This document shows positions 1 through 64,000 of a stretch of 64,000 bases of DNA, piece by piece. Positions within the stretch are counted from its first letter, which is position 1; each line of letters starts with the position of its first letter. The position numbers were made by a program, and so were the translations under genes. This DNA is from Micromonospora sp. WMMD1128 (GTDB lineage Bacteria; Actinomycetota; Actinomycetes; Mycobacteriales; Micromonosporaceae): NCBI RefSeq assembly GCF_027497235.1, contig NZ_CP114902.1:4738001-4802000 (forward strand), given 5' to 3'. Under the pieces are notes generated by a model. That model saw nothing but the letters and a program-made list of their open reading frames with translations, searched no databases and was not told the origin of the DNA.

Positions 1-108
1 TCAGGGTGCTGCTGACCGACAGCCCGGTCCAGAAGCCCCCCCGAGACACCCCCGTCACCCGCACACCCGCGCTTTCCCCCTCCCCCGGCCCTCACACACC
101 CACCCTGT

Positions 109-158
109 TTCACGGAAAGTGGGGCTATCCGAGGCCGGATAGGCCCACTTTCCGTGAA
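109..158. repeat. Palindromic repeat, family A (variant copy)
   Basis: Two 22-nt arms (109-130 and 137-158) are complementary with one mismatch and flank a 6-nt loop. The core (AAGTGG then ATCC, mirrored by GGAT then CCACTT) matches the palindromes at 21807, 39734 and 40178. It lies about 45 nt past the stop of the adjacent leftward gene and could also serve as its terminator. The rest of 1-201 shows no supportable gene. Confidence 0.75.
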
Positions 159-201
159 TCTGCGCCGAGCGGGGGTGAGGGGTGAGGGTGGGGTGGGGCG
201 G

Positions 202-1266
202 TCAGCGGAGGCGGCGGCCTCGGGGGATCGGGTCGGTCTCGTCGTCGAACTCGCCGATGACCTCCTCCAGGAGGTCCTCCAGCGCGACGAAGCCGATCGG
301 CCGGGTCGGTCCGCCGCCGTTGCGCACCAGCGCGAGCTGCGCCTGCCGGCCCCGCATGGCGGCCACCGCCTCGGTCACCGACGCCTCGGCGGGCAGCGTG
401 AACGCGCCAGTCATCAGCTCCCCGGCGGTGGCCGGCCGGCCGTTCGTGACCGCCCGCACCGCCTCCCGTACGTGGACCAGGCCGCACACCTCGCCACCCG
501 CGTCGAGGACGGCGAGCCGGGACCGGCCGCTGTCCCGCGACACGTGCTCGATCCGCTCGGCGGTGTCGTCGCGGCGCACGGTGACGATCCGGTCGAACGG
601 CTCCATCACCTGCGCGACCGTGGTGCCCTGCAACTCCAGCATGCTTGTCAGCAACTGGTGCTGCTCCGCGCCGAGCAGCCCGTGCTCCCGGGACTGTTCC
701 AGCAGGATGCGCAGCTCGTCCGGGCCGTGCACCTGGGCGAGCTGGTCCTGCTGCCGCACGCCGACCACCCGCAGCATCACGTTGGCCAGGCCGTTGAGCA
801 GGGAGAGCACCGGACGGGCGATCCGGGCGAAGGCCCGGAACGGCAGCGCCAGCAGCATCGCCGAGCGCTCCGCGTCGGTGATCGCCCACGACTTCGGCGC
901 CATCTCACCGACCACCAGGTGCAGGAAGGTCACCAGGCCCAGCGCGAACAGCAGGCCGACGACGTGGCTGGCCGCGTCCGGCAGGCCGACCGCGTGCAGC
1001 AGCGGGCTGAGCAGGTGCTCGATGGCCGGCTCGGCGAGCGCACCGAGGCCGAGCGTGCACAGCGTGATGCCGAGCTGGGCGCCGGCAAGCATCAGGCTCA
1101 GCTCGCGGACGCCGTCGAGCGCCGCGCGGGCCGCCCGGCCGCCACCGGCCGCCGACTGCTCCAGCCGATACCGCTTGGCGGCGACCAACGCGAACTCGGC
1201 CGCCACGAAGAATCCGTTGAGCGCCAGCAGCACCACGGAGAAGATCAGCGCGAACCCGGGGCTCAT
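202..1266 (-). CDS. CNNM/CorC-type membrane protein (DUF21 plus CBS pair)
   Basis: A 354-residue membrane protein of the HlyC/CorC (CNNM) family, associated with divalent cation transport or efflux; the substrate cannot be read from sequence. The N-terminal ~190 residues form the DUF21 membrane domain (signature NGFFVAAEFALVAAKR), followed by two CBS motifs at about 205-330. The protein stops soon after CBS2 (EEVIGEFDDETDP), so the C-terminal transporter-associated domain present in its upstream neighbour is missing. The start overlaps the stop of that neighbour by 4 nt, so the two are almost certainly cotranscribed and may form a heteromer (inference). Confidence 0.9.
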   Translation of the reverse strand: MSPGFALIFSVVLLALNGFFVAAEFALVAAKRYRLEQSAAGGGRAARAALDGVRELSLMLAGAQLGITLCTLGLGALAEPAIEHLLSPLLHAVGLPDAASHVVGLLFALGLVTFLHLVVGEMAPKSWAITDAERSAMLLALPFRAFARIARPVLSLLNGLANVMLRVVGVRQQDQLAQVHGPDELRILLEQSREHGLLGAEQHQLLTSMLELQGTTVAQVMEPFDRIVTVRRDDTAERIEHVSRDSGRSRLAVLDAGGEVCGLVHVREAVRAVTNGRPATAGELMTGAFTLPAEASVTEAVAAMRGRQAQLALVRNGGGPTRPIGFVALEDLLEEVIGEFDDETDPIPRGRRLR

Positions 1267-2618
1267 GCCGCCCCCTCCCCGGACACGTCGGCGGTCGACC
1301 GCAGTCGCACCGAGTCGGCCACGTGCCGGTCCACGGCCAACACCTCGACAAGCACCCGCGGCCCGGACGACGGCTCGTCGCCCTCACCGGTGGGCGCGAT
1401 CTCCAGCCGGTCGCCGACCTCGGGCACCCGGCCCAGCTCCCGCATCACCAGGCCGGAGAGCGTGTCGTACTCGGGCGCCTCGGGCAGCTCGATGCCGGTG
1501 CTGTCGACGACCTCGTCGATCCGCCAGCGGGCCGGCACCACCCACGAGCCGTCCTCCTGCCGGGCCGGCGCCCGCTCCGGCGGATCGTCCTCGTCGCGGA
1601 TCGGCCCGACCAGTTCCTCGGCCAGATCCTCCAGCGTGATCACGCCGGCGAACCCGCCGTACTCGTCGACCACGCAGGCCAACTGCCGGTGCCCGGACCG
1701 CAGCCGGTCCAGCACCGTCGGCAGCGGCAGCGTCTCCGGCACCAGCAACGGGGGTACGGCCACCGCGTCGATCCGGGTGCTCCCCCGCTCAGCCGGCGGC
1801 ACCCCCAGCACGTCGGCGATGCCGATCACACCGATCAGGTCGTCGACGCCCTCGGCGCCGCGGACCGGGAACCGGGAGTGACCGGTGTCGAGCATCTCGA
1901 CGACCCGGCTGACCGGCTCGTCGGCCCGGACGGTGTGCACGTCCACCCGGGGCACCATGGCCTCGCCCGCGGTCAACTCCCGGAAGTCGAGCCCCCGGTC
2001 GAGCAGGTCGGACATCTCCGCGTCGAGGTGCCCCTCCTCGCGGGACTCGGCGATGATCTGTTCCAGGTCGGCCGGGGTGGCGCCGCTCGGCAGCTCCTCG
2101 ATCGGCTCGATGCCGACCCGGCGGAGCAGCCGCACGGCGGCCCGGTCGAAGAGCGTGATCAGCGGACCGGCGATCCGCAGGTAGACCAGGGTGGACCGGG
2201 ACAGCGCCCGGGCGAGCGGCTCGGCCCGAGCGATGGCCAGGTTCTTCGGGGCCAGCTCACCCAGGACCATCTGCACCACGGTGGCGATGACCAGGGCCAG
2301 CGCCACCGACAGCGGCAGCGCCACCGCACTCGACACGCCTGCGACGCCGAGCAGGTCGGCCAGCCCGGCACCCAGGTACGGCTCGGCGACGTAACCGACG
2401 AGCAGGGCGGTCACGGTGATGCCGAGCTGGGCGCCGGACAGCATGAAGGAGAGCCGACCGGTGACCTCCAGGGCCCGGGCGGCGGCGCGGTCGCCACCGT
2501 CGGCGAGTTGTTTGAGCTTGCCGCGGTCGACGGCGACGTAACCGAACTCCTGCGCCACGAAATAGCCGGTGGCGGCGGTGAGCACGGTGATGAGAAGGAG
2601 ACCGACGATGATCAGCAC
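1263..2618 (-). CDS. CNNM/CorC-type membrane protein with CorC_HlyC domain
   Basis: A 451-residue paralogue of the downstream gene. DUF21 membrane domain at about 1-185 (GYFVAQEFGYVAVDR), CBS pair at about 205-335, and a C-terminal CorC/HlyC transporter-associated domain at about 350-430 (SWVVPARWRIDEV). Family role is Mg/Co transport-associated or ion efflux. The start is GTG (2616-2618) with no convincing Shine-Dalgarno; the stop of a possible 33-codon upstream ORF overlaps it, so translation may be coupled. First gene of a two-gene operon with the 202-1266 gene. Confidence 0.9.
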   Translation of the reverse strand: MLIIVGLLLITVLTAATGYFVAQEFGYVAVDRGKLKQLADGGDRAAARALEVTGRLSFMLSGAQLGITVTALLVGYVAEPYLGAGLADLLGVAGVSSAVALPLSVALALVIATVVQMVLGELAPKNLAIARAEPLARALSRSTLVYLRIAGPLITLFDRAAVRLLRRVGIEPIEELPSGATPADLEQIIAESREEGHLDAEMSDLLDRGLDFRELTAGEAMVPRVDVHTVRADEPVSRVVEMLDTGHSRFPVRGAEGVDDLIGVIGIADVLGVPPAERGSTRIDAVAVPPLLVPETLPLPTVLDRLRSGHRQLACVVDEYGGFAGVITLEDLAEELVGPIRDEDDPPERAPARQEDGSWVVPARWRIDEVVDSTGIELPEAPEYDTLSGLVMRELGRVPEVGDRLEIAPTGEGDEPSSGPRVLVEVLAVDRHVADSVRLRSTADVSGEGAA

Positions 2619-2713
2619 GGGAGGTTCAGGGCTCCCGGGGTCGTCGGGGAGGGGAGATGCCGGGTACGACCCGGCCGGCTACTGCTGCCCTCCGGGGCAG
2701 GAGAGTCGATCAT
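2612..2713 (-). CDS. Possible leaderless upstream ORF (33 aa)
   Basis: An ATG at 2711-2713 opens 33 codons, rich in Ser, Pro, Gly and Arg, ending in TGA at 2612-2614 inside the first codons of the CNNM gene. A TAAAAT hexamer (2720-2725) lies 6 nt before the ATG, the spacing expected for a leaderless transcript. I do not recognise the peptide; the likely role, if real, is translational coupling or attenuation of the downstream gene. No homology evidence is available, and it could be chance. Confidence 0.35.
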   Translation of the reverse strand: MIDSPAPEGSSSRPGRTRHLPSPTTPGALNLPC

Positions 2714-2719
2714 GCGGCC

Positions 2720-2725
2720 ATTTTA
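2720..2725 (-). promoter_or_regulatory. Candidate -10 element (TAAAAT) for the CNNM operon
   Basis: On the minus strand the hexamer reads TAAAAT, the most AT-rich word in the 2619-2780 gap between mnhG and the CNNM operon. It precedes an ATG by 6 nt. No clear -35 is visible. Confidence 0.45.
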
Positions 2726-2780
2726 TCGGTGCCCGCTGGGTGCCCGCTGAAGGTGCCGGGAACCGCACCGCGGGTCCGGT

Positions 2781-3104
2781 TCAGGCCAGCTCGTCGACGT
2801 CGAGCAGGGTCCGGTCGATCCGCCCGGACCGGTAGGCGGCCCGGCCGATCATCTGCGCGGCGACCGGCGCGGTGGAGAGCTGGAAGATCGCCACCAGCGC
2901 CAGCATCCCCAGGTCCGAGCCGGTACGCAGGCGCAACGCCAGCCCGCCCAGGAGCAGCAGCACGCCGAGCACCTGCGGCTTGGTGGCCGCGTGCATCCGG
3001 TCCAGGGTGTCCGGGAACCGCACCAGCCCGATGCCGGCGACCAGGCTCAGCAACGCCCCACCGAGCAGCAGGATCCCCCCGGCCCAGTCCGCCACGACCG
3101 TCAT
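2781..3104 (-). CDS. mnhG: Mrp-type Na+/H+ antiporter subunit G
   Basis: A 107-residue MnhG/MrpG/PhaG protein with three predicted membrane helices. The family signature GIGLVRFPDTLDRMHAATKPQ is near residues 25-45. The ATG at 3102-3104 overlaps the mnhF stop by 4 nt, which fixes the start. Last gene of the mnhA-C-D-E-F-G operon, whose products form a membrane antiporter exporting Na+ or other monovalent cations in exchange for protons. Confidence 0.92.
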   Translation of the reverse strand: MTVVADWAGGILLLGGALLSLVAGIGLVRFPDTLDRMHAATKPQVLGVLLLLGGLALRLRTGSDLGMLALVAIFQLSTAPVAAQMIGRAAYRSGRIDRTLLDVDELA

Positions 3105-3364
3105 GATTCGGCCCGGACGGCGAAGCGGACCAACGAGACCGAGCCGACGAAACCGAGCAGCGACAGCACCACGAGCACCGGCAGGGTGGTGGCGTGCCGG
3201 GTCACCGCCGCCTCCGCCCCGACCGCGCCGAGCATGGCCGCCAGCAGCAGGTCGGCGCCGACGATCCGGTCGAGCAGGGACGGGCCGCGGTAGATCCGGA
3301 CCAGGGCGAGCAGCGCGGTGGCTGAGAACAGCACGGTCAGCGCGACGGCGAGCAGGGCGGTCAC
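3101..3364 (-). CDS. mnhF: Mrp-type Na+/H+ antiporter subunit F
   Basis: An 87-residue MnhF/MrpF protein with three predicted helices and the conserved RIYRGPSLLDRIVGADLL segment. It overlaps mnhE and mnhG by 4 nt on each side, consistent with tight coupling in the operon. Confidence 0.92.
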   Translation of the reverse strand: MTALLAVALTVLFSATALLALVRIYRGPSLLDRIVGADLLLAAMLGAVGAEAAVTRHATTLPVLVVLSLLGFVGSVSLVRFAVRAES

Positions 3365-3978
3365 GTGTGGTTCCTCCGATCGGCGGGTTCGAGGTCGAGC
3401 TGGCGTACCTCGGTGGGAGAGCCGACGGCGCGGACGATGCGCCGTTCGACGGTGAGCACGCGGTCGCGGCTGCCGGCCAGGTCCTCGGGGCCGCGCACGT
3501 CAAGCACGTGCACGTAGAGCACGCCCCGCGCCCGGTCGATGTCGAGGATCAGGGTGCCCGGCACCAGCGAGATCACCTCGGCGGTCAGCGCCAGGTTCAG
3601 GTCGGTGCGGACCCGCAGCGGCACCGCGATGATCGCGCCGCGCGGCCGGTAGCCGGGACGCAGCGCCACGGCCGCCACGTGCACGCTGGCGCTGACCAGC
3701 TCCGCGGCGAACGTGCCGGCCAGCACCAGCAGCGGAACGGGACGTAACCGGCCGCCGAAGGTGACCGGCGGCAGCGGGAAGAAGAACAGCACGGCCGCAC
3801 CGACCACCACTCCGGTGAGCAGGTTGCCCCAGGAGACGTCGCCCCAGAGCAGCAGCCAGGCGACGACAAGCCACCCGAGCGCGACGGCCTGGTCGCGCCA
3901 CCGCCCGCCCCGGCCCACCGTCGGCCGGTCGGCGGCCGGCGGCGCGTCGCCCCGACCCGGGGGCTCGTCGCCGGTCAC
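3361..3978 (-). CDS. mnhE: Mrp-type Na+/H+ antiporter subunit E
   Basis: A 205-residue MnhE/MrpE protein. A hydrophilic N-terminal ~30 residues precedes two to three helices, then a C-terminal cytoplasmic domain with the family segment SLVPGTLILDID and YVHVLDV. The start is the GTG at 3976-3978, which overlaps the mnhD stop by 4 nt; the frame stays open further upstream but that part is a shadow of mnhD. Confidence 0.9.
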   Translation of the reverse strand: MTGDEPPGRGDAPPAADRPTVGRGGRWRDQAVALGWLVVAWLLLWGDVSWGNLLTGVVVGAAVLFFFPLPPVTFGGRLRPVPLLVLAGTFAAELVSASVHVAAVALRPGYRPRGAIIAVPLRVRTDLNLALTAEVISLVPGTLILDIDRARGVLYVHVLDVRGPEDLAGSRDRVLTVERRIVRAVGSPTEVRQLDLEPADRRNHT

Positions 3979-5483
3979 GGCACCTCCCGGGGCAGGACCG
4001 CCCGGACGTACGGGGTGCGCTGGCGCAGGTCGGTGGCGGCGTCCACGGTGACCTGGAACAGTGGGCCGGCGACCAGGGTGAGCAGCACGCCGAGCGCCAC
4101 GAGCGCGGCGGTGGCGCCGACCATCAGACCGGGCAGCCGGACCACCGGGGTGGTGGTGGCCAGTCGCGGCGACCGCCAGAACGCGATGTTCCACACCCGG
4201 GACGCCACGTAGAGGGTGAGCAGGCTGGTGAGCGTGCCCGCGCCGACCAGCACGGCGGGTAGCGCGCCGCCGGCCGCCACGCCGGCCTGGAGCAGGCCGA
4301 GCTTGCCGAGGAAACCGGAGAACGGCGGGATGCCGGCCAGGTTCATCGCCGGGACGAAGAAGAGCACCGCGACCACCGGGGTGATCCGCGCCAGCCCGCC
4401 GATCCGGCGCAGGTCGGTGCTGCCGGCCCGTTCCTCGACCAGGCCGGCGACCAGGAAGAGCGTCGTCTGCACGGTGATGTGGTGCACCACGTAGAAGATC
4501 GACCCGGACAGGCCGGCCACGCTGCTCAACGCCACCCCGAAGATCATGTAGCCGATGTGGCTGACCAGGGTGAAGGAGAAGAGCCGCTTCATGTCCGACT
4601 GGGCCACCGCGCCGAGGATGCCGACCACCATGGTCAGGCCGGCCACCACCATCAGCAGGCCGGACAGGTGGCCGCCGGGGAACAGCAGCGTCTCGGTGCG
4701 GATGATCGCGTACACCCCGACCTTGGTCAGCAGGCCGGCGAAGACGGCGGTGACCGGCGCGGGCGCGGTCGGATAGCTGTCCGGCAGCCAGGCGGAGACC
4801 GGAAAGACCGCCGCCTTGATGCCGAACGCGAGCAGCAGCGTCAGTTGCAGGGCCAGGCGTACGCCGGACGGCAGCGCGTCCAGCCGGCCGGCGAGCTGCG
4901 CCATGTTCAACGTGCCGGTGGCCGCGTACACAAGTCCCACGGCGGAGAGGAAGAGCAGCGACGACAGGATGCTGACCACCACGTACGTCGAGCCGGTGCG
5001 CAGCCGGACCTCGGTGCCGCCCAGCGTGATCAGCACGAAGCTCGCGGCCAGCAGGAGCTCGAAGCCGACGAAGAGGTTGAACAGGTCACCGGCCAGGAAG
5101 GCGTTCGTCACGCCGGCCGTGAGCACCAGGTAGGTGGGGTGGTAGATGCTGACCGGCGCGGTCTCGCCGGTCTCCGCCCGGCCCTGGCCGATCGAGTAGA
5201 GCAGCACGCAGAGCGTGACCGCCGAGGAGACCACCAGCATCAGCGCCGCCAACTGGTCGGCCACCAGCACGATGCCGACCGGCGCCGGCCAGCCACCCAC
5301 CCGGGTCACCACCGGACCGTGCCGGTACGCCTCGACCAGCAGCACCACCGCGACCGCCAGGACGCCGGCCAGGCAGAGCACGCTGATCGAGCGCTGCAAC
5401 CGGGGCCGCCCGGTCAGCATCAGGGTGAGCGCCGCGCCGAGCAGCGGCACCACCACCGGCAACGGCACCAGCCCGCTCACCAC
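3975..5483 (-). CDS. mnhD: Mrp-type Na+/H+ antiporter subunit D
   Basis: About 502 residues, homologous to NuoM/NuoN and MrpD, a 14-helix proton-pathway subunit. Visible family landmarks are FNLFVGFELLLAASFVLI, the KAAVFPVSAWLPDSYP segment with its membrane lysine, and HIGYMIFGVAL. GTG codons at 5481-5483 and 5478-5480 are the plausible starts because the hydrophobic N-terminus begins there; upstream sequence in frame is Arg/Ala-rich noise. It is separated from mnhC by 85 nt, the only sizeable gap in this operon. Confidence 0.9.
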   Translation of the reverse strand: MVSGLVPLPVVVPLLGAALTLMLTGRPRLQRSISVLCLAGVLAVAVVLLVEAYRHGPVVTRVGGWPAPVGIVLVADQLAALMLVVSSAVTLCVLLYSIGQGRAETGETAPVSIYHPTYLVLTAGVTNAFLAGDLFNLFVGFELLLAASFVLITLGGTEVRLRTGSTYVVVSILSSLLFLSAVGLVYAATGTLNMAQLAGRLDALPSGVRLALQLTLLLAFGIKAAVFPVSAWLPDSYPTAPAPVTAVFAGLLTKVGVYAIIRTETLLFPGGHLSGLLMVVAGLTMVVGILGAVAQSDMKRLFSFTLVSHIGYMIFGVALSSVAGLSGSIFYVVHHITVQTTLFLVAGLVEERAGSTDLRRIGGLARITPVVAVLFFVPAMNLAGIPPFSGFLGKLGLLQAGVAAGGALPAVLVGAGTLTSLLTLYVASRVWNIAFWRSPRLATTTPVVRLPGLMVGATAALVALGVLLTLVAGPLFQVTVDAATDLRQRTPYVRAVLPREVP

Positions 5484-5568
5484 GCCGCCCTTCGGCGCGC
5501 GCGCGGGGCTGCGCCGCGCCTGCCGTTGCGTACCGGCAACGCTCGTGGACCCGGCCCGCTCCGCGCGC
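5484..5568. other. mnhC-mnhD intergenic gap with inverted repeat
   Basis: The other mnh junctions overlap or abut, but this gap is 85 nt. It contains a short inverted repeat (CGTTGC, 6-nt loop, GCAACG, about 5524-5541) and very GC-rich flanks. It could be a processing or attenuation hairpin or an inserted repeat element; function unknown. Confidence 0.4.
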
Positions 5569-6045
5569 TCACGAGCCCTCGCCCCGGCGCAGCCGGCGGC
5601 GGGCCGGCTCCGGATCGACCTGTTCCGGATCGCCGTCCGGGCCCTCGCCGCCGAGGTCCGCGGTGGCCACCTCGTTGCGCTCGGCCAGCCGGACGATCTG
5701 CCGGTCCTCCAAGTCGTCCTGTACCTCGTCGTCACCGCTCGTGTGCCAGCTCCGGTACGCGACGGCGAGCAGGAACGCGGTCAGCCCGAACGTGATCACC
5801 ACGGCGGTGAGCACCATGGCCTGCGTCAACGCGTCGCTCATCAGCTCCGGCGGGGCGGTGCCGACGAGCGGCGCCGCGCCGGACCGCCCGCCGAGCAGGA
5901 TGAGCAGGTTCACCCCGTTGCCGAGCAGGATGACGCCGAGCAGGATCCGGGTCAGGCTGCGTTCCAGCAGCAGCGTGACACCCGTGGCGACGAGCACACC
6001 GACCGCCAGCACGAGCACGAGCGTCGGCCCGGCCACGCCCCGCAT
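5569..6045 (-). CDS. mnhC: Mrp-type Na+/H+ antiporter subunit C
   Basis: A 158-residue MnhC/MrpC protein, homologous to NuoK. Three membrane helices cover about residues 1-100, with the NuoK-like core LGVILLGNGVNLLILL and DALTQAMVLTAVVITFG. A ~58-residue acidic hydrophilic tail (rich in Asp and Glu) follows, longer than in minimal MrpC proteins. The ATG at 6043-6045 shares one base with the stop of the upstream A/B subunit (TGATG). Confidence 0.92.
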   Translation of the reverse strand: MRGVAGPTLVLVLAVGVLVATGVTLLLERSLTRILLGVILLGNGVNLLILLGGRSGAAPLVGTAPPELMSDALTQAMVLTAVVITFGLTAFLLAVAYRSWHTSGDDEVQDDLEDRQIVRLAERNEVATADLGGEGPDGDPEQVDPEPARRRLRRGEGS

Positions 6046-8858
6046 CAGGACTGTCCCTCGCGCTGGACGGTGAGACCCCGGCCCGGCTCGCCGGCGGCCT
6101 CGACGTGCCGGTCCACCTCGGCGCCCAGGCTGCGCAGGATGTCCAGCACCAACCCGACCACGACCAGGTAGACGCCGATGTCGAAGAAGATCGACGTGAC
6201 CAGGTAGGTGTGCCCCAGGTTGACCTTGACGCTCTGCAGCACATCGCCGGTGAGCACCAGGCCGAGCACGCCACTGCCGACCGACAGGGCCAGGCCCGCG
6301 CCGAGCACCGTGCCCGCGCCCACCGGTGCCGCCTCGGCCAGCTCGTACCGCCCGCCGGCCAGGTAGCGCAGGGTCAGCGCGAGGCCGGCGACCAGCCCGC
6401 CGGCGAAACCGCCACCGGGGGCGTTGTGCCCGGAGAAGAGCAGGAACAGCGAGAAGAGCAGCACGGTGTGGAAGATCAGCCGGGTGACCACCTCGAACAC
6501 GATCGAGCGCCGCCGCTCGTGCAGCGTCTGCCCGCCGCGCAACCAGACCGTACGCCCGGCGCGCGGCATCGCCGGGCGGGGACGGCGTGGGCGCGGCCCG
6601 GTCCGCGACCGCTCGAAGATCAGGCTGGCCACCCCGGTCGCGGTCACCACGAGCACCGAGATCTCGCCCATGGTGTCCCAGGCCCGGATGTCGACCAGGG
6701 TCACGTTCACCACGTTGCGGCCGTACCCCTGCGTGACCGCCAGGTCGGGAAAGGCCGCGGAGATCGGCGGCGCCCGCCGGGCCCCGGCCGCGGTCAGCGT
6801 CAGACCGGCCGCCACCAGGCCGGCGGCGACCCCGACGACCCGCCGCACCCAACGGCTGCGACGCAGCGGACGGGCCGAGAAGCGTTCCGGCAACCGGCGC
6901 AGCACCAGCACGAAGACGGCGATGGTGGCGGTCTCCACCAGGAACTGGGTGAGCGCCAGATCCGGCGCGCCGTAGAGGACGAACATCATCGCGGTGCCGT
7001 AGCCGGTCACGCCGACGAGCAGCATGGCGGTGAGCCGGCGGCGCGCGCCGACCGCCAGCACCGCGGCCACCGCGATCACCACGCAGACCACCAACTGGGC
7101 CGGGTTGTCCCAGGGCACCAGGTGGACCCGCCACGGCTCGGTGGTGACCATCGCCATGCCCGGCACCAGCACCAGGACGACGAGCACCGCACCGAGATAC
7201 TGCGGCAGCGAACCACGCTGGGTGACGCTTGTGACGTGGATGGCGAACCGGTCGAAGCGGTGCGTCACCCACTCGTACCCCTGCCTGCCGGAGACCGGGG
7301 AACGCAGCGCGGCAAGCGCGGGCGCGAGCGGGCCGCGGGCCAGGTGCAGCGCCACGCCGCCGGCCAGCACCAGGGCGGAGAGGCCGAGCGCCGCGGTCGG
7401 CCCGTGCCAGAGCGCCAGGTGCTCCTCGACCGGGCCGAACAGTTCGGCGTACGGGTCGAGCAGGCCACCCAGCCAACCGACGGCCGACCCGGCGGCGAGC
7501 CCGGCCACGGCGAGCACCGCCGGCGGCAGGAGCATCGCCGCGGGCGCGTGGTCCAACTCGGTGGCCGGCATGCCGGGCCGGGTGCCGAACGCGCCCCACA
7601 GGAAGCGGATGCTGTAGGCGACCGTCAGCGCGCTGCCGGCGACAAGCGCCACCAGCACCCACGGCCGGTCGGTGAACGCGGCGAGCACCGCCTCCTTGGC
7701 CACGAACCCGAGCAGCGGCGGCACGCCGGCCATCGACGCGGCGGCCAACGTGGCGACCGTGGCCAGCACCGGCGCGGCCCGCCCCACCCCGGACAGCTCC
7801 CGCAGGTCCCGGCTGCCCGCCTGGTGGTCGAGGAGCCCGACGACGAGGAAGAGCGCCGACTTGAACAGGGCGTGCGCCGCCAGCATGGCGACGCCGGCGA
7901 GCGCCGCGGCCGGGGTGCCCGCGCCGAGCGCCACCGCGAGCAGGCCGAGCTGGCTGACCGTCCCGTACGCCAACAGCAGCTTCAGGTCGCACTGCCGCAA
8001 CGCCGCCCACCCGCCGGCGACGAGCGTGACCAGCCCGGCGACCACGGTGACCGGCCGCCACGGCCCGGCCGGGGCGAGCGTCGGGCCGAGCAGCGCGATC
8101 AGGAAGACGCCCGCCTTCACCATGGCCGCCGCGTGCAGGTACGCGCTGACCGGCGTCGGCGCCGCCATCGCCACCGGCAGCCAGGCGTTGAAGGGGAACA
8201 CCGCGGACTTGGCAAGCGCGCCGGCCAGGATGAGCAGCACCGCGGTGACCAGGTATCCGCCGCCGGGCAGCGGCGCGGCGGCCACCGTCGACAGGCGGTA
8301 GCCGCCCGCATGGTGGCCGAGCAGCAGGAACCCGACGAGCATGGCCAGCCCGCCCAGCGTGGTGACGGTGAGCGCCTGCGCGGCGGCCCACCGGCTGGAC
8401 CGGCGCTCGGTGCTGTGGCCGATCAGCAGGTAGGAGAAGACGGTGGTCAGCTCCCAGAAGACGTAGAGCAGGAGCAGGTTGTCGGAGACGACGAGCCCGA
8501 GCATCGCGCCGGCGAAGGCCACCATCACCGCGGCGAACCGGCCCAGCCCGATCGAGCCGGCCCGGAAGTAGCGGGCCGAGTAGCCGAGCACGAGCGCGCC
8601 GACGCCGCCGACCAGCAGCAGCATCAGCCAGGACAGCGTGGTGACGCGCAGCGCGACATCGAACCCCAACTGCGGGATCCAGGGGTACGTCTCGGCCACC
8701 GCGCCGCCGTCGCGTACCGCACCGGTGCGCGCCACCGCCCAGCCGGCCGTGGCGGCCGGGGCGAGCGCGAGCAGCAGGCAGGCGCGCGGACCCCACCGGC
8801 GGACCAGCGACGGCGCGAGCAGGGCCGCCACCAGGTGCAGGATCAGCAGGACGAGCAC
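6045..8858 (-). CDS. mnhA: Mrp-type Na+/H+ antiporter subunit A/B fusion
   Basis: About 937 residues. The N-terminal two thirds are NuoL-like MrpA (YVFWELTTVFSYLLIG, KSAVFPFNAWLPVAM, HALFKSALFLVVGL). The C-terminal third carries the MrpB-type domain (GHNAPGGGFAGGLVAG), so no separate mnhB is needed. The start is GTG 8856-8858, preceded by GGGAG at about 7 nt and followed at once by a hydrophobic helix. First gene of the operon; the 8859-9001 leader shows no clear promoter. Confidence 0.9.
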   Translation of the reverse strand: MLVLLILHLVAALLAPSLVRRWGPRACLLLALAPAATAGWAVARTGAVRDGGAVAETYPWIPQLGFDVALRVTTLSWLMLLLVGGVGALVLGYSARYFRAGSIGLGRFAAVMVAFAGAMLGLVVSDNLLLLYVFWELTTVFSYLLIGHSTERRSSRWAAAQALTVTTLGGLAMLVGFLLLGHHAGGYRLSTVAAAPLPGGGYLVTAVLLILAGALAKSAVFPFNAWLPVAMAAPTPVSAYLHAAAMVKAGVFLIALLGPTLAPAGPWRPVTVVAGLVTLVAGGWAALRQCDLKLLLAYGTVSQLGLLAVALGAGTPAAALAGVAMLAAHALFKSALFLVVGLLDHQAGSRDLRELSGVGRAAPVLATVATLAAASMAGVPPLLGFVAKEAVLAAFTDRPWVLVALVAGSALTVAYSIRFLWGAFGTRPGMPATELDHAPAAMLLPPAVLAVAGLAAGSAVGWLGGLLDPYAELFGPVEEHLALWHGPTAALGLSALVLAGGVALHLARGPLAPALAALRSPVSGRQGYEWVTHRFDRFAIHVTSVTQRGSLPQYLGAVLVVLVLVPGMAMVTTEPWRVHLVPWDNPAQLVVCVVIAVAAVLAVGARRRLTAMLLVGVTGYGTAMMFVLYGAPDLALTQFLVETATIAVFVLVLRRLPERFSARPLRRSRWVRRVVGVAAGLVAAGLTLTAAGARRAPPISAAFPDLAVTQGYGRNVVNVTLVDIRAWDTMGEISVLVVTATGVASLIFERSRTGPRPRRPRPAMPRAGRTVWLRGGQTLHERRRSIVFEVVTRLIFHTVLLFSLFLLFSGHNAPGGGFAGGLVAGLALTLRYLAGGRYELAEAAPVGAGTVLGAGLALSVGSGVLGLVLTGDVLQSVKVNLGHTYLVTSIFFDIGVYLVVVGLVLDILRSLGAEVDRHVEAAGEPGRGLTVQREGQS

Positions 8859-9001
8859 GCGCGCTCCCGGTCGAGGTGACAGCGCGCCGGGGCACGCTGG
8901 GTGCACGACCGATCAGACGCCACTTCCCTCGCAGCCGGGCCGTTTTCCCCGAAACCCACCCACCTCGCTGCCCCGGCCCGCTCGACCAGGAGTTCGGGCC
9001 G

Positions 9002-9355
9002 TCAGTGGAAGGGGGCGGCGTTGCGGCGGGACTGCGCCGCCTGGTTCGGGCGGTTGAGTTGGCGGGCCGCCCGGTCGACCACGCGCTGCGCGCCCGCGAG
9101 CGAGCGGACCGGCAGCCGGGCGTCCCGGCTCTCCCGCCGCAGGACGAAGTAGTGCACCGCGGCCCGGACCAGGGCCCGGTCGGCGGCGCTGGAGCGGGCG
9201 GTGGCGACCACCATCTCGCGCAGGCGCCGGGCCAGTTCCTCGGCCAGCTCCAGCTCCGGACCGTGCAGGCCGGCGCGGAGCGTGGCGAGCCGGCTGTCGA
9301 CCTTGCGGATGAGCACGTCGGTGCCGGTGCTGAGCCCACGGTCCTCCACGGTCAT
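9002..9355 (-). CDS. Hypothetical protein, soluble helical
   Basis: A 117-residue, Arg- and Ala-rich protein with no membrane segment, signal peptide or cysteine. It is predicted mostly helical (LATLRAGLHGPELELAEELARRL and similar). I do not recognise a domain. The start is the ATG at 9353-9355, with GGAGG 5 nt upstream; a GTG four codons earlier lies before that Shine-Dalgarno. It is transcribed divergently from the helicase gene from an unusually AT-rich spacer. Confidence 0.75.
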   Translation of the reverse strand: MTVEDRGLSTGTDVLIRKVDSRLATLRAGLHGPELELAEELARRLREMVVATARSSAADRALVRAAVHYFVLRRESRDARLPVRSLAGAQRVVDRAARQLNRPNQAAQSRRNAAPFH

Positions 9356-9384
9356 CCACGCCTCCACCCACGCCGCGTTGCGAG

Positions 9385-9450
9385 TGAAGTTACTTTATGT
9401 TGTAGCTTGCAAGCAAGCAGTTAAGTAAGACTTAACGGAACAATTGGCCT
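9385..9450. promoter_or_regulatory. AT-rich divergent promoter region with palindromes
   Basis: About 65 nt between the divergent 9355 and 9531 genes is strikingly AT-rich for this genome. It contains GCTTGCAAGCAAGC and the inverted repeat GTTAAG-TAAGA-CTTAAC (about 9419-9435). On the minus strand CATAAAGTAAC offers a TAAAGT -10 with TGCTTG about 16 nt upstream. The palindromes look like operator half-sites; the regulator is unknown. Confidence 0.5.
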
Positions 9451-9530
9451 ATTCATCGCGCCAATTCGTCGGGCGGACAGAACCACCCGCTGCCGAGCCG
9501 GATGTCGTACCGGCGCGGCAGGATGGGGGC

Positions 9531-12500
9531 GTGGCGGACGAGGTGACCCCGGCAGGCGGGGTGCTGGCGAGTTTCGGCGCGGCGACCCGGGAGTGGTTCA
9601 CCGCGGCGTTCGCCGCGCCCACCCCCGCCCAGCAGGGGGCCTGGCGCTCGGTGGCCGCCGGGCGCAACGCCCTGGTGGTCGCGCCGACCGGCTCCGGCAA
9701 GACGCTCGCGGCGTTCCTCTGGTCGCTCGACCGGCTGGGCAAGGAGCCACCGCCGGCCGATCCCCGGCGGCGCTGCCGGGTGCTCTACGTCAGCCCGCTC
9801 AAGGCGCTCGCCGTCGACGTGGAGCGCAACCTGCGCACCCCGCTCATCGGCATCCGCCAGGCCGCCACCCGCCTCGACCTCGTCCCGCCGGACATCACCG
9901 TCGGCATGCGCACCGGCGACACCCCGGCGGACGAGCGCCGGGCCTTCGCCCGCACCCCGCCGGACGTCCTCATCACCACGCCCGAGTCGCTGTTCCTGCT
10001 GCTCACCTCCGCCGCCCGGGACTCGCTGCGCGGGGTGGACACGGTGATCGTCGACGAGGTCCACGCGGTGGCCGGCACCAAGCGCGGCGCCCACCTGGCC
10101 CTCTCCCTGGAACGGCTGGACGCGCTGCTCGACCGGCCCGCCCAACGGATCGGGCTCTCCGCCACCGTCCGACCGATCGACGTCTGCGCCCGCTTCCTCG
10201 GCGGTGCCCGGCCGGTCGACGTGGTGCAGCCGCCGGCCGACAAGACCATCGAGGTAAGCGTCCAGGTCCCGGTGGAGGACATGACCCGCCTCGACGAGCA
10301 GGAGCCGCCGGAGGACGAGCTGGGCGGTCCCGGTCCACGCCGGCCCTCCATCTGGCCGGCGGTCGAGGAACGGGTGCTCGCGTTGATCCGGGCGCACCGC
10401 TCCACGATCGTCTTCACCAACTCCCGGCGCGGCGCCGAACGGCTCTGCGCCCGCCTCAACGAGCTGGCCGCCGAGGAGTCGGAGGCGACGACCGCCCCGG
10501 ACGGCAGCCGCGTGGCCCGGGGCGGCGAGCCGGTGCGCGCGCCGCGGCAGCCGGCCGAGGTGATGGCGCAGTCCGGCGCGGCGGTCGGCGCGCCGGCGGT
10601 GATCGCCCGGGCGCACCACGGCAGCGTGTCCCGGGAGGAGCGCAAGCACATCGAGGAGGCGCTCAAGTCCGGCCAGCTCCCCGCCGTGGTCGCCACCTCC
10701 AGTCTGGAGCTGGGCATCGACATGGGTGCGGTCGACCTGGTGGTGCAGATCGAGGCGCCGCCGAGCGTCGCGGCCGGGCTGCAACGGGTGGGCCGGGCCG
10801 GGCACCAGGTGGGCGCCGTCTCCCGGGGCGTGGTCTTCCCCAAGCACCGCGGTGACCTGCTCTCCTGCACGGTCGTCGCCGAGCGGATGGGGGTGGGCGC
10901 GATCGAGGAGCTGCACTACCCGCGCAACCCGCTCGACGTGCTCGCCCAGCAGATCGTCGCGATGGTGGCGCTGGAGCCGTGGCAGCTCGGTGACCTGGCC
11001 GTGCTGGTCCGCCGGGCGGCGCCCTTCGCCGAGCTGCCCGACTCGGCGTTGCACGCGGTGCTCGACATGCTCTCCGGCCGTTACCCGTCCACCGCCTTCG
11101 CCGAGCTGCGGCCCCGCCTGGTCTGGGACCGGGCGACCGACGTGCTGACCGGCCGGCCCGGCGCCCAACGGCTCGCCGTGACCAGCGGCGGCACCATCCC
11201 CGACCGGGGCCTGTTCGGCGTCTTCCTGGCCGGTGCCGAGCGGGCGGCCCGGGTCGGCGAGCTGGACGAGGAGATGGTCTACGAGTCGCGGGTCGGCGAC
11301 GTGTTCCTGCTCGGGTCGTCGTCCTGGCGGATCGAGGAGATCACCCCCGACCGGGTGCTGGTCTCCCCCGCCCCCGGCCAGGCCGCCCGGATGCCGTTCT
11401 GGAAGGGCGACCAGCTCGGCCGCCCGGTCGAGCTGGGGCGGGCGATCGGCGCCCGGGTCCGCGCGTTGCTGCGGCAGTCCGACACCGACGCGGTGGCCGC
11501 GCTGCGCGCCGGTGGGCTGGACGACTGGGCCGCCGGCAACCTGATGACCTACCTGCGCGAGCAGAAGGCGGCCACCCGGTCGCTGCCCGACGACCGGACG
11601 GTGGTGGTCGAACGGTTCCGCGACGAGCTGGGCGACTGGCGGCTCGCCGTGCACTCGGTGCTCGGCGCCCGGGTCAACGGCCCGTGGGCGCTCGCCATCG
11701 GCCGCCGGCTGGCCGAGCGCTACGGCGTGGACGCGCAGGTGATGCCCTCCGACGACGGCATCGTGGTCCGGCTGCCGGACACCGCCGAGGAGCCGCCCGG
11801 CGCGGACGTGGTGGTCTTCGAGCCGGACGAGGTCGCCCACCTGGTGGAGGAGTCCGTCGGCACGTCGGCGCTGTTCGCCTCCCGGTTCCGCGAGTGCGCG
11901 GCCCGGTCGCTGCTGCTGCCCCGACGCGACCCGCGCCGCCGGCAGCCGCTGTGGCAGCAGCGCCAACGCGCCGCGCAGCTCCTCGACGTGGCCCGGGAGT
12001 ACGCCGACTTCCCGGTCACGCTCGAAGCCGCCCGGGAGTGCCTCCAGGACGTCTTCGACCAGCCGGCCCTGGCCGAGCTGATGCGCGACCTGGCCGCCCG
12101 CAAGGTCCGCCTGGTCGAGGTGGAGTCCGAACGCCCGTCCCCGTTCGCCCGGTCGTTGCTCTTCGGCTATGTCGGCGCGTTCCTCTACGAAGGTGACGCG
12201 CCCCTGGCCGAACGGCGCGCCGCCGCGCTGGCCCTCGACTCCGGGTTGCTCGGCGAGCTGCTCGGCCGGGTCGACCTCCGGGAGCTGCTCGACCCGGCGG
12301 TGCTCGCCGAGACCGAACGCCAACTGCGCTGGCGCACCGACCAGCGGCGACCCCGCGACGCCGAGGACGTGGTCGAGCTGCTCCGGGTGGTCGGCGACCT
12401 GAGTCCGGCCGAGCTGGCCGAGCGGGTGGTGCCGGAGGAGTGGCCGGCGGAGCTGGCGGCGGCCCGCCGGGTGCTGCGGGTGCGGATCGCCGGCGAGGAC

Positions 12501-14144
12501 CGCTGGGTGGTCGTCGAGGACGCGGCCCGGTTGCGCGACGCGCTCGGGGTGGCGCTGCCCGTCGGGGTGGCCGAGGCATACCTGACGCCGGTGGCCGACC
12601 CGCTCGGTGACCTGGTCGCCCGGTACGCCCGCACCCACGGCCCGTTCGCGGCGGCCACCTGCGCGGCCCGGTTCGGGCTCGGCGTGTTCGTGGTCGAGCA
12701 GGCGCTGCGCCGGCTCGCCGCCACCGGCCGGGTGGTCTCCGGCGAGTTCGCCCCGGACAGCGTCGGCACGCAGTGGTGCGACGCCGAGGTGCTGCGCCTG
12801 CTGCGCCGCCGCTCCCTGGCGGCGCTCCGGCGGGAGATCGAGCCGGTGCCGCCCCGGGCGCTCGCCGCGTTCCTGCCCCGCTGGCAGCAGGTCGGCTCCT
12901 CGGCCCGCGGGGTCGAGGCGGTCGCCGCCACCGTCGAGCAGTTGCAGGGCGTGACCGTGCCGGCGTCGGCGCTGGAACGCCTGGTGCTGCCCGCCCGGGT
13001 CGCCGACTACTCCCCCGCCCAGCTCGACGAGATGTGCGCCAGCGGCGAGGTGCTCTGGGCCGGCGCCGGTGCGATCTCCGGCGGCGACGGGTGGGTGACG
13101 CTCGCGTACGCCGACGTCGCGCCGCTGCTGCTGCCCCCGCCGGACGAGGCCCTGACGCTCACCCCGCCGCACGAGGCCGTGCTCGACGCGCTCGCCGACG
13201 GGCAGGCGCTCTTCTTCCGCTCCCTGTCCGACCGGGTCGGCGCGACCGACGACGCCGCCCTGTCGGCCGTGGTGTGGGACCTGGTCTGGGCCGGTCACCT
13301 GACCAACGACACGCTCGCGCCGCTGCGCGCCGCGCTTGGCGCCGGCGGGGCGCACCGGTCCCGGCCGTCGGCCCCGCGTACCCGCTACCGCCGCCCCGGC
13401 CGGGTGGCGCTGCCCAGCCGCGGCGGCCCGCCGACCATGGCCGGCCGCTGGTCCCGGCTGCCCGACCGCGACCTCGACCCGACCCGCCGGGCCGCCGCCC
13501 TGGCCGACCTGCTGCTCGAACGGCACGGCGTGGTGACCCGCGGCGCGGTCGTGGCCGAGCAGGTGACAGGTGGCTTCGCGGCGGTCTACCCGGTGCTGTC
13601 CGCGCTTGAGGAACGCGGGGCGGCCCGACGCGGCTACTTCGTCGAAGGGCTCGGCGCGGCGCAGTTCGCGGTGCCCGGCGCCGTCGACCGGATCCGCGCC
13701 CTGGCCGACCCGGCCGACCACGGCCGGACCGACGGCGGCCGGAGCCGGGGCGGGCCGACCGTGGTGCTCGCCGCCACCGACCCGGCGAACCCGTACGGCG
13801 CGGCACTGCCCTGGCCCGAACGTGTGGTCGACTCGGGTGACGGCGCGGCACCGGCCACCGGTCACCGGGCCGGGCGCAAGGCGGGCGCGCTCGTGGTGCT
13901 TGTCGGCGGCGACCTGGTGCTCTACGTCGAACGGGGCGGGCGGACGATCCTCTCGTTCACCGACGACGCCGACACGCTGGGCGCGGCAGGCAAGGCGCTC
14001 GCCGACGCGGTGCACTCCGGCGCGCTCGGTGCGATCTCGGTCGAACGCGCCGACGGCGAGGCGGTGCACTCGTCCCCGCTGCGCGACGCGCTCACCGCGG
14101 CCGGCTTCCGGGCCACCCCTCGGGGCCTGCGCCTACGCGGCTGA
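9531..14144 (+). CDS. lhr: Lhr-type ATP-dependent DNA helicase
   Basis: A 1537-residue superfamily 2 helicase of the actinobacterial Lhr (long) family, a 3'-5' DNA translocase linked to DNA damage responses. Motif I is APTGSGKT (about residues 51-58), motif II is DEVH, motif III is SAT, and motif VI is QRVGRAGHQ. The helicase core covers about 1-480; Lhr-core winged helix and DEAD-associated domains follow, with a long C-terminal extension typical of the ~1500-residue form. The GTG at 9531 is chosen because a G-rich Shine-Dalgarno precedes it; earlier in-frame codons cross the AT-rich promoter. Single-gene unit. Confidence 0.93.
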   Translation: MADEVTPAGGVLASFGAATREWFTAAFAAPTPAQQGAWRSVAAGRNALVVAPTGSGKTLAAFLWSLDRLGKEPPPADPRRRCRVLYVSPLKALAVDVERNLRTPLIGIRQAATRLDLVPPDITVGMRTGDTPADERRAFARTPPDVLITTPESLFLLLTSAARDSLRGVDTVIVDEVHAVAGTKRGAHLALSLERLDALLDRPAQRIGLSATVRPIDVCARFLGGARPVDVVQPPADKTIEVSVQVPVEDMTRLDEQEPPEDELGGPGPRRPSIWPAVEERVLALIRAHRSTIVFTNSRRGAERLCARLNELAAEESEATTAPDGSRVARGGEPVRAPRQPAEVMAQSGAAVGAPAVIARAHHGSVSREERKHIEEALKSGQLPAVVATSSLELGIDMGAVDLVVQIEAPPSVAAGLQRVGRAGHQVGAVSRGVVFPKHRGDLLSCTVVAERMGVGAIEELHYPRNPLDVLAQQIVAMVALEPWQLGDLAVLVRRAAPFAELPDSALHAVLDMLSGRYPSTAFAELRPRLVWDRATDVLTGRPGAQRLAVTSGGTIPDRGLFGVFLAGAERAARVGELDEEMVYESRVGDVFLLGSSSWRIEEITPDRVLVSPAPGQAARMPFWKGDQLGRPVELGRAIGARVRALLRQSDTDAVAALRAGGLDDWAAGNLMTYLREQKAATRSLPDDRTVVVERFRDELGDWRLAVHSVLGARVNGPWALAIGRRLAERYGVDAQVMPSDDGIVVRLPDTAEEPPGADVVVFEPDEVAHLVEESVGTSALFASRFRECAARSLLLPRRDPRRRQPLWQQRQRAAQLLDVAREYADFPVTLEAARECLQDVFDQPALAELMRDLAARKVRLVEVESERPSPFARSLLFGYVGAFLYEGDAPLAERRAAALALDSGLLGELLGRVDLRELLDPAVLAETERQLRWRTDQRRPRDAEDVVELLRVVGDLSPAELAERVVPEEWPAELAAARRVLRVRIAGEDRWVVVEDAARLRDALGVALPVGVAEAYLTPVADPLGDLVARYARTHGPFAAATCAARFGLGVFVVEQALRRLAATGRVVSGEFAPDSVGTQWCDAEVLRLLRRRSLAALRREIEPVPPRALAAFLPRWQQVGSSARGVEAVAATVEQLQGVTVPASALERLVLPARVADYSPAQLDEMCASGEVLWAGAGAISGGDGWVTLAYADVAPLLLPPPDEALTLTPPHEAVLDALADGQALFFRSLSDRVGATDDAALSAVVWDLVWAGHLTNDTLAPLRAALGAGGAHRSRPSAPRTRYRRPGRVALPSRGGPPTMAGRWSRLPDRDLDPTRRAAALADLLLERHGVVTRGAVVAEQVTGGFAAVYPVLSALEERGAARRGYFVEGLGAAQFAVPGAVDRIRALADPADHGRTDGGRSRGGPTVVLAATDPANPYGAALPWPERVVDSGDGAAPATGHRAGRKAGALVVLVGGDLVLYVERGGRTILSFTDDADTLGAAGKALADAVHSGALGAISVERADGEAVHSSPLRDALTAAGFRATPRGLRLRG

Positions 14145-14190
14145 CCGCCCCGGCCGCCTCTCCGTCACTCGCACCTAACCTCCGGCCCCG

Positions 14191-14282
14191 CGTGCCCGAG
14201 GAAGCGAGCCGATCCGGGCTTGCCCGAGGGAACGGGCCGGTCCGGGCTTGCCCGAGGGAACGGGCCGATCCGGGCTTGCCCA
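14191..14282. repeat. 28-bp tandem repeat, about 3.3 copies
   Basis: Units begin CTTGCCCGAGGGAACGGGCC and recur with a 28-nt period; the first copy is diverged (GAGGAAGCGAGCC). The array is flanked on both sides by near-identical CTCCGGCCCCGCGT. Each unit has an internal short dyad (CCCG, CGGG). Confidence 0.8.
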
Positions 14283-14452
14283 TAGGCTCCGGCCCCGCGT
14301 CTCCGGCACGGCAGCACGGCAGCACGGCAGCACGGAGGCACGGCTCTCTGGGGCACATGGCTCTTCACCCCGCCCGGCACCTGTTCCCACCCCCGATGGC
14401 CCCAATCGGCCCGACGATCGCCACAACTCGGCGCGCCTGCCCGCCGGCTACG

Positions 14453-14502
14453 AGATCTTGGTACGAAAGGGCCCCCAGAGGGGCCATTTCGTACCAAGAT
14501 CT
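14453..14502. repeat. Palindromic repeat, family C (copy 1)
   Basis: Perfect 16-bp arms, AGATCTTGGTACGAAA (14453-14468) and its complement (14487-14502), enclose a second dyad GGCCCC/GGGGCC with a 4-nt loop. The outer arms recur at 58889-58939. No gene touches it, and it lies about 310 nt past lhr, so a terminator role is not obvious. Confidence 0.85.
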
Positions 14503-14842
14503 ACGGGATCCCAATTAGTGGGCGCGAAATCTCGAATTGTGGAGATCAAGCGTGGTTCCGGAGCTCGAAAGGGGCGGGGATGACGAAATGGACGAGAGGC
14601 GGTGAATGAGGAGGGCGAACAGCGGGACGGCAGAACAGGAGGAGGGCAGGACGGGACGACGGCAGAACAGGAGGGCTGCAAGACGAAGGGACAGGAGGAC
14701 AGCGGGACGAACAGCACCGGAAGGGGAGGGACGGAAAAGAGGGAGGAAGCAAGAGAAAGGTGGGGGACGGGAGTGAGCGGGGACGGCGCGGAGGACGGCT
14801 CGGGGACTGGTTAGGGTTGCCGGACACGTGGAGGAGGGGCCG

Positions 14843-15658
14843 ATGGCGATCCAGCCGGACGATCCACCGCCGGCGAGCGGGCCGTGTGTCTCGCTGACCA
14901 CCGACTACGGGCTCGCGGACGGCTTCGTGGCGGCCTGCCACGGGGTCCTCGCCCGGCTCGCCCCGGCCGCCCGGGTGATCGACGTGACACACCTGGTGCC
15001 GCCGGCCGACGTGCGGCGGGGCGCCGCGGTGCTGGCGCAGACGGTGCCGTACCTGCCGGTCGGGGTGCACGTCGGGGTGGTCGACCCGGGGGTCGGCACC
15101 GAGCGGCGCGGGATCGCGCTTGCCACACCCGGCGGGCTGTTGGTGGGCCCGGACAACGGGCTGCTCGTGCCGGCGGCCGAGGCGCTCGGCGGGGTGACCG
15201 GGGCGGTGGAGTTGACCAACCCGGAGTGGTGGCTCGCGCCGACGGTCCCCCGCACCTTCCACGGGCGAGACGTGTTCGCGCCGGTGGCGGCCCGGCTGGC
15301 CGTGGGCGCGCCGCTGGCCGGGGCCGGACCGGCCGTCGACCCGGCCGCTCTGGTCCGGCTGCCGGAGCCGGTGGTCCACGCCGACGCGGGCGGGTTCCGC
15401 GCCGAGGTGGTGACCGTCGATCACTTCGGCAACGTGCAGCTCGCCGCGCCGGCCGCGCTGCTCGACGGGTTGCCGGCCCGGGTACGGGTGGGCGGCCGGT
15501 CGGCCGTGCACGGCCGCACGTTCGGCGACGCCGCGCCGGGTGAGCTGGTGGTGTACGTCGATTCCGCCGCACTGGTGGCGGTGGCGGTGCGCACCGGCCG
15601 CGCCGTCGACCTGCTCGGCGTCAGACCGGGCGACGTGCTCACCGTGACCGGCGACTGA
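14843..15658 (+). CDS. SAM hydrolase family protein (DUF62/SAM hydroxide adenosyltransferase)
   Basis: A 271-residue protein of the S-adenosyl-L-methionine hydroxide adenosyltransferase family, related to chlorinase/fluorinase, which splits SAM to adenosine and methionine using water. The N-terminal domain has SLTTDYGLADGFVAACHGV, the conserved VDPGVGT and GPDNGLL; the C-terminal barrel has VDHFGNVQ. ATG 14843 follows a strong GGAGGAGGGG; a GTG at 14828 lies before that site. Monocistronic, downstream of the repeat region. Confidence 0.88.
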   Translation: MAIQPDDPPPASGPCVSLTTDYGLADGFVAACHGVLARLAPAARVIDVTHLVPPADVRRGAAVLAQTVPYLPVGVHVGVVDPGVGTERRGIALATPGGLLVGPDNGLLVPAAEALGGVTGAVELTNPEWWLAPTVPRTFHGRDVFAPVAARLAVGAPLAGAGPAVDPAALVRLPEPVVHADAGGFRAEVVTVDHFGNVQLAAPAALLDGLPARVRVGGRSAVHGRTFGDAAPGELVVYVDSAALVAVAVRTGRAVDLLGVRPGDVLTVTGD

Positions 15659-15795
15659 GCCGACCCGGACCGCGCAGGCACACCCGGCCGGGCGAGCCGG
15701 CCACCGGCACACGCAGGCACACCCGGCCGGGCGGAACCGACACCGGGACCGGCCGCGCGGGGCCGCGGCGCGGGCGATCATCGGCCAGGACGCCG

Positions 15796-17016
15796 TCAGC
15801 AGTGTGGCGCCGTGCCACCGAGGGTCGTGGACAGGTACGCGTGACTCACGTACAGCCCGCCCACCAACCGGTACCAGCGGGTCGTGGTGCGGTACGGCCC
15901 GGCGATCCGCTGCCCGGTCACGTAGCAGTCGATCGGCACCTGCGCGTAGGTGGCGGCCAGGCCACGGCTCGGATACGACGTGCCGGCGCCGGTACGCAGG
16001 TTCAGCGGCCCGGAGCCGACCACGCCCCGGATCCCGCCGGCCGTCCAGAGCAGGGTCACGTTGATCCACGCGTTGTCGGTGAGCCGAAGTCCGTCCCAGA
16101 ACGTCCCGTCGGCCAGGTCCAGCCCGGCCGGGTTGCGTACGGTCCGCCCGAACTGGTCCCGCCCGCCGTTGTATCCGTTCTGGTAGGCGGCCTGGGCCTC
16201 GGGGAGCCCCTGCGGCAGGTTCCGCCAGTTCTCCCGGACGTCCGACGGGTTCCACCAGTCGTCGCGGGTGTTCCACGGGCCGACGTCCCAGACCGGCGCG
16301 TACTCGCAGCGGCTTCCGTTCGTGGTGCAGACCTTGACCGTGTAGTCACCCGTTCCGCGTGGGGAGAGGCCACGCCGGGAGGGCAGCGCCGCGAAGTGGT
16401 CCCGGACGCCGACGGTGTGCCCGTTGGCGGTGACGCCGCCGACGAGACCGATCCGGGTCGCGTACACCCGGTAGGTGAGCGCGACGGCCGACGGGGCGGT
16501 GGTGGCGGCGGCGGTGTCGGCGGCGAGGGTCAGGCCGGTCACGGTGGCCTCCGCGGCGGCGTTCGGGGTGGTCAGCACGACCCGGGCCTGCACCTGGGTG
16601 ACCGGCTGGTCGAAGATCGCCTCGGCGGCGTCCCGCCACTCGGTCCAGCGACCGGCCCGCCACCCGCGCACCTGGGCCGTCGCCGTGCCGCCGCCTCCGG
16701 TGCGGGCGGCGAGCTGGGCGCGTACCCGGGTGGCGGGGTGGTCGAGCGCGCGCGGCGCGGTGAGCAGGATGCCCTCGGCGACCGGTCCGGCCGCGGCGGC
16801 GGGCCGGGTGTGGTCGGTGGGGTGGGGATCGGCCAGCCGCAGGCGGCCGGACCGCCAGGTGACGTTGACGTCGTCGTCGCCGGCGACGGTCAGGTCGGCG
16901 GACCAGCGTTCGGATCCGGGGGCGGCGGCGCGGGCCGGCGTGGGGGCGCCGGGCAGGCCGGCGGCCAGGGCGAGCAGGGCGGTCAGGGCGATTGAGGTAC
17001 GGCGAACACGGGCCAT
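15796..17016 (-). CDS. Secreted protein with C-terminal SH3b-like domain
   Basis: A 406-residue exported protein. The Arg-rich N-terminus, hydrophobic core and APTPARAAA cleavage-like site at about residue 30 form a signal peptide. The middle contains a conserved block (YAPVWDVGPWNTRDDWW, then AAYQNGYNGGRDQFGR) seen in uncharacterised actinobacterial secreted proteins. The C-terminal ~70 residues resemble a bacterial SH3 domain (LNLRTGAGTSYP, LYVSHAYLST). Probable cell-wall association; no catalytic motif recognised. GAGGAG lies 6 nt before the ATG. Divergent from nei2. Confidence 0.85.
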   Translation of the reverse strand: MARVRRTSIALTALLALAAGLPGAPTPARAAAPGSERWSADLTVAGDDDVNVTWRSGRLRLADPHPTDHTRPAAAAGPVAEGILLTAPRALDHPATRVRAQLAARTGGGGTATAQVRGWRAGRWTEWRDAAEAIFDQPVTQVQARVVLTTPNAAAEATVTGLTLAADTAAATTAPSAVALTYRVYATRIGLVGGVTANGHTVGVRDHFAALPSRRGLSPRGTGDYTVKVCTTNGSRCEYAPVWDVGPWNTRDDWWNPSDVRENWRNLPQGLPEAQAAYQNGYNGGRDQFGRTVRNPAGLDLADGTFWDGLRLTDNAWINVTLLWTAGGIRGVVGSGPLNLRTGAGTSYPSRGLAATYAQVPIDCYVTGQRIAGPYRTTTRWYRLVGGLYVSHAYLSTTLGGTAPHC

Positions 17017-17123
17017 GGGATTCTCCTCAGAACTCCCTGATCCTCGCCGTTAAACGAATGAATCGGAACATAGGTACAAATAGCGAAACACGCGAATTTC
17101 GTTCGGTCGGGGAGAATGGTGGC

Positions 17124-17915
17124 GTGCCCGAAGGTGACACCGTCTGGAACACCGCCCGCGTGCTGGAACGCGCGCTGACCGGGGCCCGTCTGACCGGGTC
17201 GGACTTCCGCGTGCCGCAGCTCGCGACCACCGACCTCACCGGCTGGACCGTCCGCGAGTCGGCCAGCCGCGGCAAGCACCTGCTGTTGCGGCTGGCCGAT
17301 CCGGACGCCACGGACTGGACGCTGCACTCGCACCTGCGGATGGACGGCGCCTGGCGGGCGTACGCGCCGGGCGAGCGGTGGACGGTCCGACCGGCGCACC
17401 TGATCCGGGTGGTGCTCCGCTCCCCCGACGCGGTCGCGGTCGGCTACCACCTGCACGAGCTGGCGCTGGTCCCGACCGCCGATGAGGGCACGCTCGTCGG
17501 CCACCTCGGCCCGGACCTGCTCGGCCCGGACTGGGATCCGCAGGAAGCGGTCCGCCGGCTGGCGGAGCATCCGGAGCAGAGCATCGGCGAGGCCCTGCTC
17601 GACCAGCGCAACCTGGCCGGGGTGGGCAACCTCTACAAGTGTGAGGTGCTCTTCCTGCGCGGGGTGTCACCGTGGACGCCGGTGCGCGCGGTGCCCGACC
17701 TGGCCGGCACCGTCACGCTGGCCCAGCGACTGTTGGCCGCCAACCGGGGTCGCTGGACGCAGAGCACCACCGGGGTGCTGCGCCGGGGCGGGACCAGCTA
17801 CGTCTACGGCCGCCGGGCCCAGCCGTGCCGGCGGTGCGGCGCCGCGATCCGCAAGGAGGAACTGGGCGAACGGGTCACCTACTGGTGCCCGGCCTGCCAG
17901 CCGGAACGCGAGTGA
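17124..17915 (+). CDS. nei2: Fpg/Nei family DNA glycosylase (Nei2-like)
   Basis: A 263-residue bifunctional base-excision repair glycosylase/AP lyase. After removal of the initiator the N-terminus is PEGDTVW, with the catalytic Pro and Glu of the family. The H2TH region (LLDQRNLAGVGNLYKCEVLF) lies at about 155-175, and a C-terminal zinc finger (CRRCGAAI...YWCPACQ) has all four cysteines. The GTG at 17124 is chosen because Pro must follow it; the residues around PEGDT and the Zn finger fit actinobacterial Nei2 (endonuclease VIII-like). A GAGAAT hexamer 6 nt upstream could make it leaderless. Confidence 0.92.
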   Translation: MPEGDTVWNTARVLERALTGARLTGSDFRVPQLATTDLTGWTVRESASRGKHLLLRLADPDATDWTLHSHLRMDGAWRAYAPGERWTVRPAHLIRVVLRSPDAVAVGYHLHELALVPTADEGTLVGHLGPDLLGPDWDPQEAVRRLAEHPEQSIGEALLDQRNLAGVGNLYKCEVLFLRGVSPWTPVRAVPDLAGTVTLAQRLLAANRGRWTQSTTGVLRRGGTSYVYGRRAQPCRRCGAAIRKEELGERVTYWCPACQPERE

Positions 17916-18082
17916 CGTGGAACTTCCACGAACCGCCTAACATCCCCCGAGATACGGACGATTGGGTACTTCCCTCTCGCCCCTCCGGCGTCGCATGCTG
18001 CGATGGACCGCTCACCGCTCGTCAGCAGCGCGTACGCCGCCACGCCGGGGTGACGGCCGCGCGCCCCGATCCGGGGAGAGCC

Positions 18083-21000
18083 ATGGTGCTGTTCCGCAGA
18101 CTCCGGCCGGTCCGGGCCGCCACGGTCGCCGAGGAGACCGCGCCCACCGTCCCCACCGCCCGCGCCACCGACGAAAAGCCGACCGATCCGACCGGGCCGA
18201 CCGCTTCGGCAACGCCGACCAGGCCGACCGAGACGGCCGCGCCGACCGCGCCGAACCCGGCGAGCCTGGACCCGGACGTCGCGCCGCGCCTGTTCGGGCC
18301 GGTGCCGAACACCGCCGCCAGCCCGCTGCCCGTGCTCGACCCGGACGGCCGGCCGGTGCCCGGCACCGGCATCCGCAAGTTCGTCGACCCACTGCCCGCA
18401 CCCGGCCGGCCGGCCACCGCCGGGCTCGGCGCCCGCCTGCCCGTCGCCGTGCCCGACACCATCACGTGGCCGGGCTGCGACTACTACGAAATCGGCCTCC
18501 AGGAGTACGCGCAGCGCCTGCACCGGGACCTGCCGGCCACCCGGCTGCGCGGCTACCGGCAACTCAACCTGGGCACCGACGCCGCCGGCCACAACACGGT
18601 GAGCCCGCCCGACCGCCCCTGGCACCTCGGCCCGATGATCGTGGCGCGACGGGGCCGGCCGGTGCGGGTCAAGTTCATCAACCAGCTCCCCACCGGCCGG
18701 GCCGGCGAACTGTTCCTGCCGGTCGACGAGACGCTCGACGGGGCCGGCGCCGGGCCGCTCGACGGGCCCGCGCCCTACCCGCAGAACCGCGCCGTGCCGC
18801 ACCTGGCCGGGGCGCGTACCGCGTGGACGAGCGCCGGCAACCCGTGGCAGTGGGTGACCCCGGCCGGCGAGATCACCCCGTACCCCGTCGGGGTCGGTGT
18901 GATTCCGGTGCCGGACATGCCCGCGCCGGGCGCGGGCGCCACCACGCTCTACTTCCCGAACGACCAGAGCGGCCGGCTGATGTGGCTGCACGACAACACG
19001 CTCGGCCTGTCCCGGCTCACCACCTACTCCGGGCAGCTCGCGCTCTGGCTGCTCACCGACCCGGCCGAACAGCGGCTGGTGGACGACGGCGTGCTCCCTG
19101 CCGACCAGCTCCCGCTGGTGATCGAGGACAAGACGTTCGTGCCCGACGACGCGCAGCTCGCCGCCCAGGACCCGACCTGGGACCGGAACCGCTGGGGCGC
19201 CAAGGGCAGCCTCTGGCACCCGCACGTCTACCAGCCCCGGCAGAACCCGTACCGGCTCTGCGGCACCAACCCGACCGGCCGCTGGGACTACGGGCCGTGG
19301 ACCCACGACCCGGACGGCGGGGCGAGCCCGTGGGTCGCCCCGGTGCCGAGCCCGCACCACGACCCGGCGACCGAGCCGGACGAGCCGCCGCTGGTCCCGG
19401 CCGTGCCGCACCCCTCCGCGGTCCCCGAGGCGTACGGGGACACCCCGCTGGTCAACGGCGTCGCCTACCCGTACCTGGAGGTCACGCCGACGGCGTACCG
19501 GTTCCGGATCCTCAACGCCTGCGCGGACCGGGCGCTCAACCTCCAGCTCTACCGGGCCGCCTCGGACGGGCCGATGTGGGCGCCCGACGGCGGGCCGGCC
19601 GACCCGCTCGCCGGCGAGGTGCCGATGGTCGAGGCGGTCCGCGCGCCCGGCCGGCCGGCGGACTGGCCGGCGGACGGGCGCGACGGCGGCGTGCCCGACC
19701 CGGCCGCCGCCGGCCCGGAGCTGATCCAGATCGGCAACGAGGGCGGCCTGCTCCCGGCCCCGGTGGTGCTGGCGAACCGGCCGGTCGACTACCGGTACGA
19801 CAGGCAGGACCCGACCGTGCTCAACGTGGACGGGCACGCGCTGCTGCTCGCCCCCGGCGAACGCGCCGACGTGGTGGTGGACTTCTCCACCGTGCCGCCG
19901 GGCGGCACGCTGATCCTCTACAACGACTGCCCCGCGCCGCTGCCCCGGTTCGACCCCCGCTACGACCACCACACCGGCGCACCGGACCGCACCGCCACCG
20001 GCGGCCTCCCGCCGACCCACCCCGGCTACGGCCCAAACACGCGGACCCTGCTCCAGATCCGGGTGACCGGCACCCCGGGGCCGCGCTTCGACCGGCGGCG
20101 GCTCGCCGCCCGGCTGCCCGGCGCGTACGCGGAGAGCCAGCCGCCGCCGATCGTGCCGCAACCGGCGTACGACCCGGCGTTCGGCACCCGCACCGCCGGC
20201 CCGACGCTGGTCCCGGCGCGGGCCGGCGCGGTCACGTTCACCCCGCTCGGCGGATCCGCCCCGGTCACGCTGCCCCTGGCGGTGAAGTCGGTCGGGCAGA
20301 TGTTCGAGCCCCGGCACGGCCGGGCGGTGGGCCGGCTCGGCGTCGGCCACCCGATCGGCGGACCGCTCGTCCCGGCCGTCCTGCCACTGGGCCCGGCCGA
20401 CCCGGCCACCGAGGTGCTGTTCGCGACCGACCCGACCGTGCCGGTGGGCGCGCCCGCGGACGGCACCCAGCTCTGGCGGATCGTCGGCGACTCCGACCGC
20501 ACCCACCCGGTGCACGTCGAGGGCGTCGACGTGCAGGTGGTCAACCGGGTCGGCTGGGACGGCACGCTCCGCCCGCCCGGCCCGGGCGAGCTGGGCTGGA
20601 AGGACACCGTCCGGGTCAATCCCCGGGAGGACGTGATCGTGGCGCTGCGCCCGGTCCCGCCCGACCTGCCGTTCCGGATCGGCGACAGCGTACGGCTGCT
20701 CGACCCGACCCGCCCGGCCGGCGCGCGGCTGGACGCCGGCCCGGTGAGCCCGGTCGACGGTGGGCCCGCGGTGGTGGTCAACCACCTGGTCAATCTGGGT
20801 TGGGAGTACCGCTGGCAGACCCGCTCGGCGGGGCTGCGCGACCAGGGCATGAGCCGGCCACTGGTGCTGCGGGTGTCGCCCCGCGCGCCGACCGGGCTGA
20901 CCGCCACCCCGGCGCCGGGGTCGGCCACCGCGCTGCCCGCCATCGCGCTGACCTGGACCGGCAACGGCAGCCGCCCACCGGCCACCAGCCATTGGTTGCA

Positions 21001-21751
21001 ACGCGCCACCGACAGCGCCTTCACCGCCGGCCGCACCGAGATCACGGTGGCCGCCGCCGCGACCCGGTACACGGACGCGACAGTCACCCCCGGCGTCACC
21101 TACCACTACCGGATCCGGGCCGAGAACGCGGTGAGCTGCTCGGCCTGGTCGAACAGCGCGCCGGCCTCGGTGCGGCTGGCCCCACCGGCCCGGCTGACCG
21201 CGGTGGTGCCGCCGGCCGCGCCGGTGCGGGTGGCGCTGCGCTGGGCGAACCACTCGTTCGCCACCGGCGTGGACGTGCAGCGGGCCACGAACCCGACGTT
21301 CACCAGCGGGCCGGGCACCACGGCGATCGCCGTCGGCGAGACCCACCTGGATCCGGCCGTCGCCCCCGACACCACCTACTACTACCGGGTACGCACCACC
21401 TACCTCGGTGCGGCGTCGCCCTGGTCCACGGTGGCCACGGTGACCGTACCGCCCCGACCGGCCACGCCCACGGGCGTGACCGCCACCGTCGGCGCGCCGT
21501 CCCCGGACACCGCCTTGGTGACGCTGGGCTGGTCGGCGGAGGCGCCGGCCGGGCCGGGCGCCGGTTTCCTCGTGGAACGCGCCCTCGACGGGGCCTTCAC
21601 CCGGGAACCGGCCACCTTCCGGGCGACCGGTCGCGGCTTCACCAACACCGGCCTGTCCCGCGGCGTCACCTACCACTACCGGGTACGCGCGACGAACGTG
21701 GTGGGCGCCTCCCCCTGGACCCCCGCCACCAGCATCACCACCCCACCCTGA
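18083..21751 (+). CDS. Multicopper-oxidase-fold protein lacking copper ligands, with FN3 repeats
   Basis: 1222 residues. The N-terminal ~925 residues align by motif with CotA/bilirubin-oxidase-type multicopper oxidases, but every copper motif is altered: HLHGG reads HLAGA (H240), YHDHT reads LHDNT (H303-N305), HPMHLHG reads HPVHVEG (H808-G814), and HCHxxEH..MMRP reads RWQ...GMSRP (about 911-925). The fold is probably kept and oxidase activity lost. Three FN3 domains follow (about 932-1222; repeated TYHYRVRA). No signal peptide or helix is seen; the N-terminus is Thr/Ala/Pro-rich. ATG 18083 has GGGGAG just upstream. A structural, spore-coat or matrix role is possible but unproven. Confidence 0.82.
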   Translation: MVLFRRLRPVRAATVAEETAPTVPTARATDEKPTDPTGPTASATPTRPTETAAPTAPNPASLDPDVAPRLFGPVPNTAASPLPVLDPDGRPVPGTGIRKFVDPLPAPGRPATAGLGARLPVAVPDTITWPGCDYYEIGLQEYAQRLHRDLPATRLRGYRQLNLGTDAAGHNTVSPPDRPWHLGPMIVARRGRPVRVKFINQLPTGRAGELFLPVDETLDGAGAGPLDGPAPYPQNRAVPHLAGARTAWTSAGNPWQWVTPAGEITPYPVGVGVIPVPDMPAPGAGATTLYFPNDQSGRLMWLHDNTLGLSRLTTYSGQLALWLLTDPAEQRLVDDGVLPADQLPLVIEDKTFVPDDAQLAAQDPTWDRNRWGAKGSLWHPHVYQPRQNPYRLCGTNPTGRWDYGPWTHDPDGGASPWVAPVPSPHHDPATEPDEPPLVPAVPHPSAVPEAYGDTPLVNGVAYPYLEVTPTAYRFRILNACADRALNLQLYRAASDGPMWAPDGGPADPLAGEVPMVEAVRAPGRPADWPADGRDGGVPDPAAAGPELIQIGNEGGLLPAPVVLANRPVDYRYDRQDPTVLNVDGHALLLAPGERADVVVDFSTVPPGGTLILYNDCPAPLPRFDPRYDHHTGAPDRTATGGLPPTHPGYGPNTRTLLQIRVTGTPGPRFDRRRLAARLPGAYAESQPPPIVPQPAYDPAFGTRTAGPTLVPARAGAVTFTPLGGSAPVTLPLAVKSVGQMFEPRHGRAVGRLGVGHPIGGPLVPAVLPLGPADPATEVLFATDPTVPVGAPADGTQLWRIVGDSDRTHPVHVEGVDVQVVNRVGWDGTLRPPGPGELGWKDTVRVNPREDVIVALRPVPPDLPFRIGDSVRLLDPTRPAGARLDAGPVSPVDGGPAVVVNHLVNLGWEYRWQTRSAGLRDQGMSRPLVLRVSPRAPTGLTATPAPGSATALPAIALTWTGNGSRPPATSHWLQRATDSAFTAGRTEITVAAAATRYTDATVTPGVTYHYRIRAENAVSCSAWSNSAPASVRLAPPARLTAVVPPAAPVRVALRWANHSFATGVDVQRATNPTFTSGPGTTAIAVGETHLDPAVAPDTTYYYRVRTTYLGAASPWSTVATVTVPPRPATPTGVTATVGAPSPDTALVTLGWSAEAPAGPGAGFLVERALDGAFTREPATFRATGRGFTNTGLSRGVTYHYRVRATNVVGASPWTPATSITTPP

Positions 21752-21806
21752 CCCAGCTTTTCACCGACCCGGCCCGGCCCGGCGGGCTGGACGTCGGTAG
21801 GCCGGA

Positions 21807-21869
21807 CGCCAGTTCGGTGATGTGGCGGTATCCGACCACCGGCGATGCCCCCACTTCACCGAACTGGTG
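21807..21869. repeat. Palindromic repeat, family A
   Basis: Arms 21807-21833 and 21843-21869 (27 nt each, few mismatches) carry CGCCAGTTCGG, GTGGCGGTATCC and their mirrored forms. Located 55 nt past the FN3 protein stop in a 286-nt gap between convergent genes, where it could terminate both transcripts. Confidence 0.8.
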
Positions 21870-22037
21870 TTGATCATGGCCAAACGATCACCGCCCACGC
21901 TTCCTCGCACGAGACCCGGCCGGAGAGCAGGCCACCGTGCGGCCGGTTGCCCGCTTTCACGCCTGCGCGGCGTCCCGACGAGACCAGGTGACTTGGAAGG
22001 TAACGGCGCCGCGGAGGAACGGGCCGCCGGAGCGGCG

Positions 22038-22802
22038 TCAGGAGGGGCGGGGCTGGGGGGTGCGGAGTTCGGCCAGGGCGGCGGCCACGCCGTGCAGCAT
22101 GTCGGTGGCCTCGGTCAGGCGGGCGGCGGCGGGGTGCGCGGTGTTCGGACGGGCATCCTCGGCCACGTAGCCGGCGGCGGCCACCACCAGCCGCTCGTAG
22201 GCGGCCACCCCGTCCTCCAACTGGGCGACGAGCATCGCGTGCACCTCGGCGAGCGGCCCGTGCGGGGCGAGCTTCACCGCGCCTTCCACGCCTGCCACCC
22301 GGGTGGCCAGTTCGCGTAGGGAATGGTCGGCCTCGGCCGCTTCCCGGACCGCCGGCTCGGCCAGCCCGGTCAGCCGACCGGCCAACCCGCCGAGGGTGAG
22401 CGCGGCCCGGTCGAGCCGGGCCCACGGCTCGGCCGCGGCGGTGCCGCGCAGACCGAGGCGGGCGCGGACCCGGCGTACCTCGGCGAGGACGCCCGGGCCC
22501 ACCGGCAGCCGTTCGACGGCGGCGACCAGCCGGGCGCGGGATCGGGCGGCGGCCTCGGCCGGGTCGAGCGCGGGCGGGGCCGGCACTGCCGCGAGCGCCC
22601 GGTGGTCGGCCCAACGCCAGCACGCCACCGCGATCGCGCTCCCTGCGGCGCCGGCCCAGGCCGCGTCCGGCAGGCCCAGCCCCGCGTACGGGGTGAGCAC
22701 CGCGGCGGCACCGCCGAGCCCGCCAGCCAGAACGCTCCACCGCCGCGCCGAGCGCCGCAGCTTGCCCAGCCGGCGGAAGTGCCGCGTCCGCTCGTCCGCC
22801 AT
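22038..22802 (-). CDS. pspM: Phage-shock envelope stress protein PspM-like
   Basis: 254 residues with two adjacent hydrophobic segments near residues 22-60 and a long charged helical remainder. Position directly downstream of pspA and clgR, as in mycobacteria where PspM is an integral membrane partner of PspA, is the main support; sequence similarity of PspM proteins is low. ATG 22800-22802 starts 17 nt after the pspA stop. The frame stays open upstream but overlaps pspA. Confidence 0.7.
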   Translation of the reverse strand: MADERTRHFRRLGKLRRSARRWSVLAGGLGGAAAVLTPYAGLGLPDAAWAGAAGSAIAVACWRWADHRALAAVPAPPALDPAEAAARSRARLVAAVERLPVGPGVLAEVRRVRARLGLRGTAAAEPWARLDRAALTLGGLAGRLTGLAEPAVREAAEADHSLRELATRVAGVEGAVKLAPHGPLAEVHAMLVAQLEDGVAAYERLVVAAAGYVAEDARPNTAHPAAARLTEATDMLHGVAAALAELRTPQPRPS

Positions 22803-22818
22803 CGCTCTCCCCCGTCCG

Positions 22819-23670
22819 TCAGCCGGTGGTGGTCTCCCCGGTGCCACGCTCCCGGCTCATGCTGGCCCGGATCTCGTCCAGCTTGGCGGTCGCCGCCGGG
22901 TCGGTCGCCGGACCCACCGCGGGGCGCTCCGACCGGCCGTCGACCTGCTTGCCGGCCATGCTCGACCGGATCTGTTCCAGCCTGGCCGACCCGGCCGAGT
23001 CGATCGACGCCTTCTGGATCTCCAGCATCCGGCCCTCGACCGAGTTGCCGGCCAGCTCGGCCCGGCCCATGGCGGTGGCGTAGCGGCTCTCGATCCGGTC
23101 GCGCACCTCGTTCAGCGACGGGGTGTTGGCCGGCGCGGTGAGCGACGACATCGACTCCAGCGAGCGGGCCACGCTCTCCTGCATCTTGGCCTGCTCGAGC
23201 TGGCTGAGCAGCTTGGTGCGCTCGGCGAGCTTCTGCTGGAGGATCATCGAGTTGTTCTCGACCGCCTTGCGGGCCTGCGCCGCCGCGTTCAGCGCCTGGT
23301 CGTGCAGCGTCTTCAAGTCTTCCAACGCCTGCTCGCCGGAGACCAACTGGGTGGCAAGCATCTGGGCGGACTGCTCGAAGCGCCCGGCCTCGGCCTCGTC
23401 ACCCCGGCCCCGGGCCTGGTCGGCAAGCGTCAGCGCCTGCCGCGCGTTGCCCTGGAGCTGCTCCACCTCGGTGATCTGCCGGGACAGCTTCATCTCGAGC
23501 TGACGCTGGTTGCCGATCACCGCCGCCGCCTGCTGGACCAGCGCCTGGTGTTGCCGCTGCGCCTCCTCGACCGCCTGCTGGATCTGCACCTTCGGATCGG
23601 CGTGCTCGTCGATCTTCGCGCCGAAGGCCGCCATCAGGTATTTCCAACCCTTGACGAACGGGTTAGCCAT
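22819..23670 (-). CDS. pspA: Phage shock protein A (PspA/IM30 family)
   Basis: A 283-residue peripheral membrane coiled-coil protein of the ESCRT-III-like PspA/Vipp1 family, which stabilises stressed membranes. The amphipathic N-terminal helix ([15 protein letters not shown]) is followed by the long coiled coil at about 25-185 ([27 protein letters not shown]) and a loosely conserved C-terminal third. ATG 23668-23670 is preceded by GAGGCGGAG. It lies between clgR and pspM, the actinobacterial arrangement in which ClgR activates pspA. Confidence 0.92.
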
Positions 23671-23767
23671 CTCCGCCTCGTCCCCTCACAGTAGCGTCAC
23701 GCCTACATCGTCCCAGTCGGACGCCACTCCGGCACCCGTACGATCCTGATCAACATTACGACGTGGA

Positions 23768-23778
23768 CGCCAGCGGCG
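23768..23778. promoter_or_regulatory. Candidate ClgR operator upstream of pspA
   Basis: The dyad CGCCAGCGGCG lies 98 nt before the pspA start, in the clgR-pspA gap. It fits the CGC-N5-GCG shape I recall for actinobacterial ClgR sites except at the central base. A TAATGT hexamer about 15 nt downstream on the minus strand could be the -10. Untested. Confidence 0.35.
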
Positions 23779-23797
23779 ACATGGGCGGACGGCACGG

Positions 23798-24247
23798 TCA
23801 GGCGGCGCAGACCACGTCCCGCTCGGCGGGGCGCACACGCGCGCTGCGCAGCGTCGCCTTGAGCGGCGAGTCCTGCCGGACCTGGACGGCCACCGCGCCG
23901 TCGGAGGTGACCTGCCGGACCCCCCGGTTCGTCGCCTTGCGCACGGCCGGCGTGGCCACCGACGTCGACTCGACGGGCTCGTCGGCGACCGGCACCAGCA
24001 CGCCGGGCATCTGCTCGGCCAGCGCCACCGTGTCGCTCACCTCGCGCAGCAGCTCGGACAGGCGGGCGCCGAGCGCGTCGCAGATCGCCGCCAGCAGCTC
24101 GCTCGATGGTTCCTTCTGGCCGCGTTCGATCTCGGAGAGGTAACCGAGGCTGACGTTGGCGGCGGACGAGACCTCGCGGAGGGTGCGGTGCTGCCCCTGC
24201 CGGCGCGCCCGCAGTGCGTCACCGATCACCCGGCGTAGCAGGACCAT
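23798..24247 (-). CDS. clgR: ClgR-type transcriptional activator
   Basis: 149 residues. An XRE-type helix-turn-helix occupies about 5-65 ([35 protein letters not shown]), the signature of ClgR, the activator of clp protease and envelope-stress genes. The C-terminus ends in CAA; in Streptomyces a terminal Ala-Ala is reported to target ClgR to ClpP, so controlled proteolysis is likely here too. ATG 24245-24247 follows GGGGAGG. Next to pspA and pspM as in mycobacteria. Confidence 0.9.
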
Positions 24248-24457
24248 CGCACCTCCCCGTGAACGGGTCACCATGCCCGACCGCGCCGCGCGGCGCCGAG
24301 CGCGGCGAGTCGCCGCCCCGGCGCCGGCGTCGCCCGCCGGAGCCTTCCCGCAACCGTACCCGCTGACCGCCGCGACGACATCCCACCCCGCCTGTCCAAT
24401 CCCGTCAGAACGACCGTTCCGACGCGCCCGCGGTCGGGTGTGTCGGTGTCGGCGGGG

Positions 24458-25006
24458 TCATCGCCGGCCGGCGCCCGCCGGGTCGACGGCCTCGCCCTCG
24501 CGGACGACCCGGACCTGTTCGGCGAGCAGGCGCAGGGCCTCGATCACCGCGGCCGAGCGGATGCGGTCCCGGCCACCGTCCAGGTCGAGCCGGCGCACCT
24601 GCGTGCCGTCCGGCCCGGCGACCGCCACGTAGACCAGGCCGACCGGCTTGCCGTTCTGCGGCTCCGGCCCGGCCACCCCGGTGGTGGCCAGCCCCCAGAC
24701 CGCGCCGCAGCGCTGCCGACCGCCCTCGGCGAGGGCGACGGCCACGTCCGGGTCGACCGGGCCACGCGCCGCCAGCAGGTCCTCCGGTACGCCGGCGAGC
24801 GTCGCCTTGAGCTCGGTGGCGTAGACGACGAGGCCACCCCGGTAGATCGCGCTGACTCCGGCGATCTCCACGATCGCGGCGGCGAGCAGGCCACCGGTCA
24901 GCGACTCGACCGTGGCCAGCGTCTCCCCGCGGTCGTGCAGGCGGTGCACCACGGCGGCGGCCGGGCTGCCGGCGGGCCGTCGGTGCCGCGCGTCGGTGTC
25001 GTCCAT
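24458..25006 (-). CDS. cinA: CinA C-terminal domain protein / nicotinamide-nucleotide amidohydrolase
   Basis: 182 residues covering only the CinA C-terminal (PncC) domain, which deamidates NMN; there is no N-terminal MoeA-like domain, as in many bacteria. Landmarks are TVESLTGGLLAAAIVEIAGVS, GGLVVYATELKATL and GLATTGVAGP. ATG 25004-25006 has GAGG 7 nt upstream. It follows pgsA and rimO in the conserved rimO-pgsA-cinA order; 50 nt separate it from pgsA. Confidence 0.9.
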   Translation of the reverse strand: MDDTDARHRRPAGSPAAAVVHRLHDRGETLATVESLTGGLLAAAIVEIAGVSAIYRGGLVVYATELKATLAGVPEDLLAARGPVDPDVAVALAEGGRQRCGAVWGLATTGVAGPEPQNGKPVGLVYVAVAGPDGTQVRRLDLDGGRDRIRSAAVIEALRLLAEQVRVVREGEAVDPAGAGRR

Positions 25007-25056
25007 GACCGCCTCTTCTTCCCGCGTCACGCCGGCTTAGTCGCCGGTCGCACCGA

Positions 25057-25647
25057 TCAACGCCGGGGACGGCGCAGCCGCAGCGCCTGGGCGACGTAGT
25101 CGAAGCCGGTGGCGACGGTCACCACCACGGCCGCGCCCAGGATCCAGGGTCCGACCGGGGCCAGCGCGTCCGGCATCGGCCAGAGGTACCAGGTGATCGC
25201 CAGGATCTGCAACGCCGTCTTGATCTTGCCGCCGCGGCTGGCGGCGATGACCCCGTGCCGGATCACCCAGAAGCGCAGCGCGGTGATGCCCAACTCCCGG
25301 GCGAGGATCACCACCGTCACCCACCAGGGCAGCCGGTCGTACCACGAGAGCAGCACCAGCGCGGTGCCGGTGAGCGCCTTGTCGGCGATCGGGTCGGCGA
25401 CCTTGCCGAGCGAGGTGACCAGGCCGAACCGGCGGGCGATCCAGCCGTCGACCAGGTCCGTCGCCGAGGCCACCACGAAGATCAGGCAGGCCACCATCCG
25501 CCAGCCGGCGTGGCTCATCCCGGACACGGCCACGGTGACCGCGAAGACCGGCACCAACAGCAGCCGCGCCGCGGTCAACAGGTTCGCCGCGTTGAGCAGC
25601 GGCACCGGCGCCGCCACCGTCGGCTCCGCCCCGGTCATGTCCGACAT
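25057..25647 (-). CDS. pgsA: CDP-diacylglycerol-glycerol-3-phosphate 3-phosphatidyltransferase (PgsA family)
   Basis: A 196-residue membrane enzyme with about four to six helices, first committed step of phosphatidylglycerol synthesis. The CDP-alcohol phosphotransferase motif is complete: DLVDGWIARR, then SLGKVADPIADK, giving all the metal-binding aspartates. ATG 25645-25647 preferred; a GTG at 25687-25689 overlaps the rimO stop and is the alternative. A PgsA-family gene next to clgR is also the mycobacterial order. Confidence 0.9.
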   Translation of the reverse strand: MSDMTGAEPTVAAPVPLLNAANLLTAARLLLVPVFAVTVAVSGMSHAGWRMVACLIFVVASATDLVDGWIARRFGLVTSLGKVADPIADKALTGTALVLLSWYDRLPWWVTVVILARELGITALRFWVIRHGVIAASRGGKIKTALQILAITWYLWPMPDALAPVGPWILGAAVVVTVATGFDYVAQALRLRRPRR

Positions 25648-25685
25648 CGCCCCACGTCGCTCCCCCGCTCCGTCCGGGCCCACCG

Positions 25686-27170
25686 TCACCGGGCCGCGCC
25701 GGGCGCCGCCGAGATCATCTCGTCCGGCACCGCGATCAGGTCGACCCCCTCGGTCGCCGTCACCCGGGCCCGGACCAGGTCACCCGGGCGCAGCGCGGCC
25801 AGGTCCACCCCGCCGCCGTCCGGCGCGACGAGGGTGGTCGAACCGTCGACCTCGGGCGCCTGGTGGGCGGCCCGCCCCTCGACCACGTCGTCGGCCACCG
25901 AGTCCACCAGCACCTCCACGGTCGAGCCGAGCCGTTCCTCGGCCCGCTGCGAGCACAGCTCGTCAGCGAGCGCGCCGAGCTTGTCGTACCGCCGCTTGAC
26001 CGTGGCGGCGGAGACCTTGCCGGGCAGCCCGGCGGCCTCGGTGCCGTCCTCGTCGCTGTAGTCGAACACGCCGATCGCGTCCAACCGCGCCTCGGTCAGG
26101 AACCGGACCAGCTCGGCCACGTCCTGCTTCGTCTCGCCGGGGAAGCCCACGATGAAGTTGCTCCGGGCGCCGGCCGCCGGCGCCAGCGCGCGGGCCGAGG
26201 CGAGCAGCTCCAGGAACCGGTCGGTGGAGCCGAAGCGGCGCATCCGGCGCAGCACCGGCTCGCTGGAGTGCTGGAACGACAGGTCGAAGTAGGCGGCCAC
26301 GCCGGGCGTGGTGGCGATCACCTCGACCAGGCCGGGCCGGGTCTCGGCGGGCTGGAGGTAGCTGGCCCGCACCCGCACGATCCCGTCGATCGCGGCGAGC
26401 TGCGGCAGCAGCTTCTCCAGTGCCCGCGGGTCGCCCAGGTCCTTGCCGTACGAGGTGGAGTTCTCGCTGACCAGCACCAGCTCCCGGACGCCGGTCTTGG
26501 CCAGCCACTCGGCCTCGGCGAGCAGCTCGTCCGGGGTACGCGAGACGAACGCACCGCGGAACGCCGGGATGGCGCAGAACGCGCACCGCCGGTCGCAGCC
26601 GCTTGCCAGTTTCAGCGAGGCCACCGGGCCGGTGTCGAGCCGGTGCCGCAGCACCTGCCGCAGGTGCGCCGGGGTGTGCTCGTCGGTCTCCGGCGCGACC
26701 CGGGTCGGGGTGCCGTGGCCGGGCAGCGACACCGCCGCGTCCCGGCGCTTGACCGGGGTGAGCGGAAGCAGCTCGCGCCGGTCGCGCGGGACGTGCGCGT
26801 CGATCGTCTCGCCGGCCACCACCGCGTCGAGGCGGGCCGCGATGTCCGGGTAGTCGTCGAAGCTCAGCACCGCCTGCGCCTCGGGAAGGCTGGCGGCCAG
26901 CTCACGGCCGTACCGCTCGGCCATGCACCCGGCGGCGACCACCTTCGCGCCGGTGTCGGCGGCGGCCAGCAGCGTCTGGATCGAATCCTGCTTGGCCTTC
27001 TCCACGAAGCCGCAGGTGTTCACGACCACCACGTCGGCGCCCTCGCCGTCGGTGGTCACCTGCCAGCCGTCGGCGTGCAGCCGGGCGGCCAACTCCTCCG
27101 AGTCGACCTCGTTGCGGGCGCAGCCCAGAGTCAGCAGCGCCACCCGGCGCGGAGAGGAGTCAGACACCAT
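25686..27170 (-). CDS. rimO: Ribosomal protein S12 methylthiotransferase RimO
   Basis: About 494 residues, a radical-SAM enzyme that methylthiolates an Asp of S12. The N-terminal MTTase domain has three cluster cysteines ([30 protein letters not shown]); the radical-SAM motif is CDRRCAFC; a TRAM domain ends the protein. ATG 27168-27170 is annotated, but a TACCCT hexamer at 27174-27179 lies 6 nt before the next codon, GTG 27165-27167, so a leaderless start one codon later is likely. Confidence 0.93.
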
Positions 27171-27185
27171 CCGAGGGTACAGGTG

Positions 27186-27222
27186 CAAGGAAGGGGCCCT
27201 TGTTAACGCCTGCGGTAGAGAA
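27186..27222. repeat. Intergenic repeat, family E (copy 1)
   Basis: AAGGAAGGGGCCCTTGTTAA (27188-27207) followed by CGCCTGCGGTAGAGAAGG. It matches the reverse complement of the element at 45541-45600. It sits in the 62-nt gap between the rimO start and the cyclodeaminase stop, so it lies inside or just upstream of the rimO promoter. Confidence 0.65.
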
Positions 27223-27232
27223 GGTCACCCTC

Positions 27233-28156
27233 TCACCGCGCCGGGGTGAACGCGCGGGCGAGGCGGTCGAGCAGGAACACCTCGGTGCCGGCAAGGCCGG
27301 TGGAGCAGAAGACCGAGATCTGGTCCGCGCCGGTCCGGCCGGTGGCCGCGCCGGCCAGCACCGCGCCCAGGTCGCGCAGCCGCCCGGCGTACGGCTCGAC
27401 GGCGGCGAGCATCGGCGGCGCGTACGCGGCGGCCTGCCCCGGCGAGTCGGTGACCAGCAGGTCGGCGGCGTCGAGCAGGTCGGTGCCGAACTCGTGCCGG
27501 TCGACCTGCTTGAAGCCGACGGTGTTGACGTGCGTGCCCGGCGACAGGTCGGCGGCGGCCAGCACCGGGGCGGTGCTCGTGGTGGCCAGCACCACCAGGT
27601 CGCGGTCGCGCACCGCGGCGGCGGCCGAGTCGACCGCCCGGACCGGCACGCCCAGCTCGGCCCGGGCCCGGGCGGCGAACGCCTCCCGCCGGGCGGCCGA
27701 CCGGCTGTGCACGGTCACCTCGCGCAGCGGCCGGACCGCCGCCGCGGCCCACACCTGGGTCCACGCCTGCCGCCCCGAGCCCACCACGCCGAGCGTGGCG
27801 GCGTCCGGACGGGCCAGCGCGTCCACCGCCACGCCGCCCAGTCCTCCGGTACGCCGGGAGCCCAGCTCCTCGCCGACGGCGATGGCGCGTACCGCGCCGG
27901 TGGTCGCGTCGTGCAGCACGACGAGTTGCCCGCTCTCCGGGTGCCCGAACGTGTCGTACGAGCGGAAGCCGTACCACTCGCCGGTGAGGTGGCCGGCGGT
28001 GAGCACCATCCGGCCGCCGCCCAGCGACGCGGACGCCCGGGGTGGGGCGATCAGCCGCCCGTGGTGCGCGGCCAGCAGCGCGTCCCGCATGGCGGCGACG
28101 GTGAGCGGGGCGTCCACGGCCGCCGCGACGTCCTCGTCGGAGAAGAGCACGGTCAT
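27233..28156 (-). CDS. Ornithine cyclodeaminase / mu-crystallin family protein
   Basis: About 307 residues. The family includes ornithine and lysine cyclodeaminases, ketimine reductases and dehydrogenases using NAD(P)H. The nucleotide-binding turn is LGVVGSGRQAWTQ (about 120); an N-terminal substrate region (GGRMVLTAGHL) and VNTVGFKQVDRHEF are also typical. ATG 28154-28156 chosen; another ATG three codons upstream is possible. Substrate not predictable. Divergent from the guanidine riboswitch and exporter gene, with no evidence for a shared pathway. Confidence 0.85.
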   Translation of the reverse strand: MTVLFSDEDVAAAVDAPLTVAAMRDALLAAHHGRLIAPPRASASLGGGRMVLTAGHLTGEWYGFRSYDTFGHPESGQLVVLHDATTGAVRAIAVGEELGSRRTGGLGGVAVDALARPDAATLGVVGSGRQAWTQVWAAAAVRPLREVTVHSRSAARREAFAARARAELGVPVRAVDSAAAAVRDRDLVVLATTSTAPVLAAADLSPGTHVNTVGFKQVDRHEFGTDLLDAADLLVTDSPGQAAAYAPPMLAAVEPYAGRLRDLGAVLAGAATGRTGADQISVFCSTGLAGTEVFLLDRLARAFTPAR

Positions 28157-28272
28157 GACCCACATCGTGCAACCTGAAGTTTGCGTGAACTCCAGCGATG
28201 GTGGGCTTCGTCACCACGCCGCCCGGCCGCCCCGGCCGGTGCTAGCGTCGGCCACGGCGGTCCATGGCCGCC

Positions 28273-28315
28273 CCGGACGAGTGGTGGGCGTACCCGGTCA
28301 GGCACGACGCCCCGC
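28273..28315 (+). ncRNA. Guanidine-III riboswitch
   Basis: CCGGACGA (28273-28280), then GTACCCGGTCAGG (28290-28302), flanked by the GGGCG/CGCCC stem (28286-28290 with 28308-28312), matches the conserved core of the class III guanidine riboswitch, including the CCGG pseudoknot pairing. It lies about 55 nt before a SugE/Gdx-type exporter, the expected target. A further hairpin (GCCCGG/CCGGGC, 28329-28347) stands between aptamer and ribosome site and may be the expression platform (inference). Confidence 0.85.
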
Positions 28316-28369
28316 GGAAACGACCACCGCCCGGCCGACCGCCGGGCCCGCCCGTCAGAGGTGACACTC

Positions 28370-28684
28370 ATGGCCTGGATCGTGCTTGTGCTCTCCGGAC
28401 TGCTGGAAACCGCGTGGGCGGTCGCCCTGGACCGCAGCGCCGGCTTCACCCGCCCCCTCCCCACCGCCGTCTTCGCCGGCACCCTCGCCGGCAGCATGGC
28501 CGGCCTGGCGTACGCGCTGCGCGACATCCCGGTCGGCACCGGCTACGCGGTGTGGGTCGGGATCGGCGCGGTCGGCACCGCGCTCGTCGGCATGCTCGCC
28601 CTCGGCGAGCCGGCGAACCTGCCCCGCATCGCCTGCCTGCTGCTCGTGGTCGCCGGGGTGGTCGGCCTGAAACTGTTCCACTGA
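28370..28684 (+). CDS. gdx: Guanidinium exporter (SMR family, SugE/Gdx type)
   Basis: A 104-residue, four-helix small multidrug resistance protein. AWIVLVLSGLLETAWAVAL carries the essential membrane glutamate in helix 1; GTGYAVWVGIGAVGT in helix 3 is typical of the SugE/Gdx branch, which exports guanidinium in exchange for protons as an antiparallel dimer. ATG 28370-28372 has GAGGTG 6 nt upstream. The guanidine-III riboswitch upstream makes the substrate assignment strong. Confidence 0.95.
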   Translation: MAWIVLVLSGLLETAWAVALDRSAGFTRPLPTAVFAGTLAGSMAGLAYALRDIPVGTGYAVWVGIGAVGTALVGMLALGEPANLPRIACLLLVVAGVVGLKLFH

Positions 28685-28768
28685 TCGATGCGTGATCCGG
28701 TTTGGACGGCCGACCCGCCGGGGTAGGTGATCGTCAGCGCACCGAGAAGATCACTCACGGAGGACACC

Positions 28769-29008
28769 ATGGCCGACGTTCCCGCCACCGCCCGCTCCAA
28801 CAGCAACGCCGCCCGGATCTGCACCATCATCGGTTTCGTCTTCGCGGCCATCGCGATCTTCGTACCGTTCCTCGGCCTGGTCGGGTTGGTCCTCGGCATC
28901 GTCGGCGCGGTGCTCGGCGACAAGCCGCTCGGTTGGTACGCCGCCGCGGCGAGCGTCGCCGGCGCCGTCCTCGGTTTCATCCTCGCCGCCGCGATCCTGA
29001 ACGCCTGA
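28769..29008 (+). CDS. Small two-helix membrane protein (DUF4190-like)
   Basis: 79 residues with a hydrophilic N-terminus and two hydrophobic helices at about 14-45 and 52-78 (LVGLVLGIVGAVLGDKPLGW). This pattern fits DUF4190-type small actinobacterial membrane proteins, function unknown. ATG 28769-28771 follows CGGAGG. Ends just before a strong bidirectional terminator. Confidence 0.8.
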   Translation: MADVPATARSNSNAARICTIIGFVFAAIAIFVPFLGLVGLVLGIVGAVLGDKPLGWYAAAASVAGAVLGFILAAAILNA

Positions 29009-29021
29009 CCGCGCCACCCGC

Positions 29022-29062
29022 ACGAACGAGGGCCCGCCGGATTCCGGCGGGCCCTCGTTCGT
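29022..29062. terminator. Bidirectional terminator hairpin
   Basis: Perfect 19-bp inverted repeat (29022-29040 and 29044-29062, arm CGAGGGCCCGCCGG) with a 3-nt loop, placed exactly between the convergent 28769 gene and ftsK. No U-tract, as is common in GC-rich actinobacteria. Confidence 0.9.
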
Positions 29063-29070
29063 GACCGGGT

Positions 29071-31536
29071 CTATTCCTCGCCGCCGCGCAGGCCGGTCAG
29101 CACCTCGTCCAGCTCGTCCGGCTTGACCAGCACGTCGCGGGCCTTGGAGCCCTCGGACGGGCCGACCACGCCCCGGGTCTCCATCAGGTCCATCAGCCGG
29201 CCCGCCTTGGCGAAGCCGACCCGCAGCTTGCGCTGGAGCATCGAGGTCGAGCCGAACTGCGAGGTGACCACCAGCTCGACGGCCTGCACCAGCAGGTCGA
29301 GATCGTCGCCGATGTCCTCGTCGATCTTCTTCTTGCTGTCCTGCGCCGGGGCGAGCACGTCCGGGCGGAACTCCGGCTCGCGCTGGTCCTTGCAGAACTT
29401 GACCACGTCGGTGATCTCGCGCTCGGTCACCCAGGCGCCCTGGATCCGCACCGGCTTCGACGCGCCCATCGGCAGGAACAGGCCGTCACCGCGACCGAGC
29501 AGCTTCTCCGCGCCGGGCTGGTCGAGGATGACCCGGGAGTCGGCGAGCGACGAGGTGGCGAACGCGAGCCGGGACGGCACGTTGGCCTTGATCAGGCCGG
29601 TGACCACGTCCACCGAGGGGCGCTGGGTGGCCAGCACCAGGTGGATGCCGGCGGCGCGGGCCAGCTGGGTGATCCGGACGACGGAGTCCTCCACGTCGCG
29701 CGGCGCCACCATCATCAGGTCGGCCAGCTCGTCCACGATCACCAGCAGGTAGGGGTAGGGCCGCATCTCCCGCTCGCTGCCGGGCGGGGCCTTGATCTCG
29801 CCGTTGCGCACCTTGCGGTTGAAGTCGTCGATGTGCCGGACCCCGTTGGCGGCGAGGTCGTCGTAGCGCATGTCCATCTCGCGGACGACCCACTCCAGCG
29901 AGTCGGCCGCCTTCTTCGGGTTGGTCACGATCGGCGTGACCAGGTGCGGGATGCCCTCGTAGCCGGTCATCTCGACCCGCTTCGGGTCGATCAGCAGCAG
30001 CCGCACCTCGTCCGGCGTGGCCCGGGTCAAAATGGACACAAGCAGACTGTTCAGGCAACTCGACTTGCCCGCACCGGTGGCGCCGGCGATCAGGATATGA
30101 GGCATCTTCGCGAGGTTGGCCACCACGTAGCCGCCCTCGATGTCCTTGCCGAGCGCCACCACCATCGGGTGGTGGTCGCTTGTCGCGGCCCGCGAGCGCA
30201 GCACGTCGCCGAGCGACACGTTCTCCGGGTCGGTGTTCGGGATCTCCACGCCGACCGCGCTCTTGCCCGGGATCGGGCTGAGGATCCGCACGTCCGGCGA
30301 CTTCACCGCGTACGCGATGTTGCGGGAGAGCTGGGTGATCCGCTCGACCTTGACGCCCGGCCCCAGCTCGACCTCGTAGCGGGTGACGGTCGGGCCGCGG
30401 GTGAAGCCGGTGACCTCGGCGTCCACGCCGAACTGGTCGAAGACGCCGGTCAGCGCCGCGATCACCTCGTCGTTGGCCTTGCTCCGGGTCTTCGGCGCGG
30501 GCCCACCGCCGAGCATGTTGGCCGGCGGCAGCGTGTAGTCGCCGGCCAGGCCGGTGAGCGCGAGCTGCTCGGCGCGGGTGGGCAGCGGCGAGTGCTCCGG
30601 CGGCTCGGCCGGCTTCCGGTTCGCCGGCACCTTGGGCATCTTGCGCGGCAGCACGATGGTTTCCTGGAGGTCCACGCCGGCCAGCTCGTCGTCCGGGTCC
30701 AGCGGGTCCAGCGGACCGACCGGCGGCGGAACGCGCTTCGCCGGCCGCTTGCGGGCCGGCTTCGGCGGCGCCTCGACCTCGTCCCGCTCCTCCTCGACGT
30801 CCTCGGGCGCGTCCGGGTCGGCGCGCAGGCCGAGCCGCTCCGGGATCCGGTTGATCGGCGTCGCGGTGACCACCAGCAGGCCGAACACCAGCAGCAGGAG
30901 CAGCAGCGGCATGGCCACCCAGGCGGTCACCGCCGACTTCAGCAGGTCGCCCACCCCGGCGCCGATCAGGCCGCCGGCGTAGTCGCGCTGGACCTCGTCG
31001 ACCGGGTTCTGCCCGATGTGCAGCATCGCGGCGGTCGCAAGCAGCATCGAACCCCAGCCGACCAGGCCGCGCCCGCGGTGCTCCGGATCCACCGGGGTGC
31101 GCATGAGCCGCCACGCGCCGACCATGAACAGCACCGGCAGCACGATCGAGATCGCCCCGACGAAGAGACGCACGGTGTCGGCCAGGTGCCGGCCCACCGG
31201 CCCGGCGCCGCCGCCCCAGATGCCCACCGCGGCGAGGATGGCCAGGCCGAACAGCAGCAGGCCGGCGCCGTCGCGACGGTGCTCCGGATCCAGCTCCCGA
31301 GTGGACGCGGCCTGCCGGCCGACCGCCCGGAATCCCCAGCCGACCGAGTGCGCCATCCCCATGAACATGGCGTTGACGGCCCGGCCGACGAACGCGGCCG
31401 GACTCGGCCCCGCCGCCGGTCGACGCCGGACGGGCTTGCGCGCCGCCTTCTTCGCCGGTTGGCGGGCACGGTTGTTCGTGGAGCCACGTGGCGACGCGCC
31501 GCGCCGCCGGCTCGCCTGAGAGGTACGGCCCGCCAT
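29071..31536 (-). CDS. ftsK: DNA translocase FtsK
   Basis: 821 residues. A basic N-terminus (about 1-55) precedes four to five membrane helices (about 85-250), an acidic/proline linker, the FtsK alpha domain, the RecA-like motor (Walker [10 protein letters not shown], Walker [24 protein letters not shown]) and a C-terminal gamma winged helix ([20 protein letters not shown]) that reads KOPS sites. It pumps chromosomal DNA during septation. ATG 31534-31536 lacks a Shine-Dalgarno but has TACCGT 6 nt upstream, indicating a leaderless mRNA. Confidence 0.95.
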
Positions 31537-31542
31537 AGAGTC

Positions 31543-31548
31543 ACGGTA
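31543..31548 (-). promoter_or_regulatory. -10 hexamer TACCGT for leaderless ftsK
   Basis: Minus-strand TACCGT ends 6 nt before the ftsK ATG, the same hexamer found before the genes starting at 56134 and 61081. No Shine-Dalgarno intervenes. Confidence 0.5.
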
Positions 31549-31649
31549 ACGGCGGCACCCGACGAAACGCCGCTTTTCCGGGTCGCGTCCGCGTGTCGCA
31601 GCACAGGTCGGACCGTCGTTTGTGTTATTCGCCTCAGAAGGGATGCCCG

Positions 31650-32129
31650 ATGGCGTCGCCGGAGATCGAGGACGGTCCGGACGGTCCGCTGACCGGACAC
31701 CCGCAGGCGCTGCAACCGCTGAGCGGTGCGCTGATCGCCGCCGTGCTGGCCCACCGGGGGTACGCGGTGGCGCAGGAGCCCGACGGCGCGCTTGTCGGCC
31801 GCTGGGAACGGCACCTGATCTGGTTCCATCGCCGGGGCGCGGCCGGAGAACTGCTCCAGGTACGCACCGTCGCCGCACCCCGGTTCGGCATCGACCAGGT
31901 GCCCGAGTTGCACGTGTTCTGCAACACCTGGAACCACGACCGGCTCTGGCCCAAGGCGTACGTGCACGTCGACGACGACGGGGTGGCCCAGGTCTGCGGC
32001 GAGGTCACCACCGACCTGGAGCGCGGGGTGACCCCGCACCAGCTCGACCGACTGGTCGACGGCGGCGTCACCACCGGCTGCCAGCTCGCCGACGCCGTCG
32101 CCGGCCTGCCCGGCGGGTCGGTCCGGTGA
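31650..32129 (+). CDS. YbjN domain protein
   Basis: 159 residues with a single YbjN (sensory-transduction/T3SS-chaperone-like) fold at about 25-150. Recognised from [13 protein letters not shown] and [19 protein letters not shown], the latter repeated in the next gene. ATG 31650 follows GAAGGG. The stop overlaps the GTG start of the next gene by 4 nt, so the two are translationally coupled. Function of actinobacterial YbjN proteins is not established; a chaperone-like role is inferred from fold. Confidence 0.85.
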
Positions 32130-33712
32130 CCACGGCCCGCGACCGGGGGCTGGCCGCCGCGCTCGCCGACGCCCGGGACCGGCCCGACGGCGAGGAGCGC
32201 TGCGCCGAGCTGGAGCGGATCGCCGCCCGCGCCGACGCCACCGGCGACCCGCGTACCGCCCTGTCGGCGCGGTTCGCGCTCGTCGAGGCGTACCTGCACC
32301 TGGGTGAGCGGTGGCGGACGGTGGAGCCGGTGCGGCGCCTGGGGGCCACGCTGGCCCGGCACCCGGGGCTGCTCGACGCCCACCCCGACGAGCTGGTCCG
32401 GCTGCGCCGGCACCAGCGGCAGGCGGTGGAGGCGCTCTTCGGCACCCCCCGGGTGGGACTGGACCAGGCCGGGTCCCTGTTGGACACGCTCGCCCAGGAA
32501 CTCGGCCCGGACGCCGGGCCGGTCGCCGAGCTGCGCTGCCGGCTCGCCGACCACCTCGGCGACGAGCCGGCCGCCCGGGACGCGTACGCGCGCTGGACGG
32601 CCGCCGATCCGGCGGACCCGGTGGGCGGCTGCCCGGGTTGCGCCCCGGCCCGGCGGGCCGAGTTGCTGGCCCGCTGGGGTGAGCCGGAGGCGGCGCTCGC
32701 GGCGCTCGGGCCGGGGCCGGTCGACGTGCCGGGCTGCACCGACCAGCCCGAACGGTCCCTCACCGCCGGGATGCTCCCGTGGCTGCGCACCGGCGCGGTG
32801 GCGGAGGCGGCCCGGGCACACGTTCGCGCGTACCGCCGGCACCGCCGGGAACGAGTCGCGTTTCCGCTGCTCGCCACGCACCTGCGGTTCTGCGCGCTGG
32901 GCGGCTATCTGCACCGCGGGCTGGAGGTGCTGACCGAGCAGTTGCCCCGGCTGGACCGCCCGGCGGACGACATGTCCGCGATGGAGTTCGCCGCGGCGGG
33001 CGCGTTGCTCTGCGGGCTGGCCGCGGAGGCCGGCCTCGGTGGCCGGCGGATCCACCGCCCCGGGCACGGCTCCCGGCCGGCGGCCGAGGTGGACGTGGCC
33101 ACGCTCGGCGCGCAACTCCAGGCGCTGGCGACCGCGCTGGCCGGGAGCTTCGACGCCCGCAACGGCACCGGGCACCAGTCCGGGCGGATCGCCTCCTGGC
33201 TGGCCGAACGACCGATCGCCGGGCCGGTGTCGCTGGCCGCCGAGAGCGAGTTCGACGACGAGCCGGCGATCGACCCGGCCGAACCGGGCCCACCCGACCC
33301 GGAGGAGCCGGTCCCGCTCGACGCGGCGCTGCTCACCGCCGTGCTGGACGCCCGGGGCGACCCCTACACGGTGGAGCCGGACGGCACGCTCGTCGGCCGG
33401 TGGGGCGAGGCGACGATCCAGTTCCGTCGGCTCGGCCGGCAGGGCGACGTGCTGCACGCCCGGGTGGTGGCGGCCCGCCGGCTGCCGACCGGCCGCCGCG
33501 CCGAGGCGTACGCGTTCTGCAACGCCTGGAACCACGACCGGCTGCTGCCCGCCGCCTACGTGCACGAACCCGGTGACGGGACGCTGGTGCTGGTCGCCGG
33601 CGTCACCACCGACCTGGCCTGCGGGGTGGCCCCGACCCAGCTCGCCGTGCTGGTGGCCGCCGCGGTCCGCACCGGCACCGCGTACGCCGAGGCGGTCGCC
33701 GCACTGGCCTGA
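32126..33712 (+). CDS. Helical-repeat protein with C-terminal YbjN domain
   Basis: 528 residues. The N-terminal ~385 residues are helical and TPR-like (ALSARFALVEAYLHLGERW, AARDAYARWTAADP, WGEPEAALAALG), with a CxxC pair (GGCPGCAP, about 172). The C-terminal ~135 residues repeat the YbjN domain of the preceding protein (FCNAWNHDRLLPAAYVHE). GTG 32126-32128 overlaps the upstream stop. The pair looks like a duplicated chaperone-like domain, one copy tethered to a protein-interaction scaffold (inference). Confidence 0.85.
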   Translation: MTTARDRGLAAALADARDRPDGEERCAELERIAARADATGDPRTALSARFALVEAYLHLGERWRTVEPVRRLGATLARHPGLLDAHPDELVRLRRHQRQAVEALFGTPRVGLDQAGSLLDTLAQELGPDAGPVAELRCRLADHLGDEPAARDAYARWTAADPADPVGGCPGCAPARRAELLARWGEPEAALAALGPGPVDVPGCTDQPERSLTAGMLPWLRTGAVAEAARAHVRAYRRHRRERVAFPLLATHLRFCALGGYLHRGLEVLTEQLPRLDRPADDMSAMEFAAAGALLCGLAAEAGLGGRRIHRPGHGSRPAAEVDVATLGAQLQALATALAGSFDARNGTGHQSGRIASWLAERPIAGPVSLAAESEFDDEPAIDPAEPGPPDPEEPVPLDAALLTAVLDARGDPYTVEPDGTLVGRWGEATIQFRRLGRQGDVLHARVVAARRLPTGRRAEAYAFCNAWNHDRLLPAAYVHEPGDGTLVLVAGVTTDLACGVAPTQLAVLVAAAVRTGTAYAEAVAALA

Positions 33713-33833
33713 CCACCCTTCCCGTCGATCTGCTTCATGATCATCTGTTTGGTCGGGCCGGTGGGGTGGCGGGACGGCTCGGCCGGTGATCAGGCTCGAC
33801 GTTGCCACCACTCGCGTCCCCCAGGCAGGCGGG

Positions 33834-33960
33834 TGGAACGCCACGGGTGCGTCAGGGCCCCGGAAGACACCCATGGCGTTCCACCCGTGCCCCGTCCGGC
33901 CCGTGAGTGGAACGGTATGGGTGTGTCAGGGCCCGACTGACACCCAACCCCTTGATCACT
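33834..33960. repeat. Family D 74-bp palindromic units (two copies)
   Basis: TGGAACG recurs at 33834 and 33908, a 74-nt period. Unit 1 is a hairpin: GGTGGAACGCCACGGGTG pairs with CACCCATGGCGTTCCACC about 18 nt later. Unit 2 keeps TGGAACGGTATGGGTG but its right arm is shortened to CACCCAA. The same words and period occur at 58494-58860. Confidence 0.75.
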
Positions 33961-33995
33961 CCCCCCGACGGCCGGACGAGCAGCGGAAGAGGGGG

Positions 33996-34052
33996 TGATC
34001 ATGAAGTTGACGGCATCAACAGAGATCAACGCCGCCGCCAACCTCATGATCA
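33996..34052. repeat. Palindromic repeat, family B (copy 1)
   Basis: TGATCATGAAGTTGACGGC (33996-34014) pairs with GCCGCCAACCTCATGATCA (34034-34052), two mismatches, 19-nt loop. Related copies lie at 39978 and 44916. Confidence 0.8.
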
Positions 34053-34087
34053 CGGCATCGGTGACGGGGGCCGCTGACCCTTCCCGT

Positions 34088-34157
34088 CGATCTTGGGGTT
34101 GTGGTCGTTGACAAAAGGTGCACTGCTGGCATTCGAGGTGCCACGACTCCAAGATCG
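34088..34157. repeat. Inverted repeat, family F (single copy)
   Basis: CGATCTTGGGGTTGTGG (34088-34104) pairs with CCACGACTCCAAGATCG (34141-34157), two mismatches, 36-nt loop containing GTTGACAAAAGG. The GATCTTGG word is shared with family C but the remainder differs. No second copy seen here. Confidence 0.55.
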
Positions 34158-34242
34158 CCGCCGCGTGACCGCAGACGCGGCGCGGCCCCCGACCACCGGG
34201 CGGTGGGGGTCGGGGGCCGCGGTCTCGGGGCCGGCGGGGTGG

Positions 34243-35787
34243 TCAGCGGGCGGAGAACGCCAGCGTGTACTCGCCGGAGCCGGCCAGCCCGACGACCCGG
34301 TAGCGGTAGGCGCCGGCCGGGGTGTCGGCGGTCAGCCGGACCGGGCCGTCGGCGTTGTCGGCGCGGGCCACGGTGCGGAACGCGCCGCCGGTGAAGCGTT
34401 GCAGCTCCAGCACCACCCGGGCGCCGTCCGGGGCGGCCACGCACGCCTCCTGGGCGCCGCCGGCCACCCGGAAGAAGCGGCCGTCCGGCTGCACCTGGGT
34501 ACGTCCGGCGGCGATCCGGCCGCTCCGGTTCACCTGGCCGGTGCACTCGGCGTCGCCGGCCGGCGGTTCCGCGGGCGGCGCGCTGGCCGGCGGGACCGTC
34601 TCGCCGCCACCGGCCGGCGGTTCCGCGGGCTCCGGCTGGCCGCCGGCGGTGACCAGGGTCAGGTTGTTGCGTTGGAGGATCTCGTTGACCGGCTGGAAGA
34701 ACGTGACCCCGCCGCGGGTGCAGTCGCCGGACCCGCCGGAGGTGACGCCCTGCGCCTGGTCGCCGGAGAGCCACGCGCCGCCGGAGTCGCCCGGCTCGGC
34801 GCAGACGTCGGTGCGGGTCAGGCCGGTGACCGTCCCCTCCGGGTAGTTGACCGTGGCGTTCTTGGCCTGGACCACCCCGCACCGGGTGCCGGTGGTGGAG
34901 CCGGAGCGGCAGATCGACGCGCCCACCGGGGCTTCGGTGGAGCCGTTCACCGGCACCGTGCCGCCGTTGAAGTCGTTCACCACGCCCTGCGGCGTCCAGT
35001 CGCCGTTGACCTCGACCACGGCCCAGTCGTCACCGGGGAACGAGGACGCGGAGAACGTGCCCTGGGCCACCCGGTTCGACCCGGTCGTGCGGTCACCCGG
35101 CTGGCCGCAGTGCCCGGCGGTGACGAAACCGCCGACCACCGAGAAGCCGACCGAGCAGCGGCCGGCGTTGTTGATGAAGAACGCGTCGCCACCCCGGACG
35201 TCGAACAGCGGGCGGGGGGCCTCGTCGGCGGTCCGCACCCGGACCGCGCCCGTCCCACCGGCGGCGGCGAACCGACGACCGGCGGCCTCCGCGCCGGGCC
35301 GGGCGACCACCACCACGGAGTTCGTCGCCACGTCGACGTACCAGCCCGCGATGTCCGGGCCGGCGCCGGCGCCGGCCCGGTCGAGCCGGGTCTTCACCGC
35401 GTCCAGCTCGGCGACGCCGCGCGCGACCCGCTTCGGCACCGCGCCGGCCGCCTTCACCCGTGCCGCACCGGGCGCATCGGTGACCGCCACGTTGAGCGTG
35501 GCGCCGTCGGCGGCGAGCCAGCTTCCGCCGTAGGCGGCGCCGAGTTCGGTACGCAGTGTGGTGACCGTGCCGGCGGCCCAGCGTTCGGTGCGCAGCCGGC
35601 GTACCGCCTGGTCGCGGGTGAGCGAGAGGTCGCGGCCCAGCGCGTCCAGCACCTCCGGGGCGACGCCGTCGGCGGTCGGGGCGGCCCGCCGGGGTTCTTC
35701 ACCGGCGAACGACGGCAGGGTCACCGCCGCCGTCAGCCCGGCCGCCGCCACCAGTACGCCGATGGCTGTCATCCGTCTGCGGTCCAT
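34243..35787 (-). CDS. Secreted S1 family serine protease (streptogrisin-like)
   Basis: 514 residues. A signal peptide (about 1-30, cleavage near SFAGEE) precedes an alpha-lytic-type pro-region (about 45-185), then a chymotrypsin-like domain (about 190-375) with the triad His in VTAGHCG, Asp in DDWAVVEV and Ser in GDSGGAW, plus paired cysteines. A Pro/Glu linker (PPAGGGETVPPASAPP) leads to a C-terminal ~90-residue beta domain resembling pre-peptidase C domains. ATG 35785-35787 follows GGGAGGAG. Extracellular, autoprocessed protease likely. Confidence 0.92.
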   Translation of the reverse strand: MDRRRMTAIGVLVAAAGLTAAVTLPSFAGEEPRRAAPTADGVAPEVLDALGRDLSLTRDQAVRRLRTERWAAGTVTTLRTELGAAYGGSWLAADGATLNVAVTDAPGAARVKAAGAVPKRVARGVAELDAVKTRLDRAGAGAGPDIAGWYVDVATNSVVVVARPGAEAAGRRFAAAGGTGAVRVRTADEAPRPLFDVRGGDAFFINNAGRCSVGFSVVGGFVTAGHCGQPGDRTTGSNRVAQGTFSASSFPGDDWAVVEVNGDWTPQGVVNDFNGGTVPVNGSTEAPVGASICRSGSTTGTRCGVVQAKNATVNYPEGTVTGLTRTDVCAEPGDSGGAWLSGDQAQGVTSGGSGDCTRGGVTFFQPVNEILQRNNLTLVTAGGQPEPAEPPAGGGETVPPASAPPAEPPAGDAECTGQVNRSGRIAAGRTQVQPDGRFFRVAGGAQEACVAAPDGARVVLELQRFTGGAFRTVARADNADGPVRLTADTPAGAYRYRVVGLAGSGEYTLAFSAR

Positions 35788-35917
35788 CCGCCACGCTCCT
35801 CCCGACCGGCGCGGGGGCACGCCGGACGACCGGGAGTACGGAGACGGACGCCAATCGGTTGAACCGCGGCGCAGGGTTTCGACGCGGCGTGTCGGGGCGT
35901 ACCCGGAAAGCGACGAC

Positions 35918-35945
35918 GCCGGCCCACCGCGGACGGTGGGCCGGC
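35918..35945. terminator. Terminator hairpin after rnj
   Basis: Perfect 12-bp stem GCCGGCCCACCG (35918-35929) with its complement (35934-35945), 4-nt loop, 17 nt beyond the rnj stop. Confidence 0.85.
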
Positions 35946-35961
35946 GCGCGAAGCGGTCGGG

Positions 35962-37650
35962 TCAGACCTCGACGACGGTCGGGACGATCATCGGACGACG
36001 GCGGTACGCGTCGTTGACCCAGCGTCCCACCGTCCGGCGGACGATCTGCTGGAGCTGGTGCGGGTCGGTGATGCCGTCCGCGGCGGCCCGGTTCAGCGCC
36101 TCGGTGACCAGCGGCACCACCGGGTTGAACGCGGCCGGGTCCTCGGAGAAGCCCTTCGCCGAGACGGTCGGGCCGGCGACCACCTTGCCGGTGACCGAGT
36201 CGACCACGACGGTGGTCGCGATGAACCCGCCGTCGCCGAGGATCCGGCGCTCGGTCAACAGCGACTCGCTGACGTCGCCGACGGCGAGGCCGTCGACGTA
36301 GACGTACCGGCTCTTCACCCGCCCGACCAGGCTGGCCCGGCCCTCGACCAGGTCGACCACGTCGCCGTCCTCGCAGAGCACCACCCGGTCCGGCGCGACG
36401 CCTGACTCGATGCCGAGGCGGGCGTGCGCCCGCAGGTGCCGCCACTCGCCGTGCACCGGCATCAGGTTGCTCGGCCGCACCACGTTGAGCAGGTAGAGCA
36501 ACTCGCCGGCCGGGGCGTGCCCGGAGACGTGCACCTTGGCCACGTCCTTGTGCACCACCACGGCGCCGGCCCGGGCCAGCCGGTTGATCACCCGGTAGAC
36601 CGACGTCTCGTTGCCGGGCACCAGCGAGGAGGCCAGCACCACCGTGTCGCCCGGCGCGATGGTGATGTGCCGGTGGTCGCCGCTGGCCATCCGGCCGAGC
36701 GCGCTCATCGGCTCGCCCTGCGAGCCGGTGGACATCAGCACGATCTGCTCGGGCGGCAGGTTGGTGGCCTCCTCGATCCCCACCACCAGACCGGCCGGGA
36801 TGTTGAGCAGGCCCAGGTCGCGGGCGATGCCCATGTTGCGGACCATGGACCGGCCGATCAGCGCCACCTTGCGGCCGTGCTCGGCCGCCGAGTCGAAGAC
36901 CTGCTGCACCCGGTGCACGTGCGAGGCGAACGAGGCGACGATGATCCGCCCCTTGGCCTTCGCGAAGATCGAGTCGAGCACCGGCCCGATCTCCCGCTCC
37001 GGCGTGACGAACCCGGGGATCTCCGCGTTCGTGGAGTCGGACAGCAGCAGGTCGACGCCCTCGGCGCCGAGCCGGGCGAAGCCGGCCAGGTCGGTGATCC
37101 GGCCGTCCAGCGGGAGCTGGTCCATCTTGAAGTCGCCGGTGTGCAGCACCAGGCCGGCCGGGGTGCGGATGGCCACCGCGAGCGCGTCGGGGATCGAGTG
37201 GTTCACCGCGAAGAACTCGCACTCGAACGGGCCGAGCCGTTCCCGGCCGCCCTCCCGGACGGTGAGCGTGTAGGGCTGGATCCGCCGCTCGGCCAGTTTC
37301 GCCTCGACGAGCGCCAGCGTGAACTGGGAGCCGACAAGCGGAATGTCGGGCTTGTGGGCGAGCAGGTACGGCACCGCGCCGATGTGGTCCTCGTGGCCGT
37401 GGGTGAGCACGATCGCCTGTACGTCGGCCAGCCGGTCCAGGATCGGGCCGAAGTCGGGCAGGATCAGATCCACACCCGGCTGCTCGACGTCGGGGAAGAG
37501 CACCCCGCAGTCGACGATCAGCAGCTTGCCGTCGAACTCGAAGACGGTCATGTTCCGGCCGATGGCGCCGAGTCCGCCGAGCGGGATGATCCGCAGGCCG
37601 CCTTCCGGCAGCGGCGGGGGCAGCTCACCCTCGATGTGCGCCTCGGTCAC
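35962..37650 (-). CDS. rnj: Ribonuclease J
   Basis: A 562-residue metallo-beta-lactamase/beta-CASP RNase with 5'-3' exonuclease and endonuclease activity in mRNA turnover and rRNA maturation. The zinc motif is LTHGHEDHIGA (about residues 83-93); NHSIPDA, LHTGDFKMD and KVHVSGHAPAGE give the remaining ligands and the beta-CASP core. GTG 37648-37650 has GAGGTGACGC just upstream. Downstream of dapA (51-nt gap) in the conserved thyX-dapA-rnj order. Confidence 0.95.
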   Translation of the reverse strand: MTEAHIEGELPPPLPEGGLRIIPLGGLGAIGRNMTVFEFDGKLLIVDCGVLFPDVEQPGVDLILPDFGPILDRLADVQAIVLTHGHEDHIGAVPYLLAHKPDIPLVGSQFTLALVEAKLAERRIQPYTLTVREGGRERLGPFECEFFAVNHSIPDALAVAIRTPAGLVLHTGDFKMDQLPLDGRITDLAGFARLGAEGVDLLLSDSTNAEIPGFVTPEREIGPVLDSIFAKAKGRIIVASFASHVHRVQQVFDSAAEHGRKVALIGRSMVRNMGIARDLGLLNIPAGLVVGIEEATNLPPEQIVLMSTGSQGEPMSALGRMASGDHRHITIAPGDTVVLASSLVPGNETSVYRVINRLARAGAVVVHKDVAKVHVSGHAPAGELLYLLNVVRPSNLMPVHGEWRHLRAHARLGIESGVAPDRVVLCEDGDVVDLVEGRASLVGRVKSRYVYVDGLAVGDVSESLLTERRILGDGGFIATTVVVDSVTGKVVAGPTVSAKGFSEDPAAFNPVVPLVTEALNRAAADGITDPHQLQQIVRRTVGRWVNDAYRRRPMIVPTVVEV

Positions 37651-37701
37651 GCGTCACCTCATTCTGCGACGCCGTCGCACGGCGTCCGTCGTGTCGTTGA
37701 A

Positions 37702-38628
37702 TCATTCGGGCAGGGGCAGGCCCGCGGCGGCGCAGTCGGCGCGCAGCCGGGCCAGTTCGTCGCCGGTGGCCTCCACCAGCGGCGGTCGCACCGGGCCGGC
37801 CGGCAGGCCCTGGGCCGCGAGGCCGGCCTTGACCAGGATCGTGCCCTGGGTGCGGAAGATACCTGTGTAGAGCGGCAGCAGCCGCCGGTGCAGCGCGAGC
37901 GCGCCGGCGTGGTCGCCGGCCCCGAACGCCTCGATCAACTGCCTGGTCAGCGCGCCGGTGAAATGCGTCGAGGTGCCGACCACGCCGACCGCGCCGACCG
38001 ACAGGAACGGCAGGGTGAGCGCGTCCTCACCGCTGTAGAACGCGAGGTCGCTGCGGGCCAGCACCTCCGAGGTGGCCGTCAGGTCGCCCTTGGCGTCCTT
38101 GACCGCGACGATCCGGCCGTGCTCGGCGAGCTTGACGAGCGTCTCGGTGGCGATCGCCACGCCGGAGCGGTGCGGGATGTCGTAGAGCATGACCGGCAGC
38201 CCGGTGGCGTCCGCGACGGTGGTGAAGTGGTGCAGCAGCCCGGCCTGCGGCGGCTTGTTGTAGTAGGGCGTGACGACGAGCAGGCCGTGCGCGCCGGCCT
38301 TCTCCGCCTGCGCGGCCAGCTCGACGGTGTGCCGGGTGTCGTTGGTGCCCACCCCGGCCACGATCCGGGCCCGGTCGCCGACCGCCTCGACCACGGCGCG
38401 GACCAGCGTCTCCTTCTCCGCGTCGGTGGTGGTCGGCGACTCGCCGGTGGTGCCGTTGAGCACGAGCGCGTCGTTGCCCTGCTCGTCGACGAGATAGCGG
38501 GCCAGCCGGGTGGCGCCGTCCAGGTCGAGCGCGCCGTCGGGGGTGAACGGCGTCACCATGGCCGTGATCACCCGTCCGAACGGGCGTGACGCCCCCGGGT
38601 GTGGGGCGGCGGAGTGGTCGTGCGTCAT
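37702..38628 (-). CDS. dapA: 4-hydroxy-tetrahydrodipicolinate synthase
   Basis: A 308-residue class I aldolase-type TIM barrel that condenses pyruvate and aspartate semialdehyde in lysine/diaminopimelate synthesis. Landmarks: VLNGTTGESPTTT, YYNKPPQAG, catalytic Tyr in MLYDIPHRSG and Schiff-base Lys in IVAVKDAKGD. ATG 38626-38628 is preceded by TAGGTT with a 6-nt spacer and no Shine-Dalgarno, so translation is probably leaderless; a GTG two codons earlier abuts the hexamer. Confidence 0.95.
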   Translation of the reverse strand: MTHDHSAAPHPGASRPFGRVITAMVTPFTPDGALDLDGATRLARYLVDEQGNDALVLNGTTGESPTTTDAEKETLVRAVVEAVGDRARIVAGVGTNDTRHTVELAAQAEKAGAHGLLVVTPYYNKPPQAGLLHHFTTVADATGLPVMLYDIPHRSGVAIATETLVKLAEHGRIVAVKDAKGDLTATSEVLARSDLAFYSGEDALTLPFLSVGAVGVVGTSTHFTGALTRQLIEAFGAGDHAGALALHRRLLPLYTGIFRTQGTILVKAGLAAQGLPAGPVRPPLVEATGDELARLRADCAAAGLPLPE

Positions 38629-38634
38629 GTTCAC

Positions 38635-38640
38635 AACCTA
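38635..38640 (-). promoter_or_regulatory. -10 hexamer TAGGTT for leaderless dapA
   Basis: Minus-strand TAGGTT ends 6 nt before the dapA ATG, in the 52-nt gap downstream of the thyX stop. The same hexamer precedes dapB at 46372, giving the two lysine-pathway genes matching -10 elements. Confidence 0.55.
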
Positions 38641-38680
38641 GCGGACGACCACCGGTGGCCCGGCGGCGAAGGGCGACGAG

Positions 38681-39427
38681 TCACTCGGCGTGCGGCGACG
38701 CCGCCACCTCGGTGCCGTCCGGCAGCGTCGAGATCACGAAGTCGGCGAACACGTTCGGCGCGACGCCCTTGAGCTGACGCAGGCACTCCACGGCCAGCTC
38801 GCGGATCTCCACGTCGGCGTGCTCGGTGGCGCGCATCTTGACGAAGTGCCGCCAGGCGCGGTAGTTGCCGGTCACCACGATCCGGGTCTCGGTCGCGTTC
38901 GGCAGCACCGCCCGGGCCGCCTGCCGGGCCTGCTTGCGGCGCAGCGTCGGGTTGGGCTCGTCGGTGAAGCGGGCCTCCAGGCCCTCCAGCAGATCGGTGT
39001 ACGCCCGCACCGCCGCCTCGGACGCCTCGACGAACTTCTTGTGCAGCTCAGGGTCCTCGGCGATCACCGCCGGCTCGACCATCGCCGCGTCCCGCTCCGG
39101 CACGTAGCGCTGGGAGAGCTGCGAGTAGGAGAAGTGCCGGTGCCGGATCAGCTCGTGGGTGAACGACCGGGAGACGCCGCTGAAGTAGAAGCTCACCGAA
39201 CCGTGCTCCAGCACGCTCAGGTGGCCGACGTCGAGGATGTGCGCCAGGTAGCCGGCGTTCGTCGCGGTGGCCGGGTTCGGCTTCTTCCAGCTCTGGTAGC
39301 AGGCCCGACCGGCGAACTCGGCGAGCGCCTGCCCACCGTCGGCGTCGGTCGACCACGGCACCTCGTCCGGCGCCTGGAACTGCGTCCACGCGATCAGCTT
39401 CACCTGGGGCTGCACCATCTCCGGCAT
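38681..39427 (-). CDS. thyX: Flavin-dependent thymidylate synthase ThyX
   Basis: A 248-residue FAD enzyme making dTMP from dUMP with methylene-tetrahydrofolate. The diagnostic motif [14 protein letters not shown] lies near residues 88-101; [14 protein letters not shown] and the C-terminal [12 protein letters not shown] binding region are present. ATG 39425-39427 is the start; the frame stays open upstream only because the 16-bp tandem repeat lacks stops. TACAGT 7 nt before the ATG marks a leaderless promoter. Confidence 0.95.
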
Positions 39428-39434
39428 GCCGAGG

Positions 39435-39440
39435 ACTGTA
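39435..39440 (-). promoter_or_regulatory. -10 hexamer TACAGT for leaderless thyX
   Basis: Minus-strand TACAGT lies 7 nt before the thyX ATG with no Shine-Dalgarno between. A TTCCGC about 18 nt further up is a weak -35 candidate. Confidence 0.55.
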
Positions 39441-39576
39441 GTTGGCCCGCCCCCCGGCGCGGAAATCGGGCACGCGGCCGACCAGCCGGCGCACGCTATC
39501 CCGCCGCGGGTGGCCCGTGGCCGGGCGGCCTGGGCCCGGTGGCCGGAGGGCCCGGCGGCCGGAGGGCCCGGTGCGC

Positions 39577-39735
39577 GGTGGCCGGGGTGCCCGGTGGCCG
39601 GGGTGCGCGGTGGCCGGGGTGCCCGGTGGCCGGGGTGCCCGGTGGCCGGGGTGCCCGGTGGCCGGGGTGCCCGGTGGCCGGGGTGCCCGGTGGCCGGGGT
39701 GCCCGGTGGCCGGGGTGCCCGGTGGCCGGTGGCCG
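39577..39735. repeat. 16-bp tandem repeat, about ten copies
   Basis: The unit TGGCCGGGGTGCCCGG recurs with exact 16-nt spacing (T at 39579, 39595, 39611 and onward to about 39723); two units carry TGCGCGG instead of TGCCCGG. Sixteen is not a multiple of three, so the open frames across it cycle and are not coding evidence. Confidence 0.9.
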
Positions 39736-39791
39736 GCTCGGCGAAGTAGCGGTATCCGGTCGGCGGGGATGCCGCCACTCCACCGAGCGGG
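39734..39791. repeat. Palindromic repeat, family A (diverged copy)
   Basis: GGCTCGGCGAAGTAGCGGTA plus TCC pairs with GGATGCCGCCACTCCACCGA plus GCG. It begins directly at the end of the 16-bp tandem array. Several mismatches show it is an older copy than the one at 40178. Confidence 0.75.
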
Positions 39792-39977
39792 CGTCGATCA
39801 GTGACCGAAAGCCGCAGTCCACTCCTCTCCCTCCCAGATCTCGACCGGAGCCGTCGACCTGAACCGTGCTGCCACCAACCCCAACGCCCCCACCCCGGCC
39901 GTCCCGGGGCGTAGATCAAGGAGTTCGCGTCAAAGCACACGCCGACGCCGCACCCCCGGTGCCGCACAGGAGCCTGG

Positions 39978-40033
39978 CGATCATGAAGTTGGCGGTGGAG
40001 AGAGCGCTCTTTTTGACGTCAACCTCATGGTCA
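39978..40033. repeat. Palindromic repeat, family B (copy 2)
   Basis: CGATCATGAAGTTGGCGG (39978-39995) faces TTGACGTCAACCTCATGGTC (about 40013-40032). The loop contains AGAGCGCTCTTTTT, itself a small palindrome followed by five T residues. Confidence 0.7.
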
Positions 40034-40177
40034 ACGGCTAGGGCCCCTCCGCGCTCGACCGCCGTCCACTTCTGCGCCGCACATGCCGGAAGCGAGAGGT
40101 CTGACCGGGTGAATGGGCTGGTCGGCTCCGCCCGTTCGCAAAGGAAGGGTAGGCGGCGATTTTCGGTCAAAGATCGA

Positions 40178-40240
40178 CGCCAGCTCGGCGAAGTGGCGGC
40201 ATCCTTGCCAGCCGGATACGGCCACTTCGCCGAGCTGGCG
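40178..40240. repeat. Palindromic repeat, family A (best copy)
   Basis: 27-nt arms (40178-40204 and 40214-40240) are complementary except at two positions; the left arm begins CGCCAGCTCGGCGAAGTGGC. The 9-nt loop is TTGCCAGCC. Only about 387 nt from the diverged copy. Confidence 0.85.
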
Positions 40241-40399
40241 TCCGGCCACCCGGCCACCCGGCCACCCGGCCACCGCGCCACCCGACCACCGGCCGAAACG
40301 ACGTCGAGTTCGCGACAGCACCGACGACTCAGCTCTAAAGGGCGCTCGGCAGCAGGTCATCCGCCGACCGGGCGCCGGGGCAGCCGCGTCGGTGAGCGG

Positions 40400-41140
40400 T
40401 CAGACGTAGAGCGAGGGGAACGGGGCCCAGGGCAGGTTGCGGACCACCGAGAAGGCCACCCAGGCAGCCAGGAAGCCGCCGATCACCTTCGGGCTGAACT
40501 GCGGCTCCGGCAGCCTCCAGCCGAACGCCCGATTGCCGGCCCAGGCGACGAAGAGCCAGGCCAGGAACGGCAACGCGAAGACGAAGAGGAAGTGGTGCCG
40601 GGCAGCCGCCGGCAGGTCGCCGTGCAACACGTACCACAACGCGCGGGTGCCGCCGCAGCCCGGACAGTCCAGCCCGGTCGTGAGCTTGAGCAGGCAGGTC
40701 GGCCGGGCGTCCGGGTCACTTACGGTGGGATCGCTGATCAGCGCGTACGCCATGCCGAGGCCGACGCAGCCCAGCGCGGCCAGCGGCACCGCCCAGCGCG
40801 GGGCGCGCGCGTGCAGGCGTAGGACCATCCGGGTGAACCGGTCGGGCTCGACCGGCTGGTAGGCCACCCCGGCCGGCCACGCCGCCCCGGCCCCCTCACC
40901 GTGCCCGTGCAGCTCGGCCTGCCCGTGCAGCTCGGCGTGAGCGGACGGCCCGGCGTGTCCGTGCGGCTCGACGTGCGTGGGCGGACCGCCGTGCGGGGAC
41001 GGCTCGACGTGCGGGGACGGACCGGCGTGTGGGAACGGCTCGACGTGCGGGGACGGACCGGCGTGTGGGAACGGCTCGACGTGCGTGGACGGCTCCCGGT
41101 AAGGGTCGGGCGCGGTGGCGGGCCGGTCAACGCTTGTCAC
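40400..41140 (-). CDS. DUF2752 membrane protein with His/Pro-rich repeat
   Basis: 246 residues. Residues about 15-85 are a low-complexity repeat of 12-residue HAGPSPHVEPFP-type units, then His-rich HGHAGPSAHAELHG. The C-terminal ~130 residues are DUF2752: two to three helices around the conserved GLDCPGCGGTRA motif. The repeat DNA has a 36-nt period (about 41000-41090). GTG 41138-41140 follows GGTGAG, 4 nt after the upstream stop. The His-rich arm may bind metal (inference). Confidence 0.85.
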   Translation of the reverse strand: MTSVDRPATAPDPYREPSTHVEPFPHAGPSPHVEPFPHAGPSPHVEPSPHGGPPTHVEPHGHAGPSAHAELHGQAELHGHGEGAGAAWPAGVAYQPVEPDRFTRMVLRLHARAPRWAVPLAALGCVGLGMAYALISDPTVSDPDARPTCLLKLTTGLDCPGCGGTRALWYVLHGDLPAAARHHFLFVFALPFLAWLFVAWAGNRAFGWRLPEPQFSPKVIGGFLAAWVAFSVVRNLPWAPFPSLYV

Positions 41141-41144
41141 GCGC

Positions 41145-42374
41145 TCACCGTACACCGGCCACGCCCACCAGCGCGGCGGCCAGCGGTGCGGCCAGATCGC
41201 CGGCGGCCGGTGGGGCGACCGCGTCCAGGCCGAGCCAACCGGCGAGCCGGTAGAGCTCGGCGGCGAGCGCCACCGCGGTCTCCCCCGGGTCGGCGCCCGG
41301 CTCGACCCAGGCGGCCGGCACCAGCAGCACGCCGGCCTTCCGGTCGGCTTTCAGGTCGACCCGGGCGGTGAAGCGCTCGCCCTGCCGGAACGGCAGCACG
41401 TAGTAGCCGTAAACCCGCTGCGGCGCCGGCACGTAGATCTCGATGCGGTAGGTGAAGCCGAAGAGGCGCTCGGCCCGTGCCCGCTCCCAGACCAGCGGGT
41501 CGAACGGACTGACCAGGGTGTTGCCCCGGACCCAGCGGGGCAGCCGAGCCTCGGCGTGCAGGTAGGCCGGCAGTCGCCAGCCCGGCACCGTGACCGGGGT
41601 CAGCTCGCCCGCCTCGACCAGCTCGGCGACCGCCGCCCGGGCGCCGGCCACCGGCAGCCGGAAGTAGTCACGCAGCTCCGGCTCGGCGGCGACGCCGAGC
41701 GACCGGGCCGCGATCGCCACGAGCGTACGGTGCGCCTGCGCGTCGGTCGGGGTGGGCGCGTCCAGCACGGCCGCCGGCAGCACCCGCTCGGGCAGGTCGT
41801 AGCGGCGGGCGAACGAGGTGGTGCGGTCCGCCGCGGTGACCTCGCCGGCCCAGAAGAGGAACTCCAGCGCCCGCTTCACGGTCGACCAGTTCCAGCCCCA
41901 GTTGCCGGTCTCGCGGGGGGCGTCGTGCTCGATCTCGGCCGCGGTGAGCGGGCCGCGGGCGGCCACCTCGTCGCGCACCCACGCCACCAGCCCGGGCTGC
42001 TCCTGGGCGATCCGGCGCATCCCGCCCCAGGCGTCGTCGCGCGCCTTGGCCATCCGCCAGCGCAGCGCCGGGTGCAGCTCGACCGGGACCAGCGACGCCT
42101 CGTGCGCCCAGTATTCGAACAGGTCACGGGGGCGGCGGTAGGCCGCGGTGTCGAGCAGGGCGGTCGGGTAGGGCCCGAGCCGGCTGTAGAGCGGCAGGTA
42201 GTGCGCGCGTTGCAGCACGTTCACCGAGTCCATCTGGATCAGCCCGACCCGGTCGAGCACCCGGCGCAGGTGGCGGCGGGTGGGCACGCCGGTGGGCGCC
42301 GGGTCGGCGAAGCCCTGGGCGGCCAGGGCGACCCGGCGGGCCTGGGCGAGGGAGAGCGAATCCGGTACGGCCAT
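41145..42374 (-). CDS. Winged-helix DNA glycosylase, YcaQ/AlkX family
   Basis: A 409-residue HTH_42 (PF06224) protein. The catalytic-type QxD motif is present in [14 protein letters not shown] (about residues 47-60), which places it with E. coli YcaQ (AlkX), a glycosylase that unhooks nitrogen-mustard interstrand crosslinks, rather than with AlkZ proteins that use a different motif. [21 protein letters not shown] and [12 protein letters not shown] are further family segments. ATG 42372-42374 has TAGGGT 7 nt upstream, so it is probably leaderless. Adjacent to DUF2752 by 4 nt; no biosynthetic cluster beside it. Confidence 0.88.
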
Positions 42375-42381
42375 CGCCGCG

Positions 42382-42387
42382 ACCCTA
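42382..42387 (-). promoter_or_regulatory. -10 hexamer TAGGGT for leaderless ycaQ-like gene
   Basis: Minus-strand TAGGGT ends 7 nt before the ATG. Just beyond, CGACGATTCCCG and CGGGAATTGTCG (about 42403-42460) form a wide inverted repeat between the divergent genes, a possible operator. Confidence 0.5.
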
Positions 42388-42505
42388 ATCCAACCCACCG
42401 ACACGACGATTCCCGGTCGCCGCGCGGCGCCGGACGCGCCGAGCGGGAATTGTCGTCGGGTGCGGCGGCTGGACCGGCCGCCCGTCCGGGCATACAACTA
42501 CAGAG

Positions 42506-43057
42506 GTGCCCACCATCCGCCGGGAGGAACCGGACGACGCCGAGTCGATCGCCCGGGTGCACGTCCACGGGTGGCGGGCCGGGTACGCCGGGATCATGCC
42601 GGAGGAGGTGCTGCGCCGGCTGAACCCGGCCGCCTGGGCGCAACGCCGCCGCGACCTCGGCACCGCCGACCCGGAGCACCCGTTCACCACGCTCGTCGCC
42701 GAGGACGACGGCGTGGTCACCGGCTTCGCCACGTTCGGGCCGTACCGGAACAACCAGGACCGCGGCGACCTCGACCCGGCGTACGGCGAGTTGGTGGCCA
42801 TCTATCTGGAGCCGGCGCGCTGGGGTTCGGGCACCGGCCCGGCGCTGCTCGCGGCGGCCCGGGCCGGCCTCGCCGAGCGGGGCTGGCGCGAGTATCGGCT
42901 CTGGGTGCTCGCCGACAACGCGCGGGCCCGCCGTTTCTACGAGCGGGCCGGGCACTCACCGGACGGGGAGGAGACCGCCTATCCGGTGCCGCTGCACGGC
43001 GGGCGCGCCCCGGTCCTGCTCCGCGAGCTGCGTTACACCGCCCGGCTCGACGGCTGA
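42506..43057 (+). CDS. GNAT family N-acetyltransferase
   Basis: 183 residues with the Gcn5-related fold: N-terminal IRREEPDDAESIARVHVHGWRAGYAG, beta-4/motif A region GELVAIYLEPARWGSGTGPALL (acetyl-CoA pyrophosphate loop is GSGTGP) and C-terminal NARARRFYERAGH. Substrate unknown. GTG 42506-42508 is the likely start; TACAAC lies 7 nt upstream. Its last 102 nt overlap the convergent GT87 gene. Confidence 0.85.
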   Translation: MPTIRREEPDDAESIARVHVHGWRAGYAGIMPEEVLRRLNPAAWAQRRRDLGTADPEHPFTTLVAEDDGVVTGFATFGPYRNNQDRGDLDPAYGELVAIYLEPARWGSGTGPALLAAARAGLAERGWREYRLWVLADNARARRFYERAGHSPDGEETAYPVPLHGGRAPVLLRELRYTARLDG

Positions 43058-44269
43058 CCCGGCCGGACCCGCCGATCCGGCCGGCCCACCGCCGCCGGTC
43101 GGTGTCGCCCCGCGGCGGATCGGCAGGCCGAGCAGCAGCGCCAGGCTGATCCAGACGTAGGTGTTGCTGCCGAGGAAGCCGTCCACGCCGGTGAAGTCCT
43201 TCTCCCAGGACCAGACGATCCGGCTGCACAGCAACGCGTACCCGATCAGCGCGGCGGCCAGCAGCACGCGGCGGCGGCGCCCCCGGGCGGGCGCCGCCAT
43301 GCCGTTGTCGACGAGCAGGATCAGGCCGGGCAGCAGCCAGACCAGGTGGTGCACCCAGGTCACCGGGCTGACCAGGCACATCACCGCGCCGGTCAGGGCC
43401 AGGCCGGTGGCCTCGTCGCCGGCGGCCACCGCGCGCCGGCACCGCCAACCCCAGATCACGAGCGTCACGAGTACGAGCAGCAGCCAGGCGACCGTGCTCG
43501 GGTGCTCCGGGTCGAGCCGGGCCACCACCCCGCGCAGCGACTGGTTGGAGACGAACGCCAGCTCACCGACCCGGTCGGTGTTCCACAGCGCCTCGGTCCA
43601 GAACTCCCGGGACGCGTCCGGGAATCCGGCGGCGGCCACCAGGGTGGCGACGGCGGCCGAGCCGACCGCGGTGGCGGCGGCCCGCCAGCGACCGGTGACC
43701 AGCAGGTAGACGACGAAGATGCCCGGGGTCAGCTTGATCGCGGTGGCCAGGCCGATGCCCACGCCGGCCCAGCGGTTGCCGGCCGGCAGCAGCCGCAGCA
43801 GGTCCACCGCCACCAGGAACAGCAGCAGCATGTTGACCTGGCCGAAGTTGACCGTCTCGCGCATCGGCTCGTACGCGGCGGCCAGGCAGAGCGCGACCGC
43901 GAGGGCGAACCACCGGGTCCAGCCGGAGCGGCGGGCGACCGGGTCCAGCAGCCACCAGATCACCACGGCGCTCACCACCACCGTCGCCGCCACGCTCACC
44001 ACGATCGCCGCGCCCCATGGCAGGTACGCCATCGGCAGCATGACGAGCGCCGCGAACGGCGGGTAGGTGAAGCCGTACTGGGTGCCGGCCTTCAAAAAGT
44101 CGTAGATCTCCCCGCCGTCACGCGCCCAGTAGGTGAGCGCGCCGTAGTAGACCCGCAGGTCGAAGAAGCCGTGCCGGACGGCCGCCACGGCGAGGAACAC
44201 GGTGACCGCCGCGGCGAGCGCCGCCACGGCGACGACCTGCGCGGCCGTGCGGCCGGCACCCTGCGCCAC
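42956..44269 (-). CDS. GT87-type membrane glycosyltransferase (DUF2029)
   Basis: About 437 residues, nine to eleven helices. The family holds polyprenyl-phosphate-mannose-dependent alpha-mannosyltransferases of actinobacterial envelope glycans. The early periplasmic FDLRVYYGALTYW contains the family Asp; QYGFTYPPFAALVMLP, ETVNFGQVNMLLLF and SPVTWVHHLVWLLPG are typical. GTG 44267-44269 is placed 6 nt after GAGGAGG; another GTG two codons earlier abuts that site. Its C-terminal ~34 residues are encoded opposite the GNAT gene and are probably unconserved. Confidence 0.85.
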   Translation of the reverse strand: MAQGAGRTAAQVVAVAALAAAVTVFLAVAAVRHGFFDLRVYYGALTYWARDGGEIYDFLKAGTQYGFTYPPFAALVMLPMAYLPWGAAIVVSVAATVVVSAVVIWWLLDPVARRSGWTRWFALAVALCLAAAYEPMRETVNFGQVNMLLLFLVAVDLLRLLPAGNRWAGVGIGLATAIKLTPGIFVVYLLVTGRWRAAATAVGSAAVATLVAAAGFPDASREFWTEALWNTDRVGELAFVSNQSLRGVVARLDPEHPSTVAWLLLVLVTLVIWGWRCRRAVAAGDEATGLALTGAVMCLVSPVTWVHHLVWLLPGLILLVDNGMAAPARGRRRRVLLAAALIGYALLCSRIVWSWEKDFTGVDGFLGSNTYVWISLALLLGLPIRRGATPTGGGGPAGSAGPAGSAVEPGGVTQLAEQDRGAPAVQRHRIGGLLPVR

Positions 44270-44290
44270 CGTCACCCTCCTCGCCCTGCG

Positions 44291-44296
44291 TAGGCT
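44291..44296 (+). promoter_or_regulatory. -10 hexamer TAGGCT for leaderless GNAT gene
   Basis: TAGGCT ends 8 nt before the ATG at 44305 with no Shine-Dalgarno, in a 35-nt divergent spacer shared with the GT87 gene. Confidence 0.5.
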
Positions 44297-44304
44297 CACG
44301 TGCC

Positions 44305-44910
44305 ATGGCTGCAGGCTACGTCCGCCCCGCGCGTCCCGAGGACATCGCCGAGATCGCACGCATCCAGCTCGCGACCTGGCGGGTCGCGTACCGCCGGATC
44401 CTGCCCCGACACGTGCTCGACAACCTGGACGAGGCGTACCTCGCCCGGCGGTGGGGCGCGGCGGTGCAGGAGCCGCCCTCGGGCGCGCACCGGGTGCTTG
44501 TCGCCGTCGAACAGGCGGCGCAATCCTATCTGGTGGGGTTCGCCGCCTCCGGTCCGGCCGACGCCGAGGCGCTGGCCCCCGGCGAGCCGGCCGACGCGCT
44601 CACCCCGGGCCTGGCGGCGGTGACCGACCTGCTTGTCGAGCCGCGCTGGGGTCGGCGCGGGCACGGCAGCCGGCTGCTCGCCGCCGCGGTCGAGCACTGG
44701 CGCGACGACGGGTTCACCCGGGCGGTGGCGTGGGTGTTCGACGCGGACGCGGCGACCCGGGCGTTCCTCGGCTCGACCGGCTGGGAGCCGGACGGCGCGA
44801 CCCGGGCGCTCGACGTGGACGACATGCTGGTCCCCCAACTCCGCCTACACGTCGCCGTCCCAGAGGCGGCCCAGCCCTTGTCCCAGCCCCCGTCGGCGCC
44901 GCCCCCTTGA
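44305..44910 (+). CDS. GNAT family N-acetyltransferase
   Basis: 201 residues. Acetyl-CoA loop in LLVEPRWGRRGHGSRLLAAA (about 110-128) and a C-terminal ATRAFLGSTGWEPDG motif. The N-terminal EIARIQLATWRVAYRRILP is typical of the same subgroup as the 42506 gene. A Pro/Ala-rich tail follows residue 185. Substrate unknown. Ends immediately before a family B palindrome. Confidence 0.85.
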   Translation: MAAGYVRPARPEDIAEIARIQLATWRVAYRRILPRHVLDNLDEAYLARRWGAAVQEPPSGAHRVLVAVEQAAQSYLVGFAASGPADAEALAPGEPADALTPGLAAVTDLLVEPRWGRRGHGSRLLAAAVEHWRDDGFTRAVAWVFDADAATRAFLGSTGWEPDGATRALDVDDMLVPQLRLHVAVPEAAQPLSQPPSAPPP

Positions 44911-44915
44911 GCGCG

Positions 44916-44972
44916 TTGATCATGAAGTTAGCGGCGTGTTCGATCTCCGTCATCGCCGCCAACTTCATGGTC
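44916..44972. repeat. Palindromic repeat, family B (copy 3)
   Basis: TTGATCATGAAGTTAGCGGC (44916-44935) pairs with GCCGCCAACTTCATGGTC (44955-44972). It fills the gap between two convergent GNAT genes and overlaps the last codons and stop of the right-hand one, so it may act as a shared terminator. Confidence 0.85.
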
Positions 44973-45471
44973 GCCGAGGCGGGCGGCCGGATCGCCCCTC
45001 GGGGGTGGGGTGGGGGAGTTCAGCGATGAGTTCCTCGTCCTCCATGGCGCCCGTAGGGTGGAAGCCCAGGGACGAGTACAGGGCGACGGCCGCGGTGTTG
45101 TCCGGGTGGTAGCTCAGGCGGACCGGGTGACCCGCCTGCGCCAGGTGTCCGGCGAGCGTGCGTACGGTGGCCCGGCCCACGCCCCGGCCCTGCTCGGCGG
45201 CGTCGATCATCATGCCGCCGATCCAGCGCGAGCCGTCGTCGTCCACGCCCCACATGACGTGCCCCACCACGGTCTCGTCGGCGTACACGGCGAGCGAGTT
45301 CCAGACGTCCGAGTGCGTGGTGAGCAGCAGGTAACGGGCGGCCAGGGCCGGCACGAAGCCGCGCTGGTCGTCGCGCGGGGCCACGTCGGCCACCGGCCGC
45401 CAGTTGTCGTCGCCCACCGGGCGCAGGGTCACCCGGCGACCGAGGCGGTCGCGCTCCCCAGAATCGATCAT
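44965..45471 (-). CDS. GNAT family N-acetyltransferase
   Basis: 168 residues. Motif A is GGMMIDAAEQGRGVGRATVRTL (loop QGRGVGRA), followed by NTAAVALYSSLGFHPTG. The N-terminal LRPVGDDNWRPVADVAP resembles diamine or spermidine acetyltransferase-like GNATs, but the substrate is not assignable. ATG 45469-45471 lacks a Shine-Dalgarno; TAGGCT is 7 nt upstream. The 3' end (GRSGRPPRRP) runs into the family B palindrome and may be an acquired tail. Confidence 0.85.
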   Translation of the reverse strand: MIDSGERDRLGRRVTLRPVGDDNWRPVADVAPRDDQRGFVPALAARYLLLTTHSDVWNSLAVYADETVVGHVMWGVDDDGSRWIGGMMIDAAEQGRGVGRATVRTLAGHLAQAGHPVRLSYHPDNTAAVALYSSLGFHPTGAMEDEELIAELPHPTPEGRSGRPPRRP

Positions 45472-45478
45472 GACCGTC

Positions 45479-45484
45479 AGCCTA
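45479..45484 (-). promoter_or_regulatory. -10 hexamer TAGGCT for leaderless GNAT gene
   Basis: Minus-strand TAGGCT ends 7 nt before the ATG at 45471; identical in sequence to the element before the 44305 gene. Confidence 0.5.
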
Positions 45485-45540
45485 GGATCCGGGCCCACCC
45501 CTCGACCGCCAATTTTCGCCGAGCCACGGCGGCAGGCGTG

Positions 45541-45600
45541 TTAAGCGGGGGCCCCTGCTATGCAGAAAGCGTTAAGCGGGGGCCCCTCCTTACGTCAGGC
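45541..45600. repeat. Intergenic repeat, family E (copy 2, doubled)
   Basis: GTTAAGCGGGGGCCCCT occurs twice (about 45539-45555 and 45571-45587), separated by GCTATGCAGAAAGC. The reverse complement reads AAGGAGGGGCCCCCGCTTAA then CGC, matching the 27188 element. It ends at the dapB stop codon. Confidence 0.75.
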
Positions 45601-45602
45601 GC

Positions 45603-50206
<4,604 letters not shown>

Positions 50207-50388
50207 GTGCTGTGGTGCTCCTTCGCGTCGTCGGCCGACGACACGGGAACTGCTCAGGCGGCCGGTCTTCGATCGAAGCGCCCGGGGGCCGGCTCGTCTG
50301 CCGGGGTTCCCGGGGGCCACTACCGGAGACCGGTGCTGACCGGCTCCCTCTCGGGTCGTCGCGGCCGGGTTTCTCGGTGGTACCGGAA

Positions 50389-50418
50389 CGGGGGAGCAGC
50401 CGAGCGGCCACTCCCCCG
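50389..50418. terminator. rpsO-pnp intergenic hairpin
   Basis: CGGGGGAG (50389-50396) pairs with CTCCCCCG (50411-50418), with an inner CCG/CGG dyad, 5 nt after the rpsO stop. It may terminate rpsO or act as an RNase processing site before pnp, as in other bacteria. The remaining ~180 nt to pnp is GC-rich with no other assigned feature. Confidence 0.7.
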
Positions 50419-50423
50419 TCAGG

Positions 50424-50693
50424 TCATCGACGCAGGCCGAGCCGCTCGATGAGCGACCGGTAGCGGTTGATGTCCTTCTTCTGGACGTAGTTGAGCAGCC
50501 GCCGGCGCCGGCCGACCAGCAGCAGCAGCCCACGGCGGCTGTGGTGGTCGTGCTTGTGCACCTTCAGGTGCTCGGTGAGCTCGGCGATCCGCTTGGTCAG
50601 GACCGCGACCTGCACCTCCGGCGAACCGGTGTCGCCGTCGGCGGTCGCGTACTCCTGGCGGATCTTGGCTTTGGCTTCCTGGTCGAGCGCCAT
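50424..50693 (-). CDS. rpsO: 30S ribosomal protein S15
   Basis: 89 residues, full length for bacterial S15. [17 protein letters not shown] and [25 protein letters not shown] contain the conserved 16S rRNA-binding residues. ATG 50691-50693 follows GGGAGAAC. In the usual ribF-rpsO-pnp order. Confidence 0.97.
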
Positions 50694-50866
50694 GTTCTCC
50701 CTGTTTCGTGGGTGGTTCGATGAGGTCCGTCGGAGCGGTCGTGGTGACCGGTGCGACGGACCGGTTCCTCGCACCCGCGGCGTCGTGCAGGCACGCGAGG
50801 CCCCCGTCGGTCAGCCGACGTCACCCGTCAGCCTACCAGCCCCGGCCCGGGGCGGCCGGCGCGCGG

Positions 50867-51793
50867 TCAGGACACCGCCCGGCGGGTACGCTCCACGTCC
50901 TCGGCGATCTGGGCGACAAGCGGCTCGATCGCATCGTACGTCAGTTGCCCACGCAGGTGTGCCACGAAGTCCAGGGCCAGCCGCTCGCCGTACAGGTCAC
51001 CGGTGAAGTCCAGCGCGTACGCCTCGACCCGGCGCTCCCGCCCGGAGAACGTCGGGTTCGTGCCGATCGACACCGCCGCGGCGAGGGGGTCGCCGCCCCG
51101 GCGCACCAGCCGGGCCGCGTACACGCCGTCGGCGGGCACCGCCGCGTACCTGTGGGTCAACAGGTTGGCGGTGGGGTAACCCAGCTCACGCCCGCGCTGG
51201 TCGCCGCGGACCACCACGCCCTCGACCCGGTGCGGTCGGCCGAGCGCCGCCGCCGCCGCCCGCACGTCACCCGCGTCGACGCAGGACCGGATGTACGTGG
51301 ACGAGAAGACGGTGCCCGCCTCGGCGACCAGCGGGGCGCCCTCCACGCCGAAGCCGAACGTGCGGCCCAGGCGCTCCAGCAGCGCCACGTCACCGGCCGC
51401 CCGGTGCCCGAACCGGAAGTTGTCGCCGACCACCACGAGCGCGGCGTGCAGGTGCTCGACCAGGATGTCGTGCACGAACGCCTCGGCCGGCAGCCGAGAG
51501 AACTCGGCGGTGAACGGCACCACGCAGAGCACGTCCACGCCGAGCGCCTCGATCAGCTCCGCCTTGCGGGCCGGCTCGGTGAGCACCGCCGGGTGCGAGC
51601 CGGGGCGTACCACCTCGGCCGGGTGCGGGTCGAACGTCACCACCACCGACCGGACGCCCAACTCCCGGGCGCGGGCCACGGCGTGGCCGATGGTGGCCTG
51701 GTGCCCCTGGTGCACCCCGTCGAAGACGCCGATGGTGACCACCGAGCGCCCCCAACCGCCGGGCGTCGCCTCGTACCCCCGCCACCGCTGCAT
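50867..51793 (-). CDS. ribF: Bifunctional riboflavin kinase/FAD synthetase
   Basis: 308 residues. The N-terminal FMN adenylyltransferase domain has VTIGVFDGVHQGHQATI (about 19-35, HxGH-like HQGH) and SSTYIRSCVDAGD; the C-terminal flavokinase domain has GRELGYPTANLL and TNPTFSGRERRVEAYALDF. Makes FMN and FAD from riboflavin. ATG 51791-51793 follows GAGGAGCGGC. It lies between truB and rpsO. Confidence 0.95.
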   Translation of the reverse strand: MQRWRGYEATPGGWGRSVVTIGVFDGVHQGHQATIGHAVARARELGVRSVVVTFDPHPAEVVRPGSHPAVLTEPARKAELIEALGVDVLCVVPFTAEFSRLPAEAFVHDILVEHLHAALVVVGDNFRFGHRAAGDVALLERLGRTFGFGVEGAPLVAEAGTVFSSTYIRSCVDAGDVRAAAAALGRPHRVEGVVVRGDQRGRELGYPTANLLTHRYAAVPADGVYAARLVRRGGDPLAAAVSIGTNPTFSGRERRVEAYALDFTGDLYGERLALDFVAHLRGQLTYDAIEPLVAQIAEDVERTRRAVS

Positions 51794-51850
51794 GCCGCTC
51801 CTCCCCTGTCCGCCCGCCCGGTCCCGGCCGGGGCCCTGCCGCCCGCGCCG

Positions 51851-52735
51851 TCAGGCCGGGGCCAGGACGATCTCCGCGCGGGCCCGCCCGTCCCGCTCGC
51901 TGACGATAGCGATCAGCCCGCCCGCCGGCCCGAATACCGCGTACGGCCCGGCGATGCCGGCCGGGTCCAGCGGCCCACCGTGGGAGAGCGTGCGCGCCTC
52001 CTCGACGGTGGCGTCCCGACGCGGGAAGAACCGCTGCGCGGCGGCGTCGAGCGGCAGGTTCACCAGCTCCGGCGCGCGCTCCTCCAACTGCGCCAGGGTG
52101 GCCGCCTCGGCCAGGTCGAAGCCGCCGACGGCGGTGCGGCGCAGCGCGGTGAGGTGGCCGCCGACCCCGAGCGCCAGGCCCGCGTCCCGGGCGACGGCCC
52201 GGATGTACGTCCCGGACGAGCAGGTCACGTCCACGTCCACGTCCACCACGTCCGGTGTGTCCCGGCGGATCGCCCGCACGTCCAGCTTGGCGATGGTGAC
52301 CCGGCGGGCGGGCAACTCGACGCTCTCCCCGTCCCGGACCCGCTTGTACGCCCGCTCGCCGTTGATCTTGATGGCGCTGACCGCGCTGGGCACCTGGTCG
52401 ATCTCGCCGGTGAGCGCCGCCAGCGCGGCGCGTACCGCGTCGTCGGTGACCATGCCGGCCGGCGTGCTCGCGACCACGTCACCCTCGGCGTCGTCGGTGA
52501 CCGTGGCCTGCCCCAGCCGGATCGTCGCCGCGTAGCTCTTGCCGGCGCCGATCACGTAGGTGAGCAGCCGGGTCGCCCGACCCACCCCGATCACCAGCAC
52601 GCCGGTGGCCATCGGGTCCAGCGTGCCGCCGTGCCCCACCCGGCGGGTCCGGGCCAGCCGCCGGATGCGGGCCACCACGTCGTGCGACGTCATGCCGCCG
52701 GGCTTGTCGACCACGATCAGACCGTCTGCGCTCAC
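51851..52735 (-). CDS. truB: tRNA pseudouridine(55) synthase TruB
   Basis: 294 residues. Motif I is DKPGGMTSHDVVARIRR; motif II, with the catalytic Asp, is GHGGTLDPMATGVLVIG (about 40-56); a C-terminal PUA-like region follows residue 235. Modifies U55 of the tRNA T-loop. GTG 52733-52735 begins VSADGLIVVDKP; CAGGCT lies 8 nt upstream and there is no Shine-Dalgarno. The open frame further upstream is a shadow of the divergent gene. Confidence 0.94.
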   Translation of the reverse strand: MSADGLIVVDKPGGMTSHDVVARIRRLARTRRVGHGGTLDPMATGVLVIGVGRATRLLTYVIGAGKSYAATIRLGQATVTDDAEGDVVASTPAGMVTDDAVRAALAALTGEIDQVPSAVSAIKINGERAYKRVRDGESVELPARRVTIAKLDVRAIRRDTPDVVDVDVDVTCSSGTYIRAVARDAGLALGVGGHLTALRRTAVGGFDLAEAATLAQLEERAPELVNLPLDAAAQRFFPRRDATVEEARTLSHGGPLDPAGIAGPYAVFGPAGGLIAIVSERDGRARAEIVLAPA

Positions 52736-52845
52736 GACCGCCAAGCCTGCCAGACGGCGACGATCAGCCCGGCCGGGGGATACCGTCCCGCTCACCCGAG
52801 GTGCCAAGATCGACCGCCCTCGTCGCGCCTGACCGGAAAGTCCCG

Positions 52846-53160
52846 ATGACCTCGTCGCCGAATCCCACCCCTCCCGCCGAGCCGCACCGCGCCCGGGTGG
52901 ACCTGCCCGACTGGATGCGCAACCCGGAGCCGGCCCGCCGTACGCCCGGTCGCCGCCTTTCCGACCTCGTCGACGGCGTACCGGCGCTGGCCGCCGTCCG
53001 GCAACGGTTCTGGGCATGGCAGGGCCGGTCGCGGTTCAGCGAACGACACCCGGCGGCCTCGGCAATCCTGTCCTTCGTGTTCGTCGCGGTGACCGCCACG
53101 CTGCTGGTCGGCGGCGCGTCATACCTCTTCTGGCGGATCACGCACCCCGGGGTGCGATGA
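52846..53160 (+). CDS. Small single-helix membrane protein with LPxWM motif
   Basis: 104 residues. Hydrophilic Pro-rich N-terminus with VDLPDWMRNPEPA near residue 18, a basic amphipathic region and one C-terminal helix (about 76-98). I do not recognise a family. ATG 52846 follows GGAAAG. The LP-x-WM motif is shared with the next gene, 40 nt downstream, suggesting a functionally linked pair. Confidence 0.7.
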   Translation: MTSSPNPTPPAEPHRARVDLPDWMRNPEPARRTPGRRLSDLVDGVPALAAVRQRFWAWQGRSRFSERHPAASAILSFVFVAVTATLLVGGASYLFWRITHPGVR

Positions 53161-53200
53161 TCATGCCCTCCCCCGACCCGTCAGCCACCAGGACCGCCAG

Positions 53201-54136
53201 ATGAACGAGCACGGGACCACGCCGGCCGAGCCGGACCCGCACCTGGTCGCCACCCGCGGCGACGGGGTACGACTGCCGAGTTGGATGACCGGCGAGGACG
53301 CGGCCACCCCGCTGACCCGCGGTGAGCGGTTCCGGCTGCGGTGGCGACGACAGCGCGGCAAGCGCCACGTCGCGCTCGTGGCGGTGCTCGCGCTGGCACT
53401 GATCGGCGGGACGGTCGTCCTCGGTCGCGTCACCGTCGACCGGATCCGGGCCGGCACGGCCGCCACGTCGTCCTCCCTCAGCCCGTCGCCGCCGCCGATC
53501 AGCCAGGTCGGCGAACCACGCGACCTGTTCGCCGGGACCGTCGGCGCGGACTTCGCGGTGGGCGAGGCCGGGATCGTCCTGCCCCGGGCGACCGCGCAGG
53601 GACCGTTCACCGCCCGCGAGGTCGGCGCCGCCCTGTCCCGGGTCCGCGCGGCGCTCGTGCAGGCCCGGCTCGACCTCAGCATGATCGTGGGCGACCCGGA
53701 GCCGTTCCTCGCGCTGCTGGCGCCGGCAACCCGGGACCGACTCCGCCCGGACTTCGACGGTGCGGCCTTCCTCAACTACGCCACGCGGTCCGACTCGCGC
53801 CAACACCCGGAGGAGACCCGAGTCCGGGGCGACATGCGCTACCGGGCCACCACCGCCGAGGACGGCACCCCCGTCCTGGAGATCACCACCGAATACGTCT
53901 GGATGTACGCGTACGACGTGGCCCGAACCGCGCCGGGTCGGGCCGGCCTGGCCACGATCCGGGACCGGGTGGTCTGGTTCGTCCCCCGGCCGGACGGACT
54001 GCCGGCGGCCCGGCGCGGCCTCTGGCTCGTCTCGGCGGAAGCCGCCACGAACAACGTCGACTGCGCCCGACTGGCCGAGGGGTTCTTCGTGGTCCAGTCG
54101 TGGGTCGGCGGGTCGGGCTCGTTCCAGCCCTGCTGA
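53201..54136 (+). CDS. Membrane-anchored hypothetical protein
   Basis: 311 residues. N-terminal cytoplasmic segment with GVRLPSWMTGED (about 22-33) and a basic patch, one helix at about 56-78, then a ~230-residue extracytoplasmic domain with one Cys near residue 294 and one at the C-terminus (SGSFQPC). No catalytic motif recognised. Shares the LPxWM motif with the upstream small protein and is probably cotranscribed. Converges on the MATE gene, 4 nt away. Confidence 0.8.
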   Translation: MNEHGTTPAEPDPHLVATRGDGVRLPSWMTGEDAATPLTRGERFRLRWRRQRGKRHVALVAVLALALIGGTVVLGRVTVDRIRAGTAATSSSLSPSPPPISQVGEPRDLFAGTVGADFAVGEAGIVLPRATAQGPFTAREVGAALSRVRAALVQARLDLSMIVGDPEPFLALLAPATRDRLRPDFDGAAFLNYATRSDSRQHPEETRVRGDMRYRATTAEDGTPVLEITTEYVWMYAYDVARTAPGRAGLATIRDRVVWFVPRPDGLPAARRGLWLVSAEAATNNVDCARLAEGFFVVQSWVGGSGSFQPC

Positions 54137-54140
54137 GGCG

Positions 54141-55463
54141 TCAGCGCACCGCGCCGACCACCGCCCACCCGCCGGAACGCAGCCGCAGCAGCAGGGCGAC
54201 CAGCCGGAGCACCACGAACAGCGTCAGCCCGGCCCAGATCCCGCCCAGCCCGAGGTCGAGGCCGTAGGCCAGCCAGATCGCCGGCAGGAACCCGCCGAAC
54301 GCCGCCACGATGGTCAGGTTGCGCAGGTAGCGCACGTCACCGGCGCCGATCAGCACCCCGTCGAGGGCGAACACCACGCCGCCGATCGGCTGGAGCGCCG
54401 CGAGCCAGGGCCACGCCACCATGGCCTGCTCGCGTACCTGCGGATCGGAGCTGAACCAACCCGGCACCAGGCCGACGCCGGCGGCGATCAGCACCGCGAA
54501 CGCCACGCCGCACAGCCCGCCGAGCACCGCGACGCGGCGGGCGAGGAAGCGCGCGCCGGGCGCGTCACCCGCGCCGAGCGCGGCCCCGACCAGCGACTGC
54601 GCGGCGATCGCGAGGGCGTCCAGCACCAGCGTGGTGAAGAACCAGAGTTGTACGGCGATCTGGTGCGCGCCGACCGCGGCGGCGCCGAACCGGGCCGCGA
54701 CGGCGGTCGCGGACAGGAAGCTCGCCTGGAACGCCACGCCCCGGACCAGCAGGTCGCGGCCGAGCACCAACTGCTGGACGATCACCCGGGGCTGGGGCCG
54801 CAGCGAGACCCGCTCGCGCACCAGCGCCGCCGCGAAGAGGCAGCCGGAGAGCGTCTGCGCGACCGCGTTCGCCACCGCCGAGCCGACCAGGCCCAGCCCG
54901 GCCGGATAGACCAGCAGCGGGCAGAGCAGCGCGGAGAGCAGGTTGGGGGCGAGCACGAACAGCAGCGGCCGGCGGGTGTCCTGGATCCCCCGCAACCACC
55001 CGTTGCCGGCGGCGGCGAGCAGCAGGCCGGGCGCGCCGAGCACCGCGATCCGCAGCCATCCGGCGGCGGCGTCGGCCACCTCGCCGGAGCCGCCGACGAG
55101 GGTACGCGCCAGCGCGCCCCCGCCGATCGCCATGGCGACCGCCACCAGCACGCCGGCGGTCAGCGCCAGCCAGGACGCCTGAACGCCCTCGGCAACCGCG
55201 GCGGCCCGGTCCCCCGCACCGAACCGGCGGGCGGACCGTCCCGTGGTGCCGTACGCGACGACCGCGCCGATCCAGGCGATCAACGTCATGACCGTGCCGC
55301 CGATCGCGAGCGCGGCGAGCGGCACCCGACCGAGGTGGCCGACCACCGCGGTGTCGACGAGCACGTAGACCGGCTCGGCGGCCAGCACCACCAGGGCGGG
55401 CAGTGCGAGCGCGGCGATCCGCCGGGGCGAGGCGGCGGTGGCGGGGGCGGTGGTCGTGCTCAT
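54141..55463 (-). CDS. MATE family efflux transporter (DinF-like)
   Basis: 440 residues, twelve helices in two MatE halves. Landmarks: VDTAVVGHLGRVPLAALAIGG, GWLRGIQDTRRPL and the second-half GVLIGAGDVRYLRNL. Exports drugs or other organic cations using a Na+ or proton gradient. ATG 55461-55463; a CAGGAT hexamer 8 nt upstream suggests a leaderless start. Substrate unknown. Confidence 0.9.
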   Translation of the reverse strand: MSTTTAPATAASPRRIAALALPALVVLAAEPVYVLVDTAVVGHLGRVPLAALAIGGTVMTLIAWIGAVVAYGTTGRSARRFGAGDRAAAVAEGVQASWLALTAGVLVAVAMAIGGGALARTLVGGSGEVADAAAGWLRIAVLGAPGLLLAAAGNGWLRGIQDTRRPLLFVLAPNLLSALLCPLLVYPAGLGLVGSAVANAVAQTLSGCLFAAALVRERVSLRPQPRVIVQQLVLGRDLLVRGVAFQASFLSATAVAARFGAAAVGAHQIAVQLWFFTTLVLDALAIAAQSLVGAALGAGDAPGARFLARRVAVLGGLCGVAFAVLIAAGVGLVPGWFSSDPQVREQAMVAWPWLAALQPIGGVVFALDGVLIGAGDVRYLRNLTIVAAFGGFLPAIWLAYGLDLGLGGIWAGLTLFVVLRLVALLLRLRSGGWAVVGAVR

Positions 55464-55522
55464 CGCCGCCGATCCTGGCACGACTTCGGTAAGGCACGCA
55501 AGCCTCATGGCTGCTTACTCAC

Positions 55523-55641
55523 ATGCTCGGTACTGCTTGCTCAGGTCGCTCGGTGCTGCTTGCTCAGGTCACTCGGTGCTGCTTGCTCAGGTCACTCGGT
55601 GCTGCTTGCTCAGGTCACTCGGTGCTGCTTGCTCAGGTCAC
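55523..55641. repeat. 23-bp tandem repeat at the 3' end of a kinase gene
   Basis: TCAGG recurs at 55541, 55564, 55587, 55610 and 55633, exactly 23 nt apart; the unit reads GGTCACTCGGTGCTGCTTGC then TCA. One unit contains the stop and last codons of the kinase gene on the minus strand (encoding LSKQHRVT), so the array looks like expansion of that gene's 3' end. Confidence 0.9.
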
Positions 55642-56134
55642 TCAGGAAGCGCGCGACGTCGTGCCGGCCGCGCAGGCGGTGGAACGGCAGGGCGGGGGCG
55701 CACTCGGCGACTGCCGCCAGCACCCGGGGACGGGAGTCGCGCGGGTAGCGCCAGATGTACCGCAGAAAGTCGAGATCGACCCGCTCCCGGCAGCCGTCGG
55801 GAAGATCGGGCCGGGGCGCGGCACGGCGGGCCCAGCGGCGGCGCAGCACCCGGGTCAGGCATCGCCACCGGGGCGGGTCGCAGAGCACCAGCAGGTCGGC
55901 ACGGGGCAGCCGGAGATCGAGGGTGCTGGCATAGTTGCCGTCCATCACCCAGGCCGGACGGGCGGCCAGCGCGGCCACCTCGGCGCGGAAGTCGGCAGGT
56001 TGCGGCGCGGTCCAGCCGGGCCGCCAGTAGTGCCGGTCGAGATAAATCAGGGGAAGGTCGAGCCGCCGGGCCAGCGCAGCGGCGAGCGTGCTCTTGCCGG
56101 CACCGGAGCTTCCGACGACCAGGATGCGGCGCAC
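55610..56134 (-). CDS. P-loop nucleoside/adenylate kinase-like protein
   Basis: 174 residues. Walker A is VVGSSGAGKST (about 5-15); YLDRHYWRPGW, MDGNYASTLDLRLPRADL and the Arg-rich WRCLTRVLRRR resemble topology-modulation FlaR/adenylate-kinase-like proteins. Substrate unknown. GTG 56132-56134 with TACCGT 6 nt upstream and no Shine-Dalgarno (leaderless). The last codons lie inside the 23-bp tandem array, so length may vary between strains. Confidence 0.83.
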   Translation of the reverse strand: MRRILVVGSSGAGKSTLAAALARRLDLPLIYLDRHYWRPGWTAPQPADFRAEVAALAARPAWVMDGNYASTLDLRLPRADLLVLCDPPRWRCLTRVLRRRWARRAAPRPDLPDGCRERVDLDFLRYIWRYPRDSRPRVLAAVAECAPALPFHRLRGRHDVARFLSDLSKQHRVT

Positions 56135-56164
56135 CGGACGACGGTAACGTCGTCGCCCCTCGTC

Positions 56165-56225
56165 GGACGGCCGACCCGACGGCGGCGCTGCACCGACGGC
56201 GGCGCTGCACCGACGGTGGCGCTGC
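56165..56225. repeat. 18-bp imperfect tandem repeat
   Basis: CGGCGGCGCTGCACCGAC recurs about three times (last copy CGGTGGCGCTGCGGAC) directly upstream of the kinase promoter. Short and low-complexity; no function evident. Confidence 0.6.
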
Positions 56226-56395
56226 GGACGTCGCCGCTCGGCCGGAGGTGATCTCGGCCCTTCGCCTACGACGATCCGGTTGCTGCTCAGCCTTGGCGTG
56301 GGCTCCGGTGACCCGTGCGGCGGTGACGTCGGCACGTGGTCGGGCGACGCGGTGCGGCGCCGGGACCAGCCGGCGTCACCGCCGGACGGCCTGCG

Positions 56396-56494
56396 TCACT
56401 GACGAGTGTCCATCGACGTCTGCAGCGCACGGCGCATCTGCTCGCGCGCCTCGTCGGTGGTGGTCTCGGTCTGCGGCTTGCGCTTGCTGGGCAT
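56396..56494 (-). CDS. Small 32-residue hydrophilic protein
   Basis: ATG 56492-56494 with AAGGA 8 nt upstream opens 32 codons of a highly charged peptide (starts MPSKRKPQTETTTDEAREQM). No helix, signal or cysteine. The good ribosome site and codon use are the support; I do not recognise a family. The 329-nt gap upstream contains an AT-richer patch (about 56747-56775) that could hold its promoter. Confidence 0.5.
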   Translation of the reverse strand: MPSKRKPQTETTTDEAREQMRRALQTSMDTRQ

Positions 56495-56823
56495 GTGAGT
56501 GTCCTTCCAGGGTGCGGACCGCCGAGGCACGGCGGCCCTACGGGCGCCCGACGTTCCGGCTCGTCGCGACAACCGTCGCGCCACGACCGGGAGTCGTCGG
56601 CCTGCTGAGCGCCCGGCAGCGGTCCGGGATCACCGGAGCGGCTCGCCTGGCAGCGTGAGCCCGGGTCGGTCTGACCCTGGAGGGAGGGGACGCCGGGTGT
56701 GGCACCACCGCCCGTGACCAGCGCCGCGAAGCGCCGGCCTCTCACCCAAATTAACGTTCACTTTCCAGATACTGCCCACTGTTCCCGCGATGCGGACAGG
56801 ACAAACCGTCGCCCGGAGACGTC

Positions 56824-57036
56824 TCAGCGGGCCAGGAAGTGCCAGCCCAGCCACCACCAGAAGCCGAACAGACCGATCCGGCCCACCGGCACCGGGCCCA
56901 CCTCGTATCGCATGACGAAGGCGCAGACGTCGGCCAGGGACGGGATCCGGGAATCCTCCCGGCGCGCGGCCCACTCGACGACCGCGAACAGCAGCAGCGC
57001 GGTCAGGAACCCCCCGATGGCAAGCGCGCGCATCAT
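56824..57036 (-). CDS. Small membrane protein (DUF6186-like)
   Basis: 70 residues with helices at about 4-22 and 52-68. The middle block EDSRIPSLADVCAFVMRYEVG followed by FWWWLGWHFLAR fits DUF6186-type actinobacterial proteins of unknown function. ATG 57034-57036 overlaps the stop of the upstream gene by 4 nt, so the two are coupled. Confidence 0.75.
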   Translation of the reverse strand: MMRALAIGGFLTALLLFAVVEWAARREDSRIPSLADVCAFVMRYEVGPVPVGRIGLFGFWWWLGWHFLAR

Positions 57037-57440
57037 CGGCGGACCAGTCCCCAGAACGCGGCCAGCCAGGTGAACCAGGCCGCCGAGCGGACCAGATGGT
57101 CCTCCAGCAGCGGGTCGGCGAGCCGGGAGAACGTCGGAAAGTCATCGCCCACGGACAGCACGAAGGTCGCTCCCTCGAAGACCCCGAAGACGGTGACCGG
57201 CAGCAGCCACCACAGCGCCGCCGACGGCAGCCGGCGCGGTGCCGGCCGCCGGGGCACCCGGTTGTTCAGGCCGACCCAGATCAGCCCTCCGCCGGTGCCG
57301 AGAATGTAGAGGTTCGCCGCGGTCGAGAACGACGGCAGCTGACCACCGACCAGAGAGAGGCAGATCAACACCGGTACGGAGACGACGGGGCGATCCCAGA
57401 CCCGGGGTGCCTCGACAGTGAGCTCGCGGGAGTGATCCAT
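57033..57440 (-). CDS. Hypothetical membrane protein
   Basis: 135 residues with three to four hydrophobic segments (VPVLICLSLVGG, LYILGTGGGLIWVGL, ALWWLLPVTVFGVFE, AAWFTWLAAFWGLV). No recognised domain. ATG 57438-57440; GACAAT 6 nt upstream and no Shine-Dalgarno suggest a leaderless mRNA. Forms an overlapping pair with the 56824 gene. Confidence 0.75.
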   Translation of the reverse strand: MDHSRELTVEAPRVWDRPVVSVPVLICLSLVGGQLPSFSTAANLYILGTGGGLIWVGLNNRVPRRPAPRRLPSAALWWLLPVTVFGVFEGATFVLSVGDDFPTFSRLADPLLEDHLVRSAAWFTWLAAFWGLVRR

Positions 57441-57507
57441 CACCCGATTGTCCCCACCGTGACGTAAGGCGGGAAGACCGGCACGCCTCGTGATTGCCCC
57501 GAAACGC

Positions 57508-57548
57508 CGAAGGCCGGCACCTCCGTTGGTCGGAGGTGCCGGCCTTCG
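57508..57548. terminator. Strong terminator hairpin after lysozyme-like gene
   Basis: Perfect 18-bp stem (57508-57525 with 57531-57548, arm CGAAGGCCGGCACCTCCG) and 5-nt loop, 8 nt past the stop of the 57557 gene. Confidence 0.92.
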
Positions 57549-57556
57549 TGTGTGTG

Positions 57557-58120
57557 TCAGCTGTTCCAGTGCTTGGTGACGAGGTCGGTGGCCTGGTTCT
57601 CCCACTGGGCGTAGGCGTCGGGGTAGGCGCTCACCTGGACGGTCTGGGCGGCCTCGGTCAGGGGCATGTCCTGCCAGCCGTCGACCTGCTTCAAGCCCTT
57701 GAGGAAGGCCAGGGTGGAGTATTCGGGGTCGGTGATCTGTTCCGGGCTGCCCCAACCGCTCGACGGGCGTTGCTGGAACAGGCCGAGGGAGTCGTGGTCG
57801 TTGGTGTCGCCGAGGTGGCCCAGGTTCTCCAGCTTGGATTCCTGGAGGCTGGTGGCGATGGAGATGACCGCCGCCCGCTCGGGCAGGCCCGCCTTCTTCG
57901 TCGCGGCGATGATCGCCTTGACGTTGGCGGTCTGCTCGCCGTTGAGCGTGATCGTCGACTGCTTGCCCTCGGCCTGCGCCACGGCCGCGGCGGCGGCGGG
58001 CTTGGCGGCGGTGGTGTGGGTGGGGGTGTCGGCGTGAGCGGCGATCGGGCCGGCGAACACACCACCGGTGAACGCCAGACCAGCGACACCGAGGACGCTC
58101 TTGCGCAGGATCGTGTTCAT
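57557..58120 (-). CDS. Secreted lysozyme-like (transglycosylase-type) protein
   Basis: 187 residues. Signal peptide at about 1-30 (cleavage near AHADTP), Ala-rich linker, then a ~120-residue lysozyme-like domain: ISIATSLQESKLENLGH supplies a candidate catalytic Glu, and DHDSLGLFQQRPSSGWGSPEQITDPEYS is the family core shared with actinobacterial peptidoglycan hydrolases. ATG 58118-58120 follows GGAG. A long GC-rich leader lies upstream. Confidence 0.85.
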   Translation of the reverse strand: MNTILRKSVLGVAGLAFTGGVFAGPIAAHADTPTHTTAAKPAAAAAVAQAEGKQSTITLNGEQTANVKAIIAATKKAGLPERAAVISIATSLQESKLENLGHLGDTNDHDSLGLFQQRPSSGWGSPEQITDPEYSTLAFLKGLKQVDGWQDMPLTEAAQTVQVSAYPDAYAQWENQATDLVTKHWNS

Positions 58121-58480
58121 CAGGGGGCTCCATTCCGGGGGTCGACACCACGCGCCGAAGGGGGGTGGTCGGCGCGCGGGCGAGCACCGTCAGGCGCTCA
58201 AAGTTTTCGGGGGGATCCGGCGTGGTCCGCGGGGCAGGGGCCGCACCGCGGGGGCCGGGAGGATGTGTAACGACCGGCTGCCCACCGTCATTCCCGGGGG
58301 CGGGGTCGGCCGCGCGGTGAACGGGTGCGCTGGCCTTCCTCGGTCGTTCACCGGGTTACAACGCCCCCACCCCGGCGACGATTCCGCCGTCAGAGTGCCA
58401 CCCACCACCCCCGAACCGGACACCCCACCCACCCGGCCGCACACGGCGACCGGATTCCCGCACGCCCCTCAACACCCCCA
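58121..58480. other. Long structured leader upstream of the lysozyme-like gene
   Basis: No ORF of normal composition. On the minus strand the region contains a CGGTGAACG / CGTTCACCG pairing (about 58313-58355), GTAAC/GTTAC words (58269 and 58352) and further GC-rich dyads. Such genes often carry cyclic-di-AMP riboswitches in actinobacteria, but I could not match that consensus. It may instead be a promoter-distal repeat region. Confidence 0.4.
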
Positions 58481-58860
58481 GGCCCACCACGGCAACGCCA
58501 CGGGTGCCTCAACGCGCCCGAGACGGCCACAACGTTCCACCCGCGCTCCGCCCCGGGCCACGACTGGAACGCCATGGGTGCCTCAACGTGCCCGAGAGGG
58601 CCATAGCGTTCCACCCGCGCGCCGTTCAGGCGACGACTGGAACGCTATGGACGTCTCAGCACGCCCGAGACGGCCATATCGTTCCACCCACGCGCCGCCC
58701 GGGCCACGACTGGAGCGCCACGGGTACATCAGCGCGTCGAAGATGGCCAAGTGCGTCAACGCGCCGCAGACATGCTTGACGCTCCCCCGCGCTCCACCTC
58801 AGTCCAGGACTGGGACATGTGTACATCAACGCACCGCAGACAGCCGTGACGTCCACGCGC
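58480..58860. repeat. Family D 73/74-bp palindromic tandem array
   Basis: The AACGCCA-type word recurs at 58494, 58568, 58641 and 58714 (spacings 74, 73, 73), with at least one more decayed unit to about 58860. Within each unit TGGAACGCCATGGGTG faces GGCCATAGCGTTCCACC about 18 nt later, so every unit can fold as a hairpin, separated by a CGCGC...CGGGCCACGAC linker. Words, hairpin layout and period match 33834-33960. Confidence 0.85.
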
Positions 58861-58888
58861 GGCCACCGAGATCAACTCGGAACGATCG

Positions 58889-58939
58889 GAGATCTTGGTA
58901 CAAAAGCGTCCCCAGAGGGCCAATTCGTACCAAGATCTC
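58889..58939. repeat. Palindromic repeat, family C (copy 2)
   Basis: GAGATCTTGGTAC (58889-58901) pairs with GTACCAAGATCTC (58927-58939). The interior (CCCCAGAGGG) resembles the copy at 14453. The right arm overlaps the nrnA stop codon (58938-58940), so here it could act as the nrnA terminator. Confidence 0.85.
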
Positions 58940-60122
58940 AGGAGTTCGAGGGGAGGACGTTCAGAGGGAGGGCGTCGCGGATGCTCGCGACCACCTCGTC
59001 GAGCGGACCACGCCCGGTGAAGCCGGCGGCGAACCGGTGCCCGCCGCCGCCCAGCCCGACCGCGACGCGGCTGACGTCCACCGCGCCCTTGCTGCGCAGC
59101 GAGACCGCCCACTCGGCCTCCCCGGACTGCTTGACCACACAACTCACGTCCGCTTCGGCGGTGCAGCGGACCGAGTCGATGAGCGCTTCCAGCACGTACG
59201 CCGGTTGGTCGTGGCGGGTGAGGTCGGCGCGGGTGGCGTACGTCCAGACCAGGCCGTGCCCGGCGGCGGCTGCCGGTTCGAGCGTGGCCCGGCCGAGCAC
59301 CTCGCCGAAGAGCCGGACCGCGCCGAACGGGCGGGTGTCGAAGACGCGGCGGGAGATGTCTCCCGGCCGGATGCCGGTGGCCAGCAGGCGCGCGGCCATC
59401 TCGTGCACGGCCGGGGTGGTCGCCTCGAACCGGAACGAGCCGGTGTCGGTGGTCAGCGCGACGTAGAGGCCGGTCGCCATCGCCGCGTCGAGCGTCACCC
59501 CGAGGCGGTCCAGCAGTCCCAGCGCGACCACCGAGGTGGCCGCGGCGTGCGGATCCACCAGGTTGATGCCGCCGAAGCCGGCGTTCGAGGCGTGGTGGTC
59601 CAGCACCAGCGACGTGCCGGCCGTGGCGAGCCGGTCGGCCAGGTCACCCAGCCGGGACTCGCTCGCCGCGTCGAAACAGACCACCAGGTCCGGTTCCGGG
59701 TACGCGTCGTCCGGCGGCACCAGCAGCTCGACGCCGGGCAGCCAGCGGAACGGCTCCGGTACGCCCGGCGGGCCGGGGAAGGTCGCCTGGAGGTGGCGGA
59801 CCCCGAGTCGGCTCAGGCCGAGCGCGAAGCCGAGCATGCTGCCGAGCGCGTCCCCGTCCGGGTTGACGTGGCAGATCAGCAGCACCCGCGCGTCGGCGGG
59901 CAGCCCGCGTACCGCCGCTACGGCCGCCGCCCACTCGGCGTCGGTGGGACCGCCGCCAACCGCGGCACCCCCGGCCGCCGTCGACACGCCACCGCCTGCC
60001 GCGCCAACACCGCCTGCGCCAACGCCGGCCGTCGACACGGCACCGCCGGCCGCGCCACCGGCCACCGTTGACACGCCGGCCACGGTGGCGACCGGTGCGC
60101 CGTCACCGGTGGGCGCGGTCAC
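58938..60122 (-). CDS. nrnA: DHH/DHHA1 phosphoesterase, NrnA-like (oligoribonuclease/pAp phosphatase)
   Basis: 394 residues. DHH domain motifs are CHVNPDGDALGSML (about 84-97), CFDAASESRLGDL and DHHASNAGFG; the DHHA1 domain ends with VGLGGGGHRFAAGFTG. Degrades nanoRNA and converts pAp to AMP. The first ~58 residues are a Gly/Ala/Val/Ser/Thr low-complexity tract (GVSTVAGGAAGGAVSTAGVG) not needed for the fold. GTG 60120-60122 overlaps the rbfA stop; the same order (rbfA-nrnA) is typical of actinobacteria. Confidence 0.92.
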   Translation of the reverse strand: MTAPTGDGAPVATVAGVSTVAGGAAGGAVSTAGVGAGGVGAAGGGVSTAAGGAAVGGGPTDAEWAAAVAAVRGLPADARVLLICHVNPDGDALGSMLGFALGLSRLGVRHLQATFPGPPGVPEPFRWLPGVELLVPPDDAYPEPDLVVCFDAASESRLGDLADRLATAGTSLVLDHHASNAGFGGINLVDPHAAATSVVALGLLDRLGVTLDAAMATGLYVALTTDTGSFRFEATTPAVHEMAARLLATGIRPGDISRRVFDTRPFGAVRLFGEVLGRATLEPAAAAGHGLVWTYATRADLTRHDQPAYVLEALIDSVRCTAEADVSCVVKQSGEAEWAVSLRSKGAVDVSRVAVGLGGGGHRFAAGFTGRGPLDEVVASIRDALPLNVLPSNS

Positions 60123-60613
60123 CGTCGATCGCCGCCGCGCTCGTCGTCCGTCGACGACTGCGACGACTCGTCCGTCGACTCGTCGACGTCGGCGTCCTCC
60201 TCCACCCGGTACGGCTGGGCGTCGCCCGCGTACGCGGCCTTGGCGGCGAGCCGCTGCACCTCGGCGTCGGCCGAGCGGGCGGCCGTGAGCAGGTCGTCGA
60301 TGTGCTTGACCTGGTTCTGCACGTCGTCGAGGACGAACGTCAGGGTCGGCGAGTGCCGCAGCCCGAGCGCCTTGCCGACGGTGCTGCGCAGCATGCCCTT
60401 GGCGCTCTCCAGCGCGGCGGCGGTGCTCGCCTGGGCCGCCGCGTCGCCGAGCACGGTGTAGAAGACGGTGGCGTCGCGCAGGTCGGCGGTGATCCGGGCG
60501 TCGGTAATCGTGATCATGCCGAGCCGGGGGTCCTTGATCTGGCTCCGCACCACCGACGCGACGAGTTCACGGACGCGCTCCGCGTGCCGGCGTACCTTGG
60601 CCGGATCCGACAT
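60119..60613 (-). CDS. rbfA: Ribosome-binding factor A
   Basis: 164 residues. KH-like fold with ELVASVVRSQIKDPRLGMITITDARITADLRDATVFYTV and HSPTLTFVLDD; assists late 30S maturation. An acidic Ser/Asp/Glu-rich tail (about 135-164) follows. ATG 60611-60613 has GGAGGTGGG upstream. Overlaps nrnA by 4 nt. Confidence 0.95.
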   Translation of the reverse strand: MSDPAKVRRHAERVRELVASVVRSQIKDPRLGMITITDARITADLRDATVFYTVLGDAAAQASTAAALESAKGMLRSTVGKALGLRHSPTLTFVLDDVQNQVKHIDDLLTAARSADAEVQRLAAKAAYAGDAQPYRVEEDADVDESTDESSQSSTDDERGGDRR

Positions 60614-60747
60614 GTCCCACCTCCACGATCACTGTTCCCACCACCCGGCGCGACTGACGCCGCGGTCGGGAAGCCGCCGGCCGGGAGGACGACGCCGGGC
60701 CCGACCGCCCAACGTCCGAGAACATTACCCGCGCCCCGCCGGGCACC

Positions 60748-60772
60748 GCGCGGCACCGCCGGGGTGCCGCGC
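60748..60772. terminator. Terminator hairpin between DUF503 gene and rbfA
   Basis: GCGCGGCACC (60748-60757) and its complement (60763-60772) with a 5-nt loop, 15 nt past the DUF503 stop. It implies a separate promoter for rbfA in 60614-60747. Confidence 0.8.
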
Positions 60773-60787
60773 GACGCGCCGACGCCG

Positions 60788-61081
60788 TCAGTCGTCCGCG
60801 CCGTGCAGGCGACGGCGTACCGACAGCAGTTCGGTCTCCGGGCGGGCGGCGACCAGCCGCTCGCAGGAGTCGAGCACCTCGCGGACGTGGGCCGGTTCGG
60901 CGGCCACCACCGCCACCCCGATCTCGGCCCGGCCGTGCAGGTCGAGCGCGCCGACCTCGGCGGCGGAGACCTCGAACTTGCGCAGCGCGGCGACGATCGG
61001 CCGGACGTAGGACCGCTTGGCCTTCAGGGACCGGGAGTCACTCGGGAGCAACAGGTCGAACAGCGCGGTTCCGGTATACAC
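60788..61081 (-). CDS. DUF503 family protein
   Basis: 97 residues, full-length ferredoxin-like DUF503 protein (family typically encoded between infB and rbfA; RNA- or ribosome-linked role suspected but unproven). SRSLKAKRSYVRPIVAALRKFEVSAAEV is the conserved block. GTG 61079-61081, with TACCGT 8 nt upstream and no Shine-Dalgarno. Confidence 0.92.
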   Translation of the reverse strand: MYTGTALFDLLLPSDSRSLKAKRSYVRPIVAALRKFEVSAAEVGALDLHGRAEIGVAVVAAEPAHVREVLDSCERLVAARPETELLSVRRRLHGADD

Positions 61082-61089
61082 GGCGAGTA

Positions 61090-61095
61090 ACGGTA
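61090..61095 (-). promoter_or_regulatory. -10 hexamer TACCGT for leaderless DUF503 gene
   Basis: Minus-strand TACCGT lies 8 nt before the GTG start. Confidence 0.45.
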
Positions 61096-61122
61096 CGCGG
61101 CTGGCGGACCCGCGGCACGCGA

Positions 61123-62166
61123 TTAAGGCGCGACCGCGACCAGCACGTCCCGCTCGATGGCCTGGTCGACCCGGTGGGACAGGTCACGCCATCCGGGCCC
61201 GTCGACCACGCGCAGGCCGGCAGCGGTGAGCGCCGCCTCCGCCTCCGCCCGCGGCGTGACGTGGGTGTTCCAGGACAACCCCAACGCGCCGCCCGGCCGC
61301 AGCAGCTCCCGCCACACCGGTACGGCGGCGGTCAGCAGGTCCAGCGGGCTGCGGGACAGGCCCTGGTCGCTGCGGCTGCCGTGGGCCACCCCGTACGGCG
61401 CGTCGGTGACGATCACGTCGGCGCAGCGGGGGCGGAGCACCTCGCGGGCCCGGGTGGTGTCGGTGTGCAGAACGGTGACCCGCTGGGTGACGCCGGCCCG
61501 GTGCTCGTCGCGGGAGGGTGCGAGCACCGCTTCGAAACGGCGGGCGACCAGCTTGCGGTCCCGGCGTACCGGCACCGTCTCCGTGGTGTGCTTGAGGCGC
61601 TTGCGACGCAGCCAGGTACGCAGGAACGCCGCGTACGCGTCCACGTCCTTGCCGTCGCGCTCGATGCCGATGCCGTGGTGGCCGTACATGAGCGCCTGGT
61701 TGAGGGTGGTGCCCCGGCCGCAGAGCGGGTCCAGCACCACGAGTTGCCCGTCGAGCATCCGCGGCGCGGCGGCCGAGGCGAGCAGCGTGACGTTGAGCAG
61801 CAGCCGGGTGAACTGCTCGTTGGTCTTGCCGGCGTACTTGGGGATGGTGACGAGGTCCGAGTCGTACCGGGCCAGCGGGTGCAGCGGCACCGGCCGGAGC
61901 AGGTCGTCGCCGACCCGCTCGAAGAGCGCGTACGCCGCCGACAGGTTCGCCAGGTGGGCCAGGTCCCGGGCGCCGAGGCCGGGCTCGGGCGCGGTGAACG
62001 TCAGGTACTCCACCCCGACGATCCGGGTGACCTCGGCGTCGGCCGGCGTCACGTCGAGCACGCCCGAACCGGCGAACACGGCCAGTTCGGCGCGGGCCAA
62101 CCGGGCCGCCGCGTCGGCGTAGACGCGGTTGGCGGAGGGGGCGAGGAGCAGCGCGTACCCGATCAC
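61123..62166 (-). CDS. TRM11-type RNA/DNA methyltransferase
   Basis: 347 residues. SAM-binding motif I is VLDPLCGRGTTLNQALMYG (about 144-160) and motif IV is VTDAPYGVAH (DPPY-like, about 252-260), as in the Trm11/Trm-G10 N2-guanine methyltransferases. The N-terminal ~130 residues have RYDSDLVTIPKYAGKTNEQFTRLLLN. tRNA is the likely target by family. GTG 62164-62166; GACAAT 6 nt upstream. Inserted between infB and DUF503, which are usually adjacent or near each other. Confidence 0.85.
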   Translation of the reverse strand: MIGYALLLAPSANRVYADAAARLARAELAVFAGSGVLDVTPADAEVTRIVGVEYLTFTAPEPGLGARDLAHLANLSAAYALFERVGDDLLRPVPLHPLARYDSDLVTIPKYAGKTNEQFTRLLLNVTLLASAAAPRMLDGQLVVLDPLCGRGTTLNQALMYGHHGIGIERDGKDVDAYAAFLRTWLRRKRLKHTTETVPVRRDRKLVARRFEAVLAPSRDEHRAGVTQRVTVLHTDTTRAREVLRPRCADVIVTDAPYGVAHGSRSDQGLSRSPLDLLTAAVPVWRELLRPGGALGLSWNTHVTPRAEAEAALTAAGLRVVDGPGWRDLSHRVDQAIERDVLVAVAP

Positions 62167-62195
62167 GCGGAAATTGTCGCAGCCTGCGGAAACGG

Positions 62196-62227
62196 CGACG
62201 GCCGGGACCCGAAGGCCCCGGCCGTCG
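62196..62227. terminator. Terminator hairpin after infB
   Basis: CGACGGCCGGG (62196-62206) pairs perfectly with CCCGGCCGTCG (62217-62227), 10-nt loop, 22 nt past the infB stop. Confidence 0.85.
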
Positions 62228-62249
62228 ACCGGTCGTGCACACCGCTCGC

Positions 62250-64000
62250 TCAGGCGCGCGGCTTCTCACGCATCTCGAAGGTTTCGATGACGTCGCCGAC
62301 CTGGACGTTGTTGTAACCGCCGAGCGTCAGACCGCACTCGAAGCCCTCGCGGACCTCGGTCGCGTCGTCCTTGAACCGCTTCAGGGAGCTGATCGTGAGG
62401 TTGTCCGCCACGACCGCCCCGTCCCGCAGCAGCCGCGCCTTGGCGTTGCGGCGGATGAGGCCGGACCGGACGATACAGCCGGAGATGTTGCCGATCTTGG
62501 ACGAGCGGAAGACGTCGCGGATCTCCGCGGTGCCCAGCTCGACCTCCTCGTACTCCGGCTTGAGCAGACCCTTGAGCGCGGCGTCGATCTCCTCGATGGC
62601 CTGGTAGATGACCGTGTAGTACCGGATCTCCACGCCCTCGCGGTCGGCGATCTCGCGGACCTTGTTGGCGGCCCGCACGTTGAAGCCGATGATCGTGACC
62701 GCCTCGGACGAGGCGCTCGCGAGCATGACGTCGCTCTCGGTGATCGCACCCACGCCCCGGTGGATGATCCGAAGCTGGACCTCCTCCGGGATGTCGAGGT
62801 TGAACAGCGCGTCCTCGAGCGCCTCCACGGAACCGGAGACGTCGCCCTTGAGCACCAGGTTGAGCGAGGTCTTCTCGCCCTCCTTGAGCTGCTCCATGAG
62901 CGTCTCGAGGGTGGCCCGGCCACGGGAGTTGGCGAACGACGCCGCCCGCCGCCGTGCCTGCCGCTGCTCGGCGATCTGCCGCACGGTGCGGTCGTCCTCG
63001 GCGGCCAGGAAGGTGTCACCCGCACCCGGCACCGTGGTCAGACCGAGCACCATGACCGGACGTGCCGGCCCGGCCGTGTCGACCGGCTTGCCGTTCTCGT
63101 CCAGCATCGCCCGGACCCGGCCGTGCGCCCCACCGGCGACGATGGAGTCACCGGCCCGGAGCGTGCCCTTCTGCACCAGCACGGTCGCCACCGCGCCACG
63201 GCCCTTGTCCAGGTGCGCCTCGATGGCCACACCCTGCGCCGGCCCGTCGATCGGAGCGGTCAGCTCCAGCGACGCGTCGGCGGTCAGCAGGACGGCTTCG
63301 AGAAGCTCGTCGATGCCGATGCCGGGCTTCGCCGCCACGTTGACGAACATGGTGTCGCCGCCGTACTCCTCGGCGACCAGGCCGTACTCGGTCAACTGCT
63401 GGCGGACCTTGTCCGGGTTCGCGTCCGGCTTGTCGACCTTGTTGACCGCGACCACGATCGGCACGTCCGCCGCCTTGGCGTGGTTGAGCGCCTCGATGGT
63501 CTGCGGCATCACGCCGTCGTCCGCCGCCACCACCAGGATCACGATGTCCGTCACCTGGGCACCACGGGCACGCATGGCGGTGAACGCCTCGTGACCCGGG
63601 GTGTCGATGAAGGTCACCGCGCGGTCCTCGCCCTCGTGCGGGACGTGGACCTGGTAGGCGCCGATGTGCTGGGTGATGCCACCCGCCTCGCCGGCCACGA
63701 CGTTCGCCTTGCGGATCGCGTCGAGCAGCTTGGTCTTACCGTGGTCGACGTGACCCATGACGGTCACCACCGGCGCACGGCTGACCAGGCGGTCCGCCGC
63801 GACCTCGGCGTCGAGGTCGATGTTGAACTGCGCGAGCAGCTCGCGGTCCTCGTCCTCCGGGCTGACGATCTGCACGTCGAAGCCGAGGTGCTCACCCAGC
63901 AGCAGCAGGGTCTCGTCGGAGCACGACTGGGTCGCGGTCACCATCTCGCCCAGGTTGAACATCTCCTGGACCAGCGAACCCGGGTTGGCGTTGATCTTGT
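62250..64000 (-). CDS. infB: Translation initiation factor IF-2 (3' part, truncated by window edge)
   Basis: About 583 residues are visible; the N-terminal part lies beyond position 64000 and the frame is open to the edge ([20 protein letters not shown]). G-domain motifs are intact: G1 [19 protein letters not shown]3 DTPGHEAF, G4 NKVDK. Beta-barrel domain II, domain III ([18 protein letters not shown]) and the fMet-tRNA-binding C-terminal domain ([20 protein letters not shown]) follow. The ATG at 63962 is internal, not the start. Confidence 0.97.

Follow-up and report, generated by a model that had tools for sequence, protein, structure and literature searches.

Architecture of the gene and its product

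The open reading frame occupies positions 18083–21751 on the forward strand of the window, the 64,000-nucleotide stretch of the Micromonospora sp. WMMD1128 chromosome that was analysed, exactly as originally predicted. It encodes a copper-ligand-poor CotA-type protein of 1222 amino acids with an FN3 tail (stop codon at 21749–21751). The start codon is ATG, and in the alignment close homologues begin at the same MxLFRRLR-like N-terminus. All features described here lie on the forward strand. The alignment of upstream regions shows a ribosome-binding-site-like GGGGAG just upstream of the ATG (18073–18078). Between the start codon and the preceding gene, which encodes an Fpg/Nei-type glycosylase (Fpg), the alignment of 23 upstream regions revealed a conserved block, GGACGAWTGGGTANTTCC (17956–17973), that is absent or unaligned in L014, L071 and L073. 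This block is probably part of the promoter. It gave no lead to a regulon, since it is the single match in the genome at two or fewer mismatches, as well as in the 64-kb window. Downstream, the gene is followed by an Rv2743c-PspA-HTH operon. Among the conserved neighbours examined, no partner or pathway was identified.

The N-terminus of the protein (residues 1–88, 18083–18346) is variable, rich in proline, threonine and alanine, and without a hydrophobic segment. Three cupredoxin domains with approximate boundaries follow. Domain 1 (residues 130–356, 18470–19150) and domain 2 (residues 441–620, 19403–19942) were delimited by alignment and structural match. Domain 3 (residues 781–930, 20423–20872), in which the type-1 site is expected, was delimited by structural match and by the Pfam profile Cu-oxidase_2, which matches residues 784–857. 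Domain 1 is the most conserved of the three in the set of ligand-poor, hereafter eroded, copies of the genus. The tail consists of three FN3 modules at residues ~934–1031 (20882–21175), ~1032–1126 (21176–21460) and ~1127–1222 (21461–21748), in agreement with the original prediction. The Pfam fn3 profile scores 34.4 bits against a gathering score of 25 and gives two significant stretches, in modules 2 and 3; the remaining module is evident from the alignment and from the strands of the predicted model, which also delimit the other two. The predicted structure matches CotA, as had been anticipated, in a structural alignment that relies on the ranking given by Foldseek. The protein is set apart from CotA by larger insertions, the long N-terminus and the FN3 tail. 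It has the predicted three-cupredoxin-domain fold and the homology that define a CotA-type multicopper oxidase.

Erosion of the copper ligands at one locus

The four motifs read from the sequence alone were correct: HLAGA (residues 240–244), LHDNT (302–306), HPVHVEG (808–814) and RWQTRSAGLRDQGMSRP from residue 910. The same alignment columns in intact relatives read HLHG, HDHT, HPVHFH and WHCHMVDHEDFDMM, the last corresponding to HCHxxxHxxxxM, and the motif columns are in register with the copper motifs of CotA. The columns themselves were taken from alignments and are designated below by CotA residue numbers (H105, H153, H155, H491, C492, H493 and M502). In motif 1 (18800–18814) the type-2 histidine is kept as H240, and the type-3 histidine is replaced by A242. 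In motif 2 (18986–19000) the type-3-beta histidine H303 is kept and the other histidine is N305, an asparagine found in 96 of 97 genus copies. Motif 3 (20504–20524) retains H808 (type-1) and H811 (type-2), and carries E813 in place of the type-3 histidine. In motif 4, WQTRSAGLRDQGM (residues 911–923, 20813–20851), His-Cys-His has become Q-T-R and the second type-1 histidine L918; the axial methionine M923 is preserved. The assignment of copper types follows the Fet3p mapping given in PMC4203857. The initial claim that all four motifs are destroyed holds in so far as every motif is broken, yet a ligand residue still stands at five of the twelve columns (H240, H303, H808, H811 and M923), both type-2 histidines (240 and 811) among them. 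Seven ligands are missing, the cysteine included, so that the full type-1/2/3 set with His-Cys-His that defines a multicopper oxidase is absent (5/12; QTR).

Substitute ligands were sought as near-invariant histidines and cysteines in 95 genus copies compared with intact relatives. The only gains are C132 and H426, neither at a ligand position, and so there is no evidence of the rebuilt type-1 or type-3 site that would have contradicted the original prediction. A salt bridge between R811 and D/E813 was also considered and rejected: D/E occurs in 32 of the 39 rows with R (98 rows), which amounts to 6–8 phylogenetically independent pairs, and the sign test is not significant.

All 101 genus genomes match the intact-paralogue query, and the listed matches contain no internal stop. 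A copy readable at all twelve positions was obtained from 97 of them; the other four gave fragments (G005, G016, G069) or several frames (G014, 890 contigs). The readable copies keep two (3 copies), three (6), four (19), five (50), six (15) or seven (4) ligands; therefore, not one has the full set. All 97 lack C492 (S in 71, T in 23, G in 3) and 96 lack H155, whereas H105 persists in 88 copies and H153 in 91. One copy (L191 of G028) shifts frame just before the last ligand position, which makes its M502 entry (T) meaningless. The loss of copper ligands thus extends across the genus, as the original prediction proposed to check, but the exact set of losses is not fixed and differs from lineage to lineage.

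In the family at large, some match was found in 118 of 150 genomes (44 genera), mostly short, with near-full-length matches in 8 genera only. Two protein searches were performed, each scoring 8000 candidates and listing 120; the one with this protein considered the best 120 of 3617 scored relatives. Intact FN3-tailed paralogues were found in Micromonosporaceae (P0115, P0117–P0126; L075, L077, L080, L083–L086, L113, L114), and four of the 101 genus genomes (G034, G049, G067 and G072) carry one. No intact paralogue was found in the complete genome of WMMD1128. The Cu-oxidase_2 profile matches only this reading frame there and finds matches in 9 of 14 control genomes; Cu-oxidase_3 has no match in WMMD1128 and matches in 8 of the 14. 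Among the matches listed for the intact query, 79 of 81 further relatives (P0127–P0207) have all twelve ligands. One exception, P0193, belongs to the eroded clade. The other, P0145, is ligand-poor only at its C-terminal end, where the letters depend on the alignment, and was therefore not counted as eroded. Some sources label eroded members multicopper oxidase or laccase; these members can hardly be active ones, and this should be borne in mind in annotation.

The eroded gene keeps its chromosomal place. Fpg and/or Rv2743c adjoin it in 77 of 77 eroded loci from Micromonospora, Verrucosispora, Salinispora and Plantactinospora, with both present in 66, many of the 77 loci stopping at a contig end. 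The same applies to 43 of 43 further eroded loci, and the comparison also took in genera g10, g32 and g36. None of the 11 loci with twelve ligands has either gene alongside. In a tree calculated without the motif columns, the eroded clade comprises 97 of 135 rows with an SH-aLRT support of 97; these 135 rows remained from 207 proteins after near-duplicates and two thirds of the distant sequences had been removed. A second tree of 57 chosen rows gave an eroded clade of 40 rows (support 99/98). The sister group of the eroded clade is formed by the intact Micromonosporaceae paralogues.

No single ligand is missing from all 40 eroded rows. In the M. pisi group H491, C492 and M502 are gone and H155 and H493 are kept, so that the type-1 cysteine is lost and one type-3 set is whole. 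The Plantactinospora group lacks H493 in 13 of 13 rows and mostly H155, and mostly keeps C492; some of its forms have whole type-1 and type-2 sites and a broken type-3 site. L079 retains 11 of 12 ligands, lacking H493 only. Assuming no regain, the best 57-row tree requires a minimum of 6 losses of C492 and 8 of H493. These counts are approximate, because L079, in which H155 is present, is nested among rows with Q155 and thus requires a reversal or extra losses. Some forks of the tree are weak, which adds to the uncertainty of the counts. Most probably, an ancestor with the complete set gave rise to copper-incompetent forms on more than one occasion.

Constraint, export and possible functions

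The retained framework had been read as a sign that selection acts on the fold and not on copper, and both the predicted fold and the genus-wide ligand loss support this. In the 97 genus copies the mean entropy of the ligand columns is 1.24. Non-ligand columns drawn at random from those that do not vary in 10 intact relatives average 0.35, and none of 20,000 draws of 12 such columns reached the ligand value. For the 368 columns without variation in these relatives, the median entropy in the same copies is 0.08. The omega, conservation, domain and 811/813 pairing analyses used 95 of the 97 copies (without L199 and L200). The median core omega is 0.40 in eroded pairs (n = 4465) and 0.33 in intact pairs (n = 34); the somewhat higher value in the eroded set implies that part of the pattern is relaxation. 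It is probable that dS is compressed at this G+C content. The omega of the gene itself against 11 relatives, 0.355, lies within the range of its neighbours (medians of 0.13–0.40, with the Fpg row left out).

The distribution of differences among the domains was compared in pairs matched at an overall difference of 0.10–0.22, the intact set being small (nine sequences). In 2057 eroded pairs the differences are 0.126, 0.168 and 0.221 for domains 1–3 and 0.148, 0.157 and 0.260 for FN3-1 to FN3-3, compared to 0.187, 0.129, 0.135, 0.298, 0.252 and 0.193, respectively, in 32 intact pairs. The motif windows rise from 0.087 in the intact to 0.243 in the eroded set; domain 3 without these windows shifts modestly, from 0.164 to 0.195. 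The clear changes are therefore the release of the copper motifs and the tightening of domain 1, FN3-1 and FN3-2. In domain 2 and FN3-3 the eroded proteins are less constrained than the intact ones, which shows that the tightening does not extend to the whole tail. In comparisons not matched for divergence, the Plantactinospora group is intermediate (ratio of FN3-1,2 to domain 3 of 0.89); in other lineages, the intact forms show a fast FN3-1 (0.441) and a slow domain 3 (0.183), FN3-2 not being comparable.

The absence of a signal peptide was borne out: the highest 12-residue mean hydropathy in the first 60 residues is 0.41, and no hydrophobic stretch is encoded where the frame stays open ahead of the ATG (maximum 1.03). 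By this hydropathy rule, which is not a signal-peptide predictor, none of 115 eroded rows and none of the 11 intact paralogues from Micromonosporaceae has a hydrophobic N-terminus, compared to 60 of the 79 remaining intact rows. Classical export of the protein is thus improbable. The missing signal peptide, which made the location a puzzle in the original prediction, is therefore inherited and not peculiar to the WMMD1128 genome. The simplest order of events is that export was lost first and copper afterwards in one of two sister clades. The signal peptide may thus have disappeared before the ligands; its loss would have left an enzyme that depends on copper in a compartment where no free copper is present, and could in this way have caused the loss of copper. 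Loss of export was not sufficient for this, since the unexported intact sisters keep all their ligands.

Several other functions were weighed. The protein could be a spore-layer protein, made without a signal peptide like CotA and built into the spore in a purely structural role. Its closest solved relative is indeed the spore coat laccase CotA, which itself has no signal peptide, and intact relatives were found, among the matches listed, in spore formers such as Bacillus, Neobacillus and Dictyobacter. However, the seven intact relatives inspected from the Bacillus group carry a hydrophobic N-terminus resembling a signal peptide, which indicates that coat proteins are not what defines the family, and no spore proteomics naming this protein was found among the matches listed. 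We regard a place in the spore as unlikely. Still less probable is a remodelled metal enzyme, in which H240, H303, H811 and E813 would form a mononuclear site within the former trinuclear centre. All four stand where type-2 and type-3 ligands used to be, and the three histidines occur together with D/E813 in 23 of 95 genus copies, close relatives of this protein included; the set is nevertheless not conserved, with R at 811 in 42 of 97 copies and seven different residues at 813 (97 copies).

The retained framework around the domains would also suit a protein without catalytic activity that senses or binds a small ligand, aromatic or otherwise, in the former substrate pocket. In CotA it is domain 3 that forms the type-1 substrate side, and this is the least constrained cupredoxin domain of the eroded genus set, while FN3-1 and FN3-2 have tightened; such a role therefore appears very doubtful. 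Neutral decay towards a pseudogene would explain the drift of the ligand columns and the presence of the gene in more than one frame in the fragmented drafts G014 (890 contigs) and G028 (260 contigs). It is contradicted by open, constrained frames throughout the genus, with matches in 101 of 101 genomes and no internal stop in those listed, by an omega well under 1, and by FN3-1 and FN3-2 being more conserved than in the intact clade, and we consider it highly improbable.

We propose that the gene encodes a vertically inherited, probably cytoplasmic pseudoenzyme derived from an FN3-tailed multicopper oxidase of the CotA type and now acting as a scaffold or docking protein, which seems to us the likely, though by no means certain, reading. 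As its fold and part of its tail are preserved across this genus of soil bacteria, the Micromonospora protein is probably a structural or binding protein today, and intermediate stages of the change are seen in related genera. With the His-Cys-His relay gone and most type-3 ligands absent, four-copper dioxygen chemistry should be out of reach, and the oxidation of substrates with dioxygen would no longer be possible. The original prediction of a scaffold or adhesin-type pseudoenzyme stands for the pseudoenzyme, and the scaffold is plausible with constraint having moved to domain 1, FN3-1 and FN3-2; the adhesin is not supported, given the lack of signal-peptide-like N-termini. By analogy with SufI, the scaffold or docking surfaces may lie on these three domains. 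The broader proposal is that one orthologous gene in one family turned from an oxidase into a pseudoenzyme several times after losing its export signal, with selection moving to domain 1, FN3-1 and FN3-2; we judge the chances of this to be about even. Living relatives have ligand counts of 11, 10, 9, 8, 7 and so on down to 2, and would, if the proposal is true, constitute a natural stepwise record of an enzyme becoming a scaffold.

Comparison with known copper-free relatives

No description of this protein was found among the literature matches listed, and the main text of the Salinispora tropica study PMC7888443 mentions neither multicopper nor fibronectin. The closest solved relative, the Bacillus subtilis spore coat laccase CotA (1gsk), has the full ligand set, compared to 5 of 12 here, and is a spore protein, whereas this protein has no known spore location. 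Assignment to phenoxazinone synthase is not supported by the NCBIfam PhsA equivalog model (62 bits against a cut-off of 950). The intact FN3-tailed Micromonosporaceae paralogues share the architecture and ~55% identity with this protein (P0001), and differ from it in their twelve ligands and in lying at other chromosomal places (9 loci).

SufI/FtsP of Escherichia coli (2uxv) has in common with this protein a multicopper-oxidase fold with its ligands largely lost, and a scaffolding role was proposed for it by the authors of PMC2661564. SufI, however, is found at the septal ring, is a substrate of the Tat pathway and consists of a chain of 451 residues with no FN3 tail. The signal-peptide export characteristic of SufI/FtsP was found, by the hydropathy rule, neither in P0001 nor in the 115 eroded rows, and P0001 scores 48.6 bits against the cut-off of 581 of the NCBIfam FtsP equivalog. 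Without a signal peptide and below this cut-off, the protein must have lost its ligands independently of SufI. The insect MCORP likewise keeps two type-2 histidines and loses His-Cys-His; in the beetle, no oxidase activity was detected and the protein is essential (PMC4203857). It belongs to an animal lineage, its function is known from knock-down, and the available part of the same source mentions no FN3 tail.

The present case offers a single syntenic gene with a series from one to ten ligands lost and a fully intact sister paralogue. The graded series and the intact sister make it possible to test singly in which order ligands were lost, how much copper the half-way forms still bind and what the new function is. 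Copper-free multicopper-oxidase folds are already known, in SufI and the insect MCORP, as end points; the novelty here lies in a parallel erosion that proceeds by degrees at a single locus, together with the shift of constraint.

Cysteines and possibly degraded copies of the eroded gene

Two cysteines stand out in the eroded multicopper-oxidase-fold protein. Position 132 (codon 18476-18478) is occupied by cysteine in all 97 Micromonospora orthologues compared, whereas the intact relatives, which retain all 12 copper ligands, have serine at this position. The second residue, Cys480 (codon 19520-19522), is near-invariant among the genus copies. If the fold brings the two together, they could be joined by a disulfide.

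In two Micromonospora genomes, both fragmented drafts, the gene is spread over more than one frame (L201 in G014 and L191 in G028). These frame changes may be assembly errors or may mark real broken copies. Outside the genus, the copy L133 from genus g20 has only 2 of the 12 copper ligands left and sits on a long branch of the tree. It is a further strongly eroded lineage.

Neighbouring genes

The Rv2743c-PspA-HTH (ClgR-like) genes (22038-24274, minus strand) are convergent with the eroded gene, and their synteny with it is seen in the tested loci. A gene adjoining the Fpg gene (15796-17016, minus strand) encodes a 406-aa protein, the N-terminus of which reads as signal-peptide-like; a Pfam search with this protein gave no match. 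It is matched by tblastn in 43 of 82 loci, part of which stop short of its place. Its presence may vary between loci, the site being otherwise fixed.

Upstream block

The alignment of 23 upstream regions revealed the block GGACGAWTGGGTANTTCC (17956-17973), which most of them keep and which occurs only once in the WMMD1128 genome. It contains GGGTAC, which we take to be similar to a SigB-type -10 element.
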